Positions 1 to 64,000 of a DNA stretch of 64,000 nt are shown here, piece by piece. The notes beneath the pieces are model-generated. The model had not been told where the DNA came from. It saw only the letters and a list, made by a program, of their open reading frames with translations, and made no database searches. The DNA comes from G963555815 sp965249615 [NCBI: bacterium] (GTDB lineage Bacteria; UBA8248; JACPRG01). The DNA is taken from positions 558,001-622,000 of the forward strand of contig CBDFMI010000005.1 in NCBI GenBank assembly GCA_965249615.1, in the 5' to 3' direction. The position numbers were made by a program, and so were the translations under genes. The first letter of the stretch is position 1; each line of letters opens with the position of its first letter.

Positions 1-1173
1 CTGACTCACATGGTCCTGGACGGCCTCTTGAGTCTTCAGCCCGTTCCCGGTGATAGAGATGACCGTTAGGTCGTCGGGACGGATCCTCCCCTGCTCCACC
101 AGCTTCTTGGTCACGCCGACGGTCACCCCGCCGGCCGTCTCCGTGAAGATCCCCTCGGTTTCGGCGAGGAGCTGTATCCCCTCAATGAGTTCGGGGTCGC
201 TGACATCCTCTCCGTAACCCTCGCTCTCTCGGACCGTCTGGATCCCGTAGTAGCCGTCGGCGGGGTTTCCGATGGCGATGGATTTCGCAATGGTCTGGGG
301 TCGAACAGGTCGGAAGAAATCGGCGCCCTCCTTGATGGCTGTCGTGACGGGAGAGCAGCCCGTGGCCTGTGCCGCGTGGACCCGGGTTTTGACCTCATCC
401 ACCAGACCCAGGGCCTTAAACTCCTTCATCGCCTTCCACACCTTCGTGATGAGAGAGCTCCCCGCGACGGGGACCACGATGTGGTCAGGGGTCCGCCAGC
501 CGAGCTGCTCCATCACCTCATAGGTGAAGGTTTTTGAGCCATCCCCGTAATATGGACGAAGGTTGATGTTGACAAACGCCCAGCGATAGTTGCCCGCAAT
601 CTCACTGCAAAGGCGGTTCACGTCGTCATAGACCCCTTTCACGCCGATGAGCGTGGGCCCGTAGACCAGGGTCCCGAGCACCTTGGCCACCTCCAAGTCG
701 TCCGGTATGAAGATATAGCTCTTCAGGTTGGCCTCGGCGGCCTGGGCCGCCACCGCATTGGCCAGGTTTCCCGTCGAGGCACAGGCCACCGTATCGAAGC
801 CAAACTCCTTGGCCTTGGTGATGGCGACTGCGACAACCCGGTCTTTGAAGGAGAGGGTGGGCGCGCAGACACTGTCGTTCTTGATATAGAGACGCCGAAG
901 ACCGAGGGCTTCGCCGAGATTCTGCGCCCGCACCAGGGGCGTCATCCCCACGCTGAGACCCACGGTGGGCTCACCGTCGATGGGAAGGAGGTCCCGGTAG
1001 CGCCAGATGCTGGGGGGGCCCGCCTCGATCTGCTCCCGGGAGATCTTTTTGGCGATGGTCGCGTAGTCGTAGACGACTTCCAGGGGGCCAAAGCAGAATT
1101 CACAGACGTGGATCGGCTCCTTGGGATATTCCCGGCGACATTCCTTGCATTGTAGCCCCAGGACATGACCCAC
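1..1173 (-). CDS. thrC: Threonine synthase, 3' end cut off by the window edge
   Basis: PLP enzyme converting O-phosphohomoserine to threonine. The frame is open for 391 codons from a GTG at 1173 to the window edge. It has an N-terminal zinc-ribbon-like pair of CxxC motifs (C9/C12, C24/C27), as in the bacterial/archaeal class of the enzyme, the PLP lysine in S-F-K-D-R (K110), a phosphate-binding A-S-T-G-N loop, and S-I-T-G-N-G-L-K close to the visible end. Only a few C-terminal residues should be missing. The GTG is chosen because V-G-H-V-L-G-L matches the usual family start and GGAAGGGG lies 11 bases upstream; no ATG is available in this frame. ilvA, which consumes threonine, is elsewhere in the window. 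Confidence 0.93.
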   Translation of the reverse strand, partial: MGHVLGLQCKECRREYPKEPIHVCEFCFGPLEVVYDYATIAKKISREQIEAGPPSIWRYRDLLPIDGEPTVGLSVGMTPLVRAQNLGEALGLRRLYIKNDSVCAPTLSFKDRVVAVAITKAKEFGFDTVACASTGNLANAVAAQAAEANLKSYIFIPDDLEVAKVLGTLVYGPTLIGVKGVYDDVNRLCSEIAGNYRWAFVNINLRPYYGDGSKTFTYEVMEQLGWRTPDHIVVPVAGSSLITKVWKAMKEFKALGLVDEVKTRVHAAQATGCSPVTTAIKEGADFFRPVRPQTIAKSIAIGNPADGYYGIQTVRESEGYGEDVSDPELIEGIQLLAETEGIFTETAGGVTVGVTKKLVEQGRIRPDDLTVISITGNGLKTQEAVQDHVSQ

Positions 1174-1480
1174 TGGCTTGACTACCCCTTCCGAGAGCTC
1201 GCCTAGGCGGGCGGGCTAAAAGCTTCTCGCATCCGTGCGGGAAGGCTGATTGACTTGCGCACAAGAGCCCGGACTTTTCGAGTTGGCGCGCCTCCTACCA
1301 TTATTATATTAATTTATTGGGCTCAAAATTCAATCCCACCCTCACCCCGTTTGCCGGGGGCCCTTCCTTTTGGCTATCATGGAGGACTCCGAAAGCCTCG
1401 GGATTTCCGAGAAACGGCCCTTTGACAGACCCCCTGGAGGGCCCTTTTGGTTCACTTCATGAGGAGAAGAGCGGTCCAAG
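1174..1480. promoter_or_regulatory. Divergent thrC/thiD intergenic region with A+T-rich core
   Basis: Gap of 307 bases between divergent genes. The only distinctive part is an A+T-rich core at about 1300-1320. On the minus strand a perfect TATAAT lies at 1303-1308 and could serve thrC, although its best -35 is weak and 19 bases away. On the plus strand TTGGCG (1283-1288), a 16-base spacer and TATATT (1305-1310) could serve thiD. The two candidates overlap. No riboswitch, TPP element or terminator is recognisable. Confidence 0.4.
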
Positions 1481-2281
1481 ATGGGTCCCCCCCTTCCCTC
1501 AGCGCTCACTATCGCGGGCTCCGACTCGGGAGGCGGGGCCGGCATCCAGGCGGACCTCAAGACGTTTACCGTCCTGGGGGTCTTCGGGGCCTCGGTCCTC
1601 ACAGCCCTCACGGCTCAAAATACGCTCGGAGTCCAGGCCGTCCACGCTGTCCCTCCCGATTTCGTCGCTCAGCAGATGGACTCCGTTCTCACTGACATTC
1701 CCATCCGGGCGGCCAAGACGGGGATGCTGGTCGACGCCGCCATCGTCGAGGTGGTGGCGGAAAAAATCAGACAATACCAAGTGCGCCCCCTGGTGGTGGA
1801 CCCCGTCATGGTGGCGAAGTCAGGAGACCGTCTTCTGGCTGACGGAGCCGAGCAGGCCCTCATCCGGGAGCTCCTGCCCCTCGCCACCCTCGTGACGCCA
1901 AACCTGGGCGAGGCGGAACTCTTGCTCGGGAGCCCGGTGCGAGACCTCCCGGCCATGCGGGAGGCCGCAAAGCGTCTCCTCAACTTCGGCTGCGGGGCCG
2001 TTCTCGTCAAGGGTGGCCACCTCCCCGAGGGGGCCACCGACGTCCTGTACGACGGAAAGGAGGTCACCGAGTTCCCCGCCCCCCATCTCAACACCCAAAA
2101 CACCCATGGGACCGGCTGCACCCTCTCGGCGGCCGTCGCGGGATATCTGGCCCAGGCGCTTTCTCTTCGCGAGGCCGTTCGGGCGGCGAAGGAGTTCATC
2201 GCCGAGGCTATTGCCAAAGCCCCCGAAGGGCTCGGGGCTGGTCATGGCCCACTCCATCACATGCACCGGATCCGACCCTGA
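1481..2281 (+). CDS. thiD: Hydroxymethylpyrimidine/phosphomethylpyrimidine kinase
   Basis: Phosphorylates HMP and HMP-P to give HMP-PP, the pyrimidine half of thiamine. The 266-residue length is typical of stand-alone ThiD. Visible motifs are the N-terminal [13 protein letters not shown] loop (about residue 13) and the C-terminal [10 protein letters not shown] anion-hole motif with the catalytic Cys. GAGGAGAAG lies 11 bases before the ATG. The gene downstream follows after 31 bases with its own Shine-Dalgarno, so the two may be co-transcribed. No other thiamine gene and no TPP riboswitch were seen nearby. Confidence 0.95.
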
Positions 2282-2312
2282 ACCGGATCCCTCATCTCTC
2301 ACAGGAGGCGCT

Positions 2313-2756
2313 ATGGACCGAGATGAAGCCCTGAAATTTCTTGAGGGAAATCACCGGGGGGTGTTGGCCGTCGTGGGCAGGGGCGGAAACCCTCATCTCT
2401 CGCCTATCTTCTTCGCCCTCATGGACGGGAAGATCCAAATCTCCTCTGCCTGGGACCGGGTGAAAACGAAACACTTGAAGCAAGACCCGAGGGCCTCCCT
2501 GTGCGTCCTCACAGAGGAGTTCCATCCTTACCTCACCGTGGAGGGGAAGATAGACTTGCTCTCAGATCCGGATGGGAGAAAGAATTTCGATCTCTATCAG
2601 GCCATCACGGGGGGGCCGCCTGAAAACCTCGCGGAATATTTTGAGGCAATGAAGCGGGAGAAAAGGCTGGTCTATGAAATGACGATTGAGGGGATGTACC
2701 CTCTGGAAAACCAAATCCCGGCTACAATCTTTGAGATGTCGTTTTTAAATTTTTAA
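2313..2756 (+). CDS. PPOX-class (pyridoxamine 5'-phosphate oxidase-like) flavin-binding protein
   Basis: A 147-residue protein resembling the split-barrel PPOX/F420-or-FMN-dependent oxidoreductase family: a short N-terminal helix, L-A-V-V-G-R-G-G-N-P-H-L-S-P-I-F-F strand region, S-S-A-W-D-R-V-K-T-K-H-L cofactor-binding segment and a D-P-R-A-S-L-C-V-L strand. The ATG at 2313 is preceded by ACAGGAGGCG. A longer upstream frame overlaps thiD and is not credible. The substrate cannot be told from sequence; F420, FMN and heme have all been found in this fold. The 3' end overlaps the convergent ppiD stop by four bases. Confidence 0.75.
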   Translation: MDRDEALKFLEGNHRGVLAVVGRGGNPHLSPIFFALMDGKIQISSAWDRVKTKHLKQDPRASLCVLTEEFHPYLTVEGKIDLLSDPDGRKNFDLYQAITGGPPENLAEYFEAMKREKRLVYEMTIEGMYPLENQIPATIFEMSFLNF

Positions 2757-4669
2757 AGTTGAAGCAAAAACCCCGGCGAGATGTCCACCTCGGCACGGGT
2801 CCTCGCGTTCTCAAGCCACTGTTCGTAAATCACTCGTTTCTTGTTCTCCAGGATCTGGCTTCGAAAAGTCTCTATCTCGTCTCCGTTCTCGGCAAGCTTT
2901 AAAAGGTCTGCCCGACGGCGTTCCCCCAAGACAAACACAAGTCTGTCGCCTTCCAGCACTATCTCGGCGGCACCGCCCTCTTCCAGACCAAAGGCCACCT
3001 GGTAAAAATCGTTTCCGGGGCTCAGGTCAGGGACGTCATCCGATCGGCGGAAAAGGGGTGTTTCCTGAACAGCGAGCCCCAGATTACTTGCTGCCTGGTC
3101 AAGACTCTCTCCGACCTGGATAGACGCCACCAGCTCCTCTGCCCTGTCAGCGGCCTGGTTTTCCCCTTCGACCCGCCGCCAGACTTTTTCTACATCCTCC
3201 CGAACTTCCTCCAGGGGTGGAAACCGGGAGGCCGCCTCATCCACGAGACGGATGAGATACCATCCACCTTCCCCCTCGACGGGCTCTCCCACTTCACCCT
3301 TGGTCAGCTGGAAGGCCGCGGTCGCCACTGCCTGTGAATCGGGAAGGAGAAGGCCCTCCCCGCCCGCCGAGAAGAAGTCAGAAGTCACCCGCTTGAGACC
3401 CGGACTCTCGGGAAAACCATCAAAGCGTTGCCCCTCATCCACGTTGAACAACACCTGGTCGATCAGGTCTCGGGCCGCCTCGTCAGCCTGGGTGGACCGA
3501 AGGATATCCAAGATGGTGGCCCTGACCTCCTCCAGAGGCTGGGCGCCCTCGGACTGGATCTCCTCCAGTTGAATGAGGTGGAAGCCGAAGCGGCTCTGGA
3601 TGGGGCCACGGACTTCACCCACCTCCATGTTGAAGGCCGCCTCCTCAAAGGCCGGGTCGAATTCCCCGCGGCGGAAGAAACCCAGATCTCCCCCCTCGTC
3701 CCTGTTGGGGTCTTCAGAGTGGATCTTGGCGAGGGCCACGAAATCGCCGCCCTCTTGGATCTCCTCCAAGACGGCCTCGGCCTTTTCCTGGATCTCGGAA
3801 GTCCTGTCAGGGCCAGTCTCCGGAGCCATCTTGAAAAGAATGTGCCGGGCCCGGCGACGCTCAGGCTGCTGGTAATCCGACTGACGGAACTCGTAGTAGC
3901 GGGTCACGTCTTCGTCCGCGACCTCAACCTCTCCTTCGAGTTCCAAGACGTCGGCGAAGTAATACTCAATTTTAACCTTTCGGGGCTCCCTAAACTCTTC
4001 CTTGCGTTCCTCATGGAGGTCTTTGAGCGCCTGCTCATTGGGGGCTACGGATGAGTCCAAGTCTTCCGCTGGAAGCCGGATATACCGAACCTTGATCCGC
4101 TCGTTGTTCCAGAGATAGGCCTCCTCCAGCTCGGCGGGCAAAAGCCTGACCCCATTGAGGATGAGGCCTTCCAGCCTCTGGATCAGAAGGGCCTCCCGCT
4201 GTCCCTCCTCAAAAACCTCGGGCTGGATACGGCTGTGGCGAAGGGCCTGAAGATAGAGATTTCGATCAAAGCGGCCCAGCCGCTGAAACTGTGGGAGTGA
4301 ACTGATGGCCCTCGCCACCTCGGCGTCCGAGATTTCCAGGCCCGCCTGGCGCGCCTCGATGAGCTGCACCCGAACCGCGACCAAGCTATCCAGGGCACGC
4401 CTTCCAAGCTGAAGCTGGGAGGCGAGCTGGTCGTCAAATGAGTTCCCGTAAAGCCGGCGGTAGAGGTTATAAGTCCTTTGGTAGGCCTCATGATACTCGG
4501 TGAGGAAGATGTCCTCTCCTCCAACAGATGCCACCACATCTCTACTCGCTGTGTGATAGGGCCGGTGGAGGGCATTCCAGCCGAAAAAGCCAACGAAGCT
4601 CATGGCCACCATCAAGAGGAGACCCTTGACGGCCCAGGAGTTAGCCCAACCCCTCATGTATCTCAGCAT
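2753..4669 (-). CDS. ppiD: PpiD/SurA-like membrane-anchored peptidyl-prolyl isomerase
   Basis: Periplasmic folding chaperone tethered to the inner membrane. The 638 residues begin with a short basic segment and one membrane anchor (about residues 12-32, rich in L, V, M and F), then a SurA-N-type helical chaperone region, then a parvulin/PPIC domain (about residues 270-390, with R-A-R-H-I-L-F, G-G-D-L-G-F-F and F-G-F-H-L-I motifs). A second degenerate parvulin-like stretch follows. Length and architecture match PpiD (E. coli about 620) better than soluble SurA. G-rich SD GGGGGGA lies shortly upstream of the ATG. It is divergent from mreB across a 259-base gap. Confidence 0.85.
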   Translation of the reverse strand: MLRYMRGWANSWAVKGLLLMVAMSFVGFFGWNALHRPYHTASRDVVASVGGEDIFLTEYHEAYQRTYNLYRRLYGNSFDDQLASQLQLGRRALDSLVAVRVQLIEARQAGLEISDAEVARAISSLPQFQRLGRFDRNLYLQALRHSRIQPEVFEEGQREALLIQRLEGLILNGVRLLPAELEEAYLWNNERIKVRYIRLPAEDLDSSVAPNEQALKDLHEERKEEFREPRKVKIEYYFADVLELEGEVEVADEDVTRYYEFRQSDYQQPERRRARHILFKMAPETGPDRTSEIQEKAEAVLEEIQEGGDFVALAKIHSEDPNRDEGGDLGFFRRGEFDPAFEEAAFNMEVGEVRGPIQSRFGFHLIQLEEIQSEGAQPLEEVRATILDILRSTQADEAARDLIDQVLFNVDEGQRFDGFPESPGLKRVTSDFFSAGGEGLLLPDSQAVATAAFQLTKGEVGEPVEGEGGWYLIRLVDEAASRFPPLEEVREDVEKVWRRVEGENQAADRAEELVASIQVGESLDQAASNLGLAVQETPLFRRSDDVPDLSPGNDFYQVAFGLEEGGAAEIVLEGDRLVFVLGERRRADLLKLAENGDEIETFRSQILENKKRVIYEQWLENARTRAEVDISPGFLLQL

Positions 4670-4829
4670 GGATATTCCCCCCGCTATGACTCATCCTAAA
4701 GGCGATTTGAGATTAGCGTAGGATAACCCTCCCGGCGCTGCAACCCTTTTCTTGCAGGCCCGCGGGAGCCCCCTTCGCAGGAGATCTCCAGGGGGACAAC
4801 AAAAAAGCTTGCTTTTTCGAATCTATTTC

Positions 4830-4858
4830 TTGAACTGCCCGGCCTTTTGGCCTAGAAT
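4830..4858 (+). promoter_or_regulatory. Sigma70-type promoter for mreBCD-mrdA-rodA
   Basis: TTGAAC (4830-4835), a 17-base spacer and TAGAAT (4853-4858) give a close match to the sigma70 consensus about 70 bases upstream of mreB. The position in the divergent ppiD/mreB gap and the absence of any other strong hexamers make it the best candidate for the five-gene operon. Confidence 0.6.
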
Positions 4859-4895
4859 TAATTGGTTTTCGAGGTGGGAGGTTGGGTCTCTCTGA

Positions 4896-5951
<1,056 letters not shown>

Positions 5952-5965
5952 CACAGAGGCCTCAA

Positions 5966-6781
5966 ATGAAACGGCCTCCTAATCGGCGTCAGGACATCAT
6001 CTTGCTCCTGGGGCTTTTTCTCCTCACTTTCACGAGCATGACAGTCCACCTCCGCTGGCAAGATGCGACCAGCCCCGCCAGCAGAGTCGTCCTGGAGTTC
6101 TTCGGAACCCTTCAGGCCTGGGGCCAAAAGCCCATTGGGGCCCTGAGTGGTTTCTTCGGGAATTTCACCAGCGCTCAGACCCTTCGGGAAGAGAACGACA
6201 GGCTTCAGACCGAGGTGGAGCGTCTTCAACAGGTCCAAAGCCAGTTCGAAGAGTTTCGGCTTCGCCACAACCGCTTACAAGCCCTCCTGGATTTTCAAGA
6301 GACCTCCAAGTTGAAGACGGTGGCAGCGTCCGTCATCGGACGGGACGCCACCAATTGGTCCAGGACCATCACCCTCGACCGGGGCTCCGGGGCGGGGCTC
6401 GCGGAGAACATGCCGGTCATCACCCATGAGGGAATCGTAGGACACCTCATCCTCGTCAGCGGCTCCAAGTCTCAGGCCCTCCTGATCTCAGACCATCGGG
6501 GTGCTGTGGACTCCCTCATCCAGAGGTCCCGGGCCAGCGGGGTCTTTGTGTCCACCCCTCAAGGGGCGGGGCATCTGAAGTACGTGCCCGAGGACGTAGA
6601 GGTGAAGCCTGGGGACATTGTGATTTCTTCGGGCCTCGGCGACCTCTATCCAAAGGGGCTGGTGGTGGGAAAGGTGGAGACGGTGAAACAGAACGGGGAT
6701 GGGCTCTTTCAGAGCGTGGAGGTGGCACCGGCCGTGGATTTCTCCCGGTTGGAAGATGTCCTCGTTGTCCTAACACCCTGA
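5966..6781 (+). CDS. mreC: Rod shape-determining protein MreC
   Basis: Bitopic inner-membrane scaffold linking MreB, MreD, PBP2 and RodA. The 271 residues comprise a short cytoplasmic tail, one membrane segment (about residues 10-28), a periplasmic coiled coil (about 70-112, rich in E, Q and L heptads) and the beta-barrel MreC domain with G-R-D-A-T-N-W, D-R-G-S-G-A and G-L-G-D-L-Y-P-K-G-L-V-V-G motifs. It begins 14 bases after mreB and ends 8 bases before mreD. Confidence 0.95.
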   Translation: MKRPPNRRQDIILLLGLFLLTFTSMTVHLRWQDATSPASRVVLEFFGTLQAWGQKPIGALSGFFGNFTSAQTLREENDRLQTEVERLQQVQSQFEEFRLRHNRLQALLDFQETSKLKTVAASVIGRDATNWSRTITLDRGSGAGLAENMPVITHEGIVGHLILVSGSKSQALLISDHRGAVDSLIQRSRASGVFVSTPQGAGHLKYVPEDVEVKPGDIVISSGLGDLYPKGLVVGKVETVKQNGDGLFQSVEVAPAVDFSRLEDVLVVLTP

Positions 6782-6789
6782 GTTCATAG

Positions 6790-7320
6790 ATGATCATTGT
6801 CTACACCGGCCTTGTTGTCCTGATCGCCATTGTCTTTCAGACCACCGTCGCAGAGTATTTCCTGGAAACCGTTGGGGCGAAACCCGATCTTCTGCTTGTC
6901 CTGGCCTTCGTCCTGGGTCTCATGCGGGGCAAAAGGGGGGGAGCCACCTTAGGCTGCCTCCTGGGCTTCTTGCAAGACATCATGTCTGGAGGCCTCCTCG
7001 GCATCAACGCTCTCTCTAAGGGCCTCATCGGTTTTGGGGCGGGGGCCTTTAGGAGAGACCTGATGTTTTTCCACCCGCTGGGCCAGGCCTTCATCTTCGC
7101 CCTGGCCACCGCCTTTGACACCGCTTTAAACCTCATTCTGAGCTTTCTCCTCTCTCCCCTGCCTGGCGGGATCCAAGGGATAACAGGGGTCCTCTTAAGG
7201 CTCATGGTCCTGCACGCCGTGATAGGTCCCCCTATCCTCTGGATCTTTGGCCGCTTGGAGTCCCGCTGGACTGATCGTGAGGGAGTCAGGGGGCCTGCGC
7301 CCCTTCGGAAACGAGGATGA
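6790..7320 (+). CDS. mreD: Rod shape-determining protein MreD
   Basis: Small polytopic inner-membrane protein (176 residues) with about five hydrophobic segments. The K-P-D-L-L-L-V-L-A-F segment and the G-F-L-Q-D-I-M-S-G-G-L-L-G-I-N-A-L loop are characteristic of MreD. Its TGA overlaps the mrdA ATG (ATGA), which implies translational coupling. MreD sequences are poorly conserved, so operon position is a large part of the assignment. Confidence 0.93.
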   Translation: MIIVYTGLVVLIAIVFQTTVAEYFLETVGAKPDLLLVLAFVLGLMRGKRGGATLGCLLGFLQDIMSGGLLGINALSKGLIGFGAGAFRRDLMFFHPLGQAFIFALATAFDTALNLILSFLLSPLPGGIQGITGVLLRLMVLHAVIGPPILWIFGRLESRWTDREGVRGPAPLRKRG

Positions 7321-9181
7321 GACTCGGCCTACGGAAATACGGACAACCTCTCCCAAGCGGGGTGAAAAGCGGCATCTTTTTCCTCGCGACGGTTTCGCTG
7401 ATCTGTTTTGGCCTCCTTGTGATTCGGCTCTGGTCTCTCCAGGTCATCCGCGGGGGGAGTTTCGCCAGCGCTCGGAGAACAACCGGATCAGCACCCAAGT
7501 CATCCCGAGCCCGCGGGGGCTCATCCTGGACCGAAAGGGCGAGGTCCTGGCAACCAGTCGCCCTGCCTTCCACCTCGCCTTGCTTCCCCATGCCATCCCG
7601 GACCTCCCCGGGACTCTGGAGCTCCTTGGGCCTCAAGTCGGGCTGGATATGGAGAAGACCCGGGCCAGGCTTGAACGGGCCAACGCCTTTAAACCAGTCG
7701 TCATTCGGCACGATATTTCGCGCCAGGCCGTCGCCTATTTGGAGGAGCACCGCCTTCAGTTCCCGGGCGTCCTCCTTCAGGTGGAACCCATTCGCAACTA
7801 CCCCACCAAGGTCCAGCCCGCCCATGTGCTCGGCTATGTGGGAGAGGTGAACGAAGCCGAAATCCGACAGAAGGACCGGTCATACCGGTTGGGAGATTTC
7901 GTTGGCCGGCAGGGGCTAGAACGGGATTTTGAGGATTTCCTCCGTGGGGTCCCGGGCAAGCGCCTGGTCGAGGTGGACGCCCTCGGGCGAGAGCAAAGGG
8001 TCCTCAAGGAGCAACCCTACGGCCCTGGAAAGAACTTGATCCTGACGCTCGATGCTTCCCTTCAAGAAAAGGCGGAGAGCTTGCTCGGAGACAAGCCGGG
8101 AGCCATCATCGCCGTGGACCCCCGAAACGGAGAGGTCCTGGCCATGGCGAGCCATCCCCGCTTTGACCCCAACGCCTTCGCAGGGGGCATATCGACCAAA
8201 GCCTGGAAGGAGCTCACCTCAGACACCCTGCACCCCTTGGAGGATCGGGCCACCCGCGGCCAGTATCCCCCTGGCTCTGTCTTCAAGATCGCGGTGGCGG
8301 CTGCGGCCCTGCAAGAGGGCGCGATAGAAGAGGACGAAAAACTCTTCTGTCCGGGCCATCTGCGGTTCGGGGGGCGGACCTACCGGGACTGGCGCCCCGA
8401 GGGCCACGGATGGGTGAACGTTCACCAGGCCCTCGTCGAGTCCTGCGATGTCTTTTTCTGGAAGGTCGGGCTGCGCCTGGGGATCGACGTCATCGCCAGA
8501 TACGCCCGGGCTTTTGGGCTGGGAGATTCCACGGGCCTTCGGGACCAGGGAGAGAAGGAGGGCATCGTCGCCTCCCGCGAATGGAAACTGGAGAACGTAG
8601 GGGAGCCCTGGTATCCCGGAGAGACCCTCTCGGCCTCCATCGGGCAGGGCTACACCGTGGTGACCCCTATCCAGATGGCGGTCCTCATCGGTGCCGTTGC
8701 CAACGAGGGGACGCTCTACGAACCCCGGATGGTCTTGCGGATCGAGGAACCAGATGGACGGGTAATCCAGACCTTTGAGCCTCAGGTGAGAGGACGTCTT
8801 CCCGTCGAACCCCAATACCTTGACATGATCCGCCGGGGCCTTCGGGGGGTCGTCAACGAGGAGCGCGGGACGGGTTCGCTGGCTCGCATCCAAAATATCC
8901 AGGTGGCTGGAAAGACCGGGACGGCCCAGGTCATCAGGCTGAAGAAAAGGCGTGACCAGAAGGAACAGGAGACCAGGGCCAGAACCCTGCGGGACCACGG
9001 CTGGTTTGTGGCTTTCGCTCCCTATGAAAATGCCACCATCGCTGTGGCCGTCCTTGGAGAACACGGGGGCCTGCCAGGAGGTCGCTACGCTCCCCTAGCG
9101 CGCGAGCTCATCACCCATCACTTGAATGAATCCAAGGAGGGGCCCGAAAGTGAGCCCGCCGGGGAGGAGGGGCACCCCTGA
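7317..9181 (+). CDS. mrdA: Penicillin-binding protein 2 (elongasome transpeptidase), frameshifted as read
   Basis: Class B PBP that cross-links side-wall peptidoglycan with RodA. The natural start is the ATG overlapping the mreD stop; it gives M-R-L-G-L-R-K-Y and a membrane anchor (about residues 18-42). After R-G-G the frame is lost within the G6 run at 7452-7457, and the rest continues one base out of phase with E-F-R-Q-R-S-E-N-N-R. One extra G restores about 621 residues, the family size. The transpeptidase has S-V-F-K (Ser codon at 8276), S-C-D (SxN position) and K-T-G-T (from 8912). It ends in TGATG, overlapping rodA. A single-base sequence error is more likely than real inactivation, since this gene is normally essential. 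Confidence 0.92.
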
Positions 9182-10281
9182 TGATCGACCGGCGCCTGCT
9201 CGCAAATGTGGACTGGGTCCTGGTCGGCACCGTCCTGATCATCTGCTTGACGGGGATCTTCATGGTTTACAGCGCCACCTACACCAAAATTGAGGGGACG
9301 TTGAGCGGGCTCTCTCTTCGCCAGCTATATTGGCTGGGATATGGCTTGGCTGGGCTAACGGTCCTTCTGTTTCTGGACTATCGCCTGTTCCAGCGTTATG
9401 GCTATCTCATTTTTTTCCTGTCTCTGCTTCTGTTGATCTTGGTCCCCATCACCGGACGAATCATCTCGGGGGCACAGCGCTGGCTCACCTTTGGGCCCTT
9501 GCGGGTCCAGCCCGCTGAATTTGCCAAGCTCGCCCTGATCCTGGCCCTGGCCAAGTATCTTTCTGAGACCTCGAGGGAGGCTCCCCTCGGCCTAAGAGAC
9601 CTAGCCCTTCCGGCGTGCTTGATCGGAGTCCCGGCACTCTTGGTGGCCGCCCAACCCGACCTCGGAAGTGCCCTCATGCTGATCTTTCTCGGGGGGTCCA
9701 TCCTGGTCGTCGCCGGGCTTCGCCGGGGAACCCTGTTGACCCTGGCCCTGGGGGGGATGAGCCTTGCGCCCATCGGGTGGTTTTTCCTAAAGGGATACCA
9801 GAAACAGCGGATCTTGACGGTCTTTGGCGGCGGGGATCCCCTAGGGGCTGGCTACCAGAGTCTCCAGTCCAAAATCGCGGTGGGGTCCGGCGGAATCTGG
9901 GGGAAGGGCCTCCTGGCGGGGACCCAGAGCCAGCTCCACTTTCTCCCGGAGCAACACACCGATTTTCTCTTCGCCGTCTTCGCCGAGGAACTGGGTTTCC
10001 TCGCCGTCGCCGCCCTGCTCGCACTCTACTGTCTTCTCATCGTTCGGGGAGCCCAGATCGCCTACCGAAGCCGGGACCTCTTCGGGGCCCTGGTGGCCTT
10101 GGGAGTCGTGGCCTCCATCGGCTTACAAACGATCCTCAACGTGGCCATGACGACGGGTCTCATCCCCATTGTCGGCCTCCCCCTCCCCTTCATGAGCTAT
10201 GGGGGATCGGCCCTCGTCTCCCAACTCCTTGGCGTGGGTCTGCTTCTCAGCATCCGAATGCGCCGTTTCATCAACTACTAA
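9181..10281 (+). CDS. rodA: SEDS peptidoglycan glycosyltransferase RodA
   Basis: Lipid II polymerase of the elongasome, partner of PBP2. The 366 residues form about ten membrane segments. SEDS signatures include R-L-Y-W-L-type early loop, the Q-P-A-E-F-A-K-L segment, A-A-Q-P-D-L-G-S-A, the F-L-P-E-Q-H-T-D-F-L-F-A-V-F-A-E-E-L-G motif and the C-terminal P-F-M-S-Y-G-G-S. Its ATG overlaps the mrdA TGA. It is the last gene of the operon; no strong terminator is seen after it. Confidence 0.97.
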   Translation: MIDRRLLANVDWVLVGTVLIICLTGIFMVYSATYTKIEGTLSGLSLRQLYWLGYGLAGLTVLLFLDYRLFQRYGYLIFFLSLLLLILVPITGRIISGAQRWLTFGPLRVQPAEFAKLALILALAKYLSETSREAPLGLRDLALPACLIGVPALLVAAQPDLGSALMLIFLGGSILVVAGLRRGTLLTLALGGMSLAPIGWFFLKGYQKQRILTVFGGGDPLGAGYQSLQSKIAVGSGGIWGKGLLAGTQSQLHFLPEQHTDFLFAVFAEELGFLAVAALLALYCLLIVRGAQIAYRSRDLFGALVALGVVASIGLQTILNVAMTTGLIPIVGLPLPFMSYGGSALVSQLLGVGLLLSIRMRRFINY

Positions 10282-10427
10282 AATATTTGGACATTACCCA
10301 TAACCCTGCATGTGTTTTAATTTCAGCTGGATGTGGTGGAAAAACATAGAAATTCCCCTGCAATTCACCTTGATCTCATGCTCAGCGACAGGCATATTTA
10401 CAGGGGTGTAAAAAGGGGAGGAGCAAG

Positions 10428-10706
10428 ATGAGAAGGTGGTGGGTTATTGGATTATCGGTTTTGGTCGGTTGCGCATCCCCGCAGGTCGCAATGGTTCATC
10501 TGAAATCTAGGGACATTCAGTATTGTAAGGCGGCTGGTCTAGGCGCAGCACCAGCTATTCTTGCCCAGATATCAGTCACTAACTGCGTAGAACAGCTTGA
10601 GGCTTTGGGTTACAAAAAGGCAGAGGATTTAACAGACGAGGAAAGAGCGGGACTGTCTCCGAAACCAGACCTCTTTGAGGCCGATATTAAGATTGAGAAC
10701 AAATAA
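10428..10706 (+). CDS. Small predicted lipoprotein of unknown function
   Basis: A 92-residue protein with a type II signal peptide: M-R-R, hydrophobic W-V-I-G-L-S-V-L and a lipobox L-V-G-C with the modified cysteine near residue 15. The mature part contains two further cysteines (C-K-A-A-G and T-N-C-V-E) and is otherwise undistinguished; I recognise no domain. GGGGAGGAG sits 5-10 bases before the ATG. The gene and its flanks are richer in A+T than their neighbours, which hints at a different origin. It stands alone between rodA and rng. Confidence 0.7.
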   Translation: MRRWWVIGLSVLVGCASPQVAMVHLKSRDIQYCKAAGLGAAPAILAQISVTNCVEQLEALGYKKAEDLTDEERAGLSPKPDLFEADIKIENK

Positions 10707-10926
10707 AATCCTGGGTTAAAGCCTAAAGGCTTACATTTCAATCCAACCTCCCCCCGATTTCCGGGTAATGTCCAACTAAAACGTCTCTGACCCCCCCCGG
10801 GGGCCCGCTTGACTTTCACAAACCAAGAGCTAACCTTCCTTACAAGTCACCAGGGTATCAACGGGTGCTCTGGCAATGCCCGGGGTGTTGATTGGAGACC
10901 CGTTTTCAATAAGTTGAGAGGATTTT

Positions 10927-12444
10927 ATGGCAAGTGAGTTCATCGTCAACGCAGAACCCCAGGAGACCCGCGTGGCCCTCCTAGAGAACAAGGTGGTCAC
11001 GGAACTCTATGTGGAGCGAAAGCGGGACGAGGGGATTGTGGGAAATGTCTACAAAGGAAAAGTGACCCGGATCCTCCCCGGGATGCAGGCCGCCTTTGTG
11101 GACATCGGCCTCGAGAAGGCGGGATTCCTCTATGTGTCTGATATCGACGTGGAACAAGGAGAATATGGCCGTCTCTACGAGGAGGATGAAGAGCCAGATA
11201 TCGAGTTCGACCGCCGGGCGCGCCCGCGTCGATCCCCAACCACCCCCATCGAGAACCTCCTTCAGACGAGCCAGGACATCCTGGTCCAGGTGACCAAGGA
11301 CCCCTTTGGGACAAAGGGTTGCCGCCTCACCTCCTACGTCACCCTGCCCGGAAGGTATCTCGTCTTCATGCCGACCATAGATCAGGTGGGGGTCTCCCGC
11401 CGCATCGGAGACGAGGGGGAGCGAAAACGCCTGAAAAAGCTTGTGCGGCGCCTCAAGGCCGACGGGGCAGGCTACATCGTGCGGACCGTCGCCGAGGGCC
11501 TGGAAGAGGAGGAGTTTCAGAGGGACGCCGGGTTCCTCTCGACCCTCTGGAACAAGGTCCGCGAGGCCGAGGAGCAAGCGATAGCGCCGGCCATCCTCCA
11601 CGATGACCTGAACCTGGTCTCTCGCGTTATCCGGGACCTCTTCACCGACGACATCGAGCACATGTTCATCGACTCCCCCGAGGTCTACGCTCAGACCCGG
11701 GAGTTTGTGGAGACGTTTTATCCCCACCTCGCCTCTCGAATTGAGCACTACCACGCGCAAGAGCCCATCTTCGACGCCCACGGCGTGGAGCTGGAGATCG
11801 AGCGTGCCCTGGGCCGCCGGGTCTGGCTCAAGTCGGGAGGCTACATCGTCATTGACCAGACCGAGGCCCTCGTCAGTATCGATGTCAACACGGGCCGATT
11901 CGTCGGAAAGCGCAACCCCGAGGAGACCATCCTCAAGACCAACCTGGAGGCCATCAAAGAGGTCGTCTACCAACTTCGTCTGCGGAACATCGGCGGGATC
12001 ATCATTATCGACTTCATCGACATGGAGCGGGGGGATAGCAAGGAAAAGGTCTTTGTGACCCTGGCCCAGGAACTTCGATCCGACCGATCCCGCACGAGAA
12101 TCCTGAAGATCTCAGAGCTCGGCCTCGTGGAGATGACCCGAAAGCGGGTGCGGGACAGCCTCGGCGCGGTCCTCTGTCACCCCTGCCCTTACTGCGACGG
12201 CCGGGGCGTAATCAAATCCACCACCACCGTCTGTTACGAGATCTTCCGAGAACTCAGGCGAGTCTCCAGCCGAGAGGGGCCCGCCGAAAAGATTCTGGTC
12301 AACGCCCACCCCGCCGTCGCGGACCTCCTCCTGGAAGAGGAAAGCGTCTATCTGGAGCAGATCGAGAAGCAGCTCCAGACCAAGGTGGTGGTGAAGGCCG
12401 ACAAGGACCTCCACCGGGAAGGTTTTGAGGTGATGGTCCTCTGA
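10927..12444 (+). CDS. rng: Ribonuclease G/E family endoribonuclease
   Basis: Single-strand endoribonuclease of rRNA maturation and mRNA decay. The 505 residues fit RNase G, not the long-tailed RNase E. An S1 domain with an acidic insertion lies at about residues 35-120 (G-N-V-Y-K-G-K-V-T-R-I-L-P-G-M-Q-A-A-F-V-D). The DNase I-like core carries S-I-D-V-N-T-G-R-F and I-I-I-I-D-F-I-D-M acidic metal sites, and C-P-Y-C-D-G-R-G is the zinc-link motif. No degradosome scaffold tail is present. GAGAGGATTTT precedes the ATG. Confidence 0.95.
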   Translation: MASEFIVNAEPQETRVALLENKVVTELYVERKRDEGIVGNVYKGKVTRILPGMQAAFVDIGLEKAGFLYVSDIDVEQGEYGRLYEEDEEPDIEFDRRARPRRSPTTPIENLLQTSQDILVQVTKDPFGTKGCRLTSYVTLPGRYLVFMPTIDQVGVSRRIGDEGERKRLKKLVRRLKADGAGYIVRTVAEGLEEEEFQRDAGFLSTLWNKVREAEEQAIAPAILHDDLNLVSRVIRDLFTDDIEHMFIDSPEVYAQTREFVETFYPHLASRIEHYHAQEPIFDAHGVELEIERALGRRVWLKSGGYIVIDQTEALVSIDVNTGRFVGKRNPEETILKTNLEAIKEVVYQLRLRNIGGIIIIDFIDMERGDSKEKVFVTLAQELRSDRSRTRILKISELGLVEMTRKRVRDSLGAVLCHPCPYCDGRGVIKSTTTVCYEIFRELRRVSSREGPAEKILVNAHPAVADLLLEEESVYLEQIEKQLQTKVVVKADKDLHREGFEVMVL

Positions 12445-12569
12445 GACCCCCCCTCGCCTTGACAGGCTCGCTCAGCGCCACCTATATTCCATCCCCGACT
12501 CTCGCGGCAGATCCCAGTCCATGGGAGCCGCGGGAAAAGGCATATCCCTGACCCTCTGGAGGGATTCTT

Positions 12570-13671
12570 TTGGAAGCTCGCGGGGGACGGTCGGCGTGGA
12601 TTGCCCTGAACCTTCTTCCAGGTCTCGCGCCGCGACAGATTGAAGTTCTGCTGGCAGGCTTTGGAGAGCCCGAGGCCATCCTCGAGGCCACCGAGGCCGA
12701 CCTCCAGGCGCGCGGTCGCCTTTCGGCCAAGTCCGCCTCTCGCGTGTGTGGATTTCAGCGGCAGAAAGCCCTAGAGGAAGAGCTGCGGGAGGCCGAACGT
12801 CTCAAGGTCACGATCATGACCCGGGAGGAGCCTGAGTATCCCGCCTCCTTGCTGGCGATCCCCGACCCCCCACCTGTCCTTTATGTGCGAGGCGAACTCC
12901 TGGAGAGGGATCGACTGGCCATTGCCATCGTGGGGACACGAAAGTCCACAACTTACGGCCGGCGGACCGCAGAGCGTCTTGGCCGGGGGCTTGCCGAGAA
13001 AGGACTCACGGTGGTGGGCGGCATGGCGCGGGGCGTCGACAGCGCTGCCCACCGGGGTGCCCTCTCGGCGAAAGGTCGTACCGTGGCCGTCTTCGGGAGC
13101 GGGCTTGCGAAGCTATATCCCCCTGAGGCAAAGGAGCTTTTTGACGCCATCGCACAGAGTGGGGCCGTTGTGTCCGAGTGGCCCCTCGCCACCCCTCCCC
13201 TCCCTCGCCACTTCCCCCAGAGAAACCGGGTCGTCAGCGGTCTCGCCCTGGGAACAGTGGTCGTGGAGGCGCCAAAGGCGAGCGGAGCCCTCATTACCGC
13301 CCGGTTGGCTGCGGAACAAGGCCGAGACGTGTTCGCCGTGCCGGGACGCGTGGACTCCCCTCAGAGCGAGGGAGCTCACCGTCTGCTCCGAGAGGGGCCC
13401 GGCTCGTGGAGTCGGCCGATGACATCCTGGCCGAACTTCCCCCCGAGCTGGTGGCCCTGCTTCCCTCGGCACAGGGGGCCCCCGGGAGTGCCCCCCCCTG
13501 CCCGCCCCCGAGGCCAAGGTTTTTAGGCTGGTGGGCACGGGAGAAAAGCACATTGACCGCCTCATTGAGGAGAGCGCCTTGTCGGCAGGAGAAGTCTCCG
13601 GGGCTCTCATGAGCCTTGAGCTCAAGGGGCTTGTCCGGCAATTTCCCGGCAAAATCTTTGCCCGGGCTTGA
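12570..13671 (+). CDS. dprA: DNA-processing protein DprA, two frameshifts as read
   Basis: RecA loader that protects incoming single-stranded DNA in transformation. It starts at TTG with GGAGGG eight bases upstream. The first frame gives the helix-hairpin-helix region and Rossmann core (I-V-G-T-R-K-S at about 120-126, G-M-A-R-G-V-D-S-A-A-H). After H-R-L-L-R-E-G the correct continuation A-R-L-V-E-S-A-D-D-I-L is one frame away (one G missing at 13394-13397). After A-P-G-S-A-P a second shift (one C missing in the C8 run at 13491-13498) leads into the winged-helix tail ending F-A-R-A at TGA 13669-13671. Repaired length is about 367 residues. The terminal domain is intact apart from the indels, which favours sequence error. 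Confidence 0.9.
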
Positions 13672-13803
13672 CGAGGTTTTCGGGATATATATAAGAGAAG
13701 GATGTGCAACCCTATGAGATTCACCGCCAGGCATACGGTTCCCGATCGGGTCTCAAGACCCATCCTGCGCTCTTTGCAGCGCGGGAAACGGACCTACTAA
13801 GCC

Positions 13804-16062
13804 ATGCCAACCTCCCTCGTCATCGTCGAGTCTCCTGCCAAGGCCAAAACTCTAAAAAAATTCCTGGGTAAGAATTTTCACATAAAGGCCTCGGTGGGAC
13901 ACGTGAGAGACCTCCCCGAAAAGAAGCTGGGGGTGGATGTAAAAAAAGATTTTGAGCCCCAGTACGAGGTCATCTCGGGGAAACGAAAGGCGTTGGAGGA
14001 TCTGAAGAAGGCGGCGGCGAAGACCAAGACCATCTACCTCGCCCCTGACCCGGACCGCGAAGGGGAAGCCATCGCCTGGCACATCCAGCAGGAACTCGGG
14101 CCCGTCACTTCCGCCCACATCTACCGCATCAACTTCAACGAGATCACCAAACAGGCCGTGACCCACGCCGTGGAGAACCCCGGGGAGATCGACCCCAACA
14201 AAGTCAACGCACAGCAGGCCCGCCGGATCCTGGACCGCCTGGTGGGTTACAAGCTCAGCCCCCTCCTGGGCCAGCGGCTCAAGAACTGGGGCCTCAGCGC
14301 AGGTCGCGTCCAATCCGTAGCGCTTCGGATCGTCTGCGACCGAGAGCGTGAGATCGAGGCCTTTAAGCCCGAGGAGTACTGGTCACTGACGGCAACCCTG
14401 CTGGGCAGGGAGGAGCCCTCCTTCGAGGCGAAGCTCGTCGCACTGGACGGCAAGAAGCCCAAGATCCGGAATCAAGCCGAAAACGACGCCCTGCTGAAGG
14501 AGCTCTCTGGGGCCCAGTTTCAGGTGGCGAAGGTGGAGAAAAAGGAACGGAAGCGAAAGCCCTTGCCTCCTTTTATCACCTCCACCCTTCAACAAGACGC
14601 CTTCCGAAGGCTTCGCTTCTCCGGGAAGAAGACGATGCGTGTGGCCCAGCAACTCTACGAGGGCCTCGAGCTCGGAGAGCTCGGCGCTCAGGGCCTCATC
14701 ACCTACATGCGGACCGATTCAACGCGAATTGCCTCCGAGGCCCTCACCGAGGCCCGGGACTTCATTCAAGATCGTTTCGGAAAGGATTATCTCCCGGCCA
14801 AGGCCCAGGTGTATCGAGGGAAGAAGGGGGCCCAAGATGCCCACGAGGCAGTGCGGCCGACCTCGGTCCGCCGGGAACCCGACCAGGTCAGCCAGTTTTT
14901 GACAAAGGACCAGCTGGTCCTTTATCGGCTCATATGGAACCGCTTTATCGCCTCCCAGATGAACCCCGCCTGCTATGACCAGACCACCATCGACGCCGCC
15001 ACGGGACGTTTTGTCTTCCGGGCCACAGGGTCCATCCTGAAATTCCCCGGCTTCACTCGGCTCTACGAAGAGAGTGAAGATGGAGAGAAAGCCCCGGCCA
15101 TCCTGCCGACGGTCCAGAAGGAAGAACCCTTGAGCTGCCAGGGTTTGGAAGGGAAACAGCATTTCACCCAGCCGCCTGCGCGCTACACCGAGGCGAGCCT
15201 GATCAAGACCCTGGAGCAGGAGGGGATCGGACGGCCGAGCACCTACGCCGCCATCCTCAGCACCCTGTCAGCGCGGGATTACGTCCGAACAGAAAAACGC
15301 CAACTCATTCCCACCCCCGTTGGCCTCATGATCTCAGACCTCCTGACCCAGCACTTCCCCAGTCTGATGGACCTCGGGTTCACGGCCGAGATGGAGTCCC
15401 GCCTGGATCGGATCGAGGAGGGCCGGGACAACTGGGTGAAAACCCTCGAGAAATTTTACGCTGACTTCGAGTCAGACCTGGAGCGGGCCAAGGACACCCT
15501 GACCGAACCCGAGGTGCTGAAGGATCGCAAGTGTCCGGACTGCGGGTCTAACCTGGCCAAGCGACCCGGATCTTACGGGATGTTCATCGGGTGCACCGGA
15601 TATCCGGACTGCCGATACCGGGAGTCCCTGGAAAAGCGGGAGGTGGCGCCGCCCGTGGAGACGGACATCGAGTGCGATCTCTGCGGGGCAAAAATGGTGG
15701 AAAAGGACGGCCGCTTCGGCCGGTTCCTCTCCTGCTCGACTTACCCCAAATGCAAAAACGCAAAACCCCTTCCGACCGACATCTCCTGTCTCTCACCGGG
15801 TTGTGATGGAGAGCTGACTCGACGGCGCTCCAAACGGGGTCGCTTCTTCTACGGGTGCAACCGCTATCCCAAGTGCTCTTTTGTCGCCTGGTCTCGCCCG
15901 GTGCCGCGCCCATGTCCTCTGTGTGAGTCCCCCTATTTGGTGGAAGGCCGAAACGGCCTCCGCTGCCCCACAAAGGGCTGCGGCCACCAGGAGCCCCTTC
16001 CAGAGGCCGCCGAAGAGAAGGGGGCCGCCGCTGTTGTAGAGGGAGGACCTCCGGCCAAGTGA
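13804..16062 (+). CDS. topA: DNA topoisomerase I
   Basis: Type IA topoisomerase that relaxes negative supercoils. The 752 residues hold an N-terminal Toprim domain ([11 protein letters not shown] and [12 protein letters not shown]), the strand-passage gate, and the catalytic tyrosine Y301 in [10 protein letters not shown]. The C-terminal third carries four zinc-ribbon-like units (C-P-D-C, C-D-L-C, C-L-S-P-G-C and C-P-L-C series) for DNA binding. It lies in the widespread dprA-topA-trmFO order, and its stop overlaps the trmFO start (GTGA). Confidence 0.98.
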
Positions 16063-17372
16063 GCGGCCATGTCACCATCATCGGCGGTGGGCTTGCCGGG
16101 GTAGAGGCCGCCTGGCAGGCTGCCGAGCGGGGTGCGCAGGTTTCTCTCTACGAGATGCGCCCCGTCCAGATGACGCCTGCTCACAAGACAGGAGACCTGG
16201 CCGAGCTCGTCTGCAGCAACTCCCTCAAGTCAGATGGTCTCACGACGGCGCCCGGCCTCCTGAAGGCGGAGCTAAGGGCCCTCGGCTCTCTGGTGATGGA
16301 GGCCGCCGACCAGCACCGCGTCCCGGCGGGTCTCGCACTCGCTGTTGACCGGACCGCCTTCTCACAGACCCTGACGGACCGCGTTGGGTCTCACCCCCGG
16401 ATCGAGATCCACCGAGAAGAAGTGAAGATTATGCCGGCCTGCGACCCCCTCATCCTGGCGACGGGGCCCCTGACCTCCTCGGCCCTTGCCCGGGAACTGG
16501 CGACCCTCACCCAGGAGCACTACCTCTATTTCTACGACGCCATCTCTCCCATTGTGGACGGGCAGACGGTTGACGGCTCCAAAACCTTCTTCGCTTCCCG
16601 ATACGGGAAGGGAGGGGATGATTATCTGAACTGCGGTCTATCCCAGGAGGAGTACCAGCTCTTCTGGAAGGCTCTCCTTGAGGCCGAGAAGGTCCCCCTT
16701 CACTCCTTCGAGAAGGCCATGTACTTTGAGGGGTGTCTTCCCATCGAGGAAATGGCAAGCCGGGGGGAAAAGGTCCTCGCCTTTGGTCCCATGAAGCCGG
16801 TCGGCCTCGCCCATCCGAGGACGGGAACGCGCTATCACGCCGTCGCACAACTGCGGCGCGAGAATACGGCGGGCGAGTCATACAACCTCGTCGGCTTTCA
16901 GACGAAGCTCACCTATCCCGAACAAAAGCGTGTCTTTCGGATGATCCCGGGTCTGGAGGAGGCCGCGTTCTTCAGATATGGGAGCCTCCACCGAAACACT
17001 TTTTTGAACGCCCCTCGGCTTCTTCGACCAAGCCTCCAGCTCAAGGGGCACGCCCACATCTTCATCGCAGGTCAGATCACCGGGGTGGAGGGATATCTGG
17101 AGTCTGCGGCGACGGGCTGGCTGGCCGGCGTGGGGGCGTTCCACCGTCTCTCAGACCTCCCCTTTCCTTCCCCTCCCCCAACCACCGCCCTAGGTTCTCT
17201 GATTCACTACATCACGTCAGCCGACCCTGCCCACTTCCAACCCGTCAATATCAACTATGGCCTCATTCCCCCCGTAGACTCCCGGGCCCCTAAGAAGGAG
17301 CGTCGCCAACAGATCGCCCAAAGGGCTCTAGAGGATCTCGAGCGGTGGAAAAAGGATCCCGAATCCGTCTAA
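16059..17372 (+). CDS. trmFO: Folate- and FAD-dependent tRNA uridine-54 C5-methyltransferase
   Basis: Makes ribothymidine at position 54 of tRNA using methylenetetrahydrofolate rather than SAM. The 437-residue protein starts at a GTG overlapping the topA stop. It has the N-terminal FAD loop [16 protein letters not shown] and C-S-N-S-L-K-S-D, typical of TrmFO rather than MnmG, and the C-terminal G-Q-I-T-G-V-E-G-Y motif. Its folate need links it to the folate operon at 23-27 kb. It overlaps xerC by 28 bases. Confidence 0.96.
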
Positions 17373-18307
17373 AGGAGGCCATCCGCCGATTTGAGCGTCA
17401 CCTCTCGCTCGAGCGGGACGCCTCGGCCCACACCCGCAGAAACTATGGGCGGGACCTCGCCGATTTCTCGGATTTTCTGGCCCAGTGGGGGAAAAAAGAC
17501 CCCGAGGTCTCGGAGATCGACCGCCTGGCCCTTCGGGCCTACTTGGCGGCCCTCCATCAGAGGGGAAACCGGCCGGCCACTGTCTCCCGAAAGCTGAGTA
17601 CCCTGAGGAGTTGCTTTAAATTCCTTCAGCGGGAGGGCCTCCTTTCAGGCGACCCAACGACCACCCTCACCCCTCCCCGCAGGGAGCAACGACTCCCCAG
17701 GACCCTGACCGTGGACGAGGCCTTCCGGCTGATGAAGGCCCCAAAGGGGGAAGGACCGCTCCAGCAACGGGATCGGGCCATGTGGGAGGTGTTATACTCG
17801 ACCGGGATCCGAGTGAGCGAGCTGGTTGGCCTCGATCTGGCGCATGTGGACTTAGAGGGAGGGTCCCTTCGGGTGATGGGGAAGGGGAAAAAAGAGCGCT
17901 TCGTCCCTCTCGGGAGCCACGCTAAAGAGGCCCTCTCGCAATATCTCACGGTTCGCCAAAAGGTCTCCCCATCGGAGGAAGGAGAGCCCCTCTTCCTCAA
18001 CGCCCGCGGGTCACGCCTGACTTCGCGGGGCGTGCGGGGTCTCCTCCACCGACACCTCACAGAGATAGGACTATCGGGGCGCGCCTCGCCCCACTCCCTT
18101 CGGCATTCCACGGCCACCCACCTCCTGGAGGCGGGGGCCAACCTGCGGGACATCCAGGAGCTCCTCGGCCACAGCTCCCTCTCGACGACACAAAAATACA
18201 CCCACCTCGCCCTGGACCATCTCTATGCCGTCTACGACCGGGCCCATCCCCGCGCCCGCCCGAAGAGACCATCCTCACAGACACGGGATTCGAAGGGTAA
18301 ATCATGA
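17345..18307 (+). CDS. xerC: Tyrosine recombinase XerC
   Basis: Site-specific recombinase that resolves chromosome dimers at dif. The N-terminal SAM-like core-binding domain (to about residue 105) is followed by the catalytic domain with S-T-G-I-R-V-S-E-L (first Arg), [10 protein letters not shown] (His and second Arg), [14 protein letters not shown] (His and nucleophilic Tyr). Length 320 fits XerC/D. The trmFO-xerC-hslV order favours XerC. The GTG at 17345 lies inside trmFO; no better in-frame start is available. The stop overlaps the hslV ATG. Confidence 0.93.
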
Positions 18308-18831
18308 TCCGATCGACGACCATCCTGGCCGTGCGGCGCAACGGGCAAGTGGCCATGGGGGGAGACGGCCAGGTGACCATCGGCAATACGGTCATGAAGC
18401 AACATGCCGACAAGGTTCGCCGTATGTATAAAGACCAAGTCCTGACGGGTTTTGCGGGAAGCGCTGCTGACGCCCTCGCCCTCTTTAGCAAGTTCGAGGG
18501 CAAGCTCGAGGAGTATCACGGCAACCTCCCCAGGGCCTCTGTGGAGCTGGCCAAAGAATGGAGGACGGACCGGATCCTTCGCCGCCTGGAGGCGCTCCTT
18601 GCCGTCGCGGACCGGGACCACGCTTTCATCGTGTCCGGTTCCGGGGACATCATCGAGCCTGACGACGGCATCGTCGGGATCGGGTCCGGGGGACCTTACG
18701 CCGTGGCGGCCGCCCGCGCCCTGATCGCCCGAACCGAGATGGGCGCCGAGGAGATCGTCCGGGAGGCCATGACCATCGCCGCATCCCTCTGCATCTACAC
18801 CAACGAAGTCCTTCACGTCGAAGTCCTCTGA
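18304..18831 (+). CDS. hslV: ATP-dependent protease subunit HslV
   Basis: Proteasome-like peptidase that forms a double hexamer capped by HslU. The 175 residues begin M-I-R-S before the T-T-I-L-A-V-R-R sequence, so T5 is the predicted catalytic threonine exposed after removal of a four-residue propeptide. G-D-G-Q-V-T and [14 protein letters not shown] are conserved. The ATG overlaps the xerC stop (ATGA) and hslU starts one base after its TGA, so translation is probably coupled. Confidence 0.97.
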
Positions 18832-18832
18832 G

Positions 18833-20233
18833 ATGGAAGACCTCACCCCACGCCAGATCGTGGAGGCCCTGGACCGATATATCATCGGCCAGTTGGCGGC
18901 CAAGCGGGCGGTCGCCATCGCCCTTCGAAACCGCTGGCGGCACCGCCAACTCCCCCCTGAGCTCCAGGAGGAGGTGGTCCCTAAAAACATCATCATGATC
19001 GGGCCCACCGGCGTGGGCAAAACGGAGATCGCCCGCCGGCTCGCCCGCCTGGCCAAGAGCCCCTTCCTCAAGGTGGAGGCCTCAAAATTCACCGAGGTCG
19101 GCTATGTGGGCCGCGACGTGGAGTCCATGATCCGGGACCTGACGGAACTCGCAAAGAACATGGTGGAGTCCGAGCACAAACAGACGGTGGAGGAAAGGGC
19201 CGAGGCGCTGGCTGAGGAGAGGGTCCTGGACGCCCTCATTCCACCGGGGTCCACTGAGGCCGTGCCCGAGGTGGAGCCGGAGGCCGCACCTGCGGTCGCT
19301 GGCCCGCAGCGCTTTGACTACATCGGTCCGGAGACCCCTTCGGCCCCACGGGGCCAGCACAGCCGCGAAAAGATCCGCAAGCTCCTGCGGGCAGGAAAAC
19401 TGGATGACCGAGAAGTTGAGATCGAGGTCGCCCTCAAAGTCACGCCCATGATCGGTGTCGTCCCCGGCGCCGGCCTTGACGACCTCGACACCAACCTGAA
19501 GGAGATGCTGGGCGGGATCCTTCCCGAGCGAAGAAAGCGCCGCAAGGTCAACCTTTCCGAGGCCCACCGCATCTTCAAGGAAGAGGAGGCCGCAAAGCTC
19601 ATCGACATGGACAAGGTGCTCCACGAGGCCATCCAACGGGTCGAGGAGTCCGGGATCGTCTTCATCGACGAGATCGACAAGGTCGCAAGCCGGGATCGGA
19701 CGATGGGCCCCGACGTTTCCCGCGAGGGGGTCCAGCGGGACATCCTTCCCATCATTGAGGGAACCTCAGTCGGCACCCGCTATGGGACGGTCCGCACGGA
19801 TCACGTCCTCTTCATCGCAGCGGGGGCCTTCCATATGACAAAGCCCTCAGACCTCATCCCCGAACTCCAGGGGCGCTTCCCCATCCGGGTCGAGCTCGAC
19901 GCCCTCGGGGAGGAGGAATTCGTTCGGATCCTCACCGAGCCTCAAAACGCCCTCACCCGCCAGTACACGGAACTCCTGGCCACAGATGGGGTGCAGATTG
20001 TCTTCACCCCAGAGGGCATCCGCGAGATTGCCCGCCTCGCCGCCCTCGTTAACACCCGGGCAGAAAATATCGGGGCCCGTCGTCTCCACACGGTTCTGGA
20101 AAAACTTCTGGACAAGATCTCCTTTGAGGCCCCAAACTCGAAGGAGAAAAAGGTCACCATCGACCGGGACTATGTCCAAACCCGCCTCCAGAACATCATC
20201 CAGGACGAAGACTTGAGTCGATACATCCTCTGA
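18833..20233 (+). CDS. hslU: HslUV ATPase subunit HslU
   Basis: AAA+ unfoldase feeding HslV. The 466 residues show Walker A G-P-T-G-V-G-K-T (57-64), Walker B V-F-I-D-E-I-D, the G-Y-V-G-R-D-V-E pore-loop motif, an intermediate domain of normal size and the conserved C-terminal L-S-R-Y-I-L that inserts into HslV to activate it. It follows hslV directly. Confidence 0.98.
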
Positions 20234-20319
20234 TTCGTCTGGACAATTTGGGTTAAAGGAACTCGCAGGGGACTAGTATGTAAGGGTTCTTCAACGACCG
20301 GTCCGACAGGGAGCGCACG

Positions 20320-21198
20320 ATGACGCTCACGCCTCAAGAAAAAACACGGATTCTCGTCCAGGCCCTTCCCTATATCCGCCAATTTCGCGGAAAGACGCTC
20401 GTCATCAAGTACGGGGGAAGCGCCATGGAGGAGGAGTCCCTTCGTGACGCCTTCGCTGAGGATGTGACCTTCCTGAACTTCATCGGCATCCGGACCATCG
20501 TCGTTCACGGAGGGGGCCCTCAGATCGGGGAGGCACTGGAACTCCGGGGAAAGAAAAGCGAGTTCGTGATGGGGCTCCGGGTGACGGACGCCGAGACCAT
20601 GGACGTCGTCTCTGCGGTCCTGGGGGAGAAGATCAACAAGGACATCGTGAACCTGATTAACACGCACGGGGGGCAGGCGGTGGGCCTCTCGGGAGCGGAC
20701 GGCGGGGCCCTGCGGGCCCGGAAACTCAGCCTCAACCCCCCTGCGGGTTGGAAGGGCAAGCCCCCTGAGCTGGGGATGGTGGGAGAGGTGACGGGCGTGG
20801 ACACCGCTTTGCTGGGCCGCCTAGGGGATGGGGGTTTTGTCCCGGTGGTGGCTCCCCTCGGGGTGGGTGAGGACGGCCTCCTCTATAACATTAACGCCGA
20901 CAGCGCCGCAGGAAGCCTGGCGGCGGCCTTAGGGGCGGAGAAGCTCGTCTACCTCACGGACGTCGTCGGGGTCCAGGACGACGGGCAAAAACTCATCTCC
21001 TCTCTTTCCAAGACACAGGTCGAAGATCTCAAGAGCAGAGGGGTTATCTCGGGCGGGATGATCCCCAAGGTGGACACCGGCCTTCGAGCCATCGAGGCGG
21101 GAGTCAAGAAGACCCACGTCATCGATGGCCGAATCCCCCACGCCCTCCTTCTAGAGATCTTCACGGACGAAGGGATCGGGACAGAGATTGTCTTGTGA
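20320..21198 (+). CDS. argB: N-acetylglutamate kinase
   Basis: Second step of arginine synthesis: ATP-dependent phosphorylation of N-acetylglutamate. The 292 residues show amino-acid-kinase motifs K30-Y-G-G-S-A, H-G-G-G-P-Q-I (about 67-73) and Y-N-I-N-A-D-S-A-A-G. The N-terminal helix seen in hexameric, arginine-inhibited NAGK is present (about residues 7-22), so feedback inhibition is likely but not proven. It starts 86 bases after hslU; no other arg gene is near. Confidence 0.96.
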   Translation: MTLTPQEKTRILVQALPYIRQFRGKTLVIKYGGSAMEEESLRDAFAEDVTFLNFIGIRTIVVHGGGPQIGEALELRGKKSEFVMGLRVTDAETMDVVSAVLGEKINKDIVNLINTHGGQAVGLSGADGGALRARKLSLNPPAGWKGKPPELGMVGEVTGVDTALLGRLGDGGFVPVVAPLGVGEDGLLYNINADSAAGSLAAALGAEKLVYLTDVVGVQDDGQKLISSLSKTQVEDLKSRGVISGGMIPKVDTGLRAIEAGVKKTHVIDGRIPHALLLEIFTDEGIGTEIVL

Positions 21199-21202
21199 GC
21201 AT

Positions 21203-21246
21203 AAAAAAAGGGGGCGCGGCTGCAAAGCTCACATGCCGCCCCCCTC
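21203..21246 (-). terminator. Bidirectional intrinsic terminator between argB and the convergent isomerase-like genes
   Basis: Stem of ten base pairs with one bulged C (21210-21220 pairing with 21235-21244), all G:C. On the minus strand the hairpin is followed by a run of seven T, an excellent terminator for the minus-strand genes. On the plus strand the T content after the stem is weaker but could still stop argB transcripts. Confidence 0.75.
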
Positions 21247-21302
21247 TTGTTTGCTTTCTAGAAGCGCTTTTTAGTCTTCTGTGACCCCAGGGGCGTGTCC
21301 CT

Positions 21303-21641
21303 TTATTTCGCACCCGCCTTCAGATGCTTAATCGCCTCCTGAACCCCCTCGATCCGATGCTCGAAACTTTCCAGCGGGGTCACCTGCCATTTGATGATCC
21401 CCCAGAAGGGCAGGCTCTCCAATAGCCGGCTCAACTCGTCGTGGGACGGCGCATCCACGATAAACACGCCGGATCTGGCTCCGGCCTCAAGCCCTCCAGC
21501 CAGGATTTTTCCGTCCTTCTCCAGCTTGACCAAAGCCTGAAAACTGGGGACAACGAGGTTTTCTAAAATCCCGGCCACCTGCTGTGGGGAGAGCAGCGGA
21601 CCCGGGTCAATTAAATCCATCCTGACAAGATATTTCATCAC
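21303..21641 (-). CDS. Muconolactone-isomerase-like small protein, cytoplasmic paralogue
   Basis: A 112-residue protein without a signal peptide. Its pattern (K-Y-L-V-R-M-D-L-I, F-I-V-D-A-x-S-H-D-E-L, L-P-F-W-G-I-I-K-W-x-V-T-P-L) resembles the ferredoxin-like muconolactone-isomerase/YCII group. It is a close paralogue of the upstream gene at 21674-22078, sharing most of its mature sequence including P-G-P-L-L-S-P-Q-Q-V. Function is unknown; muconate metabolism is not suggested by the context. Confidence 0.7.
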   Translation of the reverse strand: MMKYLVRMDLIDPGPLLSPQQVAGILENLVVPSFQALVKLEKDGKILAGGLEAGARSGVFIVDAPSHDELSRLLESLPFWGIIKWQVTPLESFEHRIEGVQEAIKHLKAGAK

Positions 21642-21673
21642 TCGCTCTCAAGCCGGGACTGTCCCTACGACCG

Positions 21674-22078
21674 TTACTTTCCGCCGCTCAGGTGCTCAAC
21701 GTGACGGCGGGCGATCCCAATCCTGTCCTCAAAACTCTCCAGCGGGGTCGTGTGCCATCTGACAATTCCCCAGAAGGGCAGGTTTGCCAGCATATTGCTC
21801 AACTCATGGTTGGACTCCGCTTCCACGATGAAAAACCCATTCCTGCCTCCGGCCTCGAGTCCTCCCACCAGGACCCCCTTCTTGTCCATCTCCGCCAAGC
21901 TCGTCAGGCTCGGGATGACCAGGCCCTCCAAAAGCCCGACCACCTGCTGTGGGGAGAGCAGCGGGCCAGGGTCAATCAAATCCATTCTGACGAGAAACTT
22001 TTGTTGCGCCGATGCTGTCCCCACGATGAGAAGCGCGAGGACAAAGAAAGAGCTAAGGAACGTTAAACGTCGCCTCAT
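21674..22078 (-). CDS. Muconolactone-isomerase-like small protein, secreted paralogue
   Basis: A 134-residue protein with a Sec signal peptide (M-R-R-R, hydrophobic core to about residue 20, cleavage after T-A-S-A). The mature domain is a close copy of the downstream 21303-21641 protein and carries the same L-P-F-W-G-I-V-R-W and T-P-L-E-S-F motifs. A strong AAGAGGAGG precedes the ATG. The tandem pair looks like a duplication in which one copy gained or kept an export signal. Role unknown. Confidence 0.72.
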   Translation of the reverse strand: MRRRLTFLSSFFVLALLIVGTASAQQKFLVRMDLIDPGPLLSPQQVVGLLEGLVIPSLTSLAEMDKKGVLVGGLEAGGRNGFFIVEAESNHELSNMLANLPFWGIVRWHTTPLESFEDRIGIARRHVEHLSGGK

Positions 22079-22125
22079 GGTTTCCTCCTCTTGAGATAAT
22101 GAGGTGAAAATACAGGACGGTGCAA

Positions 22126-23130
22126 TTAATCGTATTTAGCAACCCCTATTGTGTCAAGGGGAAACCCCTGCAGAGCCCGGATAAGGGAGGAGATCGCCGC
22201 GTTGTGAGGGGCTTCCCCCTGTTTCGCGACATAACCATTCAGATAGTCCACCTCGGTCCGCCTTCCAAGACGCAAATCCTGGAGCATCGAGTTCTCATTC
22301 TCCGCCGTCTTCTCCGCCGTCTCTTCCACCTGGCGGACGGCCTCCTCCAAGGGGATGGCAAAACCCTCTGAGGAGGCGAGGCGGCAACCCTCCCGAAGGA
22401 GAGACATCCACAGATCTCGCAGCGCCTTGTGCGTGCCGACGACCCCGTTTCGGACTCGGGCCAGGGCCCCGACGGGATTGATGGCGAGATTGACCAGGGC
22501 CTTTTGCCACACGGCGCGTCCCATGTCGGAAACCTCTTCGACCGGGAAGCCGGCCGAGCGGAACAGGGAGGCCGAAAGGCGAACGCCCTTTCTCTTCTCC
22601 TCGCTGTGATCTTGGGGAGGCCACATCCCCACCTGAATCGGCCCCTCCCCGGTCCAACGGACACATCCCGGACCTTCCGAAAGGGCCCCTGAATAGACGA
22701 CCCCCCTCAGTGCCTGTTCCGAAGGGAGCTGGCCCCACACGTCGGCCTCAAAGCCAAGGCCGTTGGAGACGAGCAACACCCAGGTATTGGCCTCGACGAG
22801 ACCCGCCTTGAGGGCTGACCGCAGGGCGGCGGAGGCGTCATAGGCCTTGGTCGCGATAAGGAGGAGATCAGGGGGGGAGATGTGAGCACCAGGCCAGGCG
22901 AGATTCACAGGAATCTGAAACTCCTGGATCCCTGCAACGCGGAGGACCGGAGTCCCCTTCACATTTGGCCAGTCCTCGGACGGGCAACGCGGGCAGAGGG
23001 TCACCCTGGCCCCGCCCCTGGCCAGACAGGCCCCCAGGAGGCCTCCCAGGGCGCCTGCTCCGAGGATCACGATGTTTTTCAAAGGTGGCGCCCCCAGGAA
23101 GGGGATCGCCCCAGGAGAGAGACCAGACAC
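22126..23130 (-). CDS. panE: 2-dehydropantoate 2-reductase
   Basis: NADPH-dependent ketopantoate reductase of pantothenate/CoA synthesis. The Rossmann loop I-L-G-A-G-A-L-G-G-L-L-G begins near residue 22 of the frame opened by the GTG at 23130; the TTG at 23082 (L-K-N-I-V-I-L) would place it at the usual N-terminal position and may be the true start, since neither has a convincing SD. The C-terminal half keeps W-Q-K-A-L-V-N-L-A-I-N-P. It is the last gene of the minus-strand folate operon, which makes sense because PanB in the same pathway uses methylene-THF. Confidence 0.88.
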   Translation of the reverse strand: MSGLSPGAIPFLGAPPLKNIVILGAGALGGLLGACLARGGARVTLCPRCPSEDWPNVKGTPVLRVAGIQEFQIPVNLAWPGAHISPPDLLLIATKAYDASAALRSALKAGLVEANTWVLLVSNGLGFEADVWGQLPSEQALRGVVYSGALSEGPGCVRWTGEGPIQVGMWPPQDHSEEKRKGVRLSASLFRSAGFPVEEVSDMGRAVWQKALVNLAINPVGALARVRNGVVGTHKALRDLWMSLLREGCRLASSEGFAIPLEEAVRQVEETAEKTAENENSMLQDLRLGRRTEVDYLNGYVAKQGEAPHNAAISSLIRALQGFPLDTIGVAKYD

Positions 23131-23154
23131 CTTGCGGAGGCGAAATCCGCCCTG

Positions 23155-23997
23155 CTATCGCGCCCCGCCGTTTCCTTGGGCCACAGCCTCCGAGACTTGA
23201 GCCCCGTCGGTCCCTTCGGCCAAGACGGGGGCGAACTCGGTGAAGGCGTAGGCGCTGTGATTATGGAGGCTCTCAAAATTCTCGCAGCCCACTGTGAACC
23301 ACGTAAAATTCTCGTCCTCCTCGAGGGCCCCGTAGATCTCCCGCACCACGTCCTCGACGAACATGGGGTGGTCGTAAGCGAGCTCCGTCACGTATTTCTC
23401 ATCGGAGCGCTTGAGGAGGGCGTAGACCTGATTGATGGCCCGCTCCTCTACCTTGGCGATGAGGTCTTCCATCCAGAAGAAGTGGCGGAAGCGAACCTGG
23501 ACGCTGACCTCTCCCCGCTGGTTGTGGGCCCCGTAGTCGCTGATGGTCTTGGAGCAGGGGCAAAGCGTGCTGATAGGCACCGCGATGCCGACGATAAAAT
23601 TCTCCTCGTCCCCGGGCCCCGAGCTCCCCGAGAAGGTGCACCGATATTCCATGAGGCTCGGGATTTTGGAAACGGGCGCCTGCTTCTCGACGAAGTAGGG
23701 AAAGGCCATCTCCAGATGCGCCGACTGGGCGTCGAGGCGATGGCGCATGGTGTCCAGGATCTCCTGGTAGTTTCGGATGCTGACACCACCCCGATAGTGG
23801 TTCAGGATCTCCACGAAGCGGCTCATGTGAGTCCCCTTGAAATGGTGGGGGAGGTCCACATACATGTTCACCGTGGCCGTCGTGTGCTGGTATTCCTTCA
23901 CCTTGTCAAGGACGGTGATGGGATAGCGGATGTCCTTGACCCCCACCTTCTCCAGGACGACCTTTCGGTGGTCACGCTGGCTCTGCACATCGATCAT
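23155..23997 (-). CDS. folE2: GTP cyclohydrolase FolE2 (type IB)
   Basis: Opens GTP to dihydroneopterin triphosphate, the first folate step, as the metal-flexible alternative to FolE. The 280 residues belong to the FolE2/MptA family: I-T-V-L-D-K-V-K-E-Y-Q-H-T, H-H-F-K-G-T-H-M-S-R-F, and the catalytic P-C-S-K region in S-T-L-C-P-C-S-K. FolE2 is often favoured under zinc limitation, but no Zur box was recognised. Its ATG overlaps the stop of the upstream PTPS-family gene, so it follows on that gene's translation. Confidence 0.95.
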   Translation of the reverse strand: MIDVQSQRDHRKVVLEKVGVKDIRYPITVLDKVKEYQHTTATVNMYVDLPHHFKGTHMSRFVEILNHYRGGVSIRNYQEILDTMRHRLDAQSAHLEMAFPYFVEKQAPVSKIPSLMEYRCTFSGSSGPGDEENFIVGIAVPISTLCPCSKTISDYGAHNQRGEVSVQVRFRHFFWMEDLIAKVEERAINQVYALLKRSDEKYVTELAYDHPMFVEDVVREIYGALEEDENFTWFTVGCENFESLHNHSAYAFTEFAPVLAEGTDGAQVSEAVAQGNGGAR

Positions 23998-24401
23998 CTA
24001 CTCTCTCCATGATAGGTGGCACTGCACCGGTCTGTCTCGAAGACGGTGACCCTGTGGAGCCGGACGGCGGGCCCCTTCAGACGTCCCGAAAGGGCCTCGA
24101 AGAGGTGCCTGGCGATGTTCTCTGCCGAGGGACTCACCTGCCGAAAGGCGGGGACCTCGTTCAAGTTTCGATGGTCCAGATCTCCGAGAACCTCGCGCGT
24201 CTCCTGTTCCAGACGCTTGAAATCCACCGCCATGCCCGCGTCGTCCAGCCCCTGAGCCGTCACACTCACTTGGACCCGGAAGTTGTGCCCGTGAAGGGGT
24301 TCTTTTTCCCCATGATCGTTTTGAAGCTGATGCGCTGCCGCGAAATCTGTCTCGACAGTCACTTCGTACACGGGTTGAACCCCAAAAAGGCAAGAAGGCA
24401 T
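23994..24401 (-). CDS. PTPS-III-type 6-pyruvoyltetrahydropterin synthase paralogue, probable FolB substitute
   Basis: A 135-residue T-fold enzyme with zinc ligands H24, H37 and H39 (H-G-H-N). The catalytic Cys of true PTPS/QueD (C-x3-H-G-H) is absent. The equivalent segment reads E34-P-L-H-G-H, with Glu three residues before the HGH as in the PTPS-III class. Those enzymes turn dihydroneopterin triphosphate into 6-hydroxymethyl-dihydropterin and replace FolB. D-H-R-N-L-N and V-x-V-x-E-T downstream are standard. It sits between folP and folE2, and no folB was found in the window. The start may instead be the GTG at 24371 (V-Y-E-V-T-V-E). Confidence 0.85.
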   Translation of the reverse strand: MPSCLFGVQPVYEVTVETDFAAAHQLQNDHGEKEPLHGHNFRVQVSVTAQGLDDAGMAVDFKRLEQETREVLGDLDHRNLNEVPAFRQVSPSAENIARHLFEALSGRLKGPAVRLHRVTVFETDRCSATYHGESR

Positions 24402-24423
24402 CCAGAGTTATTTACAGATTATA

Positions 24424-25281
24424 TCATTTAGAGCCCTCGCGCCAAGAGCCCCGGATGGCCTCGACCATCTGTACCGTCCGAACAGCGGCCCGAACCTCGT
24501 GGACCCGCAGGAGATCAGCTCCCTGCCAGAGACCCAGGGCGTTGCTCACGATGGTCCCTTCCAAGCGGTCGAGGGGACTTTCAATACCGGTGATCTTTCC
24601 GATGAAGGACTTTCGGGAGACCCCCAGGCAGAGGGGATAGCCCAGGGCGCGAAGGGAGGAGAGGTGGCGCAGGAGAGAGAGGTTGTGCTCGACGGTCTTC
24701 CCAAATCCAATGCCGGGGTCCAGGACGAGGTCCCGGATCCCCGCCTTGTCGGCAAGCTTCGCCTGGCCGTCGAGATACGCCTTCACCTCCTCCACGACGT
24801 TGTCATAGCGGGGAGAGCGCTGCATGGTCTGGGGCTCTCCCTGCATGTGCATGATAATGGCGCCGGCCCCAAAACCCCCGATGACCTCCCGAAGGGCAGG
24901 ATCTCTGAGGCCTCGCACGTCATTGATGAGCGGGACCCCTCGGGCCAGGACCTCCTCCGCAACCTTGGGCTTAGAAGTGTCCACGGAGATGAGGAGAGCG
25001 GGGTCCTTCAGGAGAGGTTCGAGAACCGGAAGGAGGCGGTCGAGCTCCTCCTCAGCCTCAATGAAGCGGGCCTCCGGCCGGGTCGACTCCGCCCCCAGGT
25101 CCAGGATGGCCGCGCCTTCCTCGGACATCTCTCTCGCTCGCTTGAGGGCGTCCTCGGGGCGCACGTAGAGACCCCCGTCGGAGAAAGAGTCGGGCGTGAG
25201 ATTGAGGGTGCCCATCACCTTCGGAGGCTTGAGGGAGAGCGAGCGACCCCGCAGATGAATTTTCATCTCTTCACGCCTCAT
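24424..25281 (-). CDS. folP: Dihydropteroate synthase
   Basis: Condenses hydroxymethyl-dihydropterin diphosphate with p-aminobenzoate; the sulfonamide target. The 285-residue TIM barrel has both signatures: M-G-T-L-N-L-T-P-D-S-F-S-D-G-G (23-37) and L-D-L-G-A-E-S-T-R-P. The F-G-K-T and S-R-K-S-F-I-G segments are typical. It overlaps the end of folC by 11 bases; an internal ATG at 25266 is an alternative start. FolK, the enzyme between PTPS-III and FolP, is not in the window. Confidence 0.96.
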   Translation of the reverse strand: MRREEMKIHLRGRSLSLKPPKVMGTLNLTPDSFSDGGLYVRPEDALKRAREMSEEGAAILDLGAESTRPEARFIEAEEELDRLLPVLEPLLKDPALLISVDTSKPKVAEEVLARGVPLINDVRGLRDPALREVIGGFGAGAIIMHMQGEPQTMQRSPRYDNVVEEVKAYLDGQAKLADKAGIRDLVLDPGIGFGKTVEHNLSLLRHLSSLRALGYPLCLGVSRKSFIGKITGIESPLDRLEGTIVSNALGLWQGADLLRVHEVRAAVRTVQMVEAIRGSWREGSK

Positions 25282-26662
25282 GGGGATAGAGGCTCCCGGT
25301 GGCCAGGATCTCCTCCAAGGGGTGCCAGTGCTCTCTAAGCTCTCCGACCAGGAAAAGGGAGCCGGTGACGCAGACGAGGTCCTCCTGGCGGGCCGCGTTC
25401 AGGGCCGCATCCAGGGCGTCAAAGGGATCGGGGAAGACCCCGGCCACCGGGGCGAACTTCGCGCAGAGCTGGGCGAGCCGCTCAGGGGGACATGCCGGCC
25501 GCGGGGGGGCAGTGGGGCACGTCACGAAGACGCCGGCGCTTCCCGGGGCCAGGATCCTTGCGATCCCCTCGACGTCTTTGTCGCCGAGGACGCCCAGAAT
25601 CAGGTAGCGACGTTTGGGTGAGAAAAGGTCCAGGGCTTCTCGAAGGGCCGATGCTTTATCGAGGTTATGGGCCCCGTCCAGAATGACCCGGGGGGCCTCC
25701 TGAACGCACTCCATTCGGCCCGGGAGCCTGGCCTCCAGAAGCCCTCGGCGGATGGCCGAGGCCGGGAGACCGAGGAGCTGGGCGGCCGCAGCGGCAAGGG
25801 CCCCATTTTGAACCTGATGGGCGCCCCCCATTTTTAGTGCGAGCCCTCGCATGGGCTCAAGCCCGCAGGCCTCCAGATGAAACCGTGTGCCTGACGGCGT
25901 TGTCTCCTCAAGGGCCACCCCCTCCGACAGGGAGAGGAGCCGTGCGCCTCGGCTGGCACAGGTCGCCTCAATAACCTTTAGGGCGGGTCCCTCCTTCACG
26001 CCAGTCAAGACCAGTCCACCGGGCTTAATAATCCCCGCCTTCTCTTTAGCGATCTCCTTCTCGGTCTTTCCCAGGATATCTGTGTGATCCAGTCCGATGT
26101 TGGTGATGACGGTGATCGCGGATTTCGGGAAGACGTTGGTGGCGTCCAGGCTTCCCCCGAGCCCCACCTCGAGGATGGCCCGTCGGCACCCCTCTTCATA
26201 AAAACAAAGCAGGGCAAGCCCCAGCGTCGCCTCGAAATAGGAGGGGATCCCGAAAGGGCCCTCCTGATGCGCCTGAAGCAGGGTGGGCTTGAGCGTCTGG
26301 ACGAGCTCCACCAGCCGGGACGCCTGGACTATCCGGCCGTCCATCCAGATGCGCTCCAGAAGCGTCGTCACGTGAGGGGAGAAGAAGGTGCCGCTAGGGC
26401 CGACCTTCGGGGCCTCCCTGAAGATGGAGGCCAGCATGGCGCAGACGGAGCCTTTGCCGCTCGTCCCACCCACATGAACGACCTCGAGTCCATCGAAGGA
26501 GAGACCCATGGAGTCCAGGAAATTCTCCATTCGCCTGAGGCCGATGATAAAAGGCCTCCCCCCTCCAGCCGGGTAGTCCCGGTGGTCATGCCGGATCAGG
26601 TCCGAGAGGGAATCCAGCCAGCGGACCGTGCGGTGATAGTCGAGAAAGGGCCTGGAACTCAT
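25271..26662 (-). CDS. folC: Folylpolyglutamate/dihydrofolate synthase
   Basis: Adds glutamate to dihydropteroate and/or folates. The 463 residues show the P-loop H-V-G-G-T-S-G-K-G-S-V (63-73), G-L-D-H-T-D-I-L-G in the Mur-ligase-like centre and I-L-D-G-A-H-N in the C-terminal domain. The first 35 residues (D-L-I-R-H-D-H-R-D-Y) are ordinary for the family. Located 40 bases after purH and overlapping folP, consistent with one transcript. Confidence 0.95.
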   Translation of the reverse strand: MSSRPFLDYHRTVRWLDSLSDLIRHDHRDYPAGGGRPFIIGLRRMENFLDSMGLSFDGLEVVHVGGTSGKGSVCAMLASIFREAPKVGPSGTFFSPHVTTLLERIWMDGRIVQASRLVELVQTLKPTLLQAHQEGPFGIPSYFEATLGLALLCFYEEGCRRAILEVGLGGSLDATNVFPKSAITVITNIGLDHTDILGKTEKEIAKEKAGIIKPGGLVLTGVKEGPALKVIEATCASRGARLLSLSEGVALEETTPSGTRFHLEACGLEPMRGLALKMGGAHQVQNGALAAAAAQLLGLPASAIRRGLLEARLPGRMECVQEAPRVILDGAHNLDKASALREALDLFSPKRRYLILGVLGDKDVEGIARILAPGSAGVFVTCPTAPPRPACPPERLAQLCAKFAPVAGVFPDPFDALDAALNAARQEDLVCVTGSLFLVGELREHWHPLEEILATGSLYPHEA

Positions 26663-26702
26663 CCCGGGCCTTCCCTGGATCGAATCACAATGAATGGTGG
26701 CC

Positions 26703-28286
26703 TTAATGGCGAAAATGTCTCATCCGGGTGAGGACCATCACGATCCCCGCCTCGTCCGCGGCCCGGACGACCTCCTCATCTCGGATGGAGCCGCCGGGCT
26801 GGACGATGGTTTTGATACCGGCCTTGGCGGCCTCGTCAACCCCGTCTCGAAAGGGGAAAAACCCGTCGGAGGCAAGGGCCGCGCCCGACAGAAGGCGTCC
26901 ATGTCTCTCCTGGGCTTTCCTGATGGAGAGTGCTACGGCGTCCACTCGACTCATCTGCCCGGCCCCGATCCCAATGGTGGCCATGCCTCCCTCCGGAACC
27001 CTGGCGGCCAGGACGATGGCGTTGGACTTCACATGTTTTGAGACCTGCCAGACAAATTCAAGGAGGGAAAGGGCCTCAGGAGATGATTTCTGACGGGTGG
27101 GAATTTCCGCCCCCTTGAGGTCTACGTCTCCCCGGTCACCCTCCTGAAGAAGGACGCCCCCGAGGACGGATCGCAACTCTGTTCTCTCTTCACCCGACGG
27201 CCCGTCTGCCAGACCTGGGAGACGAAAAATTCTCAGGTTTCGCTTCTTTCGGATAACCTCCAGGGCCGCGGGCGCAAAATCCGGCGCCGCCAGGACTTCA
27301 AGGAAGCCCTCTGCCAGGATCTTCGCCCCCTCCTCCTCAAGCGGCCGGTTCACGGCCACCACGCCTCCATAGGCTGAAACCGGATCGCAGTTGAGCGCGT
27401 GGCGAATGGCCGGGGTCGGGCCTTCGGCCGTTGCCGCCCCACAGGGGTTCCCGTGCTTAATGGCGGCGGCGGAAGGTTTTTGAAACCCCCGGACCAGAGA
27501 AACGGCGGCGTCCAGATCGAGAAGGTTGTTGTAGGAAAGCTCTTTTCCCCCGAGAAGCTCCCCGTCTGCCAGAGAGAGGCCAGGCCCCTCGGTCCGATAC
27601 CAGGCCCCCGCCTGGTGAGGGTTTTCGCCGTAGCGAAGAAGGCTGAGTCTTTGGAGACCCAGGGAGAGGGCGTCGGGGAGAGACTCTTTTGACCCGGCGA
27701 GGACCTGGCCGATCAGGGCGTCGTAGGCCGAAACCTTCTGAAAGGCCTTCGCCGCAAGGCGCCTTCTCACTTCTAAGGGTGGACCCGCTTGCCCTTTTTT
27801 GAGATGGGCCATGACTTCGGGGTAGTCGTCAGGCTCTGAGAGGACGAGGACTCGAGCATGGTTTTTCGCCGCCGCTCGAAGGAGGGAAACCCCGCCGATG
27901 TCAATGAACTCCAGGAGCTCCTCTGTGAGGGGGAGGTTTCGGCCGGCCCGAGAAAACTCCTCGGCCTTCTCCTGAAAGGGATAGAGGTTAACGGCGATGA
28001 GGTCGATGGGAGGCAGATCTTGTCCCAGGCCTTCAGGCTCTTGTTTTCTTCGGTGAAGGATCCCCCCAAAGATCTTGGGGTGGAGAGTTTTTACCCTTCC
28101 CCCAAGGATCTCGGGCTCCCCTGTGAAGTCGGAGACCCTGCTCACCTCAAGACCTGAGGATTCTAAAAGTTTAGACGTCCCCCCTGTCGAGAGGATTTCG
28201 GCCCCGTGGTCCACAAGGGCCCGGGCGAGGTCCACGACCCCTGTTTTGTCATAGACGCTGAGGAGCGCCCTCTGAACCCAGCTCAA
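26703..28286 (-). CDS. purH: Bifunctional AICAR transformylase/IMP cyclohydrolase
   Basis: Last two steps of IMP synthesis, using 10-formyl-THF. The 527 residues contain an N-terminal MGS-like cyclohydrolase ([27 protein letters not shown]) and the transformylase with [18 protein letters not shown] and V-Q-P-G-G-S-I-R-D. The start is TTG with AGGAGA eight bases upstream, directly after the ilvA stop. Its folate need fits its place ahead of folC-folP. Confidence 0.97.
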
Positions 28287-28312
28287 AGGGATGTTTCTCC
28301 TATTTCAGAACC

Positions 28313-29516
28313 TTACACCGTGTCGGCCCGGTAGCCCTCATCGGCCAAGCGCTCCAGCACCTGGTCCAGATGGTCCCAGCCCCTGACCTCTACGTGGAGC
28401 TCGACCCGGGTCCGCCCCACCGGGAGGTCCGGGTGGGTCCGGTCATGCTGAATGTGGAGGATATTAGCATGGGCGGTCCCCAACGCCTCCGCGAGTCGGC
28501 CCAGGGTGCCCGGGTGGTCTGAAAGCTCGACCCGGATTCTGGCGAAGCGGCCGGACCGGACGAGCCCCCGCTCGATGACCCGGGAGAGAAGATTGACATC
28601 TACATTTCCACCGCTCACGAGGAGGAGAACGGGGTCGTCGCCGGGGATCTTGCCGTCCAGGAGGGCCGCCAGTCCCACCGCCCCCGCCCCTTCCACCACC
28701 GTCTTCTCCCGCTCGAGGAAGGCCGGAATGGCCTGGGCAATGGTGTCTTCATCAACCGCCACGATGGCATCGACCCATTGCGTGATGAGAGCAAACGCCT
28801 GCTCCCCCACGCGGCGGATCGCGATACCGTCGGCCATGGTATCAGAGGAAGAGGTCTCGACACGCTCTCCCGACCGAAAGGAGAGGACGGGGCTCGGGGC
28901 CTCTGCGGCGCACACACCGATCACCTGCACATCCGGGCGCTCTTTTTTCAAGGCAAGAGAGACCCCCCCGATGAGCCCTCCCCCACCGACGGGGACCACA
29001 ACGCTCCCCACCTCCGGGGCCTCCTTCAGGATCTCGAGCCCGACTGTCCCCTGCCCCGCGATGACCGCTTCGTCGTCAAAGGCGTGAAGGAACACCTTCT
29101 CCTCCTCGGCCGCCAGAGAGAGGGCTCGATCGAAGGCCTCCTCATAGGTCGCTCCGGTGAGAAGGGTCTTCGCCCCCCCCCTCCCGCAGCCCCTGAAGCT
29201 TTGCCTGAGGGGTCCCCTCTGGCATAACGATGAGGGCCGACGTGTCGAAGGCCAACGCCGCCCGCGCCACCCCCCGGGCGTGCTTCCCAGCCGAGGCCGC
29301 GACGACTCCCCGAGATCGCTCGGCGGGCGAAAGGGTCGCCATCCGGTTGAAGGCCCCGCGGATCTTGAAGGACCCCGTCACCTGGCGATGTTCAGGTTTT
29401 AGGTAGACCGGGCGGCGGCAAAGGGCCGAAAGCTCGTGGGCCCTTTCAACGGGGGTCGGCCGAAGAACCTCCTTCAGGCGTTCGGCCGCCGCATAGATGT
29501 CATCGGGAGAGGTCAC
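28313..29516 (-). CDS. ilvA: Threonine ammonia-lyase (biosynthetic, ACT-containing), frameshifted as read
   Basis: PLP enzyme making 2-oxobutanoate from threonine for isoleucine. The ATG at 29516 opens M-T-S-P-D-D-I-Y, with the PLP lysine in S-F-K-I-R-G-A and the A-S-A-G-K-H-A-R-G loop. At a run of nine C (29173-29181 on the plus strand) the frame is lost after L-R-E-G; reading eight restores G-A-K-T-L-L-T-G-A-T-Y-E-E-A and the remainder, about 400 residues in all. V-P-V-G-G-G-G-L-I-G binds PLP phosphate, and the last 80 residues are an ACT-like regulatory domain. Medium-length form, so valine/isoleucine control is uncertain. First gene of the operon. Confidence 0.92.
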
Positions 29517-29675
29517 CAGTGTCCTCGCCTCTAAAAAATTAGGGCGAACAGCCTCTTCTTGAAATCTTGTGTCATTCAGTTAAGTATAATGCCACTTCTT
29601 GTCCCGCTTGAGTAGACGGACAGGGGGGGAGTTGAGGCGGGGTTGCCTGATGGGCGCCCTGGGAGATGGGGGGCC

Positions 29676-30335
29676 ATGCGAAAGAAAGCTCGGAATTCCT
29701 TCTGCTTCTCCGGGTGCTTTGAGCTCCGGGAGATACTGGGGAAGGCAGCCTGGGACACGAGGGAGCTCCTGGAATTCTTGGAGGAGGTCCCTGAGGATTC
29801 CATCTATTACCACACCCACAGCTATTTCCTCCGTCACCCCTATATCGCAGGTTTCTATCCTAATGATTTTGCTCATTGGGCAGCCACTCAGGTAGGGGAC
29901 AAGGTGCTGGCGGAGCGTCTGGCCGTTCTCCTTCCCCGCGATTTTATTGACTTGGAAGGCCTGCGAAACACCATGCTCAACGTCCTGGACCAACACCTCT
30001 CCCGCCTCGACCTCGTCTCGCGGGTCGCCTATGGGGAGGCTTTTCATTTTATGCGGTCCACAATGCGCAGGGTGGATACAGGCCTTGAGGCACGGGACCT
30101 GAAGACCTTTCAGGAGATCCTGGCGGGTGTGGACCTCAGCGTCATCTTTTTCCATACTTTCGAAGCCTGGTTCCGCCATGGGCGCATTGAAGGAGATTTT
30201 GCCATCTGGCTCGATGAGGAGCTGGGTCTGAGGGAGCTCCGTCAGCGGATTGCCCAGTTGGACCCTTACGCCATGAGTCTGGAGGGGTACCGAAAGAGGC
30301 TCCTCGCCCTCTGTGACGAATACAGGAAGGCTTGA
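29676..30335 (+). CDS. DUF5752-like protein of unknown function
   Basis: A 219-residue soluble protein with features of the DUF5752 group: F-S-G-C-F-E-L-R-E-I, Y-Y-H-T-H-S-Y-F-L-R-H-P-Y, Y-P-N-D-F-A-H-W and a conserved H-T-F-E-A-W-F-R-H segment. The group is commonly found beside trehalose-synthase-type glycosyltransferases, as here, where its stop lies five bases before the next ATG. No catalytic assignment is possible. The ATG at 29676 is chosen over an upstream TTG because the usual domain starts soon after it. Confidence 0.75.
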   Translation: MRKKARNSFCFSGCFELREILGKAAWDTRELLEFLEEVPEDSIYYHTHSYFLRHPYIAGFYPNDFAHWAATQVGDKVLAERLAVLLPRDFIDLEGLRNTMLNVLDQHLSRLDLVSRVAYGEAFHFMRSTMRRVDTGLEARDLKTFQEILAGVDLSVIFFHTFEAWFRHGRIEGDFAIWLDEELGLRELRQRIAQLDPYAMSLEGYRKRLLALCDEYRKA

Positions 30336-30340
30336 CAGGG

Positions 30341-31555
30341 ATGGTCATCGATCTTGAGCAGTATCGGGATGTAACCCTGCCGGGGACTGTGGATCTCCTT
30401 TACCGGCTGAGCGATGCCGCCCGGGGAAAAAGCTTCCTCCACGTGAACTCCACGCGCCAGGGGGGCGGGGTGGCGGAGATCCTCCACCGCCTGGTCCCCC
30501 TCCTTCAGGAGCTCGGGATAAAAACCCGCTGGAAGGTCATGGAGGGAGATGAGGAATTCTTCTCCGTCACCAAACGCATGCACAACTGCATTCAGGGGGC
30601 GGAGCAGGCCATCCCGGAGTCTCTGCTGAAGGCCTACTCGGCATGCAACCGGCGCAACCTTGCCCAGATGGATCTGAGGGCCGACCTGGTCTGCATCCAC
30701 GACCCTCAGCCGGCGCCCCTCGTGGAGGGACGTCGGGGCCGCGACCGCTGGGTGTGGCGCTGCCATATTGATTGCTCTCACCCTCAGCGTCGCATATGGA
30801 ATTTTCTCCGCCAGTTCGTCATCCGCTACGACGCCGCCATCTTCTCCCTGCCCAGATTTGCTCATTCCCTTCCCGTCCCTCAATTTCTTGTTTATCCCAC
30901 CATCGACCCCCTCAGCGACAAAAACCGGCCTCTCTCCAAGCGGGAGGTGAACAAGCGGCTTAAGGCGCTCGGCATCCCCCAGGATAAGCCCATCGTCCTT
31001 CAGGTCTCCCGCTTCGACCGCTTCAAGGACCCCGTCGGCGTTATCTTGGCCTTCCAGAAGGTCCGAAGGCACACTGACTGCAGGCTGGTGCTGGCGGGTG
31101 GCGGGGCCGAGGACGACCCCGAGGGCGCCCAGGTCCTCGCGGAGGTCCAAGAGGCCGCGGGAGAGGACCCTGACATTCACATCCTCGTCCTTCACCCTTC
31201 GTCTCACCTAGACATCAATGCCCTTCAGCGGGCAGCTGCGCTGGTCCTACAGAAGTCGACCCGGGAAGGGTTCGGTCTCACCGTCACCGAGGCCTTATGG
31301 AAGGGAAAACCGGTCATCGGAGGGGCCACGGGGGGGATCATGGTCCAGGTCATACCGGGTGTGACCGGGTATCTCGTCAACTCCGTGGAGGGGGCCGCCT
31401 TCTACATCCGAAAACTTTTGAACGACCCTTCCCTCTGCCGCACCTTGGGGGAGAACGCCAGAGAATACGTTCGAAGCAATTTCCTGATCACCCGTGTCCT
31501 GGGGGACTACCTCGTCCTGATGGCTTCCTTGAAACAAAAATCCCGAAAACGTTAG
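30341..31555 (+). CDS. treT: TreT-like trehalose-synthase-type GT4 glycosyltransferase
   Basis: GT4-family retaining glycosyltransferase resembling trehalose glycosyltransferring synthase, which makes trehalose from NDP-glucose and glucose. The 404-residue protein has S-T-R-Q-G-G-G-V-A-E-I near residue 41, the donor-binding V-S-R-F-D-R-F-K-D-P region, and S-T-R-E-G-F-G-L-T-V-T-E-A-L-W-K-G-K-P-V-I-G near the C-terminus (EX7E). CAGGAAGG lies 10 bases before the ATG; a TTG nine bases earlier has no proper spacing. Substrate is inferred from similarity; another glucosyl acceptor is possible. Confidence 0.8.
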   Translation: MVIDLEQYRDVTLPGTVDLLYRLSDAARGKSFLHVNSTRQGGGVAEILHRLVPLLQELGIKTRWKVMEGDEEFFSVTKRMHNCIQGAEQAIPESLLKAYSACNRRNLAQMDLRADLVCIHDPQPAPLVEGRRGRDRWVWRCHIDCSHPQRRIWNFLRQFVIRYDAAIFSLPRFAHSLPVPQFLVYPTIDPLSDKNRPLSKREVNKRLKALGIPQDKPIVLQVSRFDRFKDPVGVILAFQKVRRHTDCRLVLAGGGAEDDPEGAQVLAEVQEAAGEDPDIHILVLHPSSHLDINALQRAAALVLQKSTREGFGLTVTEALWKGKPVIGGATGGIMVQVIPGVTGYLVNSVEGAAFYIRKLLNDPSLCRTLGENAREYVRSNFLITRVLGDYLVLMASLKQKSRKR

Positions 31556-31911
31556 AGAGATGCCTAAAGATCGGTCGAACCGTTGAACGGAAAAAAATAT
31601 CAGTAGGTTCCTTTCCTTTTCCCCAGCTTTATCCCCAGGTAATCCACAGCAAACGGGGAAAACACCAAAAACCCAAGGGCTCAGAAGGTGTTAGAGGAAA
31701 GAACATCACGTCCCATATGAAGATGGAGTACATCATAGAAACTGTTCTAGACCTTTGTACCAAAGGTGGATGAGAGTTTCTGGATACCGAGATGAATCTG
31801 CCGGGATCGAAGTTTGGACGTTGTTTGAACCACCAGATCGAGAAATCTGTCTACCTCCATGTCTGCTCCCTGTCTACTCCAAGATGCGATAAGAATTCGC
31901 CCCCAGCTGCA
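31556..31911. other. Long intergenic stretch with no recognised gene
   Basis: About 355 bases between treT and the leuA promoter. The sequence is richer in A+T than the flanking genes. Frames found here are shadows or lack SDs and homology. No tRNA, riboswitch, IS or terminator is visible to me; decayed coding sequence is possible but cannot be shown. Confidence 0.4.
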
Positions 31912-31940
31912 TTGACAGCGAGCAACAGCCTTTCTATATT
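31912..31940 (+). promoter_or_regulatory. Near-consensus sigma70 promoter for leuA
   Basis: TTGACA (31912-31917, perfect), 17-base spacer, TATATT (31935-31940). The leader before the leuA ATG is about 60 bases and contains two inverted repeats: ACGGAG/CTCCGT around 31949-31972 and CCAGGA/TCCTGG around 31976-31994. No leucine-rich leader peptide is visible, so classical attenuation is not indicated. Confidence 0.7.
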
Positions 31941-32008
31941 CTGAGGGTTACGGAGCTTTCGATAAATCTCCGTGCCAGGAAACGTCATCCTGGCCAGGGG
32001 GAGATCGC

Positions 32009-33520
32009 ATGCGGGAGCAGGTCTACATTTTCGACACCACCCTTCGGGACGGAGAGCAGTCTCCCGGGGCCAGCATGGACGCCCAGGAGAAGCTCGATCT
32101 CGCTCTTCAGCTTGAAAGACTCAAGGTGGATGTCATCGAGGCGGGCTTCCCCATCGCCTCTCAGGGAGAGTTTGAGGCCGTCCGCGAGGTCGCCCGGCAT
32201 GTCAAGGACTGCCAGGTGGCGGGTCTTACCCGGACCCGGCGGGCGGAGATCGACCGGACCTGGGAGGCCCTGAAGGAGGCCGAGGCCCCCCGCATTCATA
32301 CTTTTATCGCCACTTCGGACATCCATCTCCACCATAAGCTCCGGATGACCCGAGAGCAGGTTCTCTCCGAGACCGTCTCGGCCGTCCGGCACGCCAGAAC
32401 ATACTGTGAAAACGTGGAGTTCTCCCCGGAGGACGCCTCACGGACCGAAGTGGACTTCCTTTGCGAAGTCATCCGGGCGGCGATTGAGGCTGGGGCCAAG
32501 ACCATCAATGTTCCAGACACAACAGGTTACGCAATCCCCGAGGAAACAACCCAGATGTGGCGTTCCATCTTCGAGCGAGTGCCGATCCGAGAAGGGGTCA
32601 TCTTCAGCACCCACTGCCATGACGACCTCGGCCTTGCTGTCGCTAACAGCCTTGCGGCCGTCCAAGCGGGGGTCAGGCAGGTGGAATGCACAGTGAACGG
32701 AATTGGCGAGCGGGCCGGAAACGCCTCCCTGGAGGAGGTGGCGATGGCCCTCAAGACCCGGGAGGACTTTCTACCTTTTTTCACCCGGATCAAGTCCGAA
32801 GAGATCTACCGAACGAGCCGGCTTCTCAGTAGCCTGACCGGCCTCGCCATCCCCAGACACAAGGCTATCGTCGGAAAGAACGCCTTCGCCCACGAGGCAG
32901 GCATCCACCAGCACGGGGTCATTCAGAAGGCCCTCACTTACGAGATCATGAGGCCCGAGTGGGTCGGGCGAAGCGACAGCACCCTGGTCCTCGGAAAACA
33001 CTCCGGGCGCCATGGCCTTCGCAAACGATACAGCGAACTGGGACATGAGCTCACGGAAGAGCAGCTGAACGAAATCTACCCCAGGTTTCTGAGGGTGGCC
33101 GACAAGAAGAAAGAGGTCTATGACGATGACCTCTTCGCCATCCTGGCGGACGAGCTGAAAACCCACGCGCAAAGATTCCAGTTGGAGTACCTCCACATCA
33201 CCAGTGGGAGCCACGCCGTCCCGACCGCCACCGTGAAGCTGAGGGACGGGGAGCGTGTCCTCATGGAGACGGGAAACGGAGATGGGCCCGTGGAGGCCAC
33301 CTTCAACGCCATCGCGAGTATCACTCAGCTCCAAGGCAAGCTCATGGACTACTCTGTCCACTCCGTCACCCGGGGAAAGGAGGCCCTCGGGGAGGTCTTC
33401 GTGAAGGTGGATTTCGGCGGAAAGGTGACGGGAGGAAAAGGGGCCAGCACGGACATCATCGAGGCCAGCGCCAAGGCGTACCTCGACGCTCTCAACAAAC
33501 ACTTGGCAGGCGCTCGTTGA
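32009..33520 (+). CDS. leuA: 2-Isopropylmalate synthase
   Basis: First committed step of leucine synthesis: acetyl-CoA plus 2-oxoisovalerate. The 503 residues contain D9-T-T-L-R-D-G-E-Q-S-P-G near the start, the metal site S-T-H-C-H-D-D-L-G-L-A, G-I-G-E-R-A-G-N-A-S-L, and a full C-terminal LeuA regulatory domain, so feedback inhibition by leucine is expected. Paralogous citramalate or homocitrate synthase is less likely given the alignment around G-H-S-G-R-H and the C-terminal domain. GGGGGAGA precedes the ATG. It is transcribed alone from a strong promoter. Confidence 0.92.
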   Translation: MREQVYIFDTTLRDGEQSPGASMDAQEKLDLALQLERLKVDVIEAGFPIASQGEFEAVREVARHVKDCQVAGLTRTRRAEIDRTWEALKEAEAPRIHTFIATSDIHLHHKLRMTREQVLSETVSAVRHARTYCENVEFSPEDASRTEVDFLCEVIRAAIEAGAKTINVPDTTGYAIPEETTQMWRSIFERVPIREGVIFSTHCHDDLGLAVANSLAAVQAGVRQVECTVNGIGERAGNASLEEVAMALKTREDFLPFFTRIKSEEIYRTSRLLSSLTGLAIPRHKAIVGKNAFAHEAGIHQHGVIQKALTYEIMRPEWVGRSDSTLVLGKHSGRHGLRKRYSELGHELTEEQLNEIYPRFLRVADKKKEVYDDDLFAILADELKTHAQRFQLEYLHITSGSHAVPTATVKLRDGERVLMETGNGDGPVEATFNAIASITQLQGKLMDYSVHSVTRGKEALGEVFVKVDFGGKVTGGKGASTDIIEASAKAYLDALNKHLAGAR

Positions 33521-33866
33521 GAAGGCATGCGGCCCTAAAGCGGTGGACGAGACGGCCAGGAGAGGGCTCCCCCTCATCGAGGCGCGGCTCAGGCCCCACG
33601 ACGCTCCCCCCCCAGGAAGAGGCGTATCTGGCTTGGAATTCCTGACATGGCTCGCCTGGAACCGCGTCAGTTGTGGAAAAAAAAGGGGTGGGGGTAAGAG
33701 AAAAGCCATTCGGGGGGGTTGGAATTTTCTAACTATATGATTTTAAAAACATTATTCCGTTGAACAAAAAATAGGCAATCTGGTTAAACTAAAGGAAAAA
33801 TGAGGAGTTAGGAGCCATCGGACCTCAGATTTCCGCAGGTTTTCCACAGGATCGGTGGAAAAGAAT
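33521..33866. other. Intergenic region before mnmA
   Basis: About 346 bases. The first half is G+C-rich with no credible gene. The second half is A+T-rich and holds a weak promoter-like pair (TTGAAC about 33761, TTAAAC 18 bases later). The inverted repeat TTCCAC/GTGGAA at about 33841-33859 overlaps the region just upstream of the mnmA start and could affect translation. No other feature recognised. Confidence 0.35.
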
Positions 33867-35006
33867 ATGCCCCTGAACACAGACCCATTCAACGGTGCTC
33901 AGCCCGACGAGCAGACCCCAGAGCGGGTCGTCATCGCCATGAGTGGCGGTGTTGATAGCTCGGTGGCAGCCGCCCTCCTCAAGCGGGAGGGAAGAGAGGT
34001 CATCGGAATCGGGATGCACCTTTGGAATTATGAAGAGGATCGCCTTGCCTTTGACTCCTGCTGTTCTCCCTACGATGTCCTAGACGCCAGGGCCGTGGCG
34101 GGGCGTCTGGGCATTCCTTACTATTTGCAGAATTATGAAGAGAGTTTCCGAGAGGAGGTCGTCGGTTATTTCATCGACGAATACCAGGCCGGAAGGACGC
34201 CCAATCCCTGCGTCGCCTGTAACCAGCGCTTCAAGTTCTCTCACCTGTTGAGGCGGGCGAAGGAGCTCGGGGCCGACCAGGTCGCCACGGGGCACTATGC
34301 CCGCGTCAAATGGCTTCCCGAGGAAGGCCGCCCCGGCCTAGGGGGCCGCTTCGGCCTCTTTCGGGGCAAGGACCCCGTTAAGGATCAGAGTTATTTCCTC
34401 TTCAGCCTGAACCAGTCCCAGCTCGAAAGGGCACTCTTCCCCGTAGGAGACCTCACGAAGGAGGAGGTCAGGGAGCTTGCCCGGGAGCTTGGCCTGAAGA
34501 CGGCCGAAAAACCCGAGAGCCAGGAGATCTGTTTTGTGGCGGGTGGAAACCATGGCCGCTTCATCGAGGAGCAGACGGGCGTGGCCTCGGCCCCCGGACC
34601 CATTGTGGATCGGGCTGGCAGGGTCCTAGGTCAGCACCGGGGGCTCACCCACTACACCGTGGGGCAGCGAAAGGGGCTTGGCGTTTCGGCGAAGGCACCC
34701 CTTTATGTCCTCAAGCTCGATGGGGCCCGAAATCAAGTCGTAGTCGGAGGAAAAGTCGATCTCGAGCGCTCGGTCTGCACTGTCCGGGGTGTCAACTGGA
34801 TCGCGCCCCCGGGTGAGGAGAGCGGAGGAACCCGCGCCTGGGTCCAGATCCGCCACCACCACACCCCTCAGCCAGCCCAGCTCCTTCCCCTTGCGGAAGG
34901 GCGGGTCCGGGTGGAGTTTGAGACCCCTGAGCGGGGCGTCGCCCCAGGCCAGGCCGCCGTCTTCTACCGGGAAGATGAAATCTTGGGCGGGGGATGGATC
35001 GAATAA
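33867..35006 (+). CDS. mnmA: tRNA-specific 2-thiouridylase MnmA
   Basis: Installs 2-thiouridine at wobble U34 of Lys, Glu and Gln tRNAs. The 379-residue protein has the PP-loop M-S-G-G-V-D-S-S-V-A-A (25-35), the catalytic C-N in P-C-V-A-C-N-Q-R-F-K-F, and the second cysteine in Q-E-I-C-F-V. H-Y-T-V-G-Q-R-K-G-L-G marks the linker domain and the C-terminal barrel is complete. The ATG at 33867 with GGTGGA upstream is preferred over an in-frame GTG at 33855. Confidence 0.96.
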   Translation: MPLNTDPFNGAQPDEQTPERVVIAMSGGVDSSVAAALLKREGREVIGIGMHLWNYEEDRLAFDSCCSPYDVLDARAVAGRLGIPYYLQNYEESFREEVVGYFIDEYQAGRTPNPCVACNQRFKFSHLLRRAKELGADQVATGHYARVKWLPEEGRPGLGGRFGLFRGKDPVKDQSYFLFSLNQSQLERALFPVGDLTKEEVRELARELGLKTAEKPESQEICFVAGGNHGRFIEEQTGVASAPGPIVDRAGRVLGQHRGLTHYTVGQRKGLGVSAKAPLYVLKLDGARNQVVVGGKVDLERSVCTVRGVNWIAPPGEESGGTRAWVQIRHHHTPQPAQLLPLAEGRVRVEFETPERGVAPGQAAVFYREDEILGGGWIE

Positions 35007-35109
35007 AAGGGAAAAGAAACGCCGATAACGACTTCTTGAAACCCCTCGGTCAGTTCCTCTCTTAGCCCCGTCGAATCCCCAATCTCTTTAAATCCGCGCA
35101 AACGGGACC

Positions 35110-35964
35110 CTAGCGGCTGAGATTTCGGAGGAATCTCTCGGTGTCAGTCGCCTTGATACTTCCGATTCGACGATAGATCTCAAGGGCTTCACTCGCATAC
35201 AGGATGGCTTGGTCTCTTGAGCCCAGGGCTCTGGCGAGGACGGCGAGGCTGAAGAGCGTCTCTGCGGCGCCGGGCTCGTCGCCAATCCTCCTTCGAATCT
35301 CCAGGCTTTCCCCGTAGAGCCGTTCGGCGTCGTCATAGCGCCCCAGGTCCTTGGCCAGAGTGCTGAGGCCCATGAGGGTCGTCGCAACGCCGGACTCGTC
35401 GCCAATCCTCTTTGCGATCTGGATGCTCTGCTGGTAAAAATCTTTGGCCTCGTCGTAGTGCACAAGTTTCCAAGCGATTATCCCGAGGTTATTCAACCTT
35501 CTGGCGATGGCCAGTTCGTTGCCAAGTCTCCTCTCAATCGTCAGGCTCTTCTGGTAAAGCACCCCGGCCTCGACATAGCTGCCCAGATTCTCGGCGGCGG
35601 CGCCTAACTGACTAAGGGCTGCGCTTCTCCCCCTCTCGTCTCCCTTCTCCGTGACCAGGGAAAGGGTGCGTCGTCCCACCTCTTCCGCCTCTTCCCACCT
35701 CCCGTACTTCCCCAGGGCTTCTCCAAGCCCTTGCCATGCCTCGACAAGGTCCGGATCAAGATCTAGGGCCTGCCTGTAGAGGGAGATGGCCTCATCCCAG
35801 CGGTGGCGGTCATGCGCCTCGCGCGCCTTCGCTAGGAGGGCACTCTTCTCTTCGCCAGAGAAGGAAAGGCGAAACCGACCGGAGAGTTCTCCCAAGCGGC
35901 CCCCTTCAGCAGGGAGCGCAGGGAGCGTCAGAAAGAGACCGAGAAAGAAAACGAAAAGGCGCAT
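35110..35964 (-). CDS. Exported TPR-repeat protein
   Basis: A 284-residue protein with a Sec signal peptide (M-R-L-F-V-F-F-L-G-L-F-L-T-L-P-A-L-P-A). The rest is about five tetratricopeptide-type units, several 40 residues long with the pattern Y-x2-A-x3-Y-x2-S-L-x-I-x-R-R-I-G-D-E. It is a clear paralogue of the larger TPR protein at 41170-42348: both share E-A-H-x4-W-D-E-A-x-S-L-Y-R-Q and A-W-Q-G-L-G. Likely a periplasmic protein-interaction scaffold; partner unknown. Confidence 0.82.
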   Translation of the reverse strand: MRLFVFFLGLFLTLPALPAEGGRLGELSGRFRLSFSGEEKSALLAKAREAHDRHRWDEAISLYRQALDLDPDLVEAWQGLGEALGKYGRWEEAEEVGRRTLSLVTEKGDERGRSAALSQLGAAAENLGSYVEAGVLYQKSLTIERRLGNELAIARRLNNLGIIAWKLVHYDEAKDFYQQSIQIAKRIGDESGVATTLMGLSTLAKDLGRYDDAERLYGESLEIRRRIGDEPGAAETLFSLAVLARALGSRDQAILYASEALEIYRRIGSIKATDTERFLRNLSR

Positions 35965-36009
35965 GGGACCCCCCCTTATAAAGGAGAGCCTCCTAAATCC
36001 TGGGGGACA

Positions 36010-36351
36010 TCACCCAGGGGGCCAGCGAAACTCCCGGCCGCCGAGGAGGTGAAGGTGGATGTGGAAGACAGATTGTCCTGCCCCCCGGTTACAATTCAGG
36101 ACAAGGCGAAAGCCGGCCTCGAGCCCCCTCTCCCGGGCGATATCAGTCGCCTTGAGGTGGAGGGAGCCGAGGAGCTCCGCGTCCTCCTGCTTTGCGTCCA
36201 GAAGGGTTGAGATGTGCTTTTTTGGAATGAGGAGGACATGGGTCGGGGCCTGGGGATTAATATCCTCGATGGCGATGAGCTTCTCGTCCTCATACACCTT
36301 GGTCGCAGGGACCTTGCCTGCAATCATATCGCAGAAGAGACAGTCGGCCAT
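36010..36351 (-). CDS. HIT-family (HINT-like) nucleotide-binding hydrolase
   Basis: Histidine-triad protein of about 113 residues, the size of HinT-type purine nucleoside phosphoramidases. The motif H-I-H-L-H-L-L-G-G is near the C-terminus and the zinc-type C-L-F-C pair is near the N-terminus. A-D-C-L-F-C-D-M-I-A-G-K-V-P-A is a standard start, so the ATG at 36351 is preferred over one at 36363. Physiological substrate is unknown. Confidence 0.93.
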   Translation of the reverse strand: MADCLFCDMIAGKVPATKVYEDEKLIAIEDINPQAPTHVLLIPKKHISTLLDAKQEDAELLGSLHLKATDIARERGLEAGFRLVLNCNRGAGQSVFHIHLHLLGGREFRWPPG

Positions 36352-36405
36352 ACGCCTCCCCATTCTCGAAACGAATCGCGCCTAAAGATCCCTCCTATGG
36401 CAATA

Positions 36406-36440
36406 CCCCCCCCACCCGCTTTTCGGGCGCGAGGGGGGGG
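36406..36440 (-). terminator. Strong G:C hairpin after glutamate dehydrogenase
   Basis: Eight C (36406-36413) face eight G (36433-36440) with further inner pairs, about 20 bases beyond the gdhA stop on the minus strand. The tract after the hairpin is only T-A-T-T-G, so this is a probable but imperfect intrinsic terminator. Confidence 0.5.
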
Positions 36441-36460
36441 TAGCCCCATCTTGGAAGATC

Positions 36461-37795
36461 TCAGGCCTTGGCGAAAAATTTCCGGGTCCCCTGGGACTCT
36501 ATGGCCTCCGACAGACGCCGAAGGGCCAGGATATAACCCGCCGTCCGGTTGTCCGTGGAATACTCCTTGGACACCTTGAGCAGCTCACGGAACTCCGCCA
36601 CCATGATGGCCTGAAGCCGCTTGTGCACCTCTTCCAGCGTCCAATAGAACCCAGCCCGGTTCTGAACCCACTCAAAATAGCTGACCGTCACACCCCCCGC
36701 GTTGGCCAGAATGTCGGGGATGAGAAAGACGCGGTGCTTCATGATGGCGCTCGCCTCTGACGCAATCGGACCGTTGGCAAGCTCCACGATGTAGCGGGCC
36801 TTCACCCTCGCTGCGTTCTCGGCCGTAATCACGTTCTCCAGGGCAGAGGGAACGAGAATATCCACGTCCAGCTCCAAAAGCTCCTCATTCGTGATCCGGT
36901 CGTGGGAGACTTCCTCAAACTCCCCGTCTCGCAACCGCACCCCGGCCACTTTCCCCTCCGCGTCCTTGTGGGCCTTCACCGCCTCCGGGTCAAAACCCTC
37001 CGGACGATAAATGCCCCCCTTCGAGTCACTTAAGGCCACAATCTTATAGCCGTCCTGGGCAAGAAGCTGAGCGGCAAAATAACCCGCGTTCCCGTAGCCC
37101 TGAATGGCCACCGTCGTCTTCTCAGGCTTCAGACCCAACTCCTTCGCCATGACCTGGATGGTGTAATACCCCCCGCGGGCCGTCGCGTCCTCTCGGCCCA
37201 GGCTCCCACCCAAAGCAATGGGCTTGCCCGTGATCGTCGCAGGGGTCTTCATCCGGCGAATCAGACTGTACTCGTCGGCCATCCAAGCCATGATGGTCGG
37301 ATTGGTGTAAACGTCAGGCGCAGGGATATCAATGTCAGGGCCAATGAACTCCGCAATGGCGTCTATGTACCCCCGACTCAACCGCTCGAGCTCCGCATGA
37401 GAAAGCTCCCTCGGGTCGACCGCCACCCCACCCTTCGCCCCACCGAAGGGAATATTCACCAACGCACACTTAAACGTCATCCAAAAGGCAAGGGCCGTCA
37501 CCTCGTCTTGATCCACGTCGGGATGAAACCGAATCCCCCCCTTTCCAGGACCCCGGGCGTCGTTATAGCGAACCCGGTACCCCTGAAAAAGACGGAGGGA
37601 ACCGTCGTCCATCCGAACCGGAATCGAAACCTGAAGGGAAAGCTCCGGGTGGTGAAGGGTCTCCTCCACCTCATCACTCAAAGGAAAAAACCCGAGCGCC
37701 CGGTCCAGACGCCGCTTGGCATCTTCAAAGGAACCCCCTTTTGCGGCTGTAGACTCCACCTTCAAAGCCGCAGGAGGCGTCTTACTCTCACTCAT
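36461..37795 (-). CDS. gdhA: Glu/Leu/Phe/Val-family glutamate dehydrogenase
   Basis: Reversible oxidative deamination of glutamate. The 444 residues are somewhat longer than the common 415-425 hexameric enzymes, mainly through an N-terminal extension (S-E-S-K-T-P-P-A-A-L-K). The catalytic P-F-G-G-A-K-G-G-V segment, P-A-P-D-V-Y-T-N and the Rossmann loop Q-G-Y-G-N-A-G are present. GAGGAG lies seven bases before the ATG. Co-substrate (NAD or NADP) cannot be read with confidence. Monocistronic by appearance. Confidence 0.93.
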   Translation of the reverse strand: MSESKTPPAALKVESTAAKGGSFEDAKRRLDRALGFFPLSDEVEETLHHPELSLQVSIPVRMDDGSLRLFQGYRVRYNDARGPGKGGIRFHPDVDQDEVTALAFWMTFKCALVNIPFGGAKGGVAVDPRELSHAELERLSRGYIDAIAEFIGPDIDIPAPDVYTNPTIMAWMADEYSLIRRMKTPATITGKPIALGGSLGREDATARGGYYTIQVMAKELGLKPEKTTVAIQGYGNAGYFAAQLLAQDGYKIVALSDSKGGIYRPEGFDPEAVKAHKDAEGKVAGVRLRDGEFEEVSHDRITNEELLELDVDILVPSALENVITAENAARVKARYIVELANGPIASEASAIMKHRVFLIPDILANAGGVTVSYFEWVQNRAGFYWTLEEVHKRLQAIMVAEFRELLKVSKEYSTDNRTAGYILALRRLSEAIESQGTRKFFAKA

Positions 37796-37944
37796 GACAT
37801 GCTCCTCGTAACCTCAGGAGTCAAACAGGGCGGGGGGCCCATCCCCCCTCCTGAAGGACTCCTAAAAACCGAGTAAACGCGCCAGTATAGCCCCCTTCCA
37901 AAAACCCTGCAACGGACAAGGACAACCCCGAGAAACAGGGGCCG

Positions 37945-39130
37945 TCAGCGCTGGGTCACGAGGTATTCCGCCGCCCGAAGGGCTGCCTTGGCCCCCTCCC
38001 CTGCGGCCACGAGGACCTGTTTGTCCCTCACGTTGGTCACGTCGCCTGCGGCGAAGACCCCCGGGACGCCTGTGTTCGTATCGCAGTCAATGAGGATCTC
38101 GCCAATTGGGTTCGTCTGGAGGACGTCCAGGGCGAAGCCCGAATTCGGCAGCAGACCTACCTCGACAAAGACCCCCCGGACCGACAAGGTCTTCCCTCCC
38201 CCGAACTTTTAGAGCGGACGCGGATCCCCTCCACCTCGTCTTTCCCCAGGATCTCAAGGGTCTCATGTCCCGTGAGCTGCTCCATGCGCTTCGTCTGCCT
38301 CAGCTTGTTCACGAGAACGTCGTCACCTGTGTAGTCCCCGAGGACGACGAGGTAAACCTTTTTGGCCATGCGGTCGAGCTCCAGGCCGCCTCGATAGCCG
38401 AGTTCCCACCCCCCACAACGGCCACATCAAGGCCTTTGTAAAAGGGGGCGTCACACGTGGCGCAAAAGGCCACCCCCTTTCCCATGAGCCGCTCCTCGCC
38501 CGGAACCCCTATACAACGCGGGCGTTTTCCCGAAGCGATGATGAGAGAACGGCCCTGATACTTATGGCCCGTCTGCGTGCAAACACGCTTTATCTTGGGG
38601 AGTGCCTCCAGACGGACGACGTTCTCCCCGATGATGCGGTCCATCTCGAACTGCTTCACGTGCTCGTCGAATTTGTCAATAAGGCTCTGCGCCTCGATGT
38701 AGTGGAAACCCAGGTAGTTTTCGAGTTCGGCTGTGATGTTCAGCTGGCCCCCCACATCCTTTCCAAGGACGAGGCATTTCAAGCCCTTTCGGCTGGCGTA
38801 AACGGCGGCCGTCATCCCGGCGGGCCCAGCCCCGATGATGATGACGTCATAGAGGGTTTTTAGGTCCACCCGCTTCGCAAGGCCCAGCTTCTCATCGAGG
38901 ACACCCGTGGCGTTGAGGGTAGCGAGCTCGTCGTAACCCCCAATGACCTCCTCATCGATGAGGATCTGGGGGGTGGTCCGCCCCCTTGTCCGCTCGATCA
39001 TAGTGTCCCAACCAGGGGTATCGCCAAGGACCTCGATCTCCTCCGCCGTCACTTCCTTCTCCTTGAGCAGCGCCCGCGCTCGATCGCACCAGGGTCAGCC
39101 AGGTTGGGAATACATGAGGACTTTTGCCAT
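37945..39130 (-). CDS. Selenocysteine-containing glutaredoxin-thioredoxin reductase fusion (two frameshifts as read)
   Basis: Starts at an ATG with AAGGAGGT five bases upstream. Codon 12 is TGA (39095-39097) within Y-S-Q-P-G-[TGA]-P-W-C, exactly the first Cys of a glutaredoxin C-P-W-C site, so Sec12/Cys15. The Grx domain runs to about residue 85, then a low-molecular-weight thioredoxin reductase with FAD loop G-A-G-P-A-G (100-105), active site C223-A-T-C226-D and G-G-G-N-S-A. One G is missing near 38384 and one T near 38192; repairing both gives about 395 residues. Expected role: NAD(P)H-driven reduction of an attached Grx module that can reduce other thiol/selenol enzymes. A SECIS-like hairpin follows the TGA. 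Confidence 0.88.
39065..39081 (-). promoter_or_regulatory. Predicted bacterial SECIS hairpin of the Grx-TrxR gene
   Basis: Thirteen bases after the TGA, GAGCGC pairs with GCTGCTC leaving one bulged T; the apical loop is GGGC and begins 20 bases after the TGA. This fits the bacterial SECIS model (small loop, G among the first two loop bases, 16-37 bases from the UGA) for SelB recognition. Confidence 0.6.
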
Positions 39131-39300
39131 GAGGACCTCCTTGGTGGGTGAGAGAAACGCGAGGGGGGATGGATCATCGGCCGGGGAAAGGGGTTTAGAC
39201 CCCTCCCGATTTTCGAAACTCCCCCTGCCCCCTTATAATGAAAAGCGATTGAAGAAACCATTATAATCAAGTCAAGATTCCCACCGGAGAGAAGACAATT

Positions 39301-40293
39301 CTGAGACCGCCACCATTCCGCCGAGCCAGGGTCATCCGGGGGTTCTTCTGGGGCCTTCTGCTAACGGGTGCCTTCGGATGCGCCCAAGGATCCCCTTCGA
39401 GCCACCCAGGACAGGAAGGCCCCTCCCTTCTCGATACGGTGAGGCTCCTTGAGGGACGCGCCGACCAGGAGAGACTGCTCGCTGTCGAGGAGATCCTGCG
39501 AGGGAAGGGGGTCCCCTTCGAGAGGCGGCCTTATCTGGTCTCGGGCGAGGAGAGGCAAAACCTCCTTTGGGAGGTTCGCCCGGGCCACGAGATCCTCATC
39601 CTCTCGGCCCACTATGACTCCGTAAGGGACTCTCCTGGGGCAAATGACAACGCCTCCTGCGTTTCGGTCCTCCTTGAGGCGGGCGGGCGCCTCGCCCGGG
39701 AGCATCTTGGCCCCCTGGGCCTCCGAATTCTCTTCTTCGGAGATGAAGAGGGTGGGCTCCTCGGGAGCCAGGCCTACGTTGCGGGCGAAAACCTCAGGGA
39801 GGTCATCGGCGTCCTGAACCTCGAGCTCTGTGGGATGGGAGATACGGCAGGGCTCTGGGATGTCCGGGACGAGGACCGGGGCTCCCTTCTCTTTCGCTCC
39901 CTCGTCGCCGCCTTTGAACGGGAGGACATCCCCTTTGGGGTCGTCCCGAGGCTCCGGAGGTTTTCCAGCGACCACCGGAGCTTTTGGAGACGGGGGATAC
40001 CCGGCTTCGCCCTGACGGTGGTCCCGGAAAAGGAGGAGGCACTTCTTCGGGCTTACGTGGAGGACCCCGGGGCACAAAGGTGGCGGAATCCTTCCTCCCG
40101 GCCCACTCCCTTTCAGACCTATCACTCGGCCGGGGATCTTGCCGACACCCTCAGCGAGGAGGCCCTTCAATTGACGACCGAGGCGGTTGTCGAAGGCGTC
40201 ATCGAGCTCTCGAGGAAGCTCAGGCCGACGAGCCCGGATGGGGGGGCGTCCATCGAGGATTTTCATGAGACAGAGGTCTCTTTAGTGGAATAG
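39301..40293 (+). CDS. M28-family zinc peptidase, predicted lipoprotein
   Basis: Extracytoplasmic aminopeptidase-like protein. Metal ligand motifs are S-A-H-Y-D-S, G-A-N-D-N-A-S and F-G-D-E-E-G-G, plus a late S-S-D-H-R-S-F, all typical of M28. A GTG at 39439 would give a domain without an export signal. The frame stays open upstream and encodes a basic stretch, G-F-F-W-G-L-L-L-T and a lipobox-like G-A-F-G-C, so the true protein is about 330 residues and starts at a rare CTG (39301) or ATT (39298). GGAGAG lies nine bases before the CTG. Start codon is uncertain; a missing base upstream is the alternative. Confidence 0.8.
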   Translation: MRPPPFRRARVIRGFFWGLLLTGAFGCAQGSPSSHPGQEGPSLLDTVRLLEGRADQERLLAVEEILRGKGVPFERRPYLVSGEERQNLLWEVRPGHEILILSAHYDSVRDSPGANDNASCVSVLLEAGGRLAREHLGPLGLRILFFGDEEGGLLGSQAYVAGENLREVIGVLNLELCGMGDTAGLWDVRDEDRGSLLFRSLVAAFEREDIPFGVVPRLRRFSSDHRSFWRRGIPGFALTVVPEKEEALLRAYVEDPGAQRWRNPSSRPTPFQTYHSAGDLADTLSEEALQLTTEAVVEGVIELSRKLRPTSPDGGASIEDFHETEVSLVE

Positions 40294-40334
40294 CGCTGCA
40301 GAGCACCCCTGAGGCCTGAAAGAAGTGAGGGGAA

Positions 40335-41033
40335 ATGGCCGTCGAGCGAAATCACTATCAGCGAATCCCCCCGGGGCCTCTGTTTGGCTTATGGTCCTGG
40401 CGCTATCTCGACCTCCTGAAGATGATAGGCCTCAGGCTGAACCCGCGGATCCATGGCTTCTATACAAAGTTTCCCACCATTCTCCCCCCCGGCTCCAAAT
40501 TTCCAGAGGTCAACCTGGAGACGGTGGACGGAGGGAGGATCAACACAAAAACGCTTCAAGGGAAAAAGCACTTCGTCCTCGTCACCGGGGCCCTCACCTG
40601 ACCTCCGACCCGGAGGCAGTTGCCTCTCATGGAGGAGCTGGCAAAAAAATATCAGGACCGAGATGTGGAGATCTTCCTCATGTATGTCCGGGAGCCCCAT
40701 GCGAAAGAGCGGGGCTTTCGCCAGTACCGAAAACACGAGAGTTATGACCACAAGATGGGGTACGCAAGGCTCCTGGTGAAAAAGCACAGCCTCGTCATCC
40801 CCTGCCTGGTGGATAGCTTTGATGAAAAGTTGCACCAGCTTCTTGGAAACCTTCCGAACCTTGTTTATGTGGTGGATAAGAACGGGGAGATCTTCTACAA
40901 AAGCACTTGGACAGACGCGGACGCCATTGACGAGGTTCTGGCTGAGCTGGTGTCGGCGGAAGACCCGTCGCGCCCCGTCCAAAAGACGATGGACAGCCGC
41001 CGCGTGCCGGGCCGGATCCCCGTTGAGGTGTAG
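40335..41033 (+). CDS. Selenocysteine-containing deiodinase-like thioredoxin-fold protein
   Basis: A 232-residue protein whose frame contains a single TGA at 40599-40601 (codon 89) in V-T-G-A-L-T-[TGA]-P-P-T-R. This aligns with the S-C-T-U-P-x active-site loop of iodothyronine deiodinases and their bacterial redoxin relatives. After it, L-M-E-E-L-A-K-K-Y-Q-D-R-D-V-E-I-F and Y-V-R-E-P-H-A complete the deiodinase-type thioredoxin fold; H in E-P-H-A matches the conserved deiodinase E-x-H-A motif. GTGAGGGGA precedes the ATG. No signal peptide. Likely a peroxide/thiol redox enzyme, not hormone-related. The Grx-TrxR fusion 1.2 kb away is an obvious candidate reductant. Confidence 0.88.
40613..40626 (+). 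promoter_or_regulatory. Predicted bacterial SECIS hairpin of the deiodinase-like gene
   Basis: GAGGC (40613-40617) pairs with GCCTC (40622-40626) around the loop AGTT, which begins 17 bases after the TGA and has G as its second base. This fits the bacterial SECIS pattern. An alternative perfect stem CCTCCG/CGGAGG (40602-40616) directly after the TGA competes with it. Confidence 0.6.
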
Positions 41034-41169
41034 GTCCGGGGTGAGCGGCCTTCCCACACCAGCCGCCACAGAAAGTTCTTGTCTGAACGTTTTACGGGTA
41101 GTACCATTGGACCCCTCAATGGATACTGCGAAAGGGGCACAACGGATCCTTCCTTACGGGAGAACATCG

Positions 41170-42348
41170 ATGATCCTCGCCAGGACATCTCTTCTCGCCC
41201 TCTTTTTCCCTTTTCTCCTCGTCCTCCCAGCCGAGGGGGTTCGGCAGGTCTCTGCTGTCTTTTTTGAGAGCCAAGCCGGGCCCGAACACGGTGCGCAGGA
41301 CCAACGGAGAGGGCTCGACCCGGAATTTCTTTCCTTCTTCGGCCCCTCTGACGAAGAGAAGGGCGCCCTCCTGGGAAAGGCACTCGAGGCTCACAACAAC
41401 CAGCTTTGGGATGAGGCCGTCTCTCTCTACCGCCAGGTCATTGCCCTCGACTCGGACGATGCCGAGGCCTGGCAAGGGCTTGGGATCGCACTTCGACACC
41501 AGGAAACATGGGGCGAGGCAGTGGACGCCGGGAAGCAGGCCCTTGCCCTTTTCACGACGCGCGGAGACGACAAGGGGAGAGGGGAGGTCCTCTACAACCT
41601 CGGCAACATCTCTGAGGATCGCGGGCACTATGACCAAGCCGAGAGGCTCTACCGGGAGGGTCTGGATGTTCAAAGGGAAGTTGGCGACGAGGCCGGCGTC
41701 GCAGAGACGCTGAACAACCTGGGAATCCTCGCTGGGATCCAGGAGCGCTATGTCGAGGCCGAAACGCTCTTCCAGGAGAAGCTTGAGATCCAGAGGAAAC
41801 TCGGCGACGAGGCCGGCATCGCAGAGACGGTGTACAACCTGGGAGTGGTCGCCGAGAGGGAAGCACGCTACGACAAGGCCGAAGCGTTCTACCGGGAGGG
41901 CCTGGAGATTGAAAGGAAGCTTGGCGATGAGGTCGGCATGGCGACGACGCTGAACAACCTCGGCGATGTGGTCGCGAGACAAGAACAGTACGAAGAGGCC
42001 AATGGGTTCTTTCAGGAGAGCCTGGAGATTCAAAGGAAACTGGGAGATGAGTCAGGGCTCGTCGTGACGCTGTTCAACCTGGGAGTCGTGGCCGAGAACC
42101 GCGAGCAGAATGAAGAGGCCAGGGAGTTCTACCAGGAGGCTTTAGAGATCAGCAGGAGGCTCGGCGATGAAGCCCTCCTCGGGCAGACTCTCTTTTCCCT
42201 CGCCCTCCTCGCTCAGACTGAGGGCTTCAGGGATGAGGCCGTCGAACACGCTCGAGAGGCCCATCAGATATTCCGCAGGACACGGAGCCCATTAGTAGAG
42301 AGAACCCGAAACTTCCTGCAAATCCTTGGCGACCCCGTCGGTCAGTAG
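41170..42348 (+). CDS. Exported TPR-repeat protein, long paralogue
   Basis: A 392-residue protein with a signal peptide (hydrophobic core L-L-A-L-F-F-P-F-L-L-V-L, then P-A-E-G). The body consists of at least six 40-residue TPR units with very similar sequence (A-E-x-F-Y-R-E-G-L-E-I-x-R-K-L-G-D-E); at DNA level these form 120-base imperfect tandem repeats between about 41600 and 42200. Paralogous to the protein at 35110-35964. The ATG at 41170 is chosen because it opens the signal peptide; upstream frame overlaps the selenoprotein. Function unknown, probably periplasmic scaffolding. Confidence 0.82.
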   Translation: MILARTSLLALFFPFLLVLPAEGVRQVSAVFFESQAGPEHGAQDQRRGLDPEFLSFFGPSDEEKGALLGKALEAHNNQLWDEAVSLYRQVIALDSDDAEAWQGLGIALRHQETWGEAVDAGKQALALFTTRGDDKGRGEVLYNLGNISEDRGHYDQAERLYREGLDVQREVGDEAGVAETLNNLGILAGIQERYVEAETLFQEKLEIQRKLGDEAGIAETVYNLGVVAEREARYDKAEAFYREGLEIERKLGDEVGMATTLNNLGDVVARQEQYEEANGFFQESLEIQRKLGDESGLVVTLFNLGVVAENREQNEEAREFYQEALEISRRLGDEALLGQTLFSLALLAQTEGFRDEAVEHAREAHQIFRRTRSPLVERTRNFLQILGDPVGQ

Positions 42349-42352
42349 GTCT

Positions 42353-43153
42353 TCATTCGTCCAGATCGAGGCCCGCACCTCGCCCGGCCGCCTGTTTTGC
42401 CTCCTCCCAAAGGGCGTCAAGCGTCGCCCCATCCGCCTGCGAGGGTGTGAGACCTCTTCTCGACAGAGAGGACTCGATATACCGAAAGCGTTCCATGAAC
42501 TTTGAGGTGGAAAGCCGGAGGGAGGCCTCGGCGTCGATGCCAAGGTGACGGGCTGCGCTCACCAGGGCGAATAAGAGATCCCCAAACTCCCGCTCCATCT
42601 TTTCCTGATCCCCAGATTGCCTCGCCTGCTCGAACTCCTTAAACTCCTCCTGGACCTTTTCAAGGGCCCCTTGCGCCGCCTCCCAATCCAGCCCCACGCG
42701 CCCCGCCTTGGTCTGAACCCGCTGGGCCTTCAAGAGGGCTGGAAGGGCGGGGGGGACTCCGTCCAGGACCGACCGTCCCCCCTCTTCGCTCTGCTTGATG
42801 GCCTCCCAGTTTTTGAGGACCTTCTCCGGCATCTCCGCCAGGACATCTCCGAAGACGTGGGGGTGCCTCCTGACCAGCTTCTCGTGGACCTCCCCGATGA
42901 CCTCCCAAATGTTATAACGGCCTTCCTCAGCGGCGATCTGGGCGTGAAAGACGATCTGGAGGAGAAGATCTCCCAACTCCTCCCTCACCTTTTCGTCCGC
43001 CCCTGCCTCGATCGCCTCGATGACCTCGTAGGCCTCCTCGATGAGATAAGGTTTCAGGGAATCGGGCGTCTGTTCCCGGTCCCAGGGACATCCCCCTTCC
43101 CCCCTCAGACGGGCCATGATCTGAACCAGGTCTTCAAAGGATCGCTCAGGCAT
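42353..43153 (-). CDS. mazG: Nucleoside triphosphate pyrophosphohydrolase MazG
   Basis: House-cleaning NTP pyrophosphatase. The 266 residues contain two MazG domains: the first with G-G-C-P-W-D-R-E-Q-T and E-E-A-Y-E-V-x-E-A-I plus E-E-L-G-D-L-L-L-Q-I-V-F-H; the second with K-V-x-E-E-x-x-E and E-F-G-D-L-L-F-A-L-V-x-x-A-R. Convergent with the TPR gene, four bases between stops, and divergent from mutL. Confidence 0.95.
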   Translation of the reverse strand: MPERSFEDLVQIMARLRGEGGCPWDREQTPDSLKPYLIEEAYEVIEAIEAGADEKVREELGDLLLQIVFHAQIAAEEGRYNIWEVIGEVHEKLVRRHPHVFGDVLAEMPEKVLKNWEAIKQSEEGGRSVLDGVPPALPALLKAQRVQTKAGRVGLDWEAAQGALEKVQEEFKEFEQARQSGDQEKMEREFGDLLFALVSAARHLGIDAEASLRLSTSKFMERFRYIESSLSRRGLTPSQADGATLDALWEEAKQAAGRGAGLDLDE

Positions 43154-43215
43154 TCTTTTTCGCTTTATTTTCGTTAAACGCGGGGTATATTGCCCCTAAA
43201 TAGAAAAGTCCCCTT

Positions 43216-43243
43216 ATTATAGATGCACGGCGACGCCTCGCAA
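43216..43243 (-). promoter_or_regulatory. Predicted sigma70 promoter for mazG
   Basis: On the minus strand TTGCGA (43238-43243), a 16-base spacer and a perfect TATAAT (43216-43221) lie about 60 bases upstream of the mazG start. Confidence 0.5.
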
Positions 43244-43398
43244 GGGGAAAAGTGCCCCTCCCCTAAAACCCGACATTTTGTAGCGGCAGATAAAAAAAAC
43301 ACTAGGGGTAGTATTTTTTCTCTTGACAGCCCCTTTTCCCTGGGAGTAAAGAAGGGACACTTTCCATCTCGTTTGAAGAGCTGTCTTCGGAGAAACTC

Positions 43399-45155
43399 AT
43401 GGAGCCGAAGATCCAGGTCCTTCCTCCTATCCTGGCCGACCAAATTGCGGCGGGAGAGGTTATCGAGCGCCCGTCCTCGGTCGTGAAGGAGCTTCTTGAA
43501 AACGCCCTCGACGCCGGGGCCAGGTCCATTGAGGTCCAGATCAAAGGGGCCGGTCGGAGTCTCATCCGGGTCCTCGATGACGGAGAGGGGATGAGTCCTG
43601 AGGACGCAAGGCGGGCCTTTCTTCGCCACGCGACCAGCAAGATCGAACGTGCGGAAGATCTCAGGGCCATCCGAACGCTCGGCTTTCGGGGTGAGGCCCT
43701 GCCGAGCATCGCCGCCGTATCCCGAGTCACACTCATCACGCGCCCAAGGGGAGGAGGTCCCGAGGGAACGCGCGTCCTGATCGAAGGCGGCAAGGTGAGA
43801 GACGTCTCACCGGCTTCGTCTCCTGAGGGGACGTCCGTTGAGGTTCGGGATCTCTTTTTCAATACGCCGGCGCGTCTCAAATTTTTAAAAAGCCCGGGGA
43901 CCGAAATCTCGCGGATCGTCGAGGCAACCACTCAGGCGGCCCTCGCAGCTCACGGCCTTCGCCTGAAGCTGACCCATGAGGCAAGGACCCTCATTGACCT
44001 CCCCCCCGCAAGGGACCGGGCAGAAAGGGTCCGAGGGCTCCTCTCAGGAACAGAAGCGAAGGAGCTTTTTTCCCTCCCTCTCTTTGAGGAAGGACCCATC
44101 AGGGTCGAGGGCTTTTGTTCGCCCCCTCCCCTGACCCGGACTTCCAGGTCCTGCCAGCACGTCCTCGTCAACGGCCGCTATGTCAGGGACCGGGTCATCC
44201 TGAACGCCCTCTCCGAGGCCTATCGAAACCTGTTGCCCGCCGGAAGGCATCCCCTCGCTTTTCTCTTCATCGAGATGGCGCCGGACGCCCTCGACGTGAA
44301 CGTCCATCCGGCAAAGGCCGAGGTGCGCTTTCAAGATGGGAGACAGGTGTTCTCGGCAGTGAGGAAGGGAGTCCTGGAGGGCCTGGTCCGGGCCGGGGCC
44401 TCCCCCGCTCTAGAAACGCCAAAGGGACCCGTTTATTCTTTGAAGGGTCATAGAATGCCCGCGCCGTCCCCGGCGAGATGGTCTCTCCCCACCCGCCCCC
44501 TGGGAAGGGCAGTGGCGCTGGCGCCAAAGGAGGCGCCTGATGAGCCCCTTCCCCTCCTTGCGCCTGGGACGCCAAAGAGCCTCCTCTCGGAGGGCCGCGT
44601 CCTGGGCCAGCTCCACACCACCTACATCCTCTTGGAGCACGCCCGTGGGATGATGCTCGTGGATCAGCACGCGGCCCATGAGCGGCTCCTCTTCGCCCGC
44701 CTGAAGGACAAGATTGAAAAAGGAAAGATCGAGGGCCAGGGCCTCCTCCTTTCCCTCCCCATTGATTTCTCTCCGGAAGATGCCGAAGTCCTCTCCGAGC
44801 GCTTGGAGGATCTCAAGGCCCTGGGATTTCATCTCGAACCCTTTGGGCCAAGGAGCTTCCTTCTGAGAGAGGTCCCCGCCCTTCTCGCCCACGAAGACCC
44901 GGAATCGCTCCTTCGGGACCTTCTGCCCAGTCTGAAGGAGGGAAGAAACAAGAAACTCTCTGAGCTCGGGGAAGGCCTGCTTGAACAGATGTCCTGCCGG
45001 GGGGCCCTCAAGGCGGGAAAGACTCTTAACCGTGAGGAGATGGAGCATCTCATCTCTGAGTGCCTCGAGCTGGACCTCCTCTTTGCCTGCCCTCATGGGC
45101 GGCCCATCACCCTCCTTCTCCCAAAGGAAGAGGTGGAGCGGAGGTTTTTGAGGCG

Positions 45156-45159
<4 letters not shown>
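43399..45159 (+). CDS. mutL: DNA mismatch repair protein MutL
   Basis: GHKL ATPase coordinating MutS with downstream repair. The 586 residues show Q-I-A-A-G-E-V-I-E-R-P, E-L-L-E-N-A-L-D-A-G-A (ATP site), D-D-G-E-G-M, T-L-G-F-R-G-E-A-L-P-S-I and F-N-T-P-A-R. After a proline-rich linker the C-terminal domain has D-Q-H-A-A-H-E-R. I do not see a clear DQHA(X)2E(X)4E endonuclease motif completed, so nicking ability is uncertain; a neighbouring Dam methylase may instead provide strand discrimination. Its TGA overlaps the dam ATG. Confidence 0.96.
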
Positions 45160-47475
<2,316 letters not shown>

Positions 47476-47524
47476 AGTCCATTTAGGCCGGGCTTCGCGC
47501 CCTTTACGTATGAAAAGAGGAAAG

Positions 47525-49090
47525 ATGGCCTCAAAGGTCCTCATCCTCGATTTTGGCTCTCAGTACACCCAGCTCATCGCCAGGCGGGTGCGGGAGCAAA
47601 AAGTCTACTGCGAGATCGTGCCCTGCACGGCATCTCTCGAAAAGATCCGGGCCTTTGAGCCGGGGGGCCTCATCCTTTCAGGGGGTCCCTGGAGCGTCTA
47701 TGGGTCAGACGCCCCCAAAGTCCCGAAGGCCGTGTTGGAGCTCGGAGTCCCGGTCCTTGGGATCTGCTACGGCCTCCAGTTTATGGCCCACCATCTGGGC
47801 GGAAAGGTCCGCCCACAGGCGAGACGGGAGTACGGACACGCGGGGCTCGAGATATTGGACTCCTCAGACCTCTTCCAGGGCTTTGCGGGCGAGATCCCCG
47901 TCTGGATGAGCCACGGGGACGCCATCGAGGAGTGTCCGCCCGGGTTTCAGCCCATCGGGCGGACCGAGAACTCCCCTGTGGCCGCGATGAGGAACGGGGG
48001 CCGAAAACTTTTTGGCATCCAGTTCCACCCCGAAGTGGTCCACACACCAAAAGGCCGGGAGGTGCTGAGCAATTTCCTGTTTGAGATCTGCGGCATCGCC
48101 CCTGAGTGGACCATGGCTTCCTTCGTCGAGACCTCCGTCCGGACCATCCGCGAACAGGTCGGTAAGGAGGGGGTACTGCTCGGGCTTTCAGGGGGTGTCG
48201 ATAGCGCTGTCGCCGCGGCCCTCCTCCAGCGGGCCATTGGGGATCAACTGACCTGCATCTTTGTGGACAACGGCCTCCTGCGAAAGGGGGAGGCACAGGA
48301 AGTGTTGGATTTCTTCCAAGACCATATGAAGCTTCGGCTTCGCTTTCGAGAGGCCGGCCAAGAATTTTTAGCGGCCCTTCGGGGGGTGACCGACCCCGAG
48401 GAGAAGCGACGGAGAATCGGTCGGCTCTTTATCGAGATCTTCGAATTGGAGGCCGAGGGTGCCGAGCGCGAAAGCGCAAGAAGGCCCTGCCCTGCGCCGG
48501 TCACCTACCTCTCCCAGGGGACCCTCTACCCCGACGTCATTGAGAGCGTCTCCTTCAAAGGCCCCTCGGCCACCATTAAAACTCACCACAACGTGGGGGG
48601 GCTCCCGGAGAAAATGAAGTTGAAACTCCTGGAGCCCCTTCGAGAACTCTTCAAGGATGAGGTGAGGAAGCTCGGCCAAGAGCTGGGACTCCCCAGAGAG
48701 GTCCTCATCCGTCACCCCTTCCCGGGCCCAGGGCTCGCCGTGCGCATCCTCGGGGAGGTGACGGAGGGGGCCCTCCAGATCCTCCGCGAGGCGGACGCCA
48801 TCTTCATGGAGGAGATAAAACGGGCGGGTCTCTACGAAGAGATCTGGCAGGCCTTCGCCGTTCTCCTTCCCGTCCGGACGGTCGGCGTCATGGGGGACCA
48901 GCGGACCTACGAGCACGCCGTCGCCCTCCGGGCCATCACGAGCCAAGACGGGATGACGGCCGACTGGGTGAAACTCCCCGGGGACCGCCTGGGGATCATC
49001 TCGGCCCGCATCATCAACGAGGTGAAAGGCGTGAACCGGGTCGTCTATGATATCTCCTCAAAGCCCCCCGCCACGATTGAGTGGGAATAA
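47525..49090 (+). CDS. guaA: GMP synthase (glutamine-hydrolysing)
   Basis: Aminates XMP to GMP. The 521 residues comprise a class I glutamine amidotransferase (G-G-P-W-S-V-Y, nucleophile in [12 protein letters not shown]) and the ATP-pyrophosphatase domain ([12 protein letters not shown]), ending with the dimerisation domain [26 protein letters not shown] precedes the ATG at 47525; upstream starts have no SD. Confidence 0.97.
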
Positions 49091-49115
49091 TTGTTTATTT
49101 TCAATAGGTTCAGAA

Positions 49116-49817
49116 ATGAAAATTATTTCGTATGCCGAACTAGTCATAAATGAAAATGGCAAACAGATTCAAAAGGGGATGAATTTTGGTATTCAAAAAT
49201 CGCACTCAATTGTTCTCATGTCCACTGAAAAGAATGCACCATATAATGATGAAATTTTTGATGATGGGGTAATAGAATACGAGGGACACGATGTTCCTAA
49301 AAACATAACTTCTGACAAAAAGTCGGTCGACCAACCAATGTTTAATAAATCAGGAACACCGACTGAAAATGGCAAGCTCTATGCCGCTGCAATGAACTAC
49401 AAAAAAGGAAAAAGAGAAGCGGCAAAAATCACAGTGTACAGAAGAATTAGATCTGGGGTCTGGGTAGATATGGGTTTTTACAACCTAGTTGATTCTCACA
49501 TAAAATCTCACGGCAAAAGAAAAGTGTTCAAATTTTTTCTTAAACCCACCTTTGATGATGTTGGTAAGGATGTAGATTACATTGACCTCTTGCACAACAG
49601 AGCAATTCCTGGCGATGTCCAAAGAGCAATTCCTGGCGATGTCCAAAGGGAAGTATATGAAAGAGATAAAGGAAAATGCGTAAACTGTGGTTCATCTGAA
49701 AACCTTCACTTTGACCATCTTTTGCCTTTCTCTCAAGGTGGGTCTTCTAAAACTGCTTCTAATATTCAGTTGCTTTGCGCAAAGCATAACTTACAGAAAG
49801 GAGTAAGGTTTGTTTGA
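49116..49817 (+). CDS. HNH endonuclease with N-terminal SRA/YDG-like domain, probably acquired
   Basis: A 233-residue protein. The C-terminal HNH domain has C-V-N-C, the catalytic F-D-H-L-L-P-F, N in A-S-N-I-Q-L-L-C and C-x2-H-N, a zinc-bound HNH. The N-terminal 170 residues resemble SRA/YDG base-flipping domains in their pattern (Y-E-G-H-D-V, N-G-K-L-Y-A-A-A, I-T-V-Y-R-R, W-V-D-M-G-F-Y-N-L-V-D, F-K-F-F-L-K-P), as in McrA-type modification-dependent nucleases; this part is tentative. Codon use and base composition are strongly A+T-rich against both neighbours. A direct 24-base repeat duplicates A-I-P-G-D-V-Q-R in the linker. SD is weak. Confidence 0.8.
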   Translation: MKIISYAELVINENGKQIQKGMNFGIQKSHSIVLMSTEKNAPYNDEIFDDGVIEYEGHDVPKNITSDKKSVDQPMFNKSGTPTENGKLYAAAMNYKKGKREAAKITVYRRIRSGVWVDMGFYNLVDSHIKSHGKRKVFKFFLKPTFDDVGKDVDYIDLLHNRAIPGDVQRAIPGDVQREVYERDKGKCVNCGSSENLHFDHLLPFSQGGSSKTASNIQLLCAKHNLQKGVRFV

Positions 49818-49873
49818 AAATATCGCAAAAACAAGAGGTTACAGTAAATGGACAATTGAGTGGGAGTGAGGCC

Positions 49874-50176
49874 GTGTTGAAGAATGTCATCATGATCAAT
49901 CTGATCGAGGTAAAGGAGGAAATGGCGGAAGAATTCCTTGCCAGGTGGGATAAGGTCACTCAGTATATGCAAAAGCAACCAGGCTTCGTCCGAACCCAGC
50001 TTCACCGAAGGTTCGACGACCCCACCCGGTGGGTCAACGTGGCTGAGTTCACGTCCGTCCGGGCCATCAAGGCCGCCTTTGCCAACAAGGAGTTCGAGCT
50101 GATCTCTGGGGACTACCCCGGCCGTCGAGACATCGGCCTCTACGCCATCGTGCGCTCGACCCGAGCCACGAAGTAG
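49874..50176 (+). CDS. Antibiotic-biosynthesis-monooxygenase-like (ABM) domain protein
   Basis: About 100 residues with the dimeric ferredoxin-like ABM pattern: N-L-I-E-V-K-E-E-M-A-E-E-F-L-A-R-W, Q-P-G-F-V-R-T-Q-L-H-R and R-W-V-N-V-A-E-F. The start is uncertain: GTG at 49874, TTG at 49877 or ATG at 49892. A longer frame from 49814 would read through A+T-rich sequence belonging to the HNH gene and is unlikely. Function unknown; members include monooxygenases and stress proteins. Confidence 0.75.
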   Translation: MLKNVIMINLIEVKEEMAEEFLARWDKVTQYMQKQPGFVRTQLHRRFDDPTRWVNVAEFTSVRAIKAAFANKEFELISGDYPGRRDIGLYAIVRSTRATK

Positions 50177-50283
50177 AGGGGCTGACTTCCCGCGCTAAAA
50201 AGATCTAATCTAGATGTCATAGCGTAGCTCTTTAGAACTGCCCCAGAGAATTCGGTTGCTGGCGTGCCCCCTGAGGAAGTGCC

Positions 50284-53200
50284 ATGCCCCACTCCGATTT
50301 TGTCCACCTTCACCTCCACACCCAATACAGCCTTCTCGACGGGGCGATCCGGATTGAACCGCTCCTCCAAAGGGCCGAGGCCCTCCAGATGCCGGCCCTG
50401 GCCGTCACCGACCACGGAAACCTCTTCGGGGCCATCAAGTTCTACCGGGCGGCCAAGGCCCACGGGATCAAGCCCATCCTCGGCTGTGAGGTCTACATGG
50501 CCCAGGGGAGCCGCTTTGACCGCACCCCCCTGTCAGGGGACTCCGCCGTCGGCGTCAATCACCTCCTCTTACTGGTCAAGGACGAGACGGGCTATCAGAA
50601 CCTGATTCGGATCGTCGGAAAGAGCCACCTCGAGAGTTTCTACTACCGCCCGCGGGTGGACCGCGAGCTCCTGGAGCACCATGCCGAAGGCCTGATTGCA
50701 ACGAGCGCCTGCCTGAACGGCGAGATTCCCCAGCGCCTTCTCCAAGGGGACGAAGAAGGGGCTCGTCAGACCGCCCGCTACTACCGGGACCTCTTCCCCG
50801 ACCGCTTCTATATCGAGGTCCAGGACCACGGTATCTCGGAGCAGAAGAAGGTCGTGCCGGGGCTCATCAAGATTGCCCGGGAGCTGGAACTCCCCCTTCT
50901 GGCCTCGAACGACTGCCACTACCTGGAGGCCGGGGACGCCTCGGCCCACGAGACCCTCCTCTGCATCCAGACAGGAAAGACCCGCTCAGACCCGGCGCGC
51001 TGGAAGTTTGGATCCGATCAGCTCTATCTCAAATCTCCCGAGGAGATGAAGGCGCTCTGCAAGGAGTTTCCCGAGGCCTGGAAGAACACCCTTCGGGTGG
51101 CCGAGCGGTGCAACCTGGACATTCGATTCGGCGAAGGCCATCTCCCCCACTACGAGACCCCGGACGGGACCTCTCTCGACGAGTACCTCGCCCGGCGGGC
51201 ACAAAAAGGCCTCGAGGCGCGTCTTTCGACTGCGGGTCCGGCCCCCGGTCTCCCGCCGGAGTCCTACCCCAAGCGCCTGGATGAAGAGCTCCGGATGATC
51301 CGGGAGATGCACTACTCGGGCTATTTCCTCATCGTCTCGGACTTCATCGACTACGCCAAGGGGAAGGATATCCCCGTCGGCCCTGGCCGCGGTTCTTCCG
51401 CCGGGAGCCTCGTCGCCTACAGCCTGGGGGTCACCGACCTCGACCCCCTTCGCTACGGCCTCCTCTTCGAGCGTTTTCTGAACCCGGAGCGGGTCAGCAT
51501 GCCCGACATCGACATCGACTTCTGTATGGAGCGCCGGGAAGAGGTCATCCAGTACGTCACAGAGAAATACGGGCGGGAGAACGTGGCCCAGATCATCACC
51601 TTCGGAACCATGATGGCCAAGGGCGTTATCCGAGATGTGGGCCGGGCCATGGACGTTCCGTATGGCGAGGTGGACCGCATCGCGAAGCTTGTGCCGACGC
51701 GTCTGAACATTACGCTGGAGGAGGCCATTCAGGAGGAGCCCCGCCTCCGTGAACAGCGCGACCGAGAACCGAGGATCGCCGAGCTTCTGCAGACGGCCAA
51801 AACCCTTGAGGGGCTCTCGCGCCACTCCAGCACCCACGCCGCCGGCGTCGTCATCTCCCCCAGACCCCTCATCGAGACGGTTCCTCTGGCCAAGGGGACG
51901 AAGGGGGAGGCTCTGACCCAGTACGACATGCTGGACATCGAGGCCCTCGGGCTTCTGAAGATGGACTTCCTGGGCCTAAGAACTCTGACGGTCATCCGCC
52001 GGGCCGAGGAGCTCATTCGGACTCACGGGGGGCAGGCAGATTTTCAGATCGAAAATATCCCTCTCGATGACTCTGAAACCTTCCGCCTCTTCGGCGAGGC
52101 CAGGACCACCGGGGTCTTTCAGTGCGAGAGCCGGGGGGTCCGCGAGATCCTCAAGAGGCTTCGGCCCGAGCGCTTTGAGGACATCATCGCCGTCGTCGCC
52201 CTCTACCGCCCAGGGCCCCTTGGGAGCGGGATGGTGGAGGAGTTCATCAATCGAAAGCACGGCAAGGTGCCCACCGAATACGACCTCCCCCAGCTGGAGG
52301 ACATTCTTAAAGAGACCCACGGTGTCATCCTCTATCAGGAACAAGTGATGCAGATGGCCACCCTCGTCGCCGGCTTCAGCCCGGGCGCGGCCGACCTCCT
52401 TCGCCGGGCCATGGGAAAGAAGAAGCCTGAGGAGATGGCCCGCCAGCGCGAGAACTTTTTGCAGGGCTGCGCCGAGCGAAAGGTCCCCACTGAACGGGCC
52501 GAGCGCCTCTTTGAGCTCATGGCCCACTTTGCCGGCTACGGCTTCAACAAATCCCACAGCGCCGCCTACGCCCTCGTGGCCTACCGGACCGCTTACCTCA
52601 AGGCCCACTACCCACGAGAGTTCATGGCCTCCCTCCTCACGTGCGACATGGACAACACCGACAAGGTGATGAAGAACATCGGGGAGTGCCGCGAGATGGA
52701 TATCCCCGTCCTCCCCCCCGACATCAACCAGAGCGGAAAACAGTTCACTGTCGCCACTGAGGGGATCCGCTTTGGCCTCGCCGCCGTTAAAAACGTCGGC
52801 GAAGGGGCTGTGGACGAGATGATCAAGGCGAGGACCGAAAATCCCTTCTCTTCTCTTTTCAACTTCTGCGAGCGAGTGGACTCCCGTCAGGTCAACCGAA
52901 GGGTGGTGGAGTCTCTCGTCAAGTGCGGGGCCTTCGACTCGACCGGCGCAAAGCGCTCTCAGCTCATGGCCGTCCTCGACCAGGCCCTGGGAAGAGCGGG
53001 AAAGAGCCAGCAGGACCGAATGACGGGCCAAAAAAGCCTTTTTGGCGCGGACACCTCCGAGGGCGCGGTCGACCTCCCCCTTCCGTCCATCGAAGAATGG
53101 CCGGAGCGGGAGCTTTTAAGTCAGGAAAGGGAGGCCTTGGGCTTTTTTATCACGGGACACCCCCTCGACCGCTTTGAGCGCGACCTGAAACTCCTGACGG

Positions 53201-53745
53201 ACACCAACACAGGGACCCTTCCCGATGTTCCATCGGACCGAAAGGTCCGCCTCGGGGGGATTGTGAGCGGCCTAAAAGTGCAAACCACAAAAAAAGGCGA
53301 CCTGATGGCCCGGTTCCGCCTGGAAGATCTGGAGGGCTTTGCCGACGTCATCGCCTTCCCGGACACTTATAAAAAGGCGGCCTCCCATCTTGAAATGGGC
53401 GATGAGCCGATCCTCGTCATCGGGACGATGGACTCGGGGGACAACGGCGTCACGCTCAAGGCGGAGAAGATCCTGCCCCTGACCCAGGCTCGAAAGAAGA
53501 TGGCCTCGCGCGTTTTCATCCGGGTCCCGGCGCAAGATCGAAACAGAGAGGTCCTTCGGGCCCTCCTCATCGACCTCAAAGAGGCCCTGGGGGATTTTCG
53601 AGGGGATCTCCCGCTGGTGCTTCAATTTCTCTCCGGCACCACAAGCCGCGAGAAGGTTTTCGACGAATTCAAGGTCGACCCTTCCCCTGAAATGGTCGAG
53701 CGGGTCGAGGCCATACTGGGCAAAAATGCCGTCCACCTGGGGTGA
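50284..53745 (+). CDS. dnaE: DNA polymerase III alpha subunit
   Basis: Replicative polymerase. The 1153 residues are the usual DnaE1 size. The N-terminal PHP domain (F-V-H-L-H-L-H-T-Q-Y-S-L-L-D-G) is followed by the palm with G-P-G-R-G-S-S-A-G-S and catalytic aspartates in P-D-I-D-I-D-F (D408-D412), H-A-A-G-V-V-I, the fingers and an OB-fold C-terminus (G-G-I-V-S-G-L-K-V-Q-T-T-K-K-G). All PHP histidines visible near the N-terminus are kept, so the domain may still be active. Starts about 100 bases after the ABM gene. Confidence 0.98.
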   Translation: MPHSDFVHLHLHTQYSLLDGAIRIEPLLQRAEALQMPALAVTDHGNLFGAIKFYRAAKAHGIKPILGCEVYMAQGSRFDRTPLSGDSAVGVNHLLLLVKDETGYQNLIRIVGKSHLESFYYRPRVDRELLEHHAEGLIATSACLNGEIPQRLLQGDEEGARQTARYYRDLFPDRFYIEVQDHGISEQKKVVPGLIKIARELELPLLASNDCHYLEAGDASAHETLLCIQTGKTRSDPARWKFGSDQLYLKSPEEMKALCKEFPEAWKNTLRVAERCNLDIRFGEGHLPHYETPDGTSLDEYLARRAQKGLEARLSTAGPAPGLPPESYPKRLDEELRMIREMHYSGYFLIVSDFIDYAKGKDIPVGPGRGSSAGSLVAYSLGVTDLDPLRYGLLFERFLNPERVSMPDIDIDFCMERREEVIQYVTEKYGRENVAQIITFGTMMAKGVIRDVGRAMDVPYGEVDRIAKLVPTRLNITLEEAIQEEPRLREQRDREPRIAELLQTAKTLEGLSRHSSTHAAGVVISPRPLIETVPLAKGTKGEALTQYDMLDIEALGLLKMDFLGLRTLTVIRRAEELIRTHGGQADFQIENIPLDDSETFRLFGEARTTGVFQCESRGVREILKRLRPERFEDIIAVVALYRPGPLGSGMVEEFINRKHGKVPTEYDLPQLEDILKETHGVILYQEQVMQMATLVAGFSPGAADLLRRAMGKKKPEEMARQRENFLQGCAERKVPTERAERLFELMAHFAGYGFNKSHSAAYALVAYRTAYLKAHYPREFMASLLTCDMDNTDKVMKNIGECREMDIPVLPPDINQSGKQFTVATEGIRFGLAAVKNVGEGAVDEMIKARTENPFSSLFNFCERVDSRQVNRRVVESLVKCGAFDSTGAKRSQLMAVLDQALGRAGKSQQDRMTGQKSLFGADTSEGAVDLPLPSIEEWPERELLSQEREALGFFITGHPLDRFERDLKLLTDTNTGTLPDVPSDRKVRLGGIVSGLKVQTTKKGDLMARFRLEDLEGFADVIAFPDTYKKAASHLEMGDEPILVIGTMDSGDNGVTLKAEKILPLTQARKKMASRVFIRVPAQDRNREVLRALLIDLKEALGDFRGDLPLVLQFLSGTTSREKVFDEFKVDPSPEMVERVEAILGKNAVHLG

Positions 53746-53888
53746 GAAAACCGGTCCTTATGATTCACAACCCCCCCGAGGGCGCAACTAAAGCGGACCC
53801 CTCCCCTCCTTTACTCCCCCCTCCGAAATGGATATCCTGAAGGGGACTATGGAACAGGTGGAAACCGTGATCCGGGGGTGGTTTCAGG

Positions 53889-54593
53889 ATGCCGAGTTTT
53901 AGCTGGACGTGGCTTGGCCAGACGGACTATGAAGAGGCCCTCGGGCTTCAAGAAACCTTCTGGGAAAGACGCCAGGCCGGGGAGATTTCGGACCAGCTCC
54001 TTCTCCTCGAGCACCCTCCCGTCCTGACCGTGGGCCGGGGCGGGGACGCGGACAACATTCTGGCCTCTCCCCAAAAACTTCTAGGCCTCGGGATCCCTGT
54101 TCACCGCATCAACAGGGGGGGAGACGTCACCTATCACGGGCCCGGACAGCTGGTGGGCTATCCCATCCTCGACCTGAGGGAGAGGGGGAGAGACGCCCAC
54201 CGCTACCTTCGAGACCTTGAAGAAGTTTTCATAAAGCTCCTCCTTGGACGGGGGATTCAGGCCCGTCGATCCCCTGGCCGCACCGGGGTCTGGGCGGGGA
54301 ACGCAAAAATCCTCGCCATCGGGGTCGGCCTCAGGCGGTGGACGACGCTTCACGGATTCGCCTTCAATGTCAGGACGGATCTTTCACTGTTTGACCTCAT
54401 CCGGCCCTGCGGCCTCGAGATGGGGACCGCGACGTCCCTGGAGGCCCTGGAGGGACAAAAAACGCGGGTTGAAGATCTTGTGGATGAAGTGGTCGCCCGG
54501 TTCGCCGAGGTCTTCGGGATGGAAGGAGAACCGCTTCACAAGGACGAGCTGTTCCTCCCCGTGACGCAAGCGGGAACTGGGGGGTCTCTTTGA
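53889..54593 (+). CDS. lipB: Octanoyl-ACP:protein N-octanoyltransferase LipB
   Basis: Transfers octanoate from ACP to lipoyl domains. The 234 residues include R-I-N-R-G-G-D-V-T-Y-H-G-P-G-Q-L-V-G-Y, the catalytic K140 in G-N-A-K-I-L-A-I-G and C174 in R-P-C-G-L. Its TGA lies 11 bases before the ATG of the next gene. lipA is not in the window. Confidence 0.96.
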   Translation: MPSFSWTWLGQTDYEEALGLQETFWERRQAGEISDQLLLLEHPPVLTVGRGGDADNILASPQKLLGLGIPVHRINRGGDVTYHGPGQLVGYPILDLRERGRDAHRYLRDLEEVFIKLLLGRGIQARRSPGRTGVWAGNAKILAIGVGLRRWTTLHGFAFNVRTDLSLFDLIRPCGLEMGTATSLEALEGQKTRVEDLVDEVVARFAEVFGMEGEPLHKDELFLPVTQAGTGGSL

Positions 54594-54604
54594 GAGGAGA
54601 GAGG

Positions 54605-55432
54605 ATGACCCAGAAAATTTTTGCCCCTTCTCCGCCACCGGCGCCGGGGTCCTCAGGACGAGAGGGACCAAAGGCGGCGATCTTCGTTTTATTGACCATG
54701 GTGTTTTTCCTCATGGCTACAAACGCTGATGCGACCAGTCTTGCGACTATTGAAGGGTGGAGAGAGCTCGGGCTTCGGGGATGGATCCTCTTTCAGCGGG
54801 GCGGGATCGTCATGTACCCCATCCTCTTCTGCTCCATCCTGGGCGTGGGGGTTTCCCTGGAGCGCCTCTTCAGCCTAAGGCGGGGACGCGTCATCCGGCA
54901 GGATTTTCTGGACGATGTGCGCCACCACTGGTCCAACGGGGATGCGAAAGAGGCCCTGAAAGTCTGCCGGAGTTGCAACATTTCCATCGCCCGGGTCCTC
55001 CGGGCCGGACTTCAACGCCTCGGCCATCCCCTTGCCGACATCGAGCGGGCCATTGATTCGGCGGGCCAGCACGAAGTCTCCCTCCTCACCACCCATCTTC
55101 GGGCCCTTGGATTCCTGGCCAACGTCGCCCCCATGCTGGGCTTTCTCGGGACAGTGGCGGGGATGATCCAGGCCTTTAACGTGATCTCTCGAAGCGGGAC
55201 AGGGGACCCGGGTCTGGTGGCAGCGGGAATCTCAGAGGCCCTAATCACGTCGGCTGCCGGCCTCGTGGTGGGGATCCCGTCTCTGGCCGCCTACCATTAC
55301 TTTCGTTCCAGAGTGGACGGTTACGTCTCCGAGATGGAGGGCATCTCCCTCGACCTCCTAGAGGGTCTTGCCAAGGGGGTTTCGGAGGGGGGCGCCCCGG
55401 GGGTCAAGAGCCATGCGGTTCAATCGTCCTGA
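54605..55432 (+). CDS. MotA/TolQ/ExbB-family proton channel protein
   Basis: A 275-residue inner-membrane protein with an N-terminal signal-anchor-like segment (about residues 20-38), a second at G-I-V-M-Y-P-I-L-F-C-S-I-L-G-V-G-V (about 65-80) and two more in the conserved channel domain (A-P-M-L-G-F-L-G-T-V-A-G-M-I and S-A-A-G-L-V-V-G-I-P). Energises outer-membrane transport or Tol-Pal function with the ExbD/TolR partner directly downstream. ExbB versus TolQ cannot be decided without TonB or TolA/B neighbours. GAGGAGAGAGG precedes the ATG. Overlaps the next gene by 20 bases. Confidence 0.88.
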   Translation: MTQKIFAPSPPPAPGSSGREGPKAAIFVLLTMVFFLMATNADATSLATIEGWRELGLRGWILFQRGGIVMYPILFCSILGVGVSLERLFSLRRGRVIRQDFLDDVRHHWSNGDAKEALKVCRSCNISIARVLRAGLQRLGHPLADIERAIDSAGQHEVSLLTTHLRALGFLANVAPMLGFLGTVAGMIQAFNVISRSGTGDPGLVAAGISEALITSAAGLVVGIPSLAAYHYFRSRVDGYVSEMEGISLDLLEGLAKGVSEGGAPGVKSHAVQSS

Positions 55433-55811
55433 GGAAGATTACAACCTTCCATTCATCTCCATGGTCGACGTCGTCTTCCTCCTCATCATCTTCTTTATGG
55501 TATCGACCACCTTCATCGATTTCACGCGGCGGATTGACATAGAACTGCCGGACGCGAAGGCAGGGGCTCCGGCCGAAAAGGTCCACGAGATCCTCATCGA
55601 GGTGGAGGAGAATGGAGACCTATTTTTGAACGGCCAGGCGATCACGCTGATCGGCCTTGAGGCGGCCCTGGAGGCCACTCGAGGGGAAGAGAGGCGCTCG
55701 GCCGTCATCCGGGCGGACCGAAGGCTCCCCTACGGTCTCATCGTGAGAGTGTTGGGGATCTCCCGGGCCTCTGGGATCTACGACATCGGGGTCGCCTTGA
55801 AGGAAGAGTGA
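55413..55811 (+). CDS. ExbD/TolR-family biopolymer transport protein
   Basis: A 132-residue partner of the ExbB-like channel. A short cytoplasmic N-terminus is followed by one membrane segment with the essential proton-carrying Asp in M-V-D-V-V-F-L-L-I-I-F-F-M-V, then a periplasmic domain (I-E-L-P-D-A-K-A, V-I-R-A-D-R-R-L-P-Y-G). The ATG at 55413 lies inside the ExbB-like gene; an upstream in-frame start is less plausible. Confidence 0.9.
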   Translation: MRFNRPEEDYNLPFISMVDVVFLLIIFFMVSTTFIDFTRRIDIELPDAKAGAPAEKVHEILIEVEENGDLFLNGQAITLIGLEAALEATRGEERRSAVIRADRRLPYGLIVRVLGISRASGIYDIGVALKEE

Positions 55812-55897
55812 ACTCCTGCCCCGGCCAAAGGGCATAAAAATTGACCGGGCCGTCAGTCAAGCGGTCTATCGCCGGACGGAGTGGAGACGAAAGTCTG

Positions 55898-56671
55898 ATG
55901 GCCATCCCCTTTTCGACGCGTCTCTGGGTCTACACCAATTACGACTGCAACCTCTCTTGCACATACTGCTGTGCCCGCTCCCACCCCAAAGCCAAGCGGC
56001 GGGAGATCGGCCTAAAAACTTTCCGGAAATTGGTGGATGAGGCCGTCAATCTTGGGTTTGAGGAACTTTATCTGACAGGAGGAGAGCCGTTCCTTCTGCC
56101 CGAGATCTTCGACATGCTGGACCACTCTCTCCCCCGGATCCCCACGACCGTCCTCACCAACGCGACCATCTTCACGCCAAATCGGCTCGAACGCCTAAAA
56201 ACGCTGCCGACAGGACATCTCTCCCTTCAGGTGAGCATCGACAGCCCGGACGCCGCCGTGAATGATTTTTACCGCGGGGCAGGGAGCTTTGAAAAAGCCC
56301 TAAGAGGGGTCCGGGGCCTGACGGCTGCGGGCATGCGCGTCCGTATCGGGGCGACAGAGACGCCCAAAAACCAAGGACAAGGGGAGACCCTTTCTGATTT
56401 CCTCTCTGGCGAAGGGATCTCTCGGGATGACCAGGTCCTTCGGCCTCTCGCCATGCGCGGCTACTCGGAGGGCGGGAAGGAGATCACGACCCACAAGCTT
56501 CTTCCCGAGCTTTGCGTGGACCGGGATGGGGTCTACTGGCACCCCGTCTCGACGGACGGGGACTTCCGCATCTGCCAGGAGATCTTTCCCCTCTCTCGGG
56601 TGGTTGCCACTGTTGAGGCTGAACTCATTCGCAGGAAGCGGGAGGGTATCGAAAGCGTCCCCTATCAGTGA
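55898..56671 (+). CDS. Radical SAM protein of unknown specificity
   Basis: A 257-residue protein with the cluster motif C17-N-L-S-C21-T-Y-C24, L-T-G-G-E-P (SAM binding) and T-N-A-T-I-F-T further on. No SPASM-type cysteine-rich extension is evident; a single C-V-D-R-D-G and I-C-Q-E-I near the end are weak hints of a degenerate one. Compactness suggests a small-molecule or peptide activator-type enzyme. No substrate peptide gene is recognised nearby. It follows the ExbD-like gene by 86 bases. Confidence 0.85.
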   Translation: MAIPFSTRLWVYTNYDCNLSCTYCCARSHPKAKRREIGLKTFRKLVDEAVNLGFEELYLTGGEPFLLPEIFDMLDHSLPRIPTTVLTNATIFTPNRLERLKTLPTGHLSLQVSIDSPDAAVNDFYRGAGSFEKALRGVRGLTAAGMRVRIGATETPKNQGQGETLSDFLSGEGISRDDQVLRPLAMRGYSEGGKEITTHKLLPELCVDRDGVYWHPVSTDGDFRICQEIFPLSRVVATVEAELIRRKREGIESVPYQ

Positions 56672-56756
56672 GCCTAGCCTTTTGGCCCGGTCGGGCCGAA
56701 TGAAGAGAAGATAGACGGCCGTTCAGCGTTTTTATCTTTCCATCACAAAACGGCAT

Positions 56757-57743
56757 CTAAGAGGACTTGGCGTCCTCTCCTGACGAGACCTCCCAGAGAC
56801 AAATGGTGTTGTCCGCTGACCCTGAGGCGAGGAAGCGGCCATCCGGCGAAAAGGCGAGAGAGCGGACCGTCCTTTCATGCCCCCTCAGGCATCCCATTTC
56901 TTTCCCAGAGGACACCTCCCAAAGGCGGATCTTATGGTCCCGCGATCCAGACGCCAGGAAGCGGCCATCCGGCGAAAAGGCAACAGAGTAGACCCTGCCT
57001 ACATTTTCGCCGAGACGCCTCAGTTCCTTCCCTGAGGACACGTCCCAGAGGCGGACGGTCTCGTCAACAGACCCTGAGGCCAGCAGGCGGCCATCGGGTG
57101 AAAAGGCGACCTCCCTGATCCAATCCCCATGTCCATCAAGGCGCATCAGCGGTTGGCCTGAGGATGGATCCCAGAAGCGGATAGTCCTGTCGTCTGACCC
57201 GGAGGCCAGGATGCGGCCATCGGGCGAGAAGACAACGGAGTTCACATCAGCCTTATGCGCTTCCTTACGCTCCTCTGTCAGGACTTTTAGCCCCTGCCCA
57301 GAGGACACGTCCCAGAGGCGGATCAAGGCGTCTTTTGACCCTGACGCCAGGACTTGACCGTCAGGCGAAAAAGCGACGGAGTAGACCCAGCCCCCAACCC
57401 CCCCAAGGCGTCTCAATTCCTTCCCTGAGGACACGTCCCAAAGGCGGATGAAATTGTCAGATGACCCTGAGGCCAGCAGGCGGCCATCGGGCGAAAAGGC
57501 AACCGCCCAGACCGCTCTTTCGTGGTCAAGGCGCCTGAGAGCCCCCCCTGAGGGGATCTCCCAGAGGCGGACGGTCTCGTCATCAGCCCCCGAGGCCAAA
57601 ATGCGGCTATCGGGCGAAAAGGCGACCTCCCTTGGCCAATCCCCGTGCCCTTCAAGGCGTCCATGTTCCCTCCACTCGCCTGCCGGGGACTCGTTGTCTG
57701 TCGCGGATTCAGGGATGGGGGAAGCGTTTGGTTTGTCGTTCAT
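56757..57743 (-). CDS. WD40-repeat beta-propeller protein
   Basis: A 328-residue protein with seven WD units about 41-44 residues long, each of the form V-A-F-S-P-D-G-R-x-L-A-S-G-S-x-D-x-x-I-R-L-W-D-V-S-S-G. This is one complete seven-bladed propeller. The repeats are nearly identical at DNA level (about 120-130 bases), which can mimic a repeat array. No signal peptide or enzymatic domain. The ATG at 57743 with GGACTGGAG is preferred over 57773. Partner unknown. Confidence 0.9.
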   Translation of the reverse strand: MNDKPNASPIPESATDNESPAGEWREHGRLEGHGDWPREVAFSPDSRILASGADDETVRLWEIPSGGALRRLDHERAVWAVAFSPDGRLLASGSSDNFIRLWDVSSGKELRRLGGVGGWVYSVAFSPDGQVLASGSKDALIRLWDVSSGQGLKVLTEERKEAHKADVNSVVFSPDGRILASGSDDRTIRFWDPSSGQPLMRLDGHGDWIREVAFSPDGRLLASGSVDETVRLWDVSSGKELRRLGENVGRVYSVAFSPDGRFLASGSRDHKIRLWEVSSGKEMGCLRGHERTVRSLAFSPDGRFLASGSADNTICLWEVSSGEDAKSS

Positions 57744-57902
57744 CTCCAGTCCTTTTGCCCCTTTATACCACAAAAATCTCCCGTCTCGTTCCGCCCTGAG
57801 CTAACTGCCGTAGGGATTATAAAGGAGGAGGAAGAGAAAACAAGAAGGCCGAGAAAGATGAGGATCTAAAGCGAAGATCTTCTCGGGAGGGCGTGCGAAA
57901 AA

Positions 57903-58250
57903 TTAAGGCCCGAATAGTTGCTCATAAATCTTGGCGTTGAAGCCGACCGCGGTCTTCTTCCCGGCGACGACCACCGGGCGTCTAATGAAGGTGTACTCTC
58001 CGGCCATATGCCTCAGGAGGTCTCGTTCCGAAAGCTCTTTTTGGTCAAGGCCAAGCGTCCGGTACTTAAGGGCCCTGCGGGAGAAGAGGGTTTCGGCGCC
58101 GCCCACCGCCTTGGCCAGAACCTCGACCTCCTTTCGGCTAAGGGGGTTTTTTTTGATGTCTCGAAACTCCAGACCGAAATGTCCCAAACCCTTGAGAAAG
58201 GCGACCGCCTTCTGGCAGGTTCCTCAGGTGGAAGACCAGTAGATTTTCAT
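57903..58250 (-). CDS. Selenocysteine-containing ArsC/Spx-like thioredoxin-fold protein
   Basis: A 115-residue protein with TGA at codon 9 (58224-58226) in W-S-S-T-[TGA]-G-T-C-Q-K-A. This matches the catalytic C-x2-C of ArsC/Spx/YffB-type proteins, giving Sec9/Cys12. D-I-K-K-N-P-L-S, L-x-R-H-M-x-x-x-x-x-F-I-R-R-P-V-V-V and G-F are typical of the family. Without the TGA readthrough the domain would lose its whole first strand and active site. RNA-polymerase binding as in Spx is not implied. It is a likely reductase or thiol oxidoreductase. The stop is TAA at 57903-57905. Confidence 0.85.
58195..58213 (-). promoter_or_regulatory. Predicted bacterial SECIS hairpin of the ArsC-like gene
   Basis: Ten bases after the TGA, AGAAGGC pairs with GCCTTTCT, leaving one bulged T, around the apical loop GGTC. 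The loop begins 18 bases after the TGA. Loop G-G-U with a bulged U closely resembles the E. coli fdhF SECIS features bound by SelB. Confidence 0.65.
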
Positions 58251-58374
58251 CTTTTCAGGTTAAAGGGAGCACAGGCCGTAGTCAATTGAGAAGAAGCCCC
58301 CTGTCCGGGACAGGGTGGCAAAAAGGGGAAGGGGCTCGTATACTTTTCTAAAATTTCACTGAAGAGGAGGAGAG

Positions 58375-58692
58375 ATGGATTCCATTCGGGTGAAGGAGAG
58401 AGAACGTTATTCCGCCGAGAAGATGCAGAAGGTAAACCTCTTTGAGACAGAACGGATGTTTTGTGACGTATATTGCCTTGAACCCGGTCAGCTCCAAAAG
58501 CCCCACCGCCATGAGGGGGCCGACAAGATCTACTATGTCCTGGAAGGCAAAGGAACGTTTCAGGTGGGAGAAAAGACAAAAGAGCTCTCGGCCGGCACCA
58601 TTACCATGGCCCCTTCAGGTCAAGAACATGGCGTCGTGAACGAATCCCAGGACCGCCTGCTGGTCCTCGTTTTCATGGCACCCCATCCCTGA
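58375..58692 (+). CDS. Cupin-domain protein
   Basis: A 105-residue single-domain cupin. Motif 1 is P-H-R-H-E-G-A-D-K-I-Y-Y-V-L-E-G-K-G, motif 2 includes A-P-S-G-Q-E-H-G-V-V-N. Histidines H43, H45 and the later H would hold a metal. GAAGAGGAGGAG precedes the ATG. It is divergent from the ArsC-like selenoprotein and 75 bases upstream of the UbiD-like gene; metabolic role is unknown. Confidence 0.88.
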   Translation: MDSIRVKERERYSAEKMQKVNLFETERMFCDVYCLEPGQLQKPHRHEGADKIYYVLEGKGTFQVGEKTKELSAGTITMAPSGQEHGVVNESQDRLLVLVFMAPHP

Positions 58693-58767
58693 TCCCCAGC
58701 TCCTTTCTGCAAGAAAGGCGCGAAGGATTTTTGTCTCATTCCTCTTGAGATAAAAGGAGCCGTGACC

Positions 58768-60162
58768 ATGGCGGAGCAGAGTCTACGGGATCACCTCAGT
58801 AGGCTGGAGAAGGCGGGACGCCTCTTCCACGTAAAGGCCGAGGTGGACAAGGATTGGGAGATCGCCTGCGTCACGCGACAGACGGCGGGGCTCCCGCCGC
58901 AAGAGCGGTACGCCATCCAATTTGACCGCATCCGGGGCCATCAAACACCGGTCGTCGTGGGGGCCATCGGGGCGTCTCGGGACATCTACGCCCTGGCCCT
59001 CGGCATCCAAGCGGGTGAGATCCACGAGAGATGGCTTCACGCCCTTCGCCACCCCGTCGAGCCCCGCATGACGACGACCGCGCCCTGCCAGGAACACGTG
59101 GAGCGAGATGGCCAGGTGGACCTGCAGAAATTCCCGGTCCCCATCTGGACGCCGACGAAAGACGGAGGGCCTTATTTCTCAGCGGGCTGCGTCGTCATGA
59201 AGGACCCCGAAACGGGGATCCAAAATGTGGGGATCTACCGGCTCATGGTCCATTCGTCCAACCTCCTGGGGGTCCTCATCGTCCCCGCCAAGCACAGCGG
59301 GATCATCTATTCAAAGTATGAGGCCATGAATCGGCCCATGGAGGTGGCGGTCGTGATTGGCCCGCCGCCCTCGGTGGTCATGACGGGCGCGGGGAGAGTC
59401 CCCTACGGGGTCGATGAGTTGGCCGTGGCTGGAGGCCTTCTAGGGTCCCCCCTCGACCTGGTCAAGTGTCAGACAGTGGACCTCCAGGTCCCGGCCCAGT
59501 CGGAGATGGTCATCGAGGGGGTCATCCCCCCCCATGAGCGGCGCCACGAGGGGCCCTTTGGCGAGTTCTTCGGCTATATGGGGGAGGACGGCGACGCGCC
59601 CGTGGTCAAGGTGCAGGCCCTCTGTTACCGCTCAAACCCCATCCACCAGGGGATCATGGAGCAAAAACCCCCCAGCGAGGGGAGCTACATTAAGGATATT
59701 GCGATGGAGTCCATCCTCCTCGGGGCCCTTCGGGGGGTGGGGGTCCCAGGGGTCCTCGACGTGCACGTGGGGGAGATGAGCGCCCAATCCCACGTGGTGG
59801 TCGCCATCCAAAAGCTCTTTCCGGGCCACGCCAAGGCCGTCATGCACGGGTGTTGGGCGAGTTATCCGAACCGCTGCAAGCAGGTGACCGTGGTGGAGGG
59901 GGACTGTGATATCTACGACTCAGCCGATGTGGAGTGGCATATCGCCTCTCGGGTCCAGCCGGATCGGGATATCGAGGTGATCTCGGAGGCGACGGGTCAC
60001 ACGCTGGACCCCTCAATGCCGGAGGGGAGAAAGACCTACGGGGCAAAGATGGGGGTCGACGCCACCCGAAAACACCTTTACCCGGAGGTCTCTCTCCCCC
60101 CGGAAGAGATACTGAACAGGGCCCGGAAAGACTGGAAGCGATACGGCCTCCCAGCCCTCTAG
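58768..60162 (+). CDS. UbiD-family (prenylated-FMN) decarboxylase
   Basis: Non-oxidative decarboxylase of aromatic or alpha,beta-unsaturated acids needing prenylated FMN from UbiX. The 464 residues show I-W-T-P-T-K-D-G-G-P-Y-F-S-A-G near residue 125, E-G-P-F-G-E-F-F-G-Y (catalytic Glu region) and M-E-Q-K-P-P-S-E-G. AAGGAG lies eight bases before the ATG at 58768. A ubiquinone role is possible, but the neighbouring cupin, hydrolase and ferredoxin fit anaerobic aromatic metabolism at least as well. No UbiX gene is in the window. Confidence 0.92.
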   Translation: MAEQSLRDHLSRLEKAGRLFHVKAEVDKDWEIACVTRQTAGLPPQERYAIQFDRIRGHQTPVVVGAIGASRDIYALALGIQAGEIHERWLHALRHPVEPRMTTTAPCQEHVERDGQVDLQKFPVPIWTPTKDGGPYFSAGCVVMKDPETGIQNVGIYRLMVHSSNLLGVLIVPAKHSGIIYSKYEAMNRPMEVAVVIGPPPSVVMTGAGRVPYGVDELAVAGGLLGSPLDLVKCQTVDLQVPAQSEMVIEGVIPPHERRHEGPFGEFFGYMGEDGDAPVVKVQALCYRSNPIHQGIMEQKPPSEGSYIKDIAMESILLGALRGVGVPGVLDVHVGEMSAQSHVVVAIQKLFPGHAKAVMHGCWASYPNRCKQVTVVEGDCDIYDSADVEWHIASRVQPDRDIEVISEATGHTLDPSMPEGRKTYGAKMGVDATRKHLYPEVSLPPEEILNRARKDWKRYGLPAL

Positions 60163-60174
60163 AGAAGAGGCTCT

Positions 60175-61152
60175 CTAGAGCTGGTAGTGGTCGTAGGCCG
60201 ACCCTTCGAGCGCCTGCAGATAGTCTTGAAATCTCTCGTTAAACTCTTCTGTCCGCTCCAGGGGACCATAGTGCCCGGCCGTGGGGAGCACGAGCTTGTT
60301 GACATCCCGGAACCCTGTCGCGGTTGTCGTACCGGCACCTCGATGATCGCCCCCCGCTCCGGCCATCTGGTCGGCAGCCTTCACGTACTCGGGCCCATCC
60401 TCGGTCCCTATCACCACCAAGACTGGAGCCTGGACTCCCTTAATCTTGCTCATGAAGTCTGGGCGGTTCAGCATGCCCTCCACGGTGGCGGCAAAGGCCT
60501 CCGGGGTGGTGCGCAGGGCCTGCTTCTTGGCCCAGTTCCGGGTGGGAAATTCATCCTGAAGGAAACCCTGCTCCGTGTGGTGGTTAAAGAAAGGCTGAAG
60601 CCCCGGTGTATTGTCGAGCCAGTACTCGACGGCCGCCTCGAGCCCTTTTGAGCCTGCCAGCTTGGAAATTTCCGACAGATTCTTTTTCTCCTCGGCATCA
60701 GGAGCGTTGGGGTTGGCGCCACACATGATAAGCCCCTGGACACGCGCGGGATACTCCAGCATGGTGTTCAGGGCCACGTTGGCCCCATGGGAAAGGCCGC
60801 AGAGGACCGCCCGCTTGAGCTTCAGGTGGTCCATGAGCCCGATGACATCCTTGGACAGGTTCTGGATGTCGTAGCCATCCTTGGGCTTATCTGACTCCCC
60901 CACCCCCCGGCTATCGTAGGAGATGGTCTGACAGATAAAATCGAGGTGCTGGTGCTGATGGGTCCAAAAGTCGGACGTGTTCCCAAGCCCGTGGATAAAG
61001 ATCACGGACCTGCCAGTGTAATCACTTCCTGACCAGGAAATCCCCTGCCCTCCCGAGACCTTATAGGCAAGGTTCACTCCGTTTGCCTTGCCCTTCTTGA
61101 CCACATACTGCTCGGACGCTTTTTGCCCCAATGGACTTCGAGCTTGTGCCAT
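60175..61152 (-). CDS. Alpha/beta-hydrolase-fold protein
   Basis: A 325-residue hydrolase. V-I-F-I-H-G-L-G-N-T-S-D-F-W is the oxyanion region, Y-D-S-R-G-V-G-E-S-D follows, the nucleophile elbow is G-L-S121-H-G, the acid is in I-G-T-E-D-G-P-E-Y, and the His in A-G-H-Y-G-P. Similar to 3-oxoadipate enol-lactonase-type esterases, but substrate is unknown. AGAAGGAG precedes the ATG at 61152. Convergent with the UbiD-like gene; stops are 12 bases apart. Confidence 0.9.
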   Translation of the reverse strand: MAQARSPLGQKASEQYVVKKGKANGVNLAYKVSGGQGISWSGSDYTGRSVIFIHGLGNTSDFWTHQHQHLDFICQTISYDSRGVGESDKPKDGYDIQNLSKDVIGLMDHLKLKRAVLCGLSHGANVALNTMLEYPARVQGLIMCGANPNAPDAEEKKNLSEISKLAGSKGLEAAVEYWLDNTPGLQPFFNHHTEQGFLQDEFPTRNWAKKQALRTTPEAFAATVEGMLNRPDFMSKIKGVQAPVLVVIGTEDGPEYVKAADQMAGAGGDHRGAGTTTATGFRDVNKLVLPTAGHYGPLERTEEFNERFQDYLQALEGSAYDHYQL

Positions 61153-61209
61153 GTACTTTCTCCTTCTTTTCAGCACTTTTTAGGGTTAACAGATTTATTA
61201 GCGAGCGGA

Positions 61210-61218
61210 ATTATAGCA
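61210..61218 (-). promoter_or_regulatory. Extended -10 promoter for the alpha/beta hydrolase
   Basis: On the minus strand TGCTATAAT lies about 60 bases upstream of the hydrolase start. The TGn element compensates for a poor -35 (TTCCCC 17 bases upstream). Confidence 0.5.
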
Positions 61219-61307
61219 CATTTCTCCTGGGGGGGAAGCCCTTTTTTTGCCCTTTTTTGCCCTAGGGAAAAGCCCCTTTTCTGTCCCTCCTGGGCCAAAA
61301 ATTCCGG

Positions 61308-61336
61308 TTGACTTCTGAGAGCGGAGCGGGCAAAAT
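61308..61336 (+). promoter_or_regulatory. Candidate promoter upstream of the 61427 gene
   Basis: TTGACT (61308-61313), 17-base spacer, CAAAAT (61331-61336), about 90 bases before the ATG. A moderate sigma70 match. The region 61153-61426 holds no other gene. Confidence 0.4.
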
Positions 61337-61426
61337 AAAGGAGCTTCACAGGAAAACTTGTCTACCCTTCTCTACGAAGGGAAAAAGAGTGTCTAAGACC
61401 ATCTAACACAGGAGGAAAGAAAGAGA

Positions 61427-61747
61427 ATGGCTATTTTAAAGGCCCCTATTGATGGAAAAGAGAAAGATGTGGAAAAGGCGTTTGCGACGGTCATTGAGGC
61501 TGAGTGCAAGGGCGCCAAGCTGGGCATCAGCTTCGACAAGAAGTACGAAGGCTATCGTCTCAAGCTGGAGAAGATGGGCGTGACGCGGGACCTCTTCTTT
61601 CACGAGATCCGGCTCACCCATGACCACGACGAGAAGGGGCTCATCGAGGCCGTGAAGTATGAGGCCCAAAGCCTGGAGAGGGACACGCTATACCCATCTG
61701 TCCTGGGACTCGCCCGCGGGGGGAAACCTTCACCAGGTTTTAAATAA
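61427..61747 (+). CDS. Conserved-looking small protein of unknown function
   Basis: A 106-residue charged, lysine-rich soluble protein with no recognised domain. It contains G-K-E-K-D-V-E-K-A-F, F-F-H-E-I-R-L-T-H-D-H-D-E-K-G and no cysteine. A strong GGAGGAAAG lies upstream of the ATG and codon use matches neighbours, so the gene is likely real. It is upstream of the ferredoxin gene by 156 bases and may be co-expressed. Confidence 0.65.
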   Translation: MAILKAPIDGKEKDVEKAFATVIEAECKGAKLGISFDKKYEGYRLKLEKMGVTRDLFFHEIRLTHDHDEKGLIEAVKYEAQSLERDTLYPSVLGLARGGKPSPGFK

Positions 61748-61903
61748 GAGAGAGCTCCAAAAGAGGGTCCCGGGTCCCGAAGAGAAGGTCTTCTCTGCCA
61801 ATCGGGTGGAAACCCTCAAAAGAATCCTCCCATCCTCCCGCTCCAGTTATACCGGTTAGCGTGAGGGTGCAGGGGAGCTAAATAGCACCCGAGAGGGGAT
61901 ATT

Positions 61904-62305
61904 ATGACTTATGTAGTTGTGGAGCCCTGTATCGCCACAAAGGATAGTATCTGTGCCCAGGTGTGCCCGGCCGAGTGCATCTACGAGGGGAAGGAGATGT
62001 TCTACATCGACCCCATCGATTGCATCGACTGTGACGCCTGCGTGCCGGTCTGCCCCGTCGACGCTATCTACAAGGAAGACCAGGTCCCCGAGAAGTGGAA
62101 AGACTATACCCAGAAGAACGTCGACTGGTTTGATACGGAGGAAGGGCGGGAGGCCAAGTCAACGGGCAGGATCATGGAGGGCGTCTATCGAACCCTGGGC
62201 TCAGACACGCTCCATTTGAACCGTGTTGATATGGATAAGGTGAAGGCCAAAGCCCCCATTGCCACGAAACTCAATATCGTGGCAGACGAGACGGGTGATA
62301 GATAA
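61904..62305 (+). CDS. 7Fe-8S ferredoxin (FdxA-like)
   Basis: A 133-residue low-potential electron carrier. Cysteines C9, C17, C21, C25, C40, C43, C46 and C50 occur in the C-x7-C-x3-C-P ... C-x2-C-x2-C-x3-C-P layout of 7Fe ferredoxins. The residue at position 11 (Cys in some 8Fe relatives) is A/T, as expected for a 3Fe-4S site. The 80-residue C-terminal part (E-K-W-K-D-Y, D-W-F-D-T-E-E-G) has no clusters. GAGAGGGG precedes the ATG. Its 3' end and terminator are duplicated twice just downstream. Confidence 0.92.
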   Translation: MTYVVVEPCIATKDSICAQVCPAECIYEGKEMFYIDPIDCIDCDACVPVCPVDAIYKEDQVPEKWKDYTQKNVDWFDTEEGREAKSTGRIMEGVYRTLGSDTLHLNRVDMDKVKAKAPIATKLNIVADETGDR

Positions 62306-62343
62306 GAGGCCTAGACCTCCTTCTAGCCCTTTCCGCACATCAT

Positions 62344-62382
62344 AAAAAGGGGCTGCAGGGAAAATCCTGCGGCCCCTTTTTT
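62344..62382 (+). terminator. Intrinsic terminator of the ferredoxin gene
   Basis: AAAAAGGGGC-TGCAGG pairs with CCTGCGGCCCCTTTTTT around GAAAAT: a long stem followed by T6. This is the first of three related terminators. Confidence 0.9.
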
Positions 62383-62418
62383 ATATATCCCCCTCCCCTT
62401 CCAGAAAAGAACGGCAGG

Positions 62419-62749
62419 CCCCCAAGAAGCGGAAAGACTATGCCCGGAAGAACACCGACTGATTTGATACTGAGGAAGGCTGGGGGGCCAAGGCGGCGGG
62501 CAGAATCCTGGGGGGGCAGAGAGGGCAGATATCGATCCATGGACCCAGGGGACTCGGGCCTGTCCAGGCTTCAGAACCACTCCATTTGAACCATGTTGAT
62601 ATCGAGACAGTAAGGGTTGGCACCCCCACTACCACGAAACTTGATAGCGTGGCAGACGAGACAGGGGATAAGTAGCCTAGGCCTTCTTCTAGCCCTTTCC
62701 GCACATCATAAAAAGGGGCTGCAGGGAAAATTCTGCGGCCCCTTTTTTA
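62419..62749 (+). pseudogene. Decayed copy of the ferredoxin 3' end plus terminator (copy 2)
   Basis: Nucleotide match to the ferredoxin C-terminal coding part from the K-D-Y-A-R-K-N region through the stop, the 3' untranslated stretch (C-T-T-C-T-A-G-C-C-C-T-T-T-C-C-G-C-A-C-A-T-C-A-T) and the hairpin (62710-62748). The coding frame is ruined: GACTGATTTGAT contains a stop where the intact gene has GACTGGTTTGAT, and an extra segment (GGGCAGATATCGATCCATGG) interrupts it. The cluster-binding half is absent. Confidence 0.8.
62710..62748 (+). terminator. Second copy of the ferredoxin terminator
   Basis: Almost identical to the first terminator: AAAAAGGGGCTGCAGG, loop, T-T-C-T-G-C-G-G-C-C-C-C and T6. 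One base difference weakens the inner stem slightly. Confidence 0.8.
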
Positions 62750-62788
62750 TGTGCCCCCCTCCCCTTTCATAAAAGGGGACCCAAGCCC

Positions 62789-63043
62789 CCGAGAAGCGGA
62801 AAGACTATGCCCGGAAGAACGTCGACTGGTTTGATACGGAGGAAGGGCGGGAGGCCAAGGCGACGGGCAGGATCATGGAGGGCAGAAAGGGCAGATATCG
62901 ATCCACGGGCCTAGGCCCGCCCCGGGCTTCGGACCCGCTCTACTTTAACCGTGTTGATATCGAGAAAGTGAAGGCTGGCGCCCCCATTGCCACGAAACCC
63001 AACAAAAAGAGGCCGCGGGAAAAATCCCGCGGCCTCTTTTTTT
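62789..63043 (+). pseudogene. Decayed copy of the ferredoxin 3' end plus terminator (copy 3)
   Basis: Again matches the ferredoxin C-terminal coding part (D-W-F-D-T-E-E-G-R-E-A-K conserved at DNA level) but lacks the cluster half. It shares with copy 2 the inserted GGCAGATATCGATCC segment absent from the intact gene, so copies 2 and 3 share an ancestor. Its own terminator is re-evolved or diverged (63004-63043). Short frames across it are not real genes. Confidence 0.78.
63004..63043 (+). terminator. Third terminator of the ferredoxin repeat series
   Basis: AAAAAGAGGCCGCGGGA pairs with TCCCGCGGCCTCTTTTTTT: a perfect twelve-base G:C-rich stem and T7. With A5 on the opposite side it can also end the convergent minus-strand molybdoenzyme transcript. 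Confidence 0.88.
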
Positions 63044-63080
63044 ACCCAATCCCCTTTTCAGAAGGGGAAGGTCTCAGGTG

Positions 63081-64000
63081 CTAGACCTGGTCGTAGGTCG
63101 TCACCGGCTCCTCGCACTTTGAGATTCGGGCGAGAACCACTCCCAGATACCAACTTCCGGCGGCCTGGTCACTGTGGGACGGGTCGTCAGAAGTGCACAG
63201 GTTGATGTTAGACTCCCACACCCCAAGGAGCGTAGGCTCAGCCGCTGATTTGTCCGGGAACCACCATCCGAAGGCAGGGCAGATCACCTTGGGATGAATG
63301 GCGTCCGTCACACGGGCCAGCTGCTTGCAGCGACCGTGACGAGTCTCGATCCACACAGCATCCCCATCCTCGATCCCGTGCTTCTTCGCGACCTCAGGAT
63401 GTATCTCACACAGCGGTCTCGGCTCAAGACGCCTCTGGGCATCGATGTGCCGGTGTGAGGAGTGGAGGAACGCCTTGCACTTACGGCTGATCATCACGTA
63501 GGGGTAGTCCTTCAGAAGGTCAGGTGTCCTGAAGGGGCTCTCGGCCGGCTCCATGTGGTCCGGCAGAGGGTCGTACCCCAGGTCCTTGTAGATGGTGGAG
63601 GAGAGCTCCACCTTCTTCATGTTAGTCCTGAAACGGCCGATCTGCTCATGCTCCTTGTGGGGCAGGGCCTCTGTGTCCCAGTACTTGGTACTGGAAAACT
63701 GCTCCCAGGTCATCCCCGTCGGCTTCAGCCGGTAGTCGTACACATCTTCCAAGGTCTCCCAGGGCCAGACCTCTTTCTCAGTTTGACCCAACCGGATCCC
63801 AAGCGCCCGCCAGAAGTCATAGTCGTCATAGCGGTCAAACTCCCCTTCTCTCTTCTTGGGAAGTGCGCGCTGGCCGGTGGCCAGGGTATTGGCGTGCTCC
63901 AAGAAGGAGAACTGGGGACGCTCGACCCAGTGAGTGACAGGAAGGACATAGTCCATCAGGGCACCCGTCGGGTTCATGGTCAAGTCGAGGTTCACCGCGA
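63081..64000 (-). CDS. DMSO-reductase-family molybdopterin oxidoreductase, C-terminal part
   Basis: The frame is open to the window edge (about 305 codons visible). N-P-T-G-A-L-M-D-Y-V-L-P-V-T-H-W-V-E-R is the conserved segment before the molybdopterin dinucleotide-binding domain, and the last 120 residues form that domain (I-H-P-E-V-A-K-K-H-G-I-E-D-G-D-A-V, V-T-D-A-I-H-P-K-V). It resembles the acetylene-hydratase / thiosulfate-reductase-like clade, but the 4Fe-4S and metal-ligand residues lie outside the window, so function and possible Sec at the Mo site cannot be judged. Confidence 0.85.
   Translation of the reverse strand, partial: AVNLDLTMNPTGALMDYVLPVTHWVERPQFSFLEHANTLATGQRALPKKREGEFDRYDDYDFWRALGIRLGQTEKEVWPWETLEDVYDYRLKPTGMTWEQFSSTKYWDTEALPHKEHEQIGRFRTNMKKVELSSTIYKDLGYDPLPDHMEPAESPFRTPDLLKDYPYVMISRKCKAFLHSSHRHIDAQRRLEPRPLCEIHPEVAKKHGIEDGDAVWIETRHGRCKQLARVTDAIHPKVICPAFGWWFPDKSAAEPTLLGVWESNINLCTSDDPSHSDQAAGSWYLGVVLARISKCEEPVTTYDQV

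What the first reader, a model, noticed from the sequence alone, without database searches (positions are those of the whole stretch)
39065..39130. Sec-containing glutaredoxin fused to thioredoxin reductase
Seen: an ATG with an excellent SD opens a frame whose codon 12 is TGA, in P-G-[TGA]-P-W-C, followed without a break by Grx sequence and then a complete TrxR (after two indel repairs). Known: glutaredoxin sites are C-P-[Y/W/F]-C, and Sec replaces the first Cys in some Grx selenoproteins. Inference: a single polypeptide carries its own NAD(P)H-driven reductase plus a selenol Grx module. A SECIS-like hairpin with bulged T and GGGC loop sits 20 bases from the UGA. Annotation pipelines would start the gene after the TGA and lose the active site.
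Basis: partly seen in the sequence, partly recalled or inferred. Interest (0 to 1): 0.9.

Follow-up and report, generated by a model that had tools for sequence, protein, structure and literature searches.

The report
Selenocysteine glutaredoxin fused to thioredoxin reductase
An uncultured bacterium carries a gene for a redox enzyme that joins a glutaredoxin to its own reductase and very probably places the rare amino acid selenocysteine, written as a stop codon, in the active site, where relatives use ordinary cysteine.

Summary
On the minus strand, ATG 39130 opens MAKVLMYSQPG-[UGA]-PWC..., a glutaredoxin (PF00462) running into a low-Mr thioredoxin reductase (PF07992). Two frame breaks interrupt the reductase; another gene in the window is broken too, so I read them as sequencing or assembly indels. 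All 15 Grx-TrxR fusions that I read from other genomes have Cys at the UGA position; the closest, 66% identical, has CPWC. Two more genes in the window have an in-frame UGA at a catalytic position: a deiodinase-like redoxin (40599) and an ArsC-like protein (58226). Relatives carry TGA at the same column in 2 of 2 and 5 of 6 cases. UGA is an ordinary stop in 14 of 25 genes checked. The proposed SECIS hairpin can form but is no stronger than at ordinary codons. No genome is held, so selABCD could not be checked. Best reading: a Sec variant of a Grx-TrxR fusion family, working like AhpF or NTRC as a self-reducing redoxin, perhaps in oxidative-stress defence. Sec-Grx and Cys fusions each exist; I found no printed bacterial Sec form of the fusion. 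New variant of a known kind.

The parts
37945..39130 (-). Grx-TrxR fusion gene with two frame breaks (one near 38370, one near 38200)
   Evidence: Pfam PF00462 and PF07992 over cut-off before the first break; three-frame match to L001
39135..39142 (-). Shine-Dalgarno-like AAGGAGGT before ATG 39130
   Evidence: read from sequence
39095..39097 (-). in-frame UGA, codon 12, proposed selenocysteine in U-P-W-C
   Evidence: Cys at this column in 15 of 15 fusions read
39065..39081 (-). SECIS-like hairpin, loop GGGC, bulged U on the 3' side
   Evidence: folds; G-loop hairpins as stable follow 30% of 250 control codons
40335..41033 (+). deiodinase-like redoxin with in-frame UGA at 40599-40601 (GALT-U-PPT), second selenoprotein candidate
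   Evidence: PF00837, PF08534, PF00578 over cut-off; both relatives found in 395 genomes have TGA at the same column
57903..58250 (-). ArsC-like protein with in-frame UGA at 58226-58224 (SST-U-GTC), third selenoprotein candidate
   Evidence: TIGR01617 65.9 bits and NF041106 46 bits, both below cut-off; 5 of 6 relatives found in 395 genomes have TGA at the same column, one has Cys

Best explanation
The gene encodes a glutaredoxin fused to a low-Mr thioredoxin reductase whose Grx active site is U-P-W-C, with UGA read as selenocysteine. By analogy with AhpF and NTRC, electrons pass from a pyridine nucleotide to FAD, to the CATC disulfide, to the attached Grx selenenylsulfide, and on to an outside substrate such as a peroxiredoxin-like partner or an oxidised or glutathionylated protein. 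Shown: domain order, UGA position, U/C pairing, conserved motifs, and two other UGA genes of the same kind in the window. Inferred: Sec insertion itself, the electron path, and an oxidative-stress role. The two frame breaks are taken to be sequencing or assembly indels.
For: Grx and TrxR domains in one frame across the UGA. Cys at the UGA column in 15 of 15 fusions read. Purifying-selection pattern after the UGA, dN 0.30 with dS not computable, read as saturated. Two further UGA redox genes whose relatives have TGA at the same column, 2 of 2 and 5 of 6. All 7 genomes of those TGA-bearing relatives have SelB over the cut-off (control: over the cut-off in 2 of 14 known genomes). UGA is an ordinary stop in 14 of 25 genes. 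Conserved FCATCD and GxGxxG motifs. Around the Cys fusions, 9 of 14 loci have a peroxiredoxin, rubrerythrin, ferritin or desulfoferrodoxin gene nearby.
Against: Two frame breaks in the same gene. SECIS not above background (no Rfam match for a SECIS). No Sec orthologue of the fusion found in the genomes searched. The organism's sel genes are unseen, and no tRNA lies in the window. The stress-gene neighbourhood is not seen in the window or around the closest relative (L075), and neighbours were picked by eye without a background control.
Confidence: 0.78

Rival explanations
1. The gene is a pseudogene: the UGA is a nonsense mutation and the two indels are real frameshifts.
For: Three lesions relative to L001 in one gene.
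Against: The UGA falls exactly on the catalytic Cys column, invariant in 15 of 15 fusions read. Two other genes in the window show the same pattern with TGA in relatives. Codon-position pattern of purifying selection persists after the UGA. The ilvA-like gene is also frame-broken, so indels are not special to this gene.
Confidence: 0.12
2. The TGA is a base-calling or assembly error for TGC or TGT, and the protein is an ordinary Cys Grx-TrxR fusion.
For: The record has indel-like errors; all 15 relatives read have Cys; one base change separates TGA from the TGC of L001.
Against: Three redox genes in 64 kb have TGA exactly at the catalytic position, and relatives of two of them have TGA there too. 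Errors would have to hit the same kind of codon three times.
Confidence: 0.06
3. Translation starts downstream, at GTG 39052, giving a TrxR with a truncated Grx.
For: A mechanical ORF caller starts there.
Against: The Shine-Dalgarno-like sequence sits before ATG 39130, and the segment before GTG, including PWC, aligns with the relatives.
Confidence: 0.04

Closest known systems
   Same: Same domain order and length class, CP[FW]C in 14 of 15 fusions read, CATC or CSTC in the reductase
   Different: Cys instead of Sec; intact frames in the rows read
Sec-containing glutaredoxin (PF00462, UxxC; Table 1 of PMC13188914)
   Same: Sec at the first active-site position of a Grx fold
   Different: Listed as Grx; no reductase fusion is named in that table
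Sec homologue of the AhpF N-terminal domain (TIGR02187, UxxC; Table 1 of PMC13188914)
   Same: A UxxC redoxin of the kind that serves an AhpF/TrxR-type flavoenzyme
   Different: Listed as a Grx-like domain protein; here the redoxin is a single classical Grx fused to the flavoenzyme
AhpF (NCBIfam TIGR03140)
   Same: Redoxin domain ahead of a TrxR-like flavoenzyme; best solved-structure match of L001
   Different: Score far below cut-off, one Grx domain instead of the double fold, Sec (double fold recalled)
NTRC (PMC4988983, start of abstract seen in listing)
   Same: TrxR and redoxin in one chain that serves a peroxiredoxin
   Different: Thioredoxin as an extension of the reductase; no Sec is mentioned in the text seen
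Animal thioredoxin-glutathione reductase (TGR; PMC8914392 and PMC6332120, listings with start of abstract)
   Same: Grx joined to a TrxR, a selenoprotein
   Different: High-Mr TrxR with Sec in the C-terminal tail, not in the Grx (recalled)

Membership tests
bacterial selenoprotein | in-frame UGA with conserved coding sequence on both sides | tested here: met
   Grx then TrxR after the UGA; the start of the Grx before it, only 2 of 9 residues identical to L001
bacterial selenoprotein | Cys homologues at the UGA position | tested here: met
   15 of 15 fusions read
bacterial selenoprotein | SECIS element just after the UGA | tested here: inconclusive
   G-loop hairpin present, z +1.16, no better than 30% of control codons
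bacterial selenoprotein | selA, selB, selC, selD in the genome | not testable with these tools
   no genome held for the window
bacterial selenoprotein | Sec shown in the protein | not testable with these tools
   needs 75Se labelling or MS
glutaredoxin (PF00462) | Pfam score over cut-off | tested here: met
   53.5 bits against 22.9, residues 4-63 (UGA read as Cys)
glutaredoxin (PF00462) | C/U-P-x-C active site and TxP cis-proline motif (motif labels recalled) | tested here: met
   U-P-W-C and RTTPQI read
low-Mr thioredoxin reductase | FAD/NAD domain PF07992 with the CATC redox motif | tested here: met
   88.2 bits against 26.1 before the first frame break; FCATCD
low-Mr thioredoxin reductase | NCBIfam TIGR01292 over cut-off | tested here: inconclusive
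   172.3 bits (window, 253 aa) and 252.4 bits (L001, 344 aa given) against 343.45; both queries were truncated
low-Mr thioredoxin reductase | HRRxxxR motif for NADPH (recalled) | tested here: not met
   window VYLVVLGDYTGDD in the second frame, L001 VYLLVRGDF; of the printed fusions L043 shows HR at that place
AhpF | TIGR03140 over cut-off and double-fold N-terminal domain | tested here: not met
   176.7 bits (window) and 248.4 bits (L001, 344 aa) against 502.9; a single Grx of about 80 residues

The most novel reading that the evidence does not exclude
An unlisted selenoprotein architecture: a self-reducing selenol glutaredoxin, perhaps NADH- rather than NADPH-linked, that supplies electrons to the neighbouring Sec deiodinase-like redoxin and the Sec ArsC-like protein, so that one organism runs a small chain of selenol redox enzymes.
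Probability: 0.15. Interest if true: 0.65.

Novelty: new variant of a known kind. Interest (0 to 1): 0.5.

Why it matters
If right, it adds a domain architecture that Table 1 of the 2026 census of prokaryotic selenoproteins (PMC13188914) does not list. It also gives a U/C pair inside a fusion that carries its own reductase, so what Sec gains over Cys could be measured with reductase and redoxin in one chain. The first stop-free start lies after the active site, so routine annotation would probably truncate the gene.

Tried and rejected
Genome-wide reassignment of UGA: rejected, 14 of 25 genes checked end in TGA (several names there, such as DnaE, TopA, GDH, MreB and HslU, are recalled from sequence). 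AhpF membership: rejected on score and architecture. A SECIS above background: not found. Sec orthologues of the fusion: sought in 395 genomes of the phylum of L001, 85 of its class, 23 of another class, and 179 and 180 genomes of two other phyla. No match listed had a stop inside; two searches returned nothing at E 1e-55 and had no positive control, so they show little. Viral contigs gave three loci matching the Grx part only. The AlphaFold model of L001 (12 rows) had mean pLDDT 62.2, with only the Grx well predicted (block means 80-88), so it was not used to argue about domain contacts. The taxon of the window is unresolved: best DnaE identity 55% among 11 genomes, best glutamate dehydrogenase identity 58% among 148.

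Full report
What is there. Minus strand, ATG 39130 after AAGGAGGT reads MAKVLMYSQPG-UGA-PWCDRARALL..., UGA at 39097-39095. Residues 4-63 match Pfam Glutaredoxin (53.5 bits, cut-off 22.9) and residues 94-250 match Pyr_redox_2 (88.2 bits, cut-off 26.1). With the intact 395-aa relative L001 as query, tblastn gives three segments in three frames: 64% identity over residues 4-259 (counted a little past the break), a middle segment scored at 38.5% because it starts out of frame, and 70% over residues 317-395, ending at 37951. The second break lies in a G-rich stretch. An ilvA-like gene (28316 to about 29600, minus; PALP and ACT hits) also changes frame. I read the breaks as sequencing or assembly indels; real decay is not excluded.

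U/C pairs. Of 395 genomes of the phylum of L001, 37 match at E 1e-40 or better, and 17 of these 37 matches start within the first four query residues, so they include the Grx part. Among 85 genomes of the class, 2 match at E 1e-60, one of them new. I read 15 fusions: CPFC in 13, CPWC in the closest (L025, the same gene as L001, 66%), CTKC in one. Three further matches (G224, G096, G022) were not fetched; one search reports no stop inside them. A 16-row tree joins the window to L025 with support 91/89, which is not starred; L043 and L052 sit on long branches. Codon positions 1/2/3 differ at 0.25/0.19/0.59 in the Grx after the UGA and 0.27/0.21/0.67 in the TrxR; NG86 gives dN 0.30, dS could not be computed, and YN00 failed. 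The name Desulfobacterota for this phylum is recalled; the calls name only L001 as Desulfatiglandales.

Other UGA genes in the window. A mechanical scan for UGA at Cys-like motifs with open flanks printed dozens of rows, most of them chance frames, including a chance UPWC at 54693. By eye, three rows read as redox proteins: the Grx-TrxR, a deiodinase-like redoxin (40335-41033, UGA 40599; PF00837, PF08534 and PF00578 over cut-off; NF038285 below cut-off) and an ArsC-like protein (57903-58250, UGA 58226; TIGR01617 and NF041106 below cut-off). In the 395 genomes the redoxin has 2 relatives at E 1e-12 (28-31% identity), both with TGA at the same column; the ArsC-like protein has 6 (33-37%), five with TGA at the same column and one with Cys. 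SelB exceeds its cut-off in 20 of 22 genomes asked, in all 7 with TGA-bearing relatives and in 11 of 13 with Cys fusions; one of these matches holds a stop and one is a fragment. The two without are G088 and G001; G001 has a short match at the end of a contig (191 bits, cut-off 242) and a tRNA-Sec match of 75 bits (cut-off 47). Controls over cut-off: 2 of 14 known genomes for SelB, 5 of 14 for tRNA-Sec, so the latter is the looser test. UGA is also an ordinary stop here, 14 of 25 genes. Sec use by this organism is therefore likely, though its own sel genes are unseen: no genome is held, and the window has no tRNA and no Rfam match over the gathering score.

SECIS. The 45-nt stretch folds worse than its shuffles (z +1.16; 179 of 200 fold as well or better). 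The deiodinase-like one folds well (z -2.15; 6 of 200), the ArsC-like one not (z -0.51; 58 of 200). G-loop hairpins as stable follow 30%, 8% and 25% of 250 control codons; with any loop the figures are 51%, 11% and 45%. A small loop with a guanosine fits the stated feature of bacterial SECIS elements (PMC1088965, passages), but this is weak evidence.

How it probably works. The best solved-structure matches of L001 are AhpF and low-Mr TrxR for the flavoenzyme and Grx3 for the Grx. By analogy electrons go from NAD(P)H to FAD, CATC, UPWC and substrate; none of this was tested. The HRRxxxR motif for NADPH (recalled) is absent in the window and in L001, so NADH or another donor is possible. Around 14 fusions, 9 loci have a peroxiredoxin, rubrerythrin, ferritin or desulfoferrodoxin gene within about 4 kb and 2 more have a stand-alone Grx. 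The other three are L075 (the closest relative), L083 (no neighbour scanned) and L088 (a CMD-domain protein). I scanned 20 neighbours chosen by eye, without a background control; in two loci (L078, L081) the simple ORF picker missed the fusion and I placed it. The window itself has an M28 peptidase, a glutamate dehydrogenase (name recalled) and the deiodinase-like redoxin beside the gene. The oxidative-stress role is an inference from relatives.

Known or new. Table 1 of PMC13188914 was read in full (part 3 of that section was not read). It lists Sec-Grx, a Sec homologue of the AhpF N-terminal domain, and deiodinase-like and ArsC-like selenoproteins, but no Grx-TrxR fusion. Passages found by term in PMC9312934, PMC2398784 (12 of 25 places shown), PMC1794560, PMC1088965, PMC1914089, PMC545781 and PMC10880999 (12 of 19 shown) name none. 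The listings of searches (20 of 77 shown; 12 of 14 shown) show no bacterial Sec Grx-TrxR by title or start of abstract; they do show animal Grx-TrxR selenoproteins. The library is open-access only. In NCBIfam none of the 25 best families shown for the fusion reaches its cut-off. I file it as a new variant of a known kind.

Noticed in passing
40335-41033 (+): Deiodinase-like redoxin with in-frame UGA at 40599; both relatives found have TGA at the same column.
   Followed up: yes
57903-58250 (-): ArsC-like protein with in-frame UGA at 58226; 5 of 6 relatives found have TGA at the same column.
   Followed up: yes
28316-29600 (-): Threonine-dehydratase-like gene (PALP, ACT) whose N-terminal part lies in another frame, so the record has indels beyond the TrxR.
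   Followed up: partly
62300-63090: Two similar copies of a few hundred bases each; where one reads TGG (Trp) the other reads TGA. Probably a non-coding or decayed duplicate.
   Followed up: no
49035-49814 (+): Open frame with low third-position GC (0.33) in a window of 60% GC, perhaps acquired DNA.
   Followed up: no
55838-56668 (+): Radical SAM protein closest to NCBIfam NF049973 (Rv1681 family), 291.8 bits, below its cut-off of 380.
   Followed up: no
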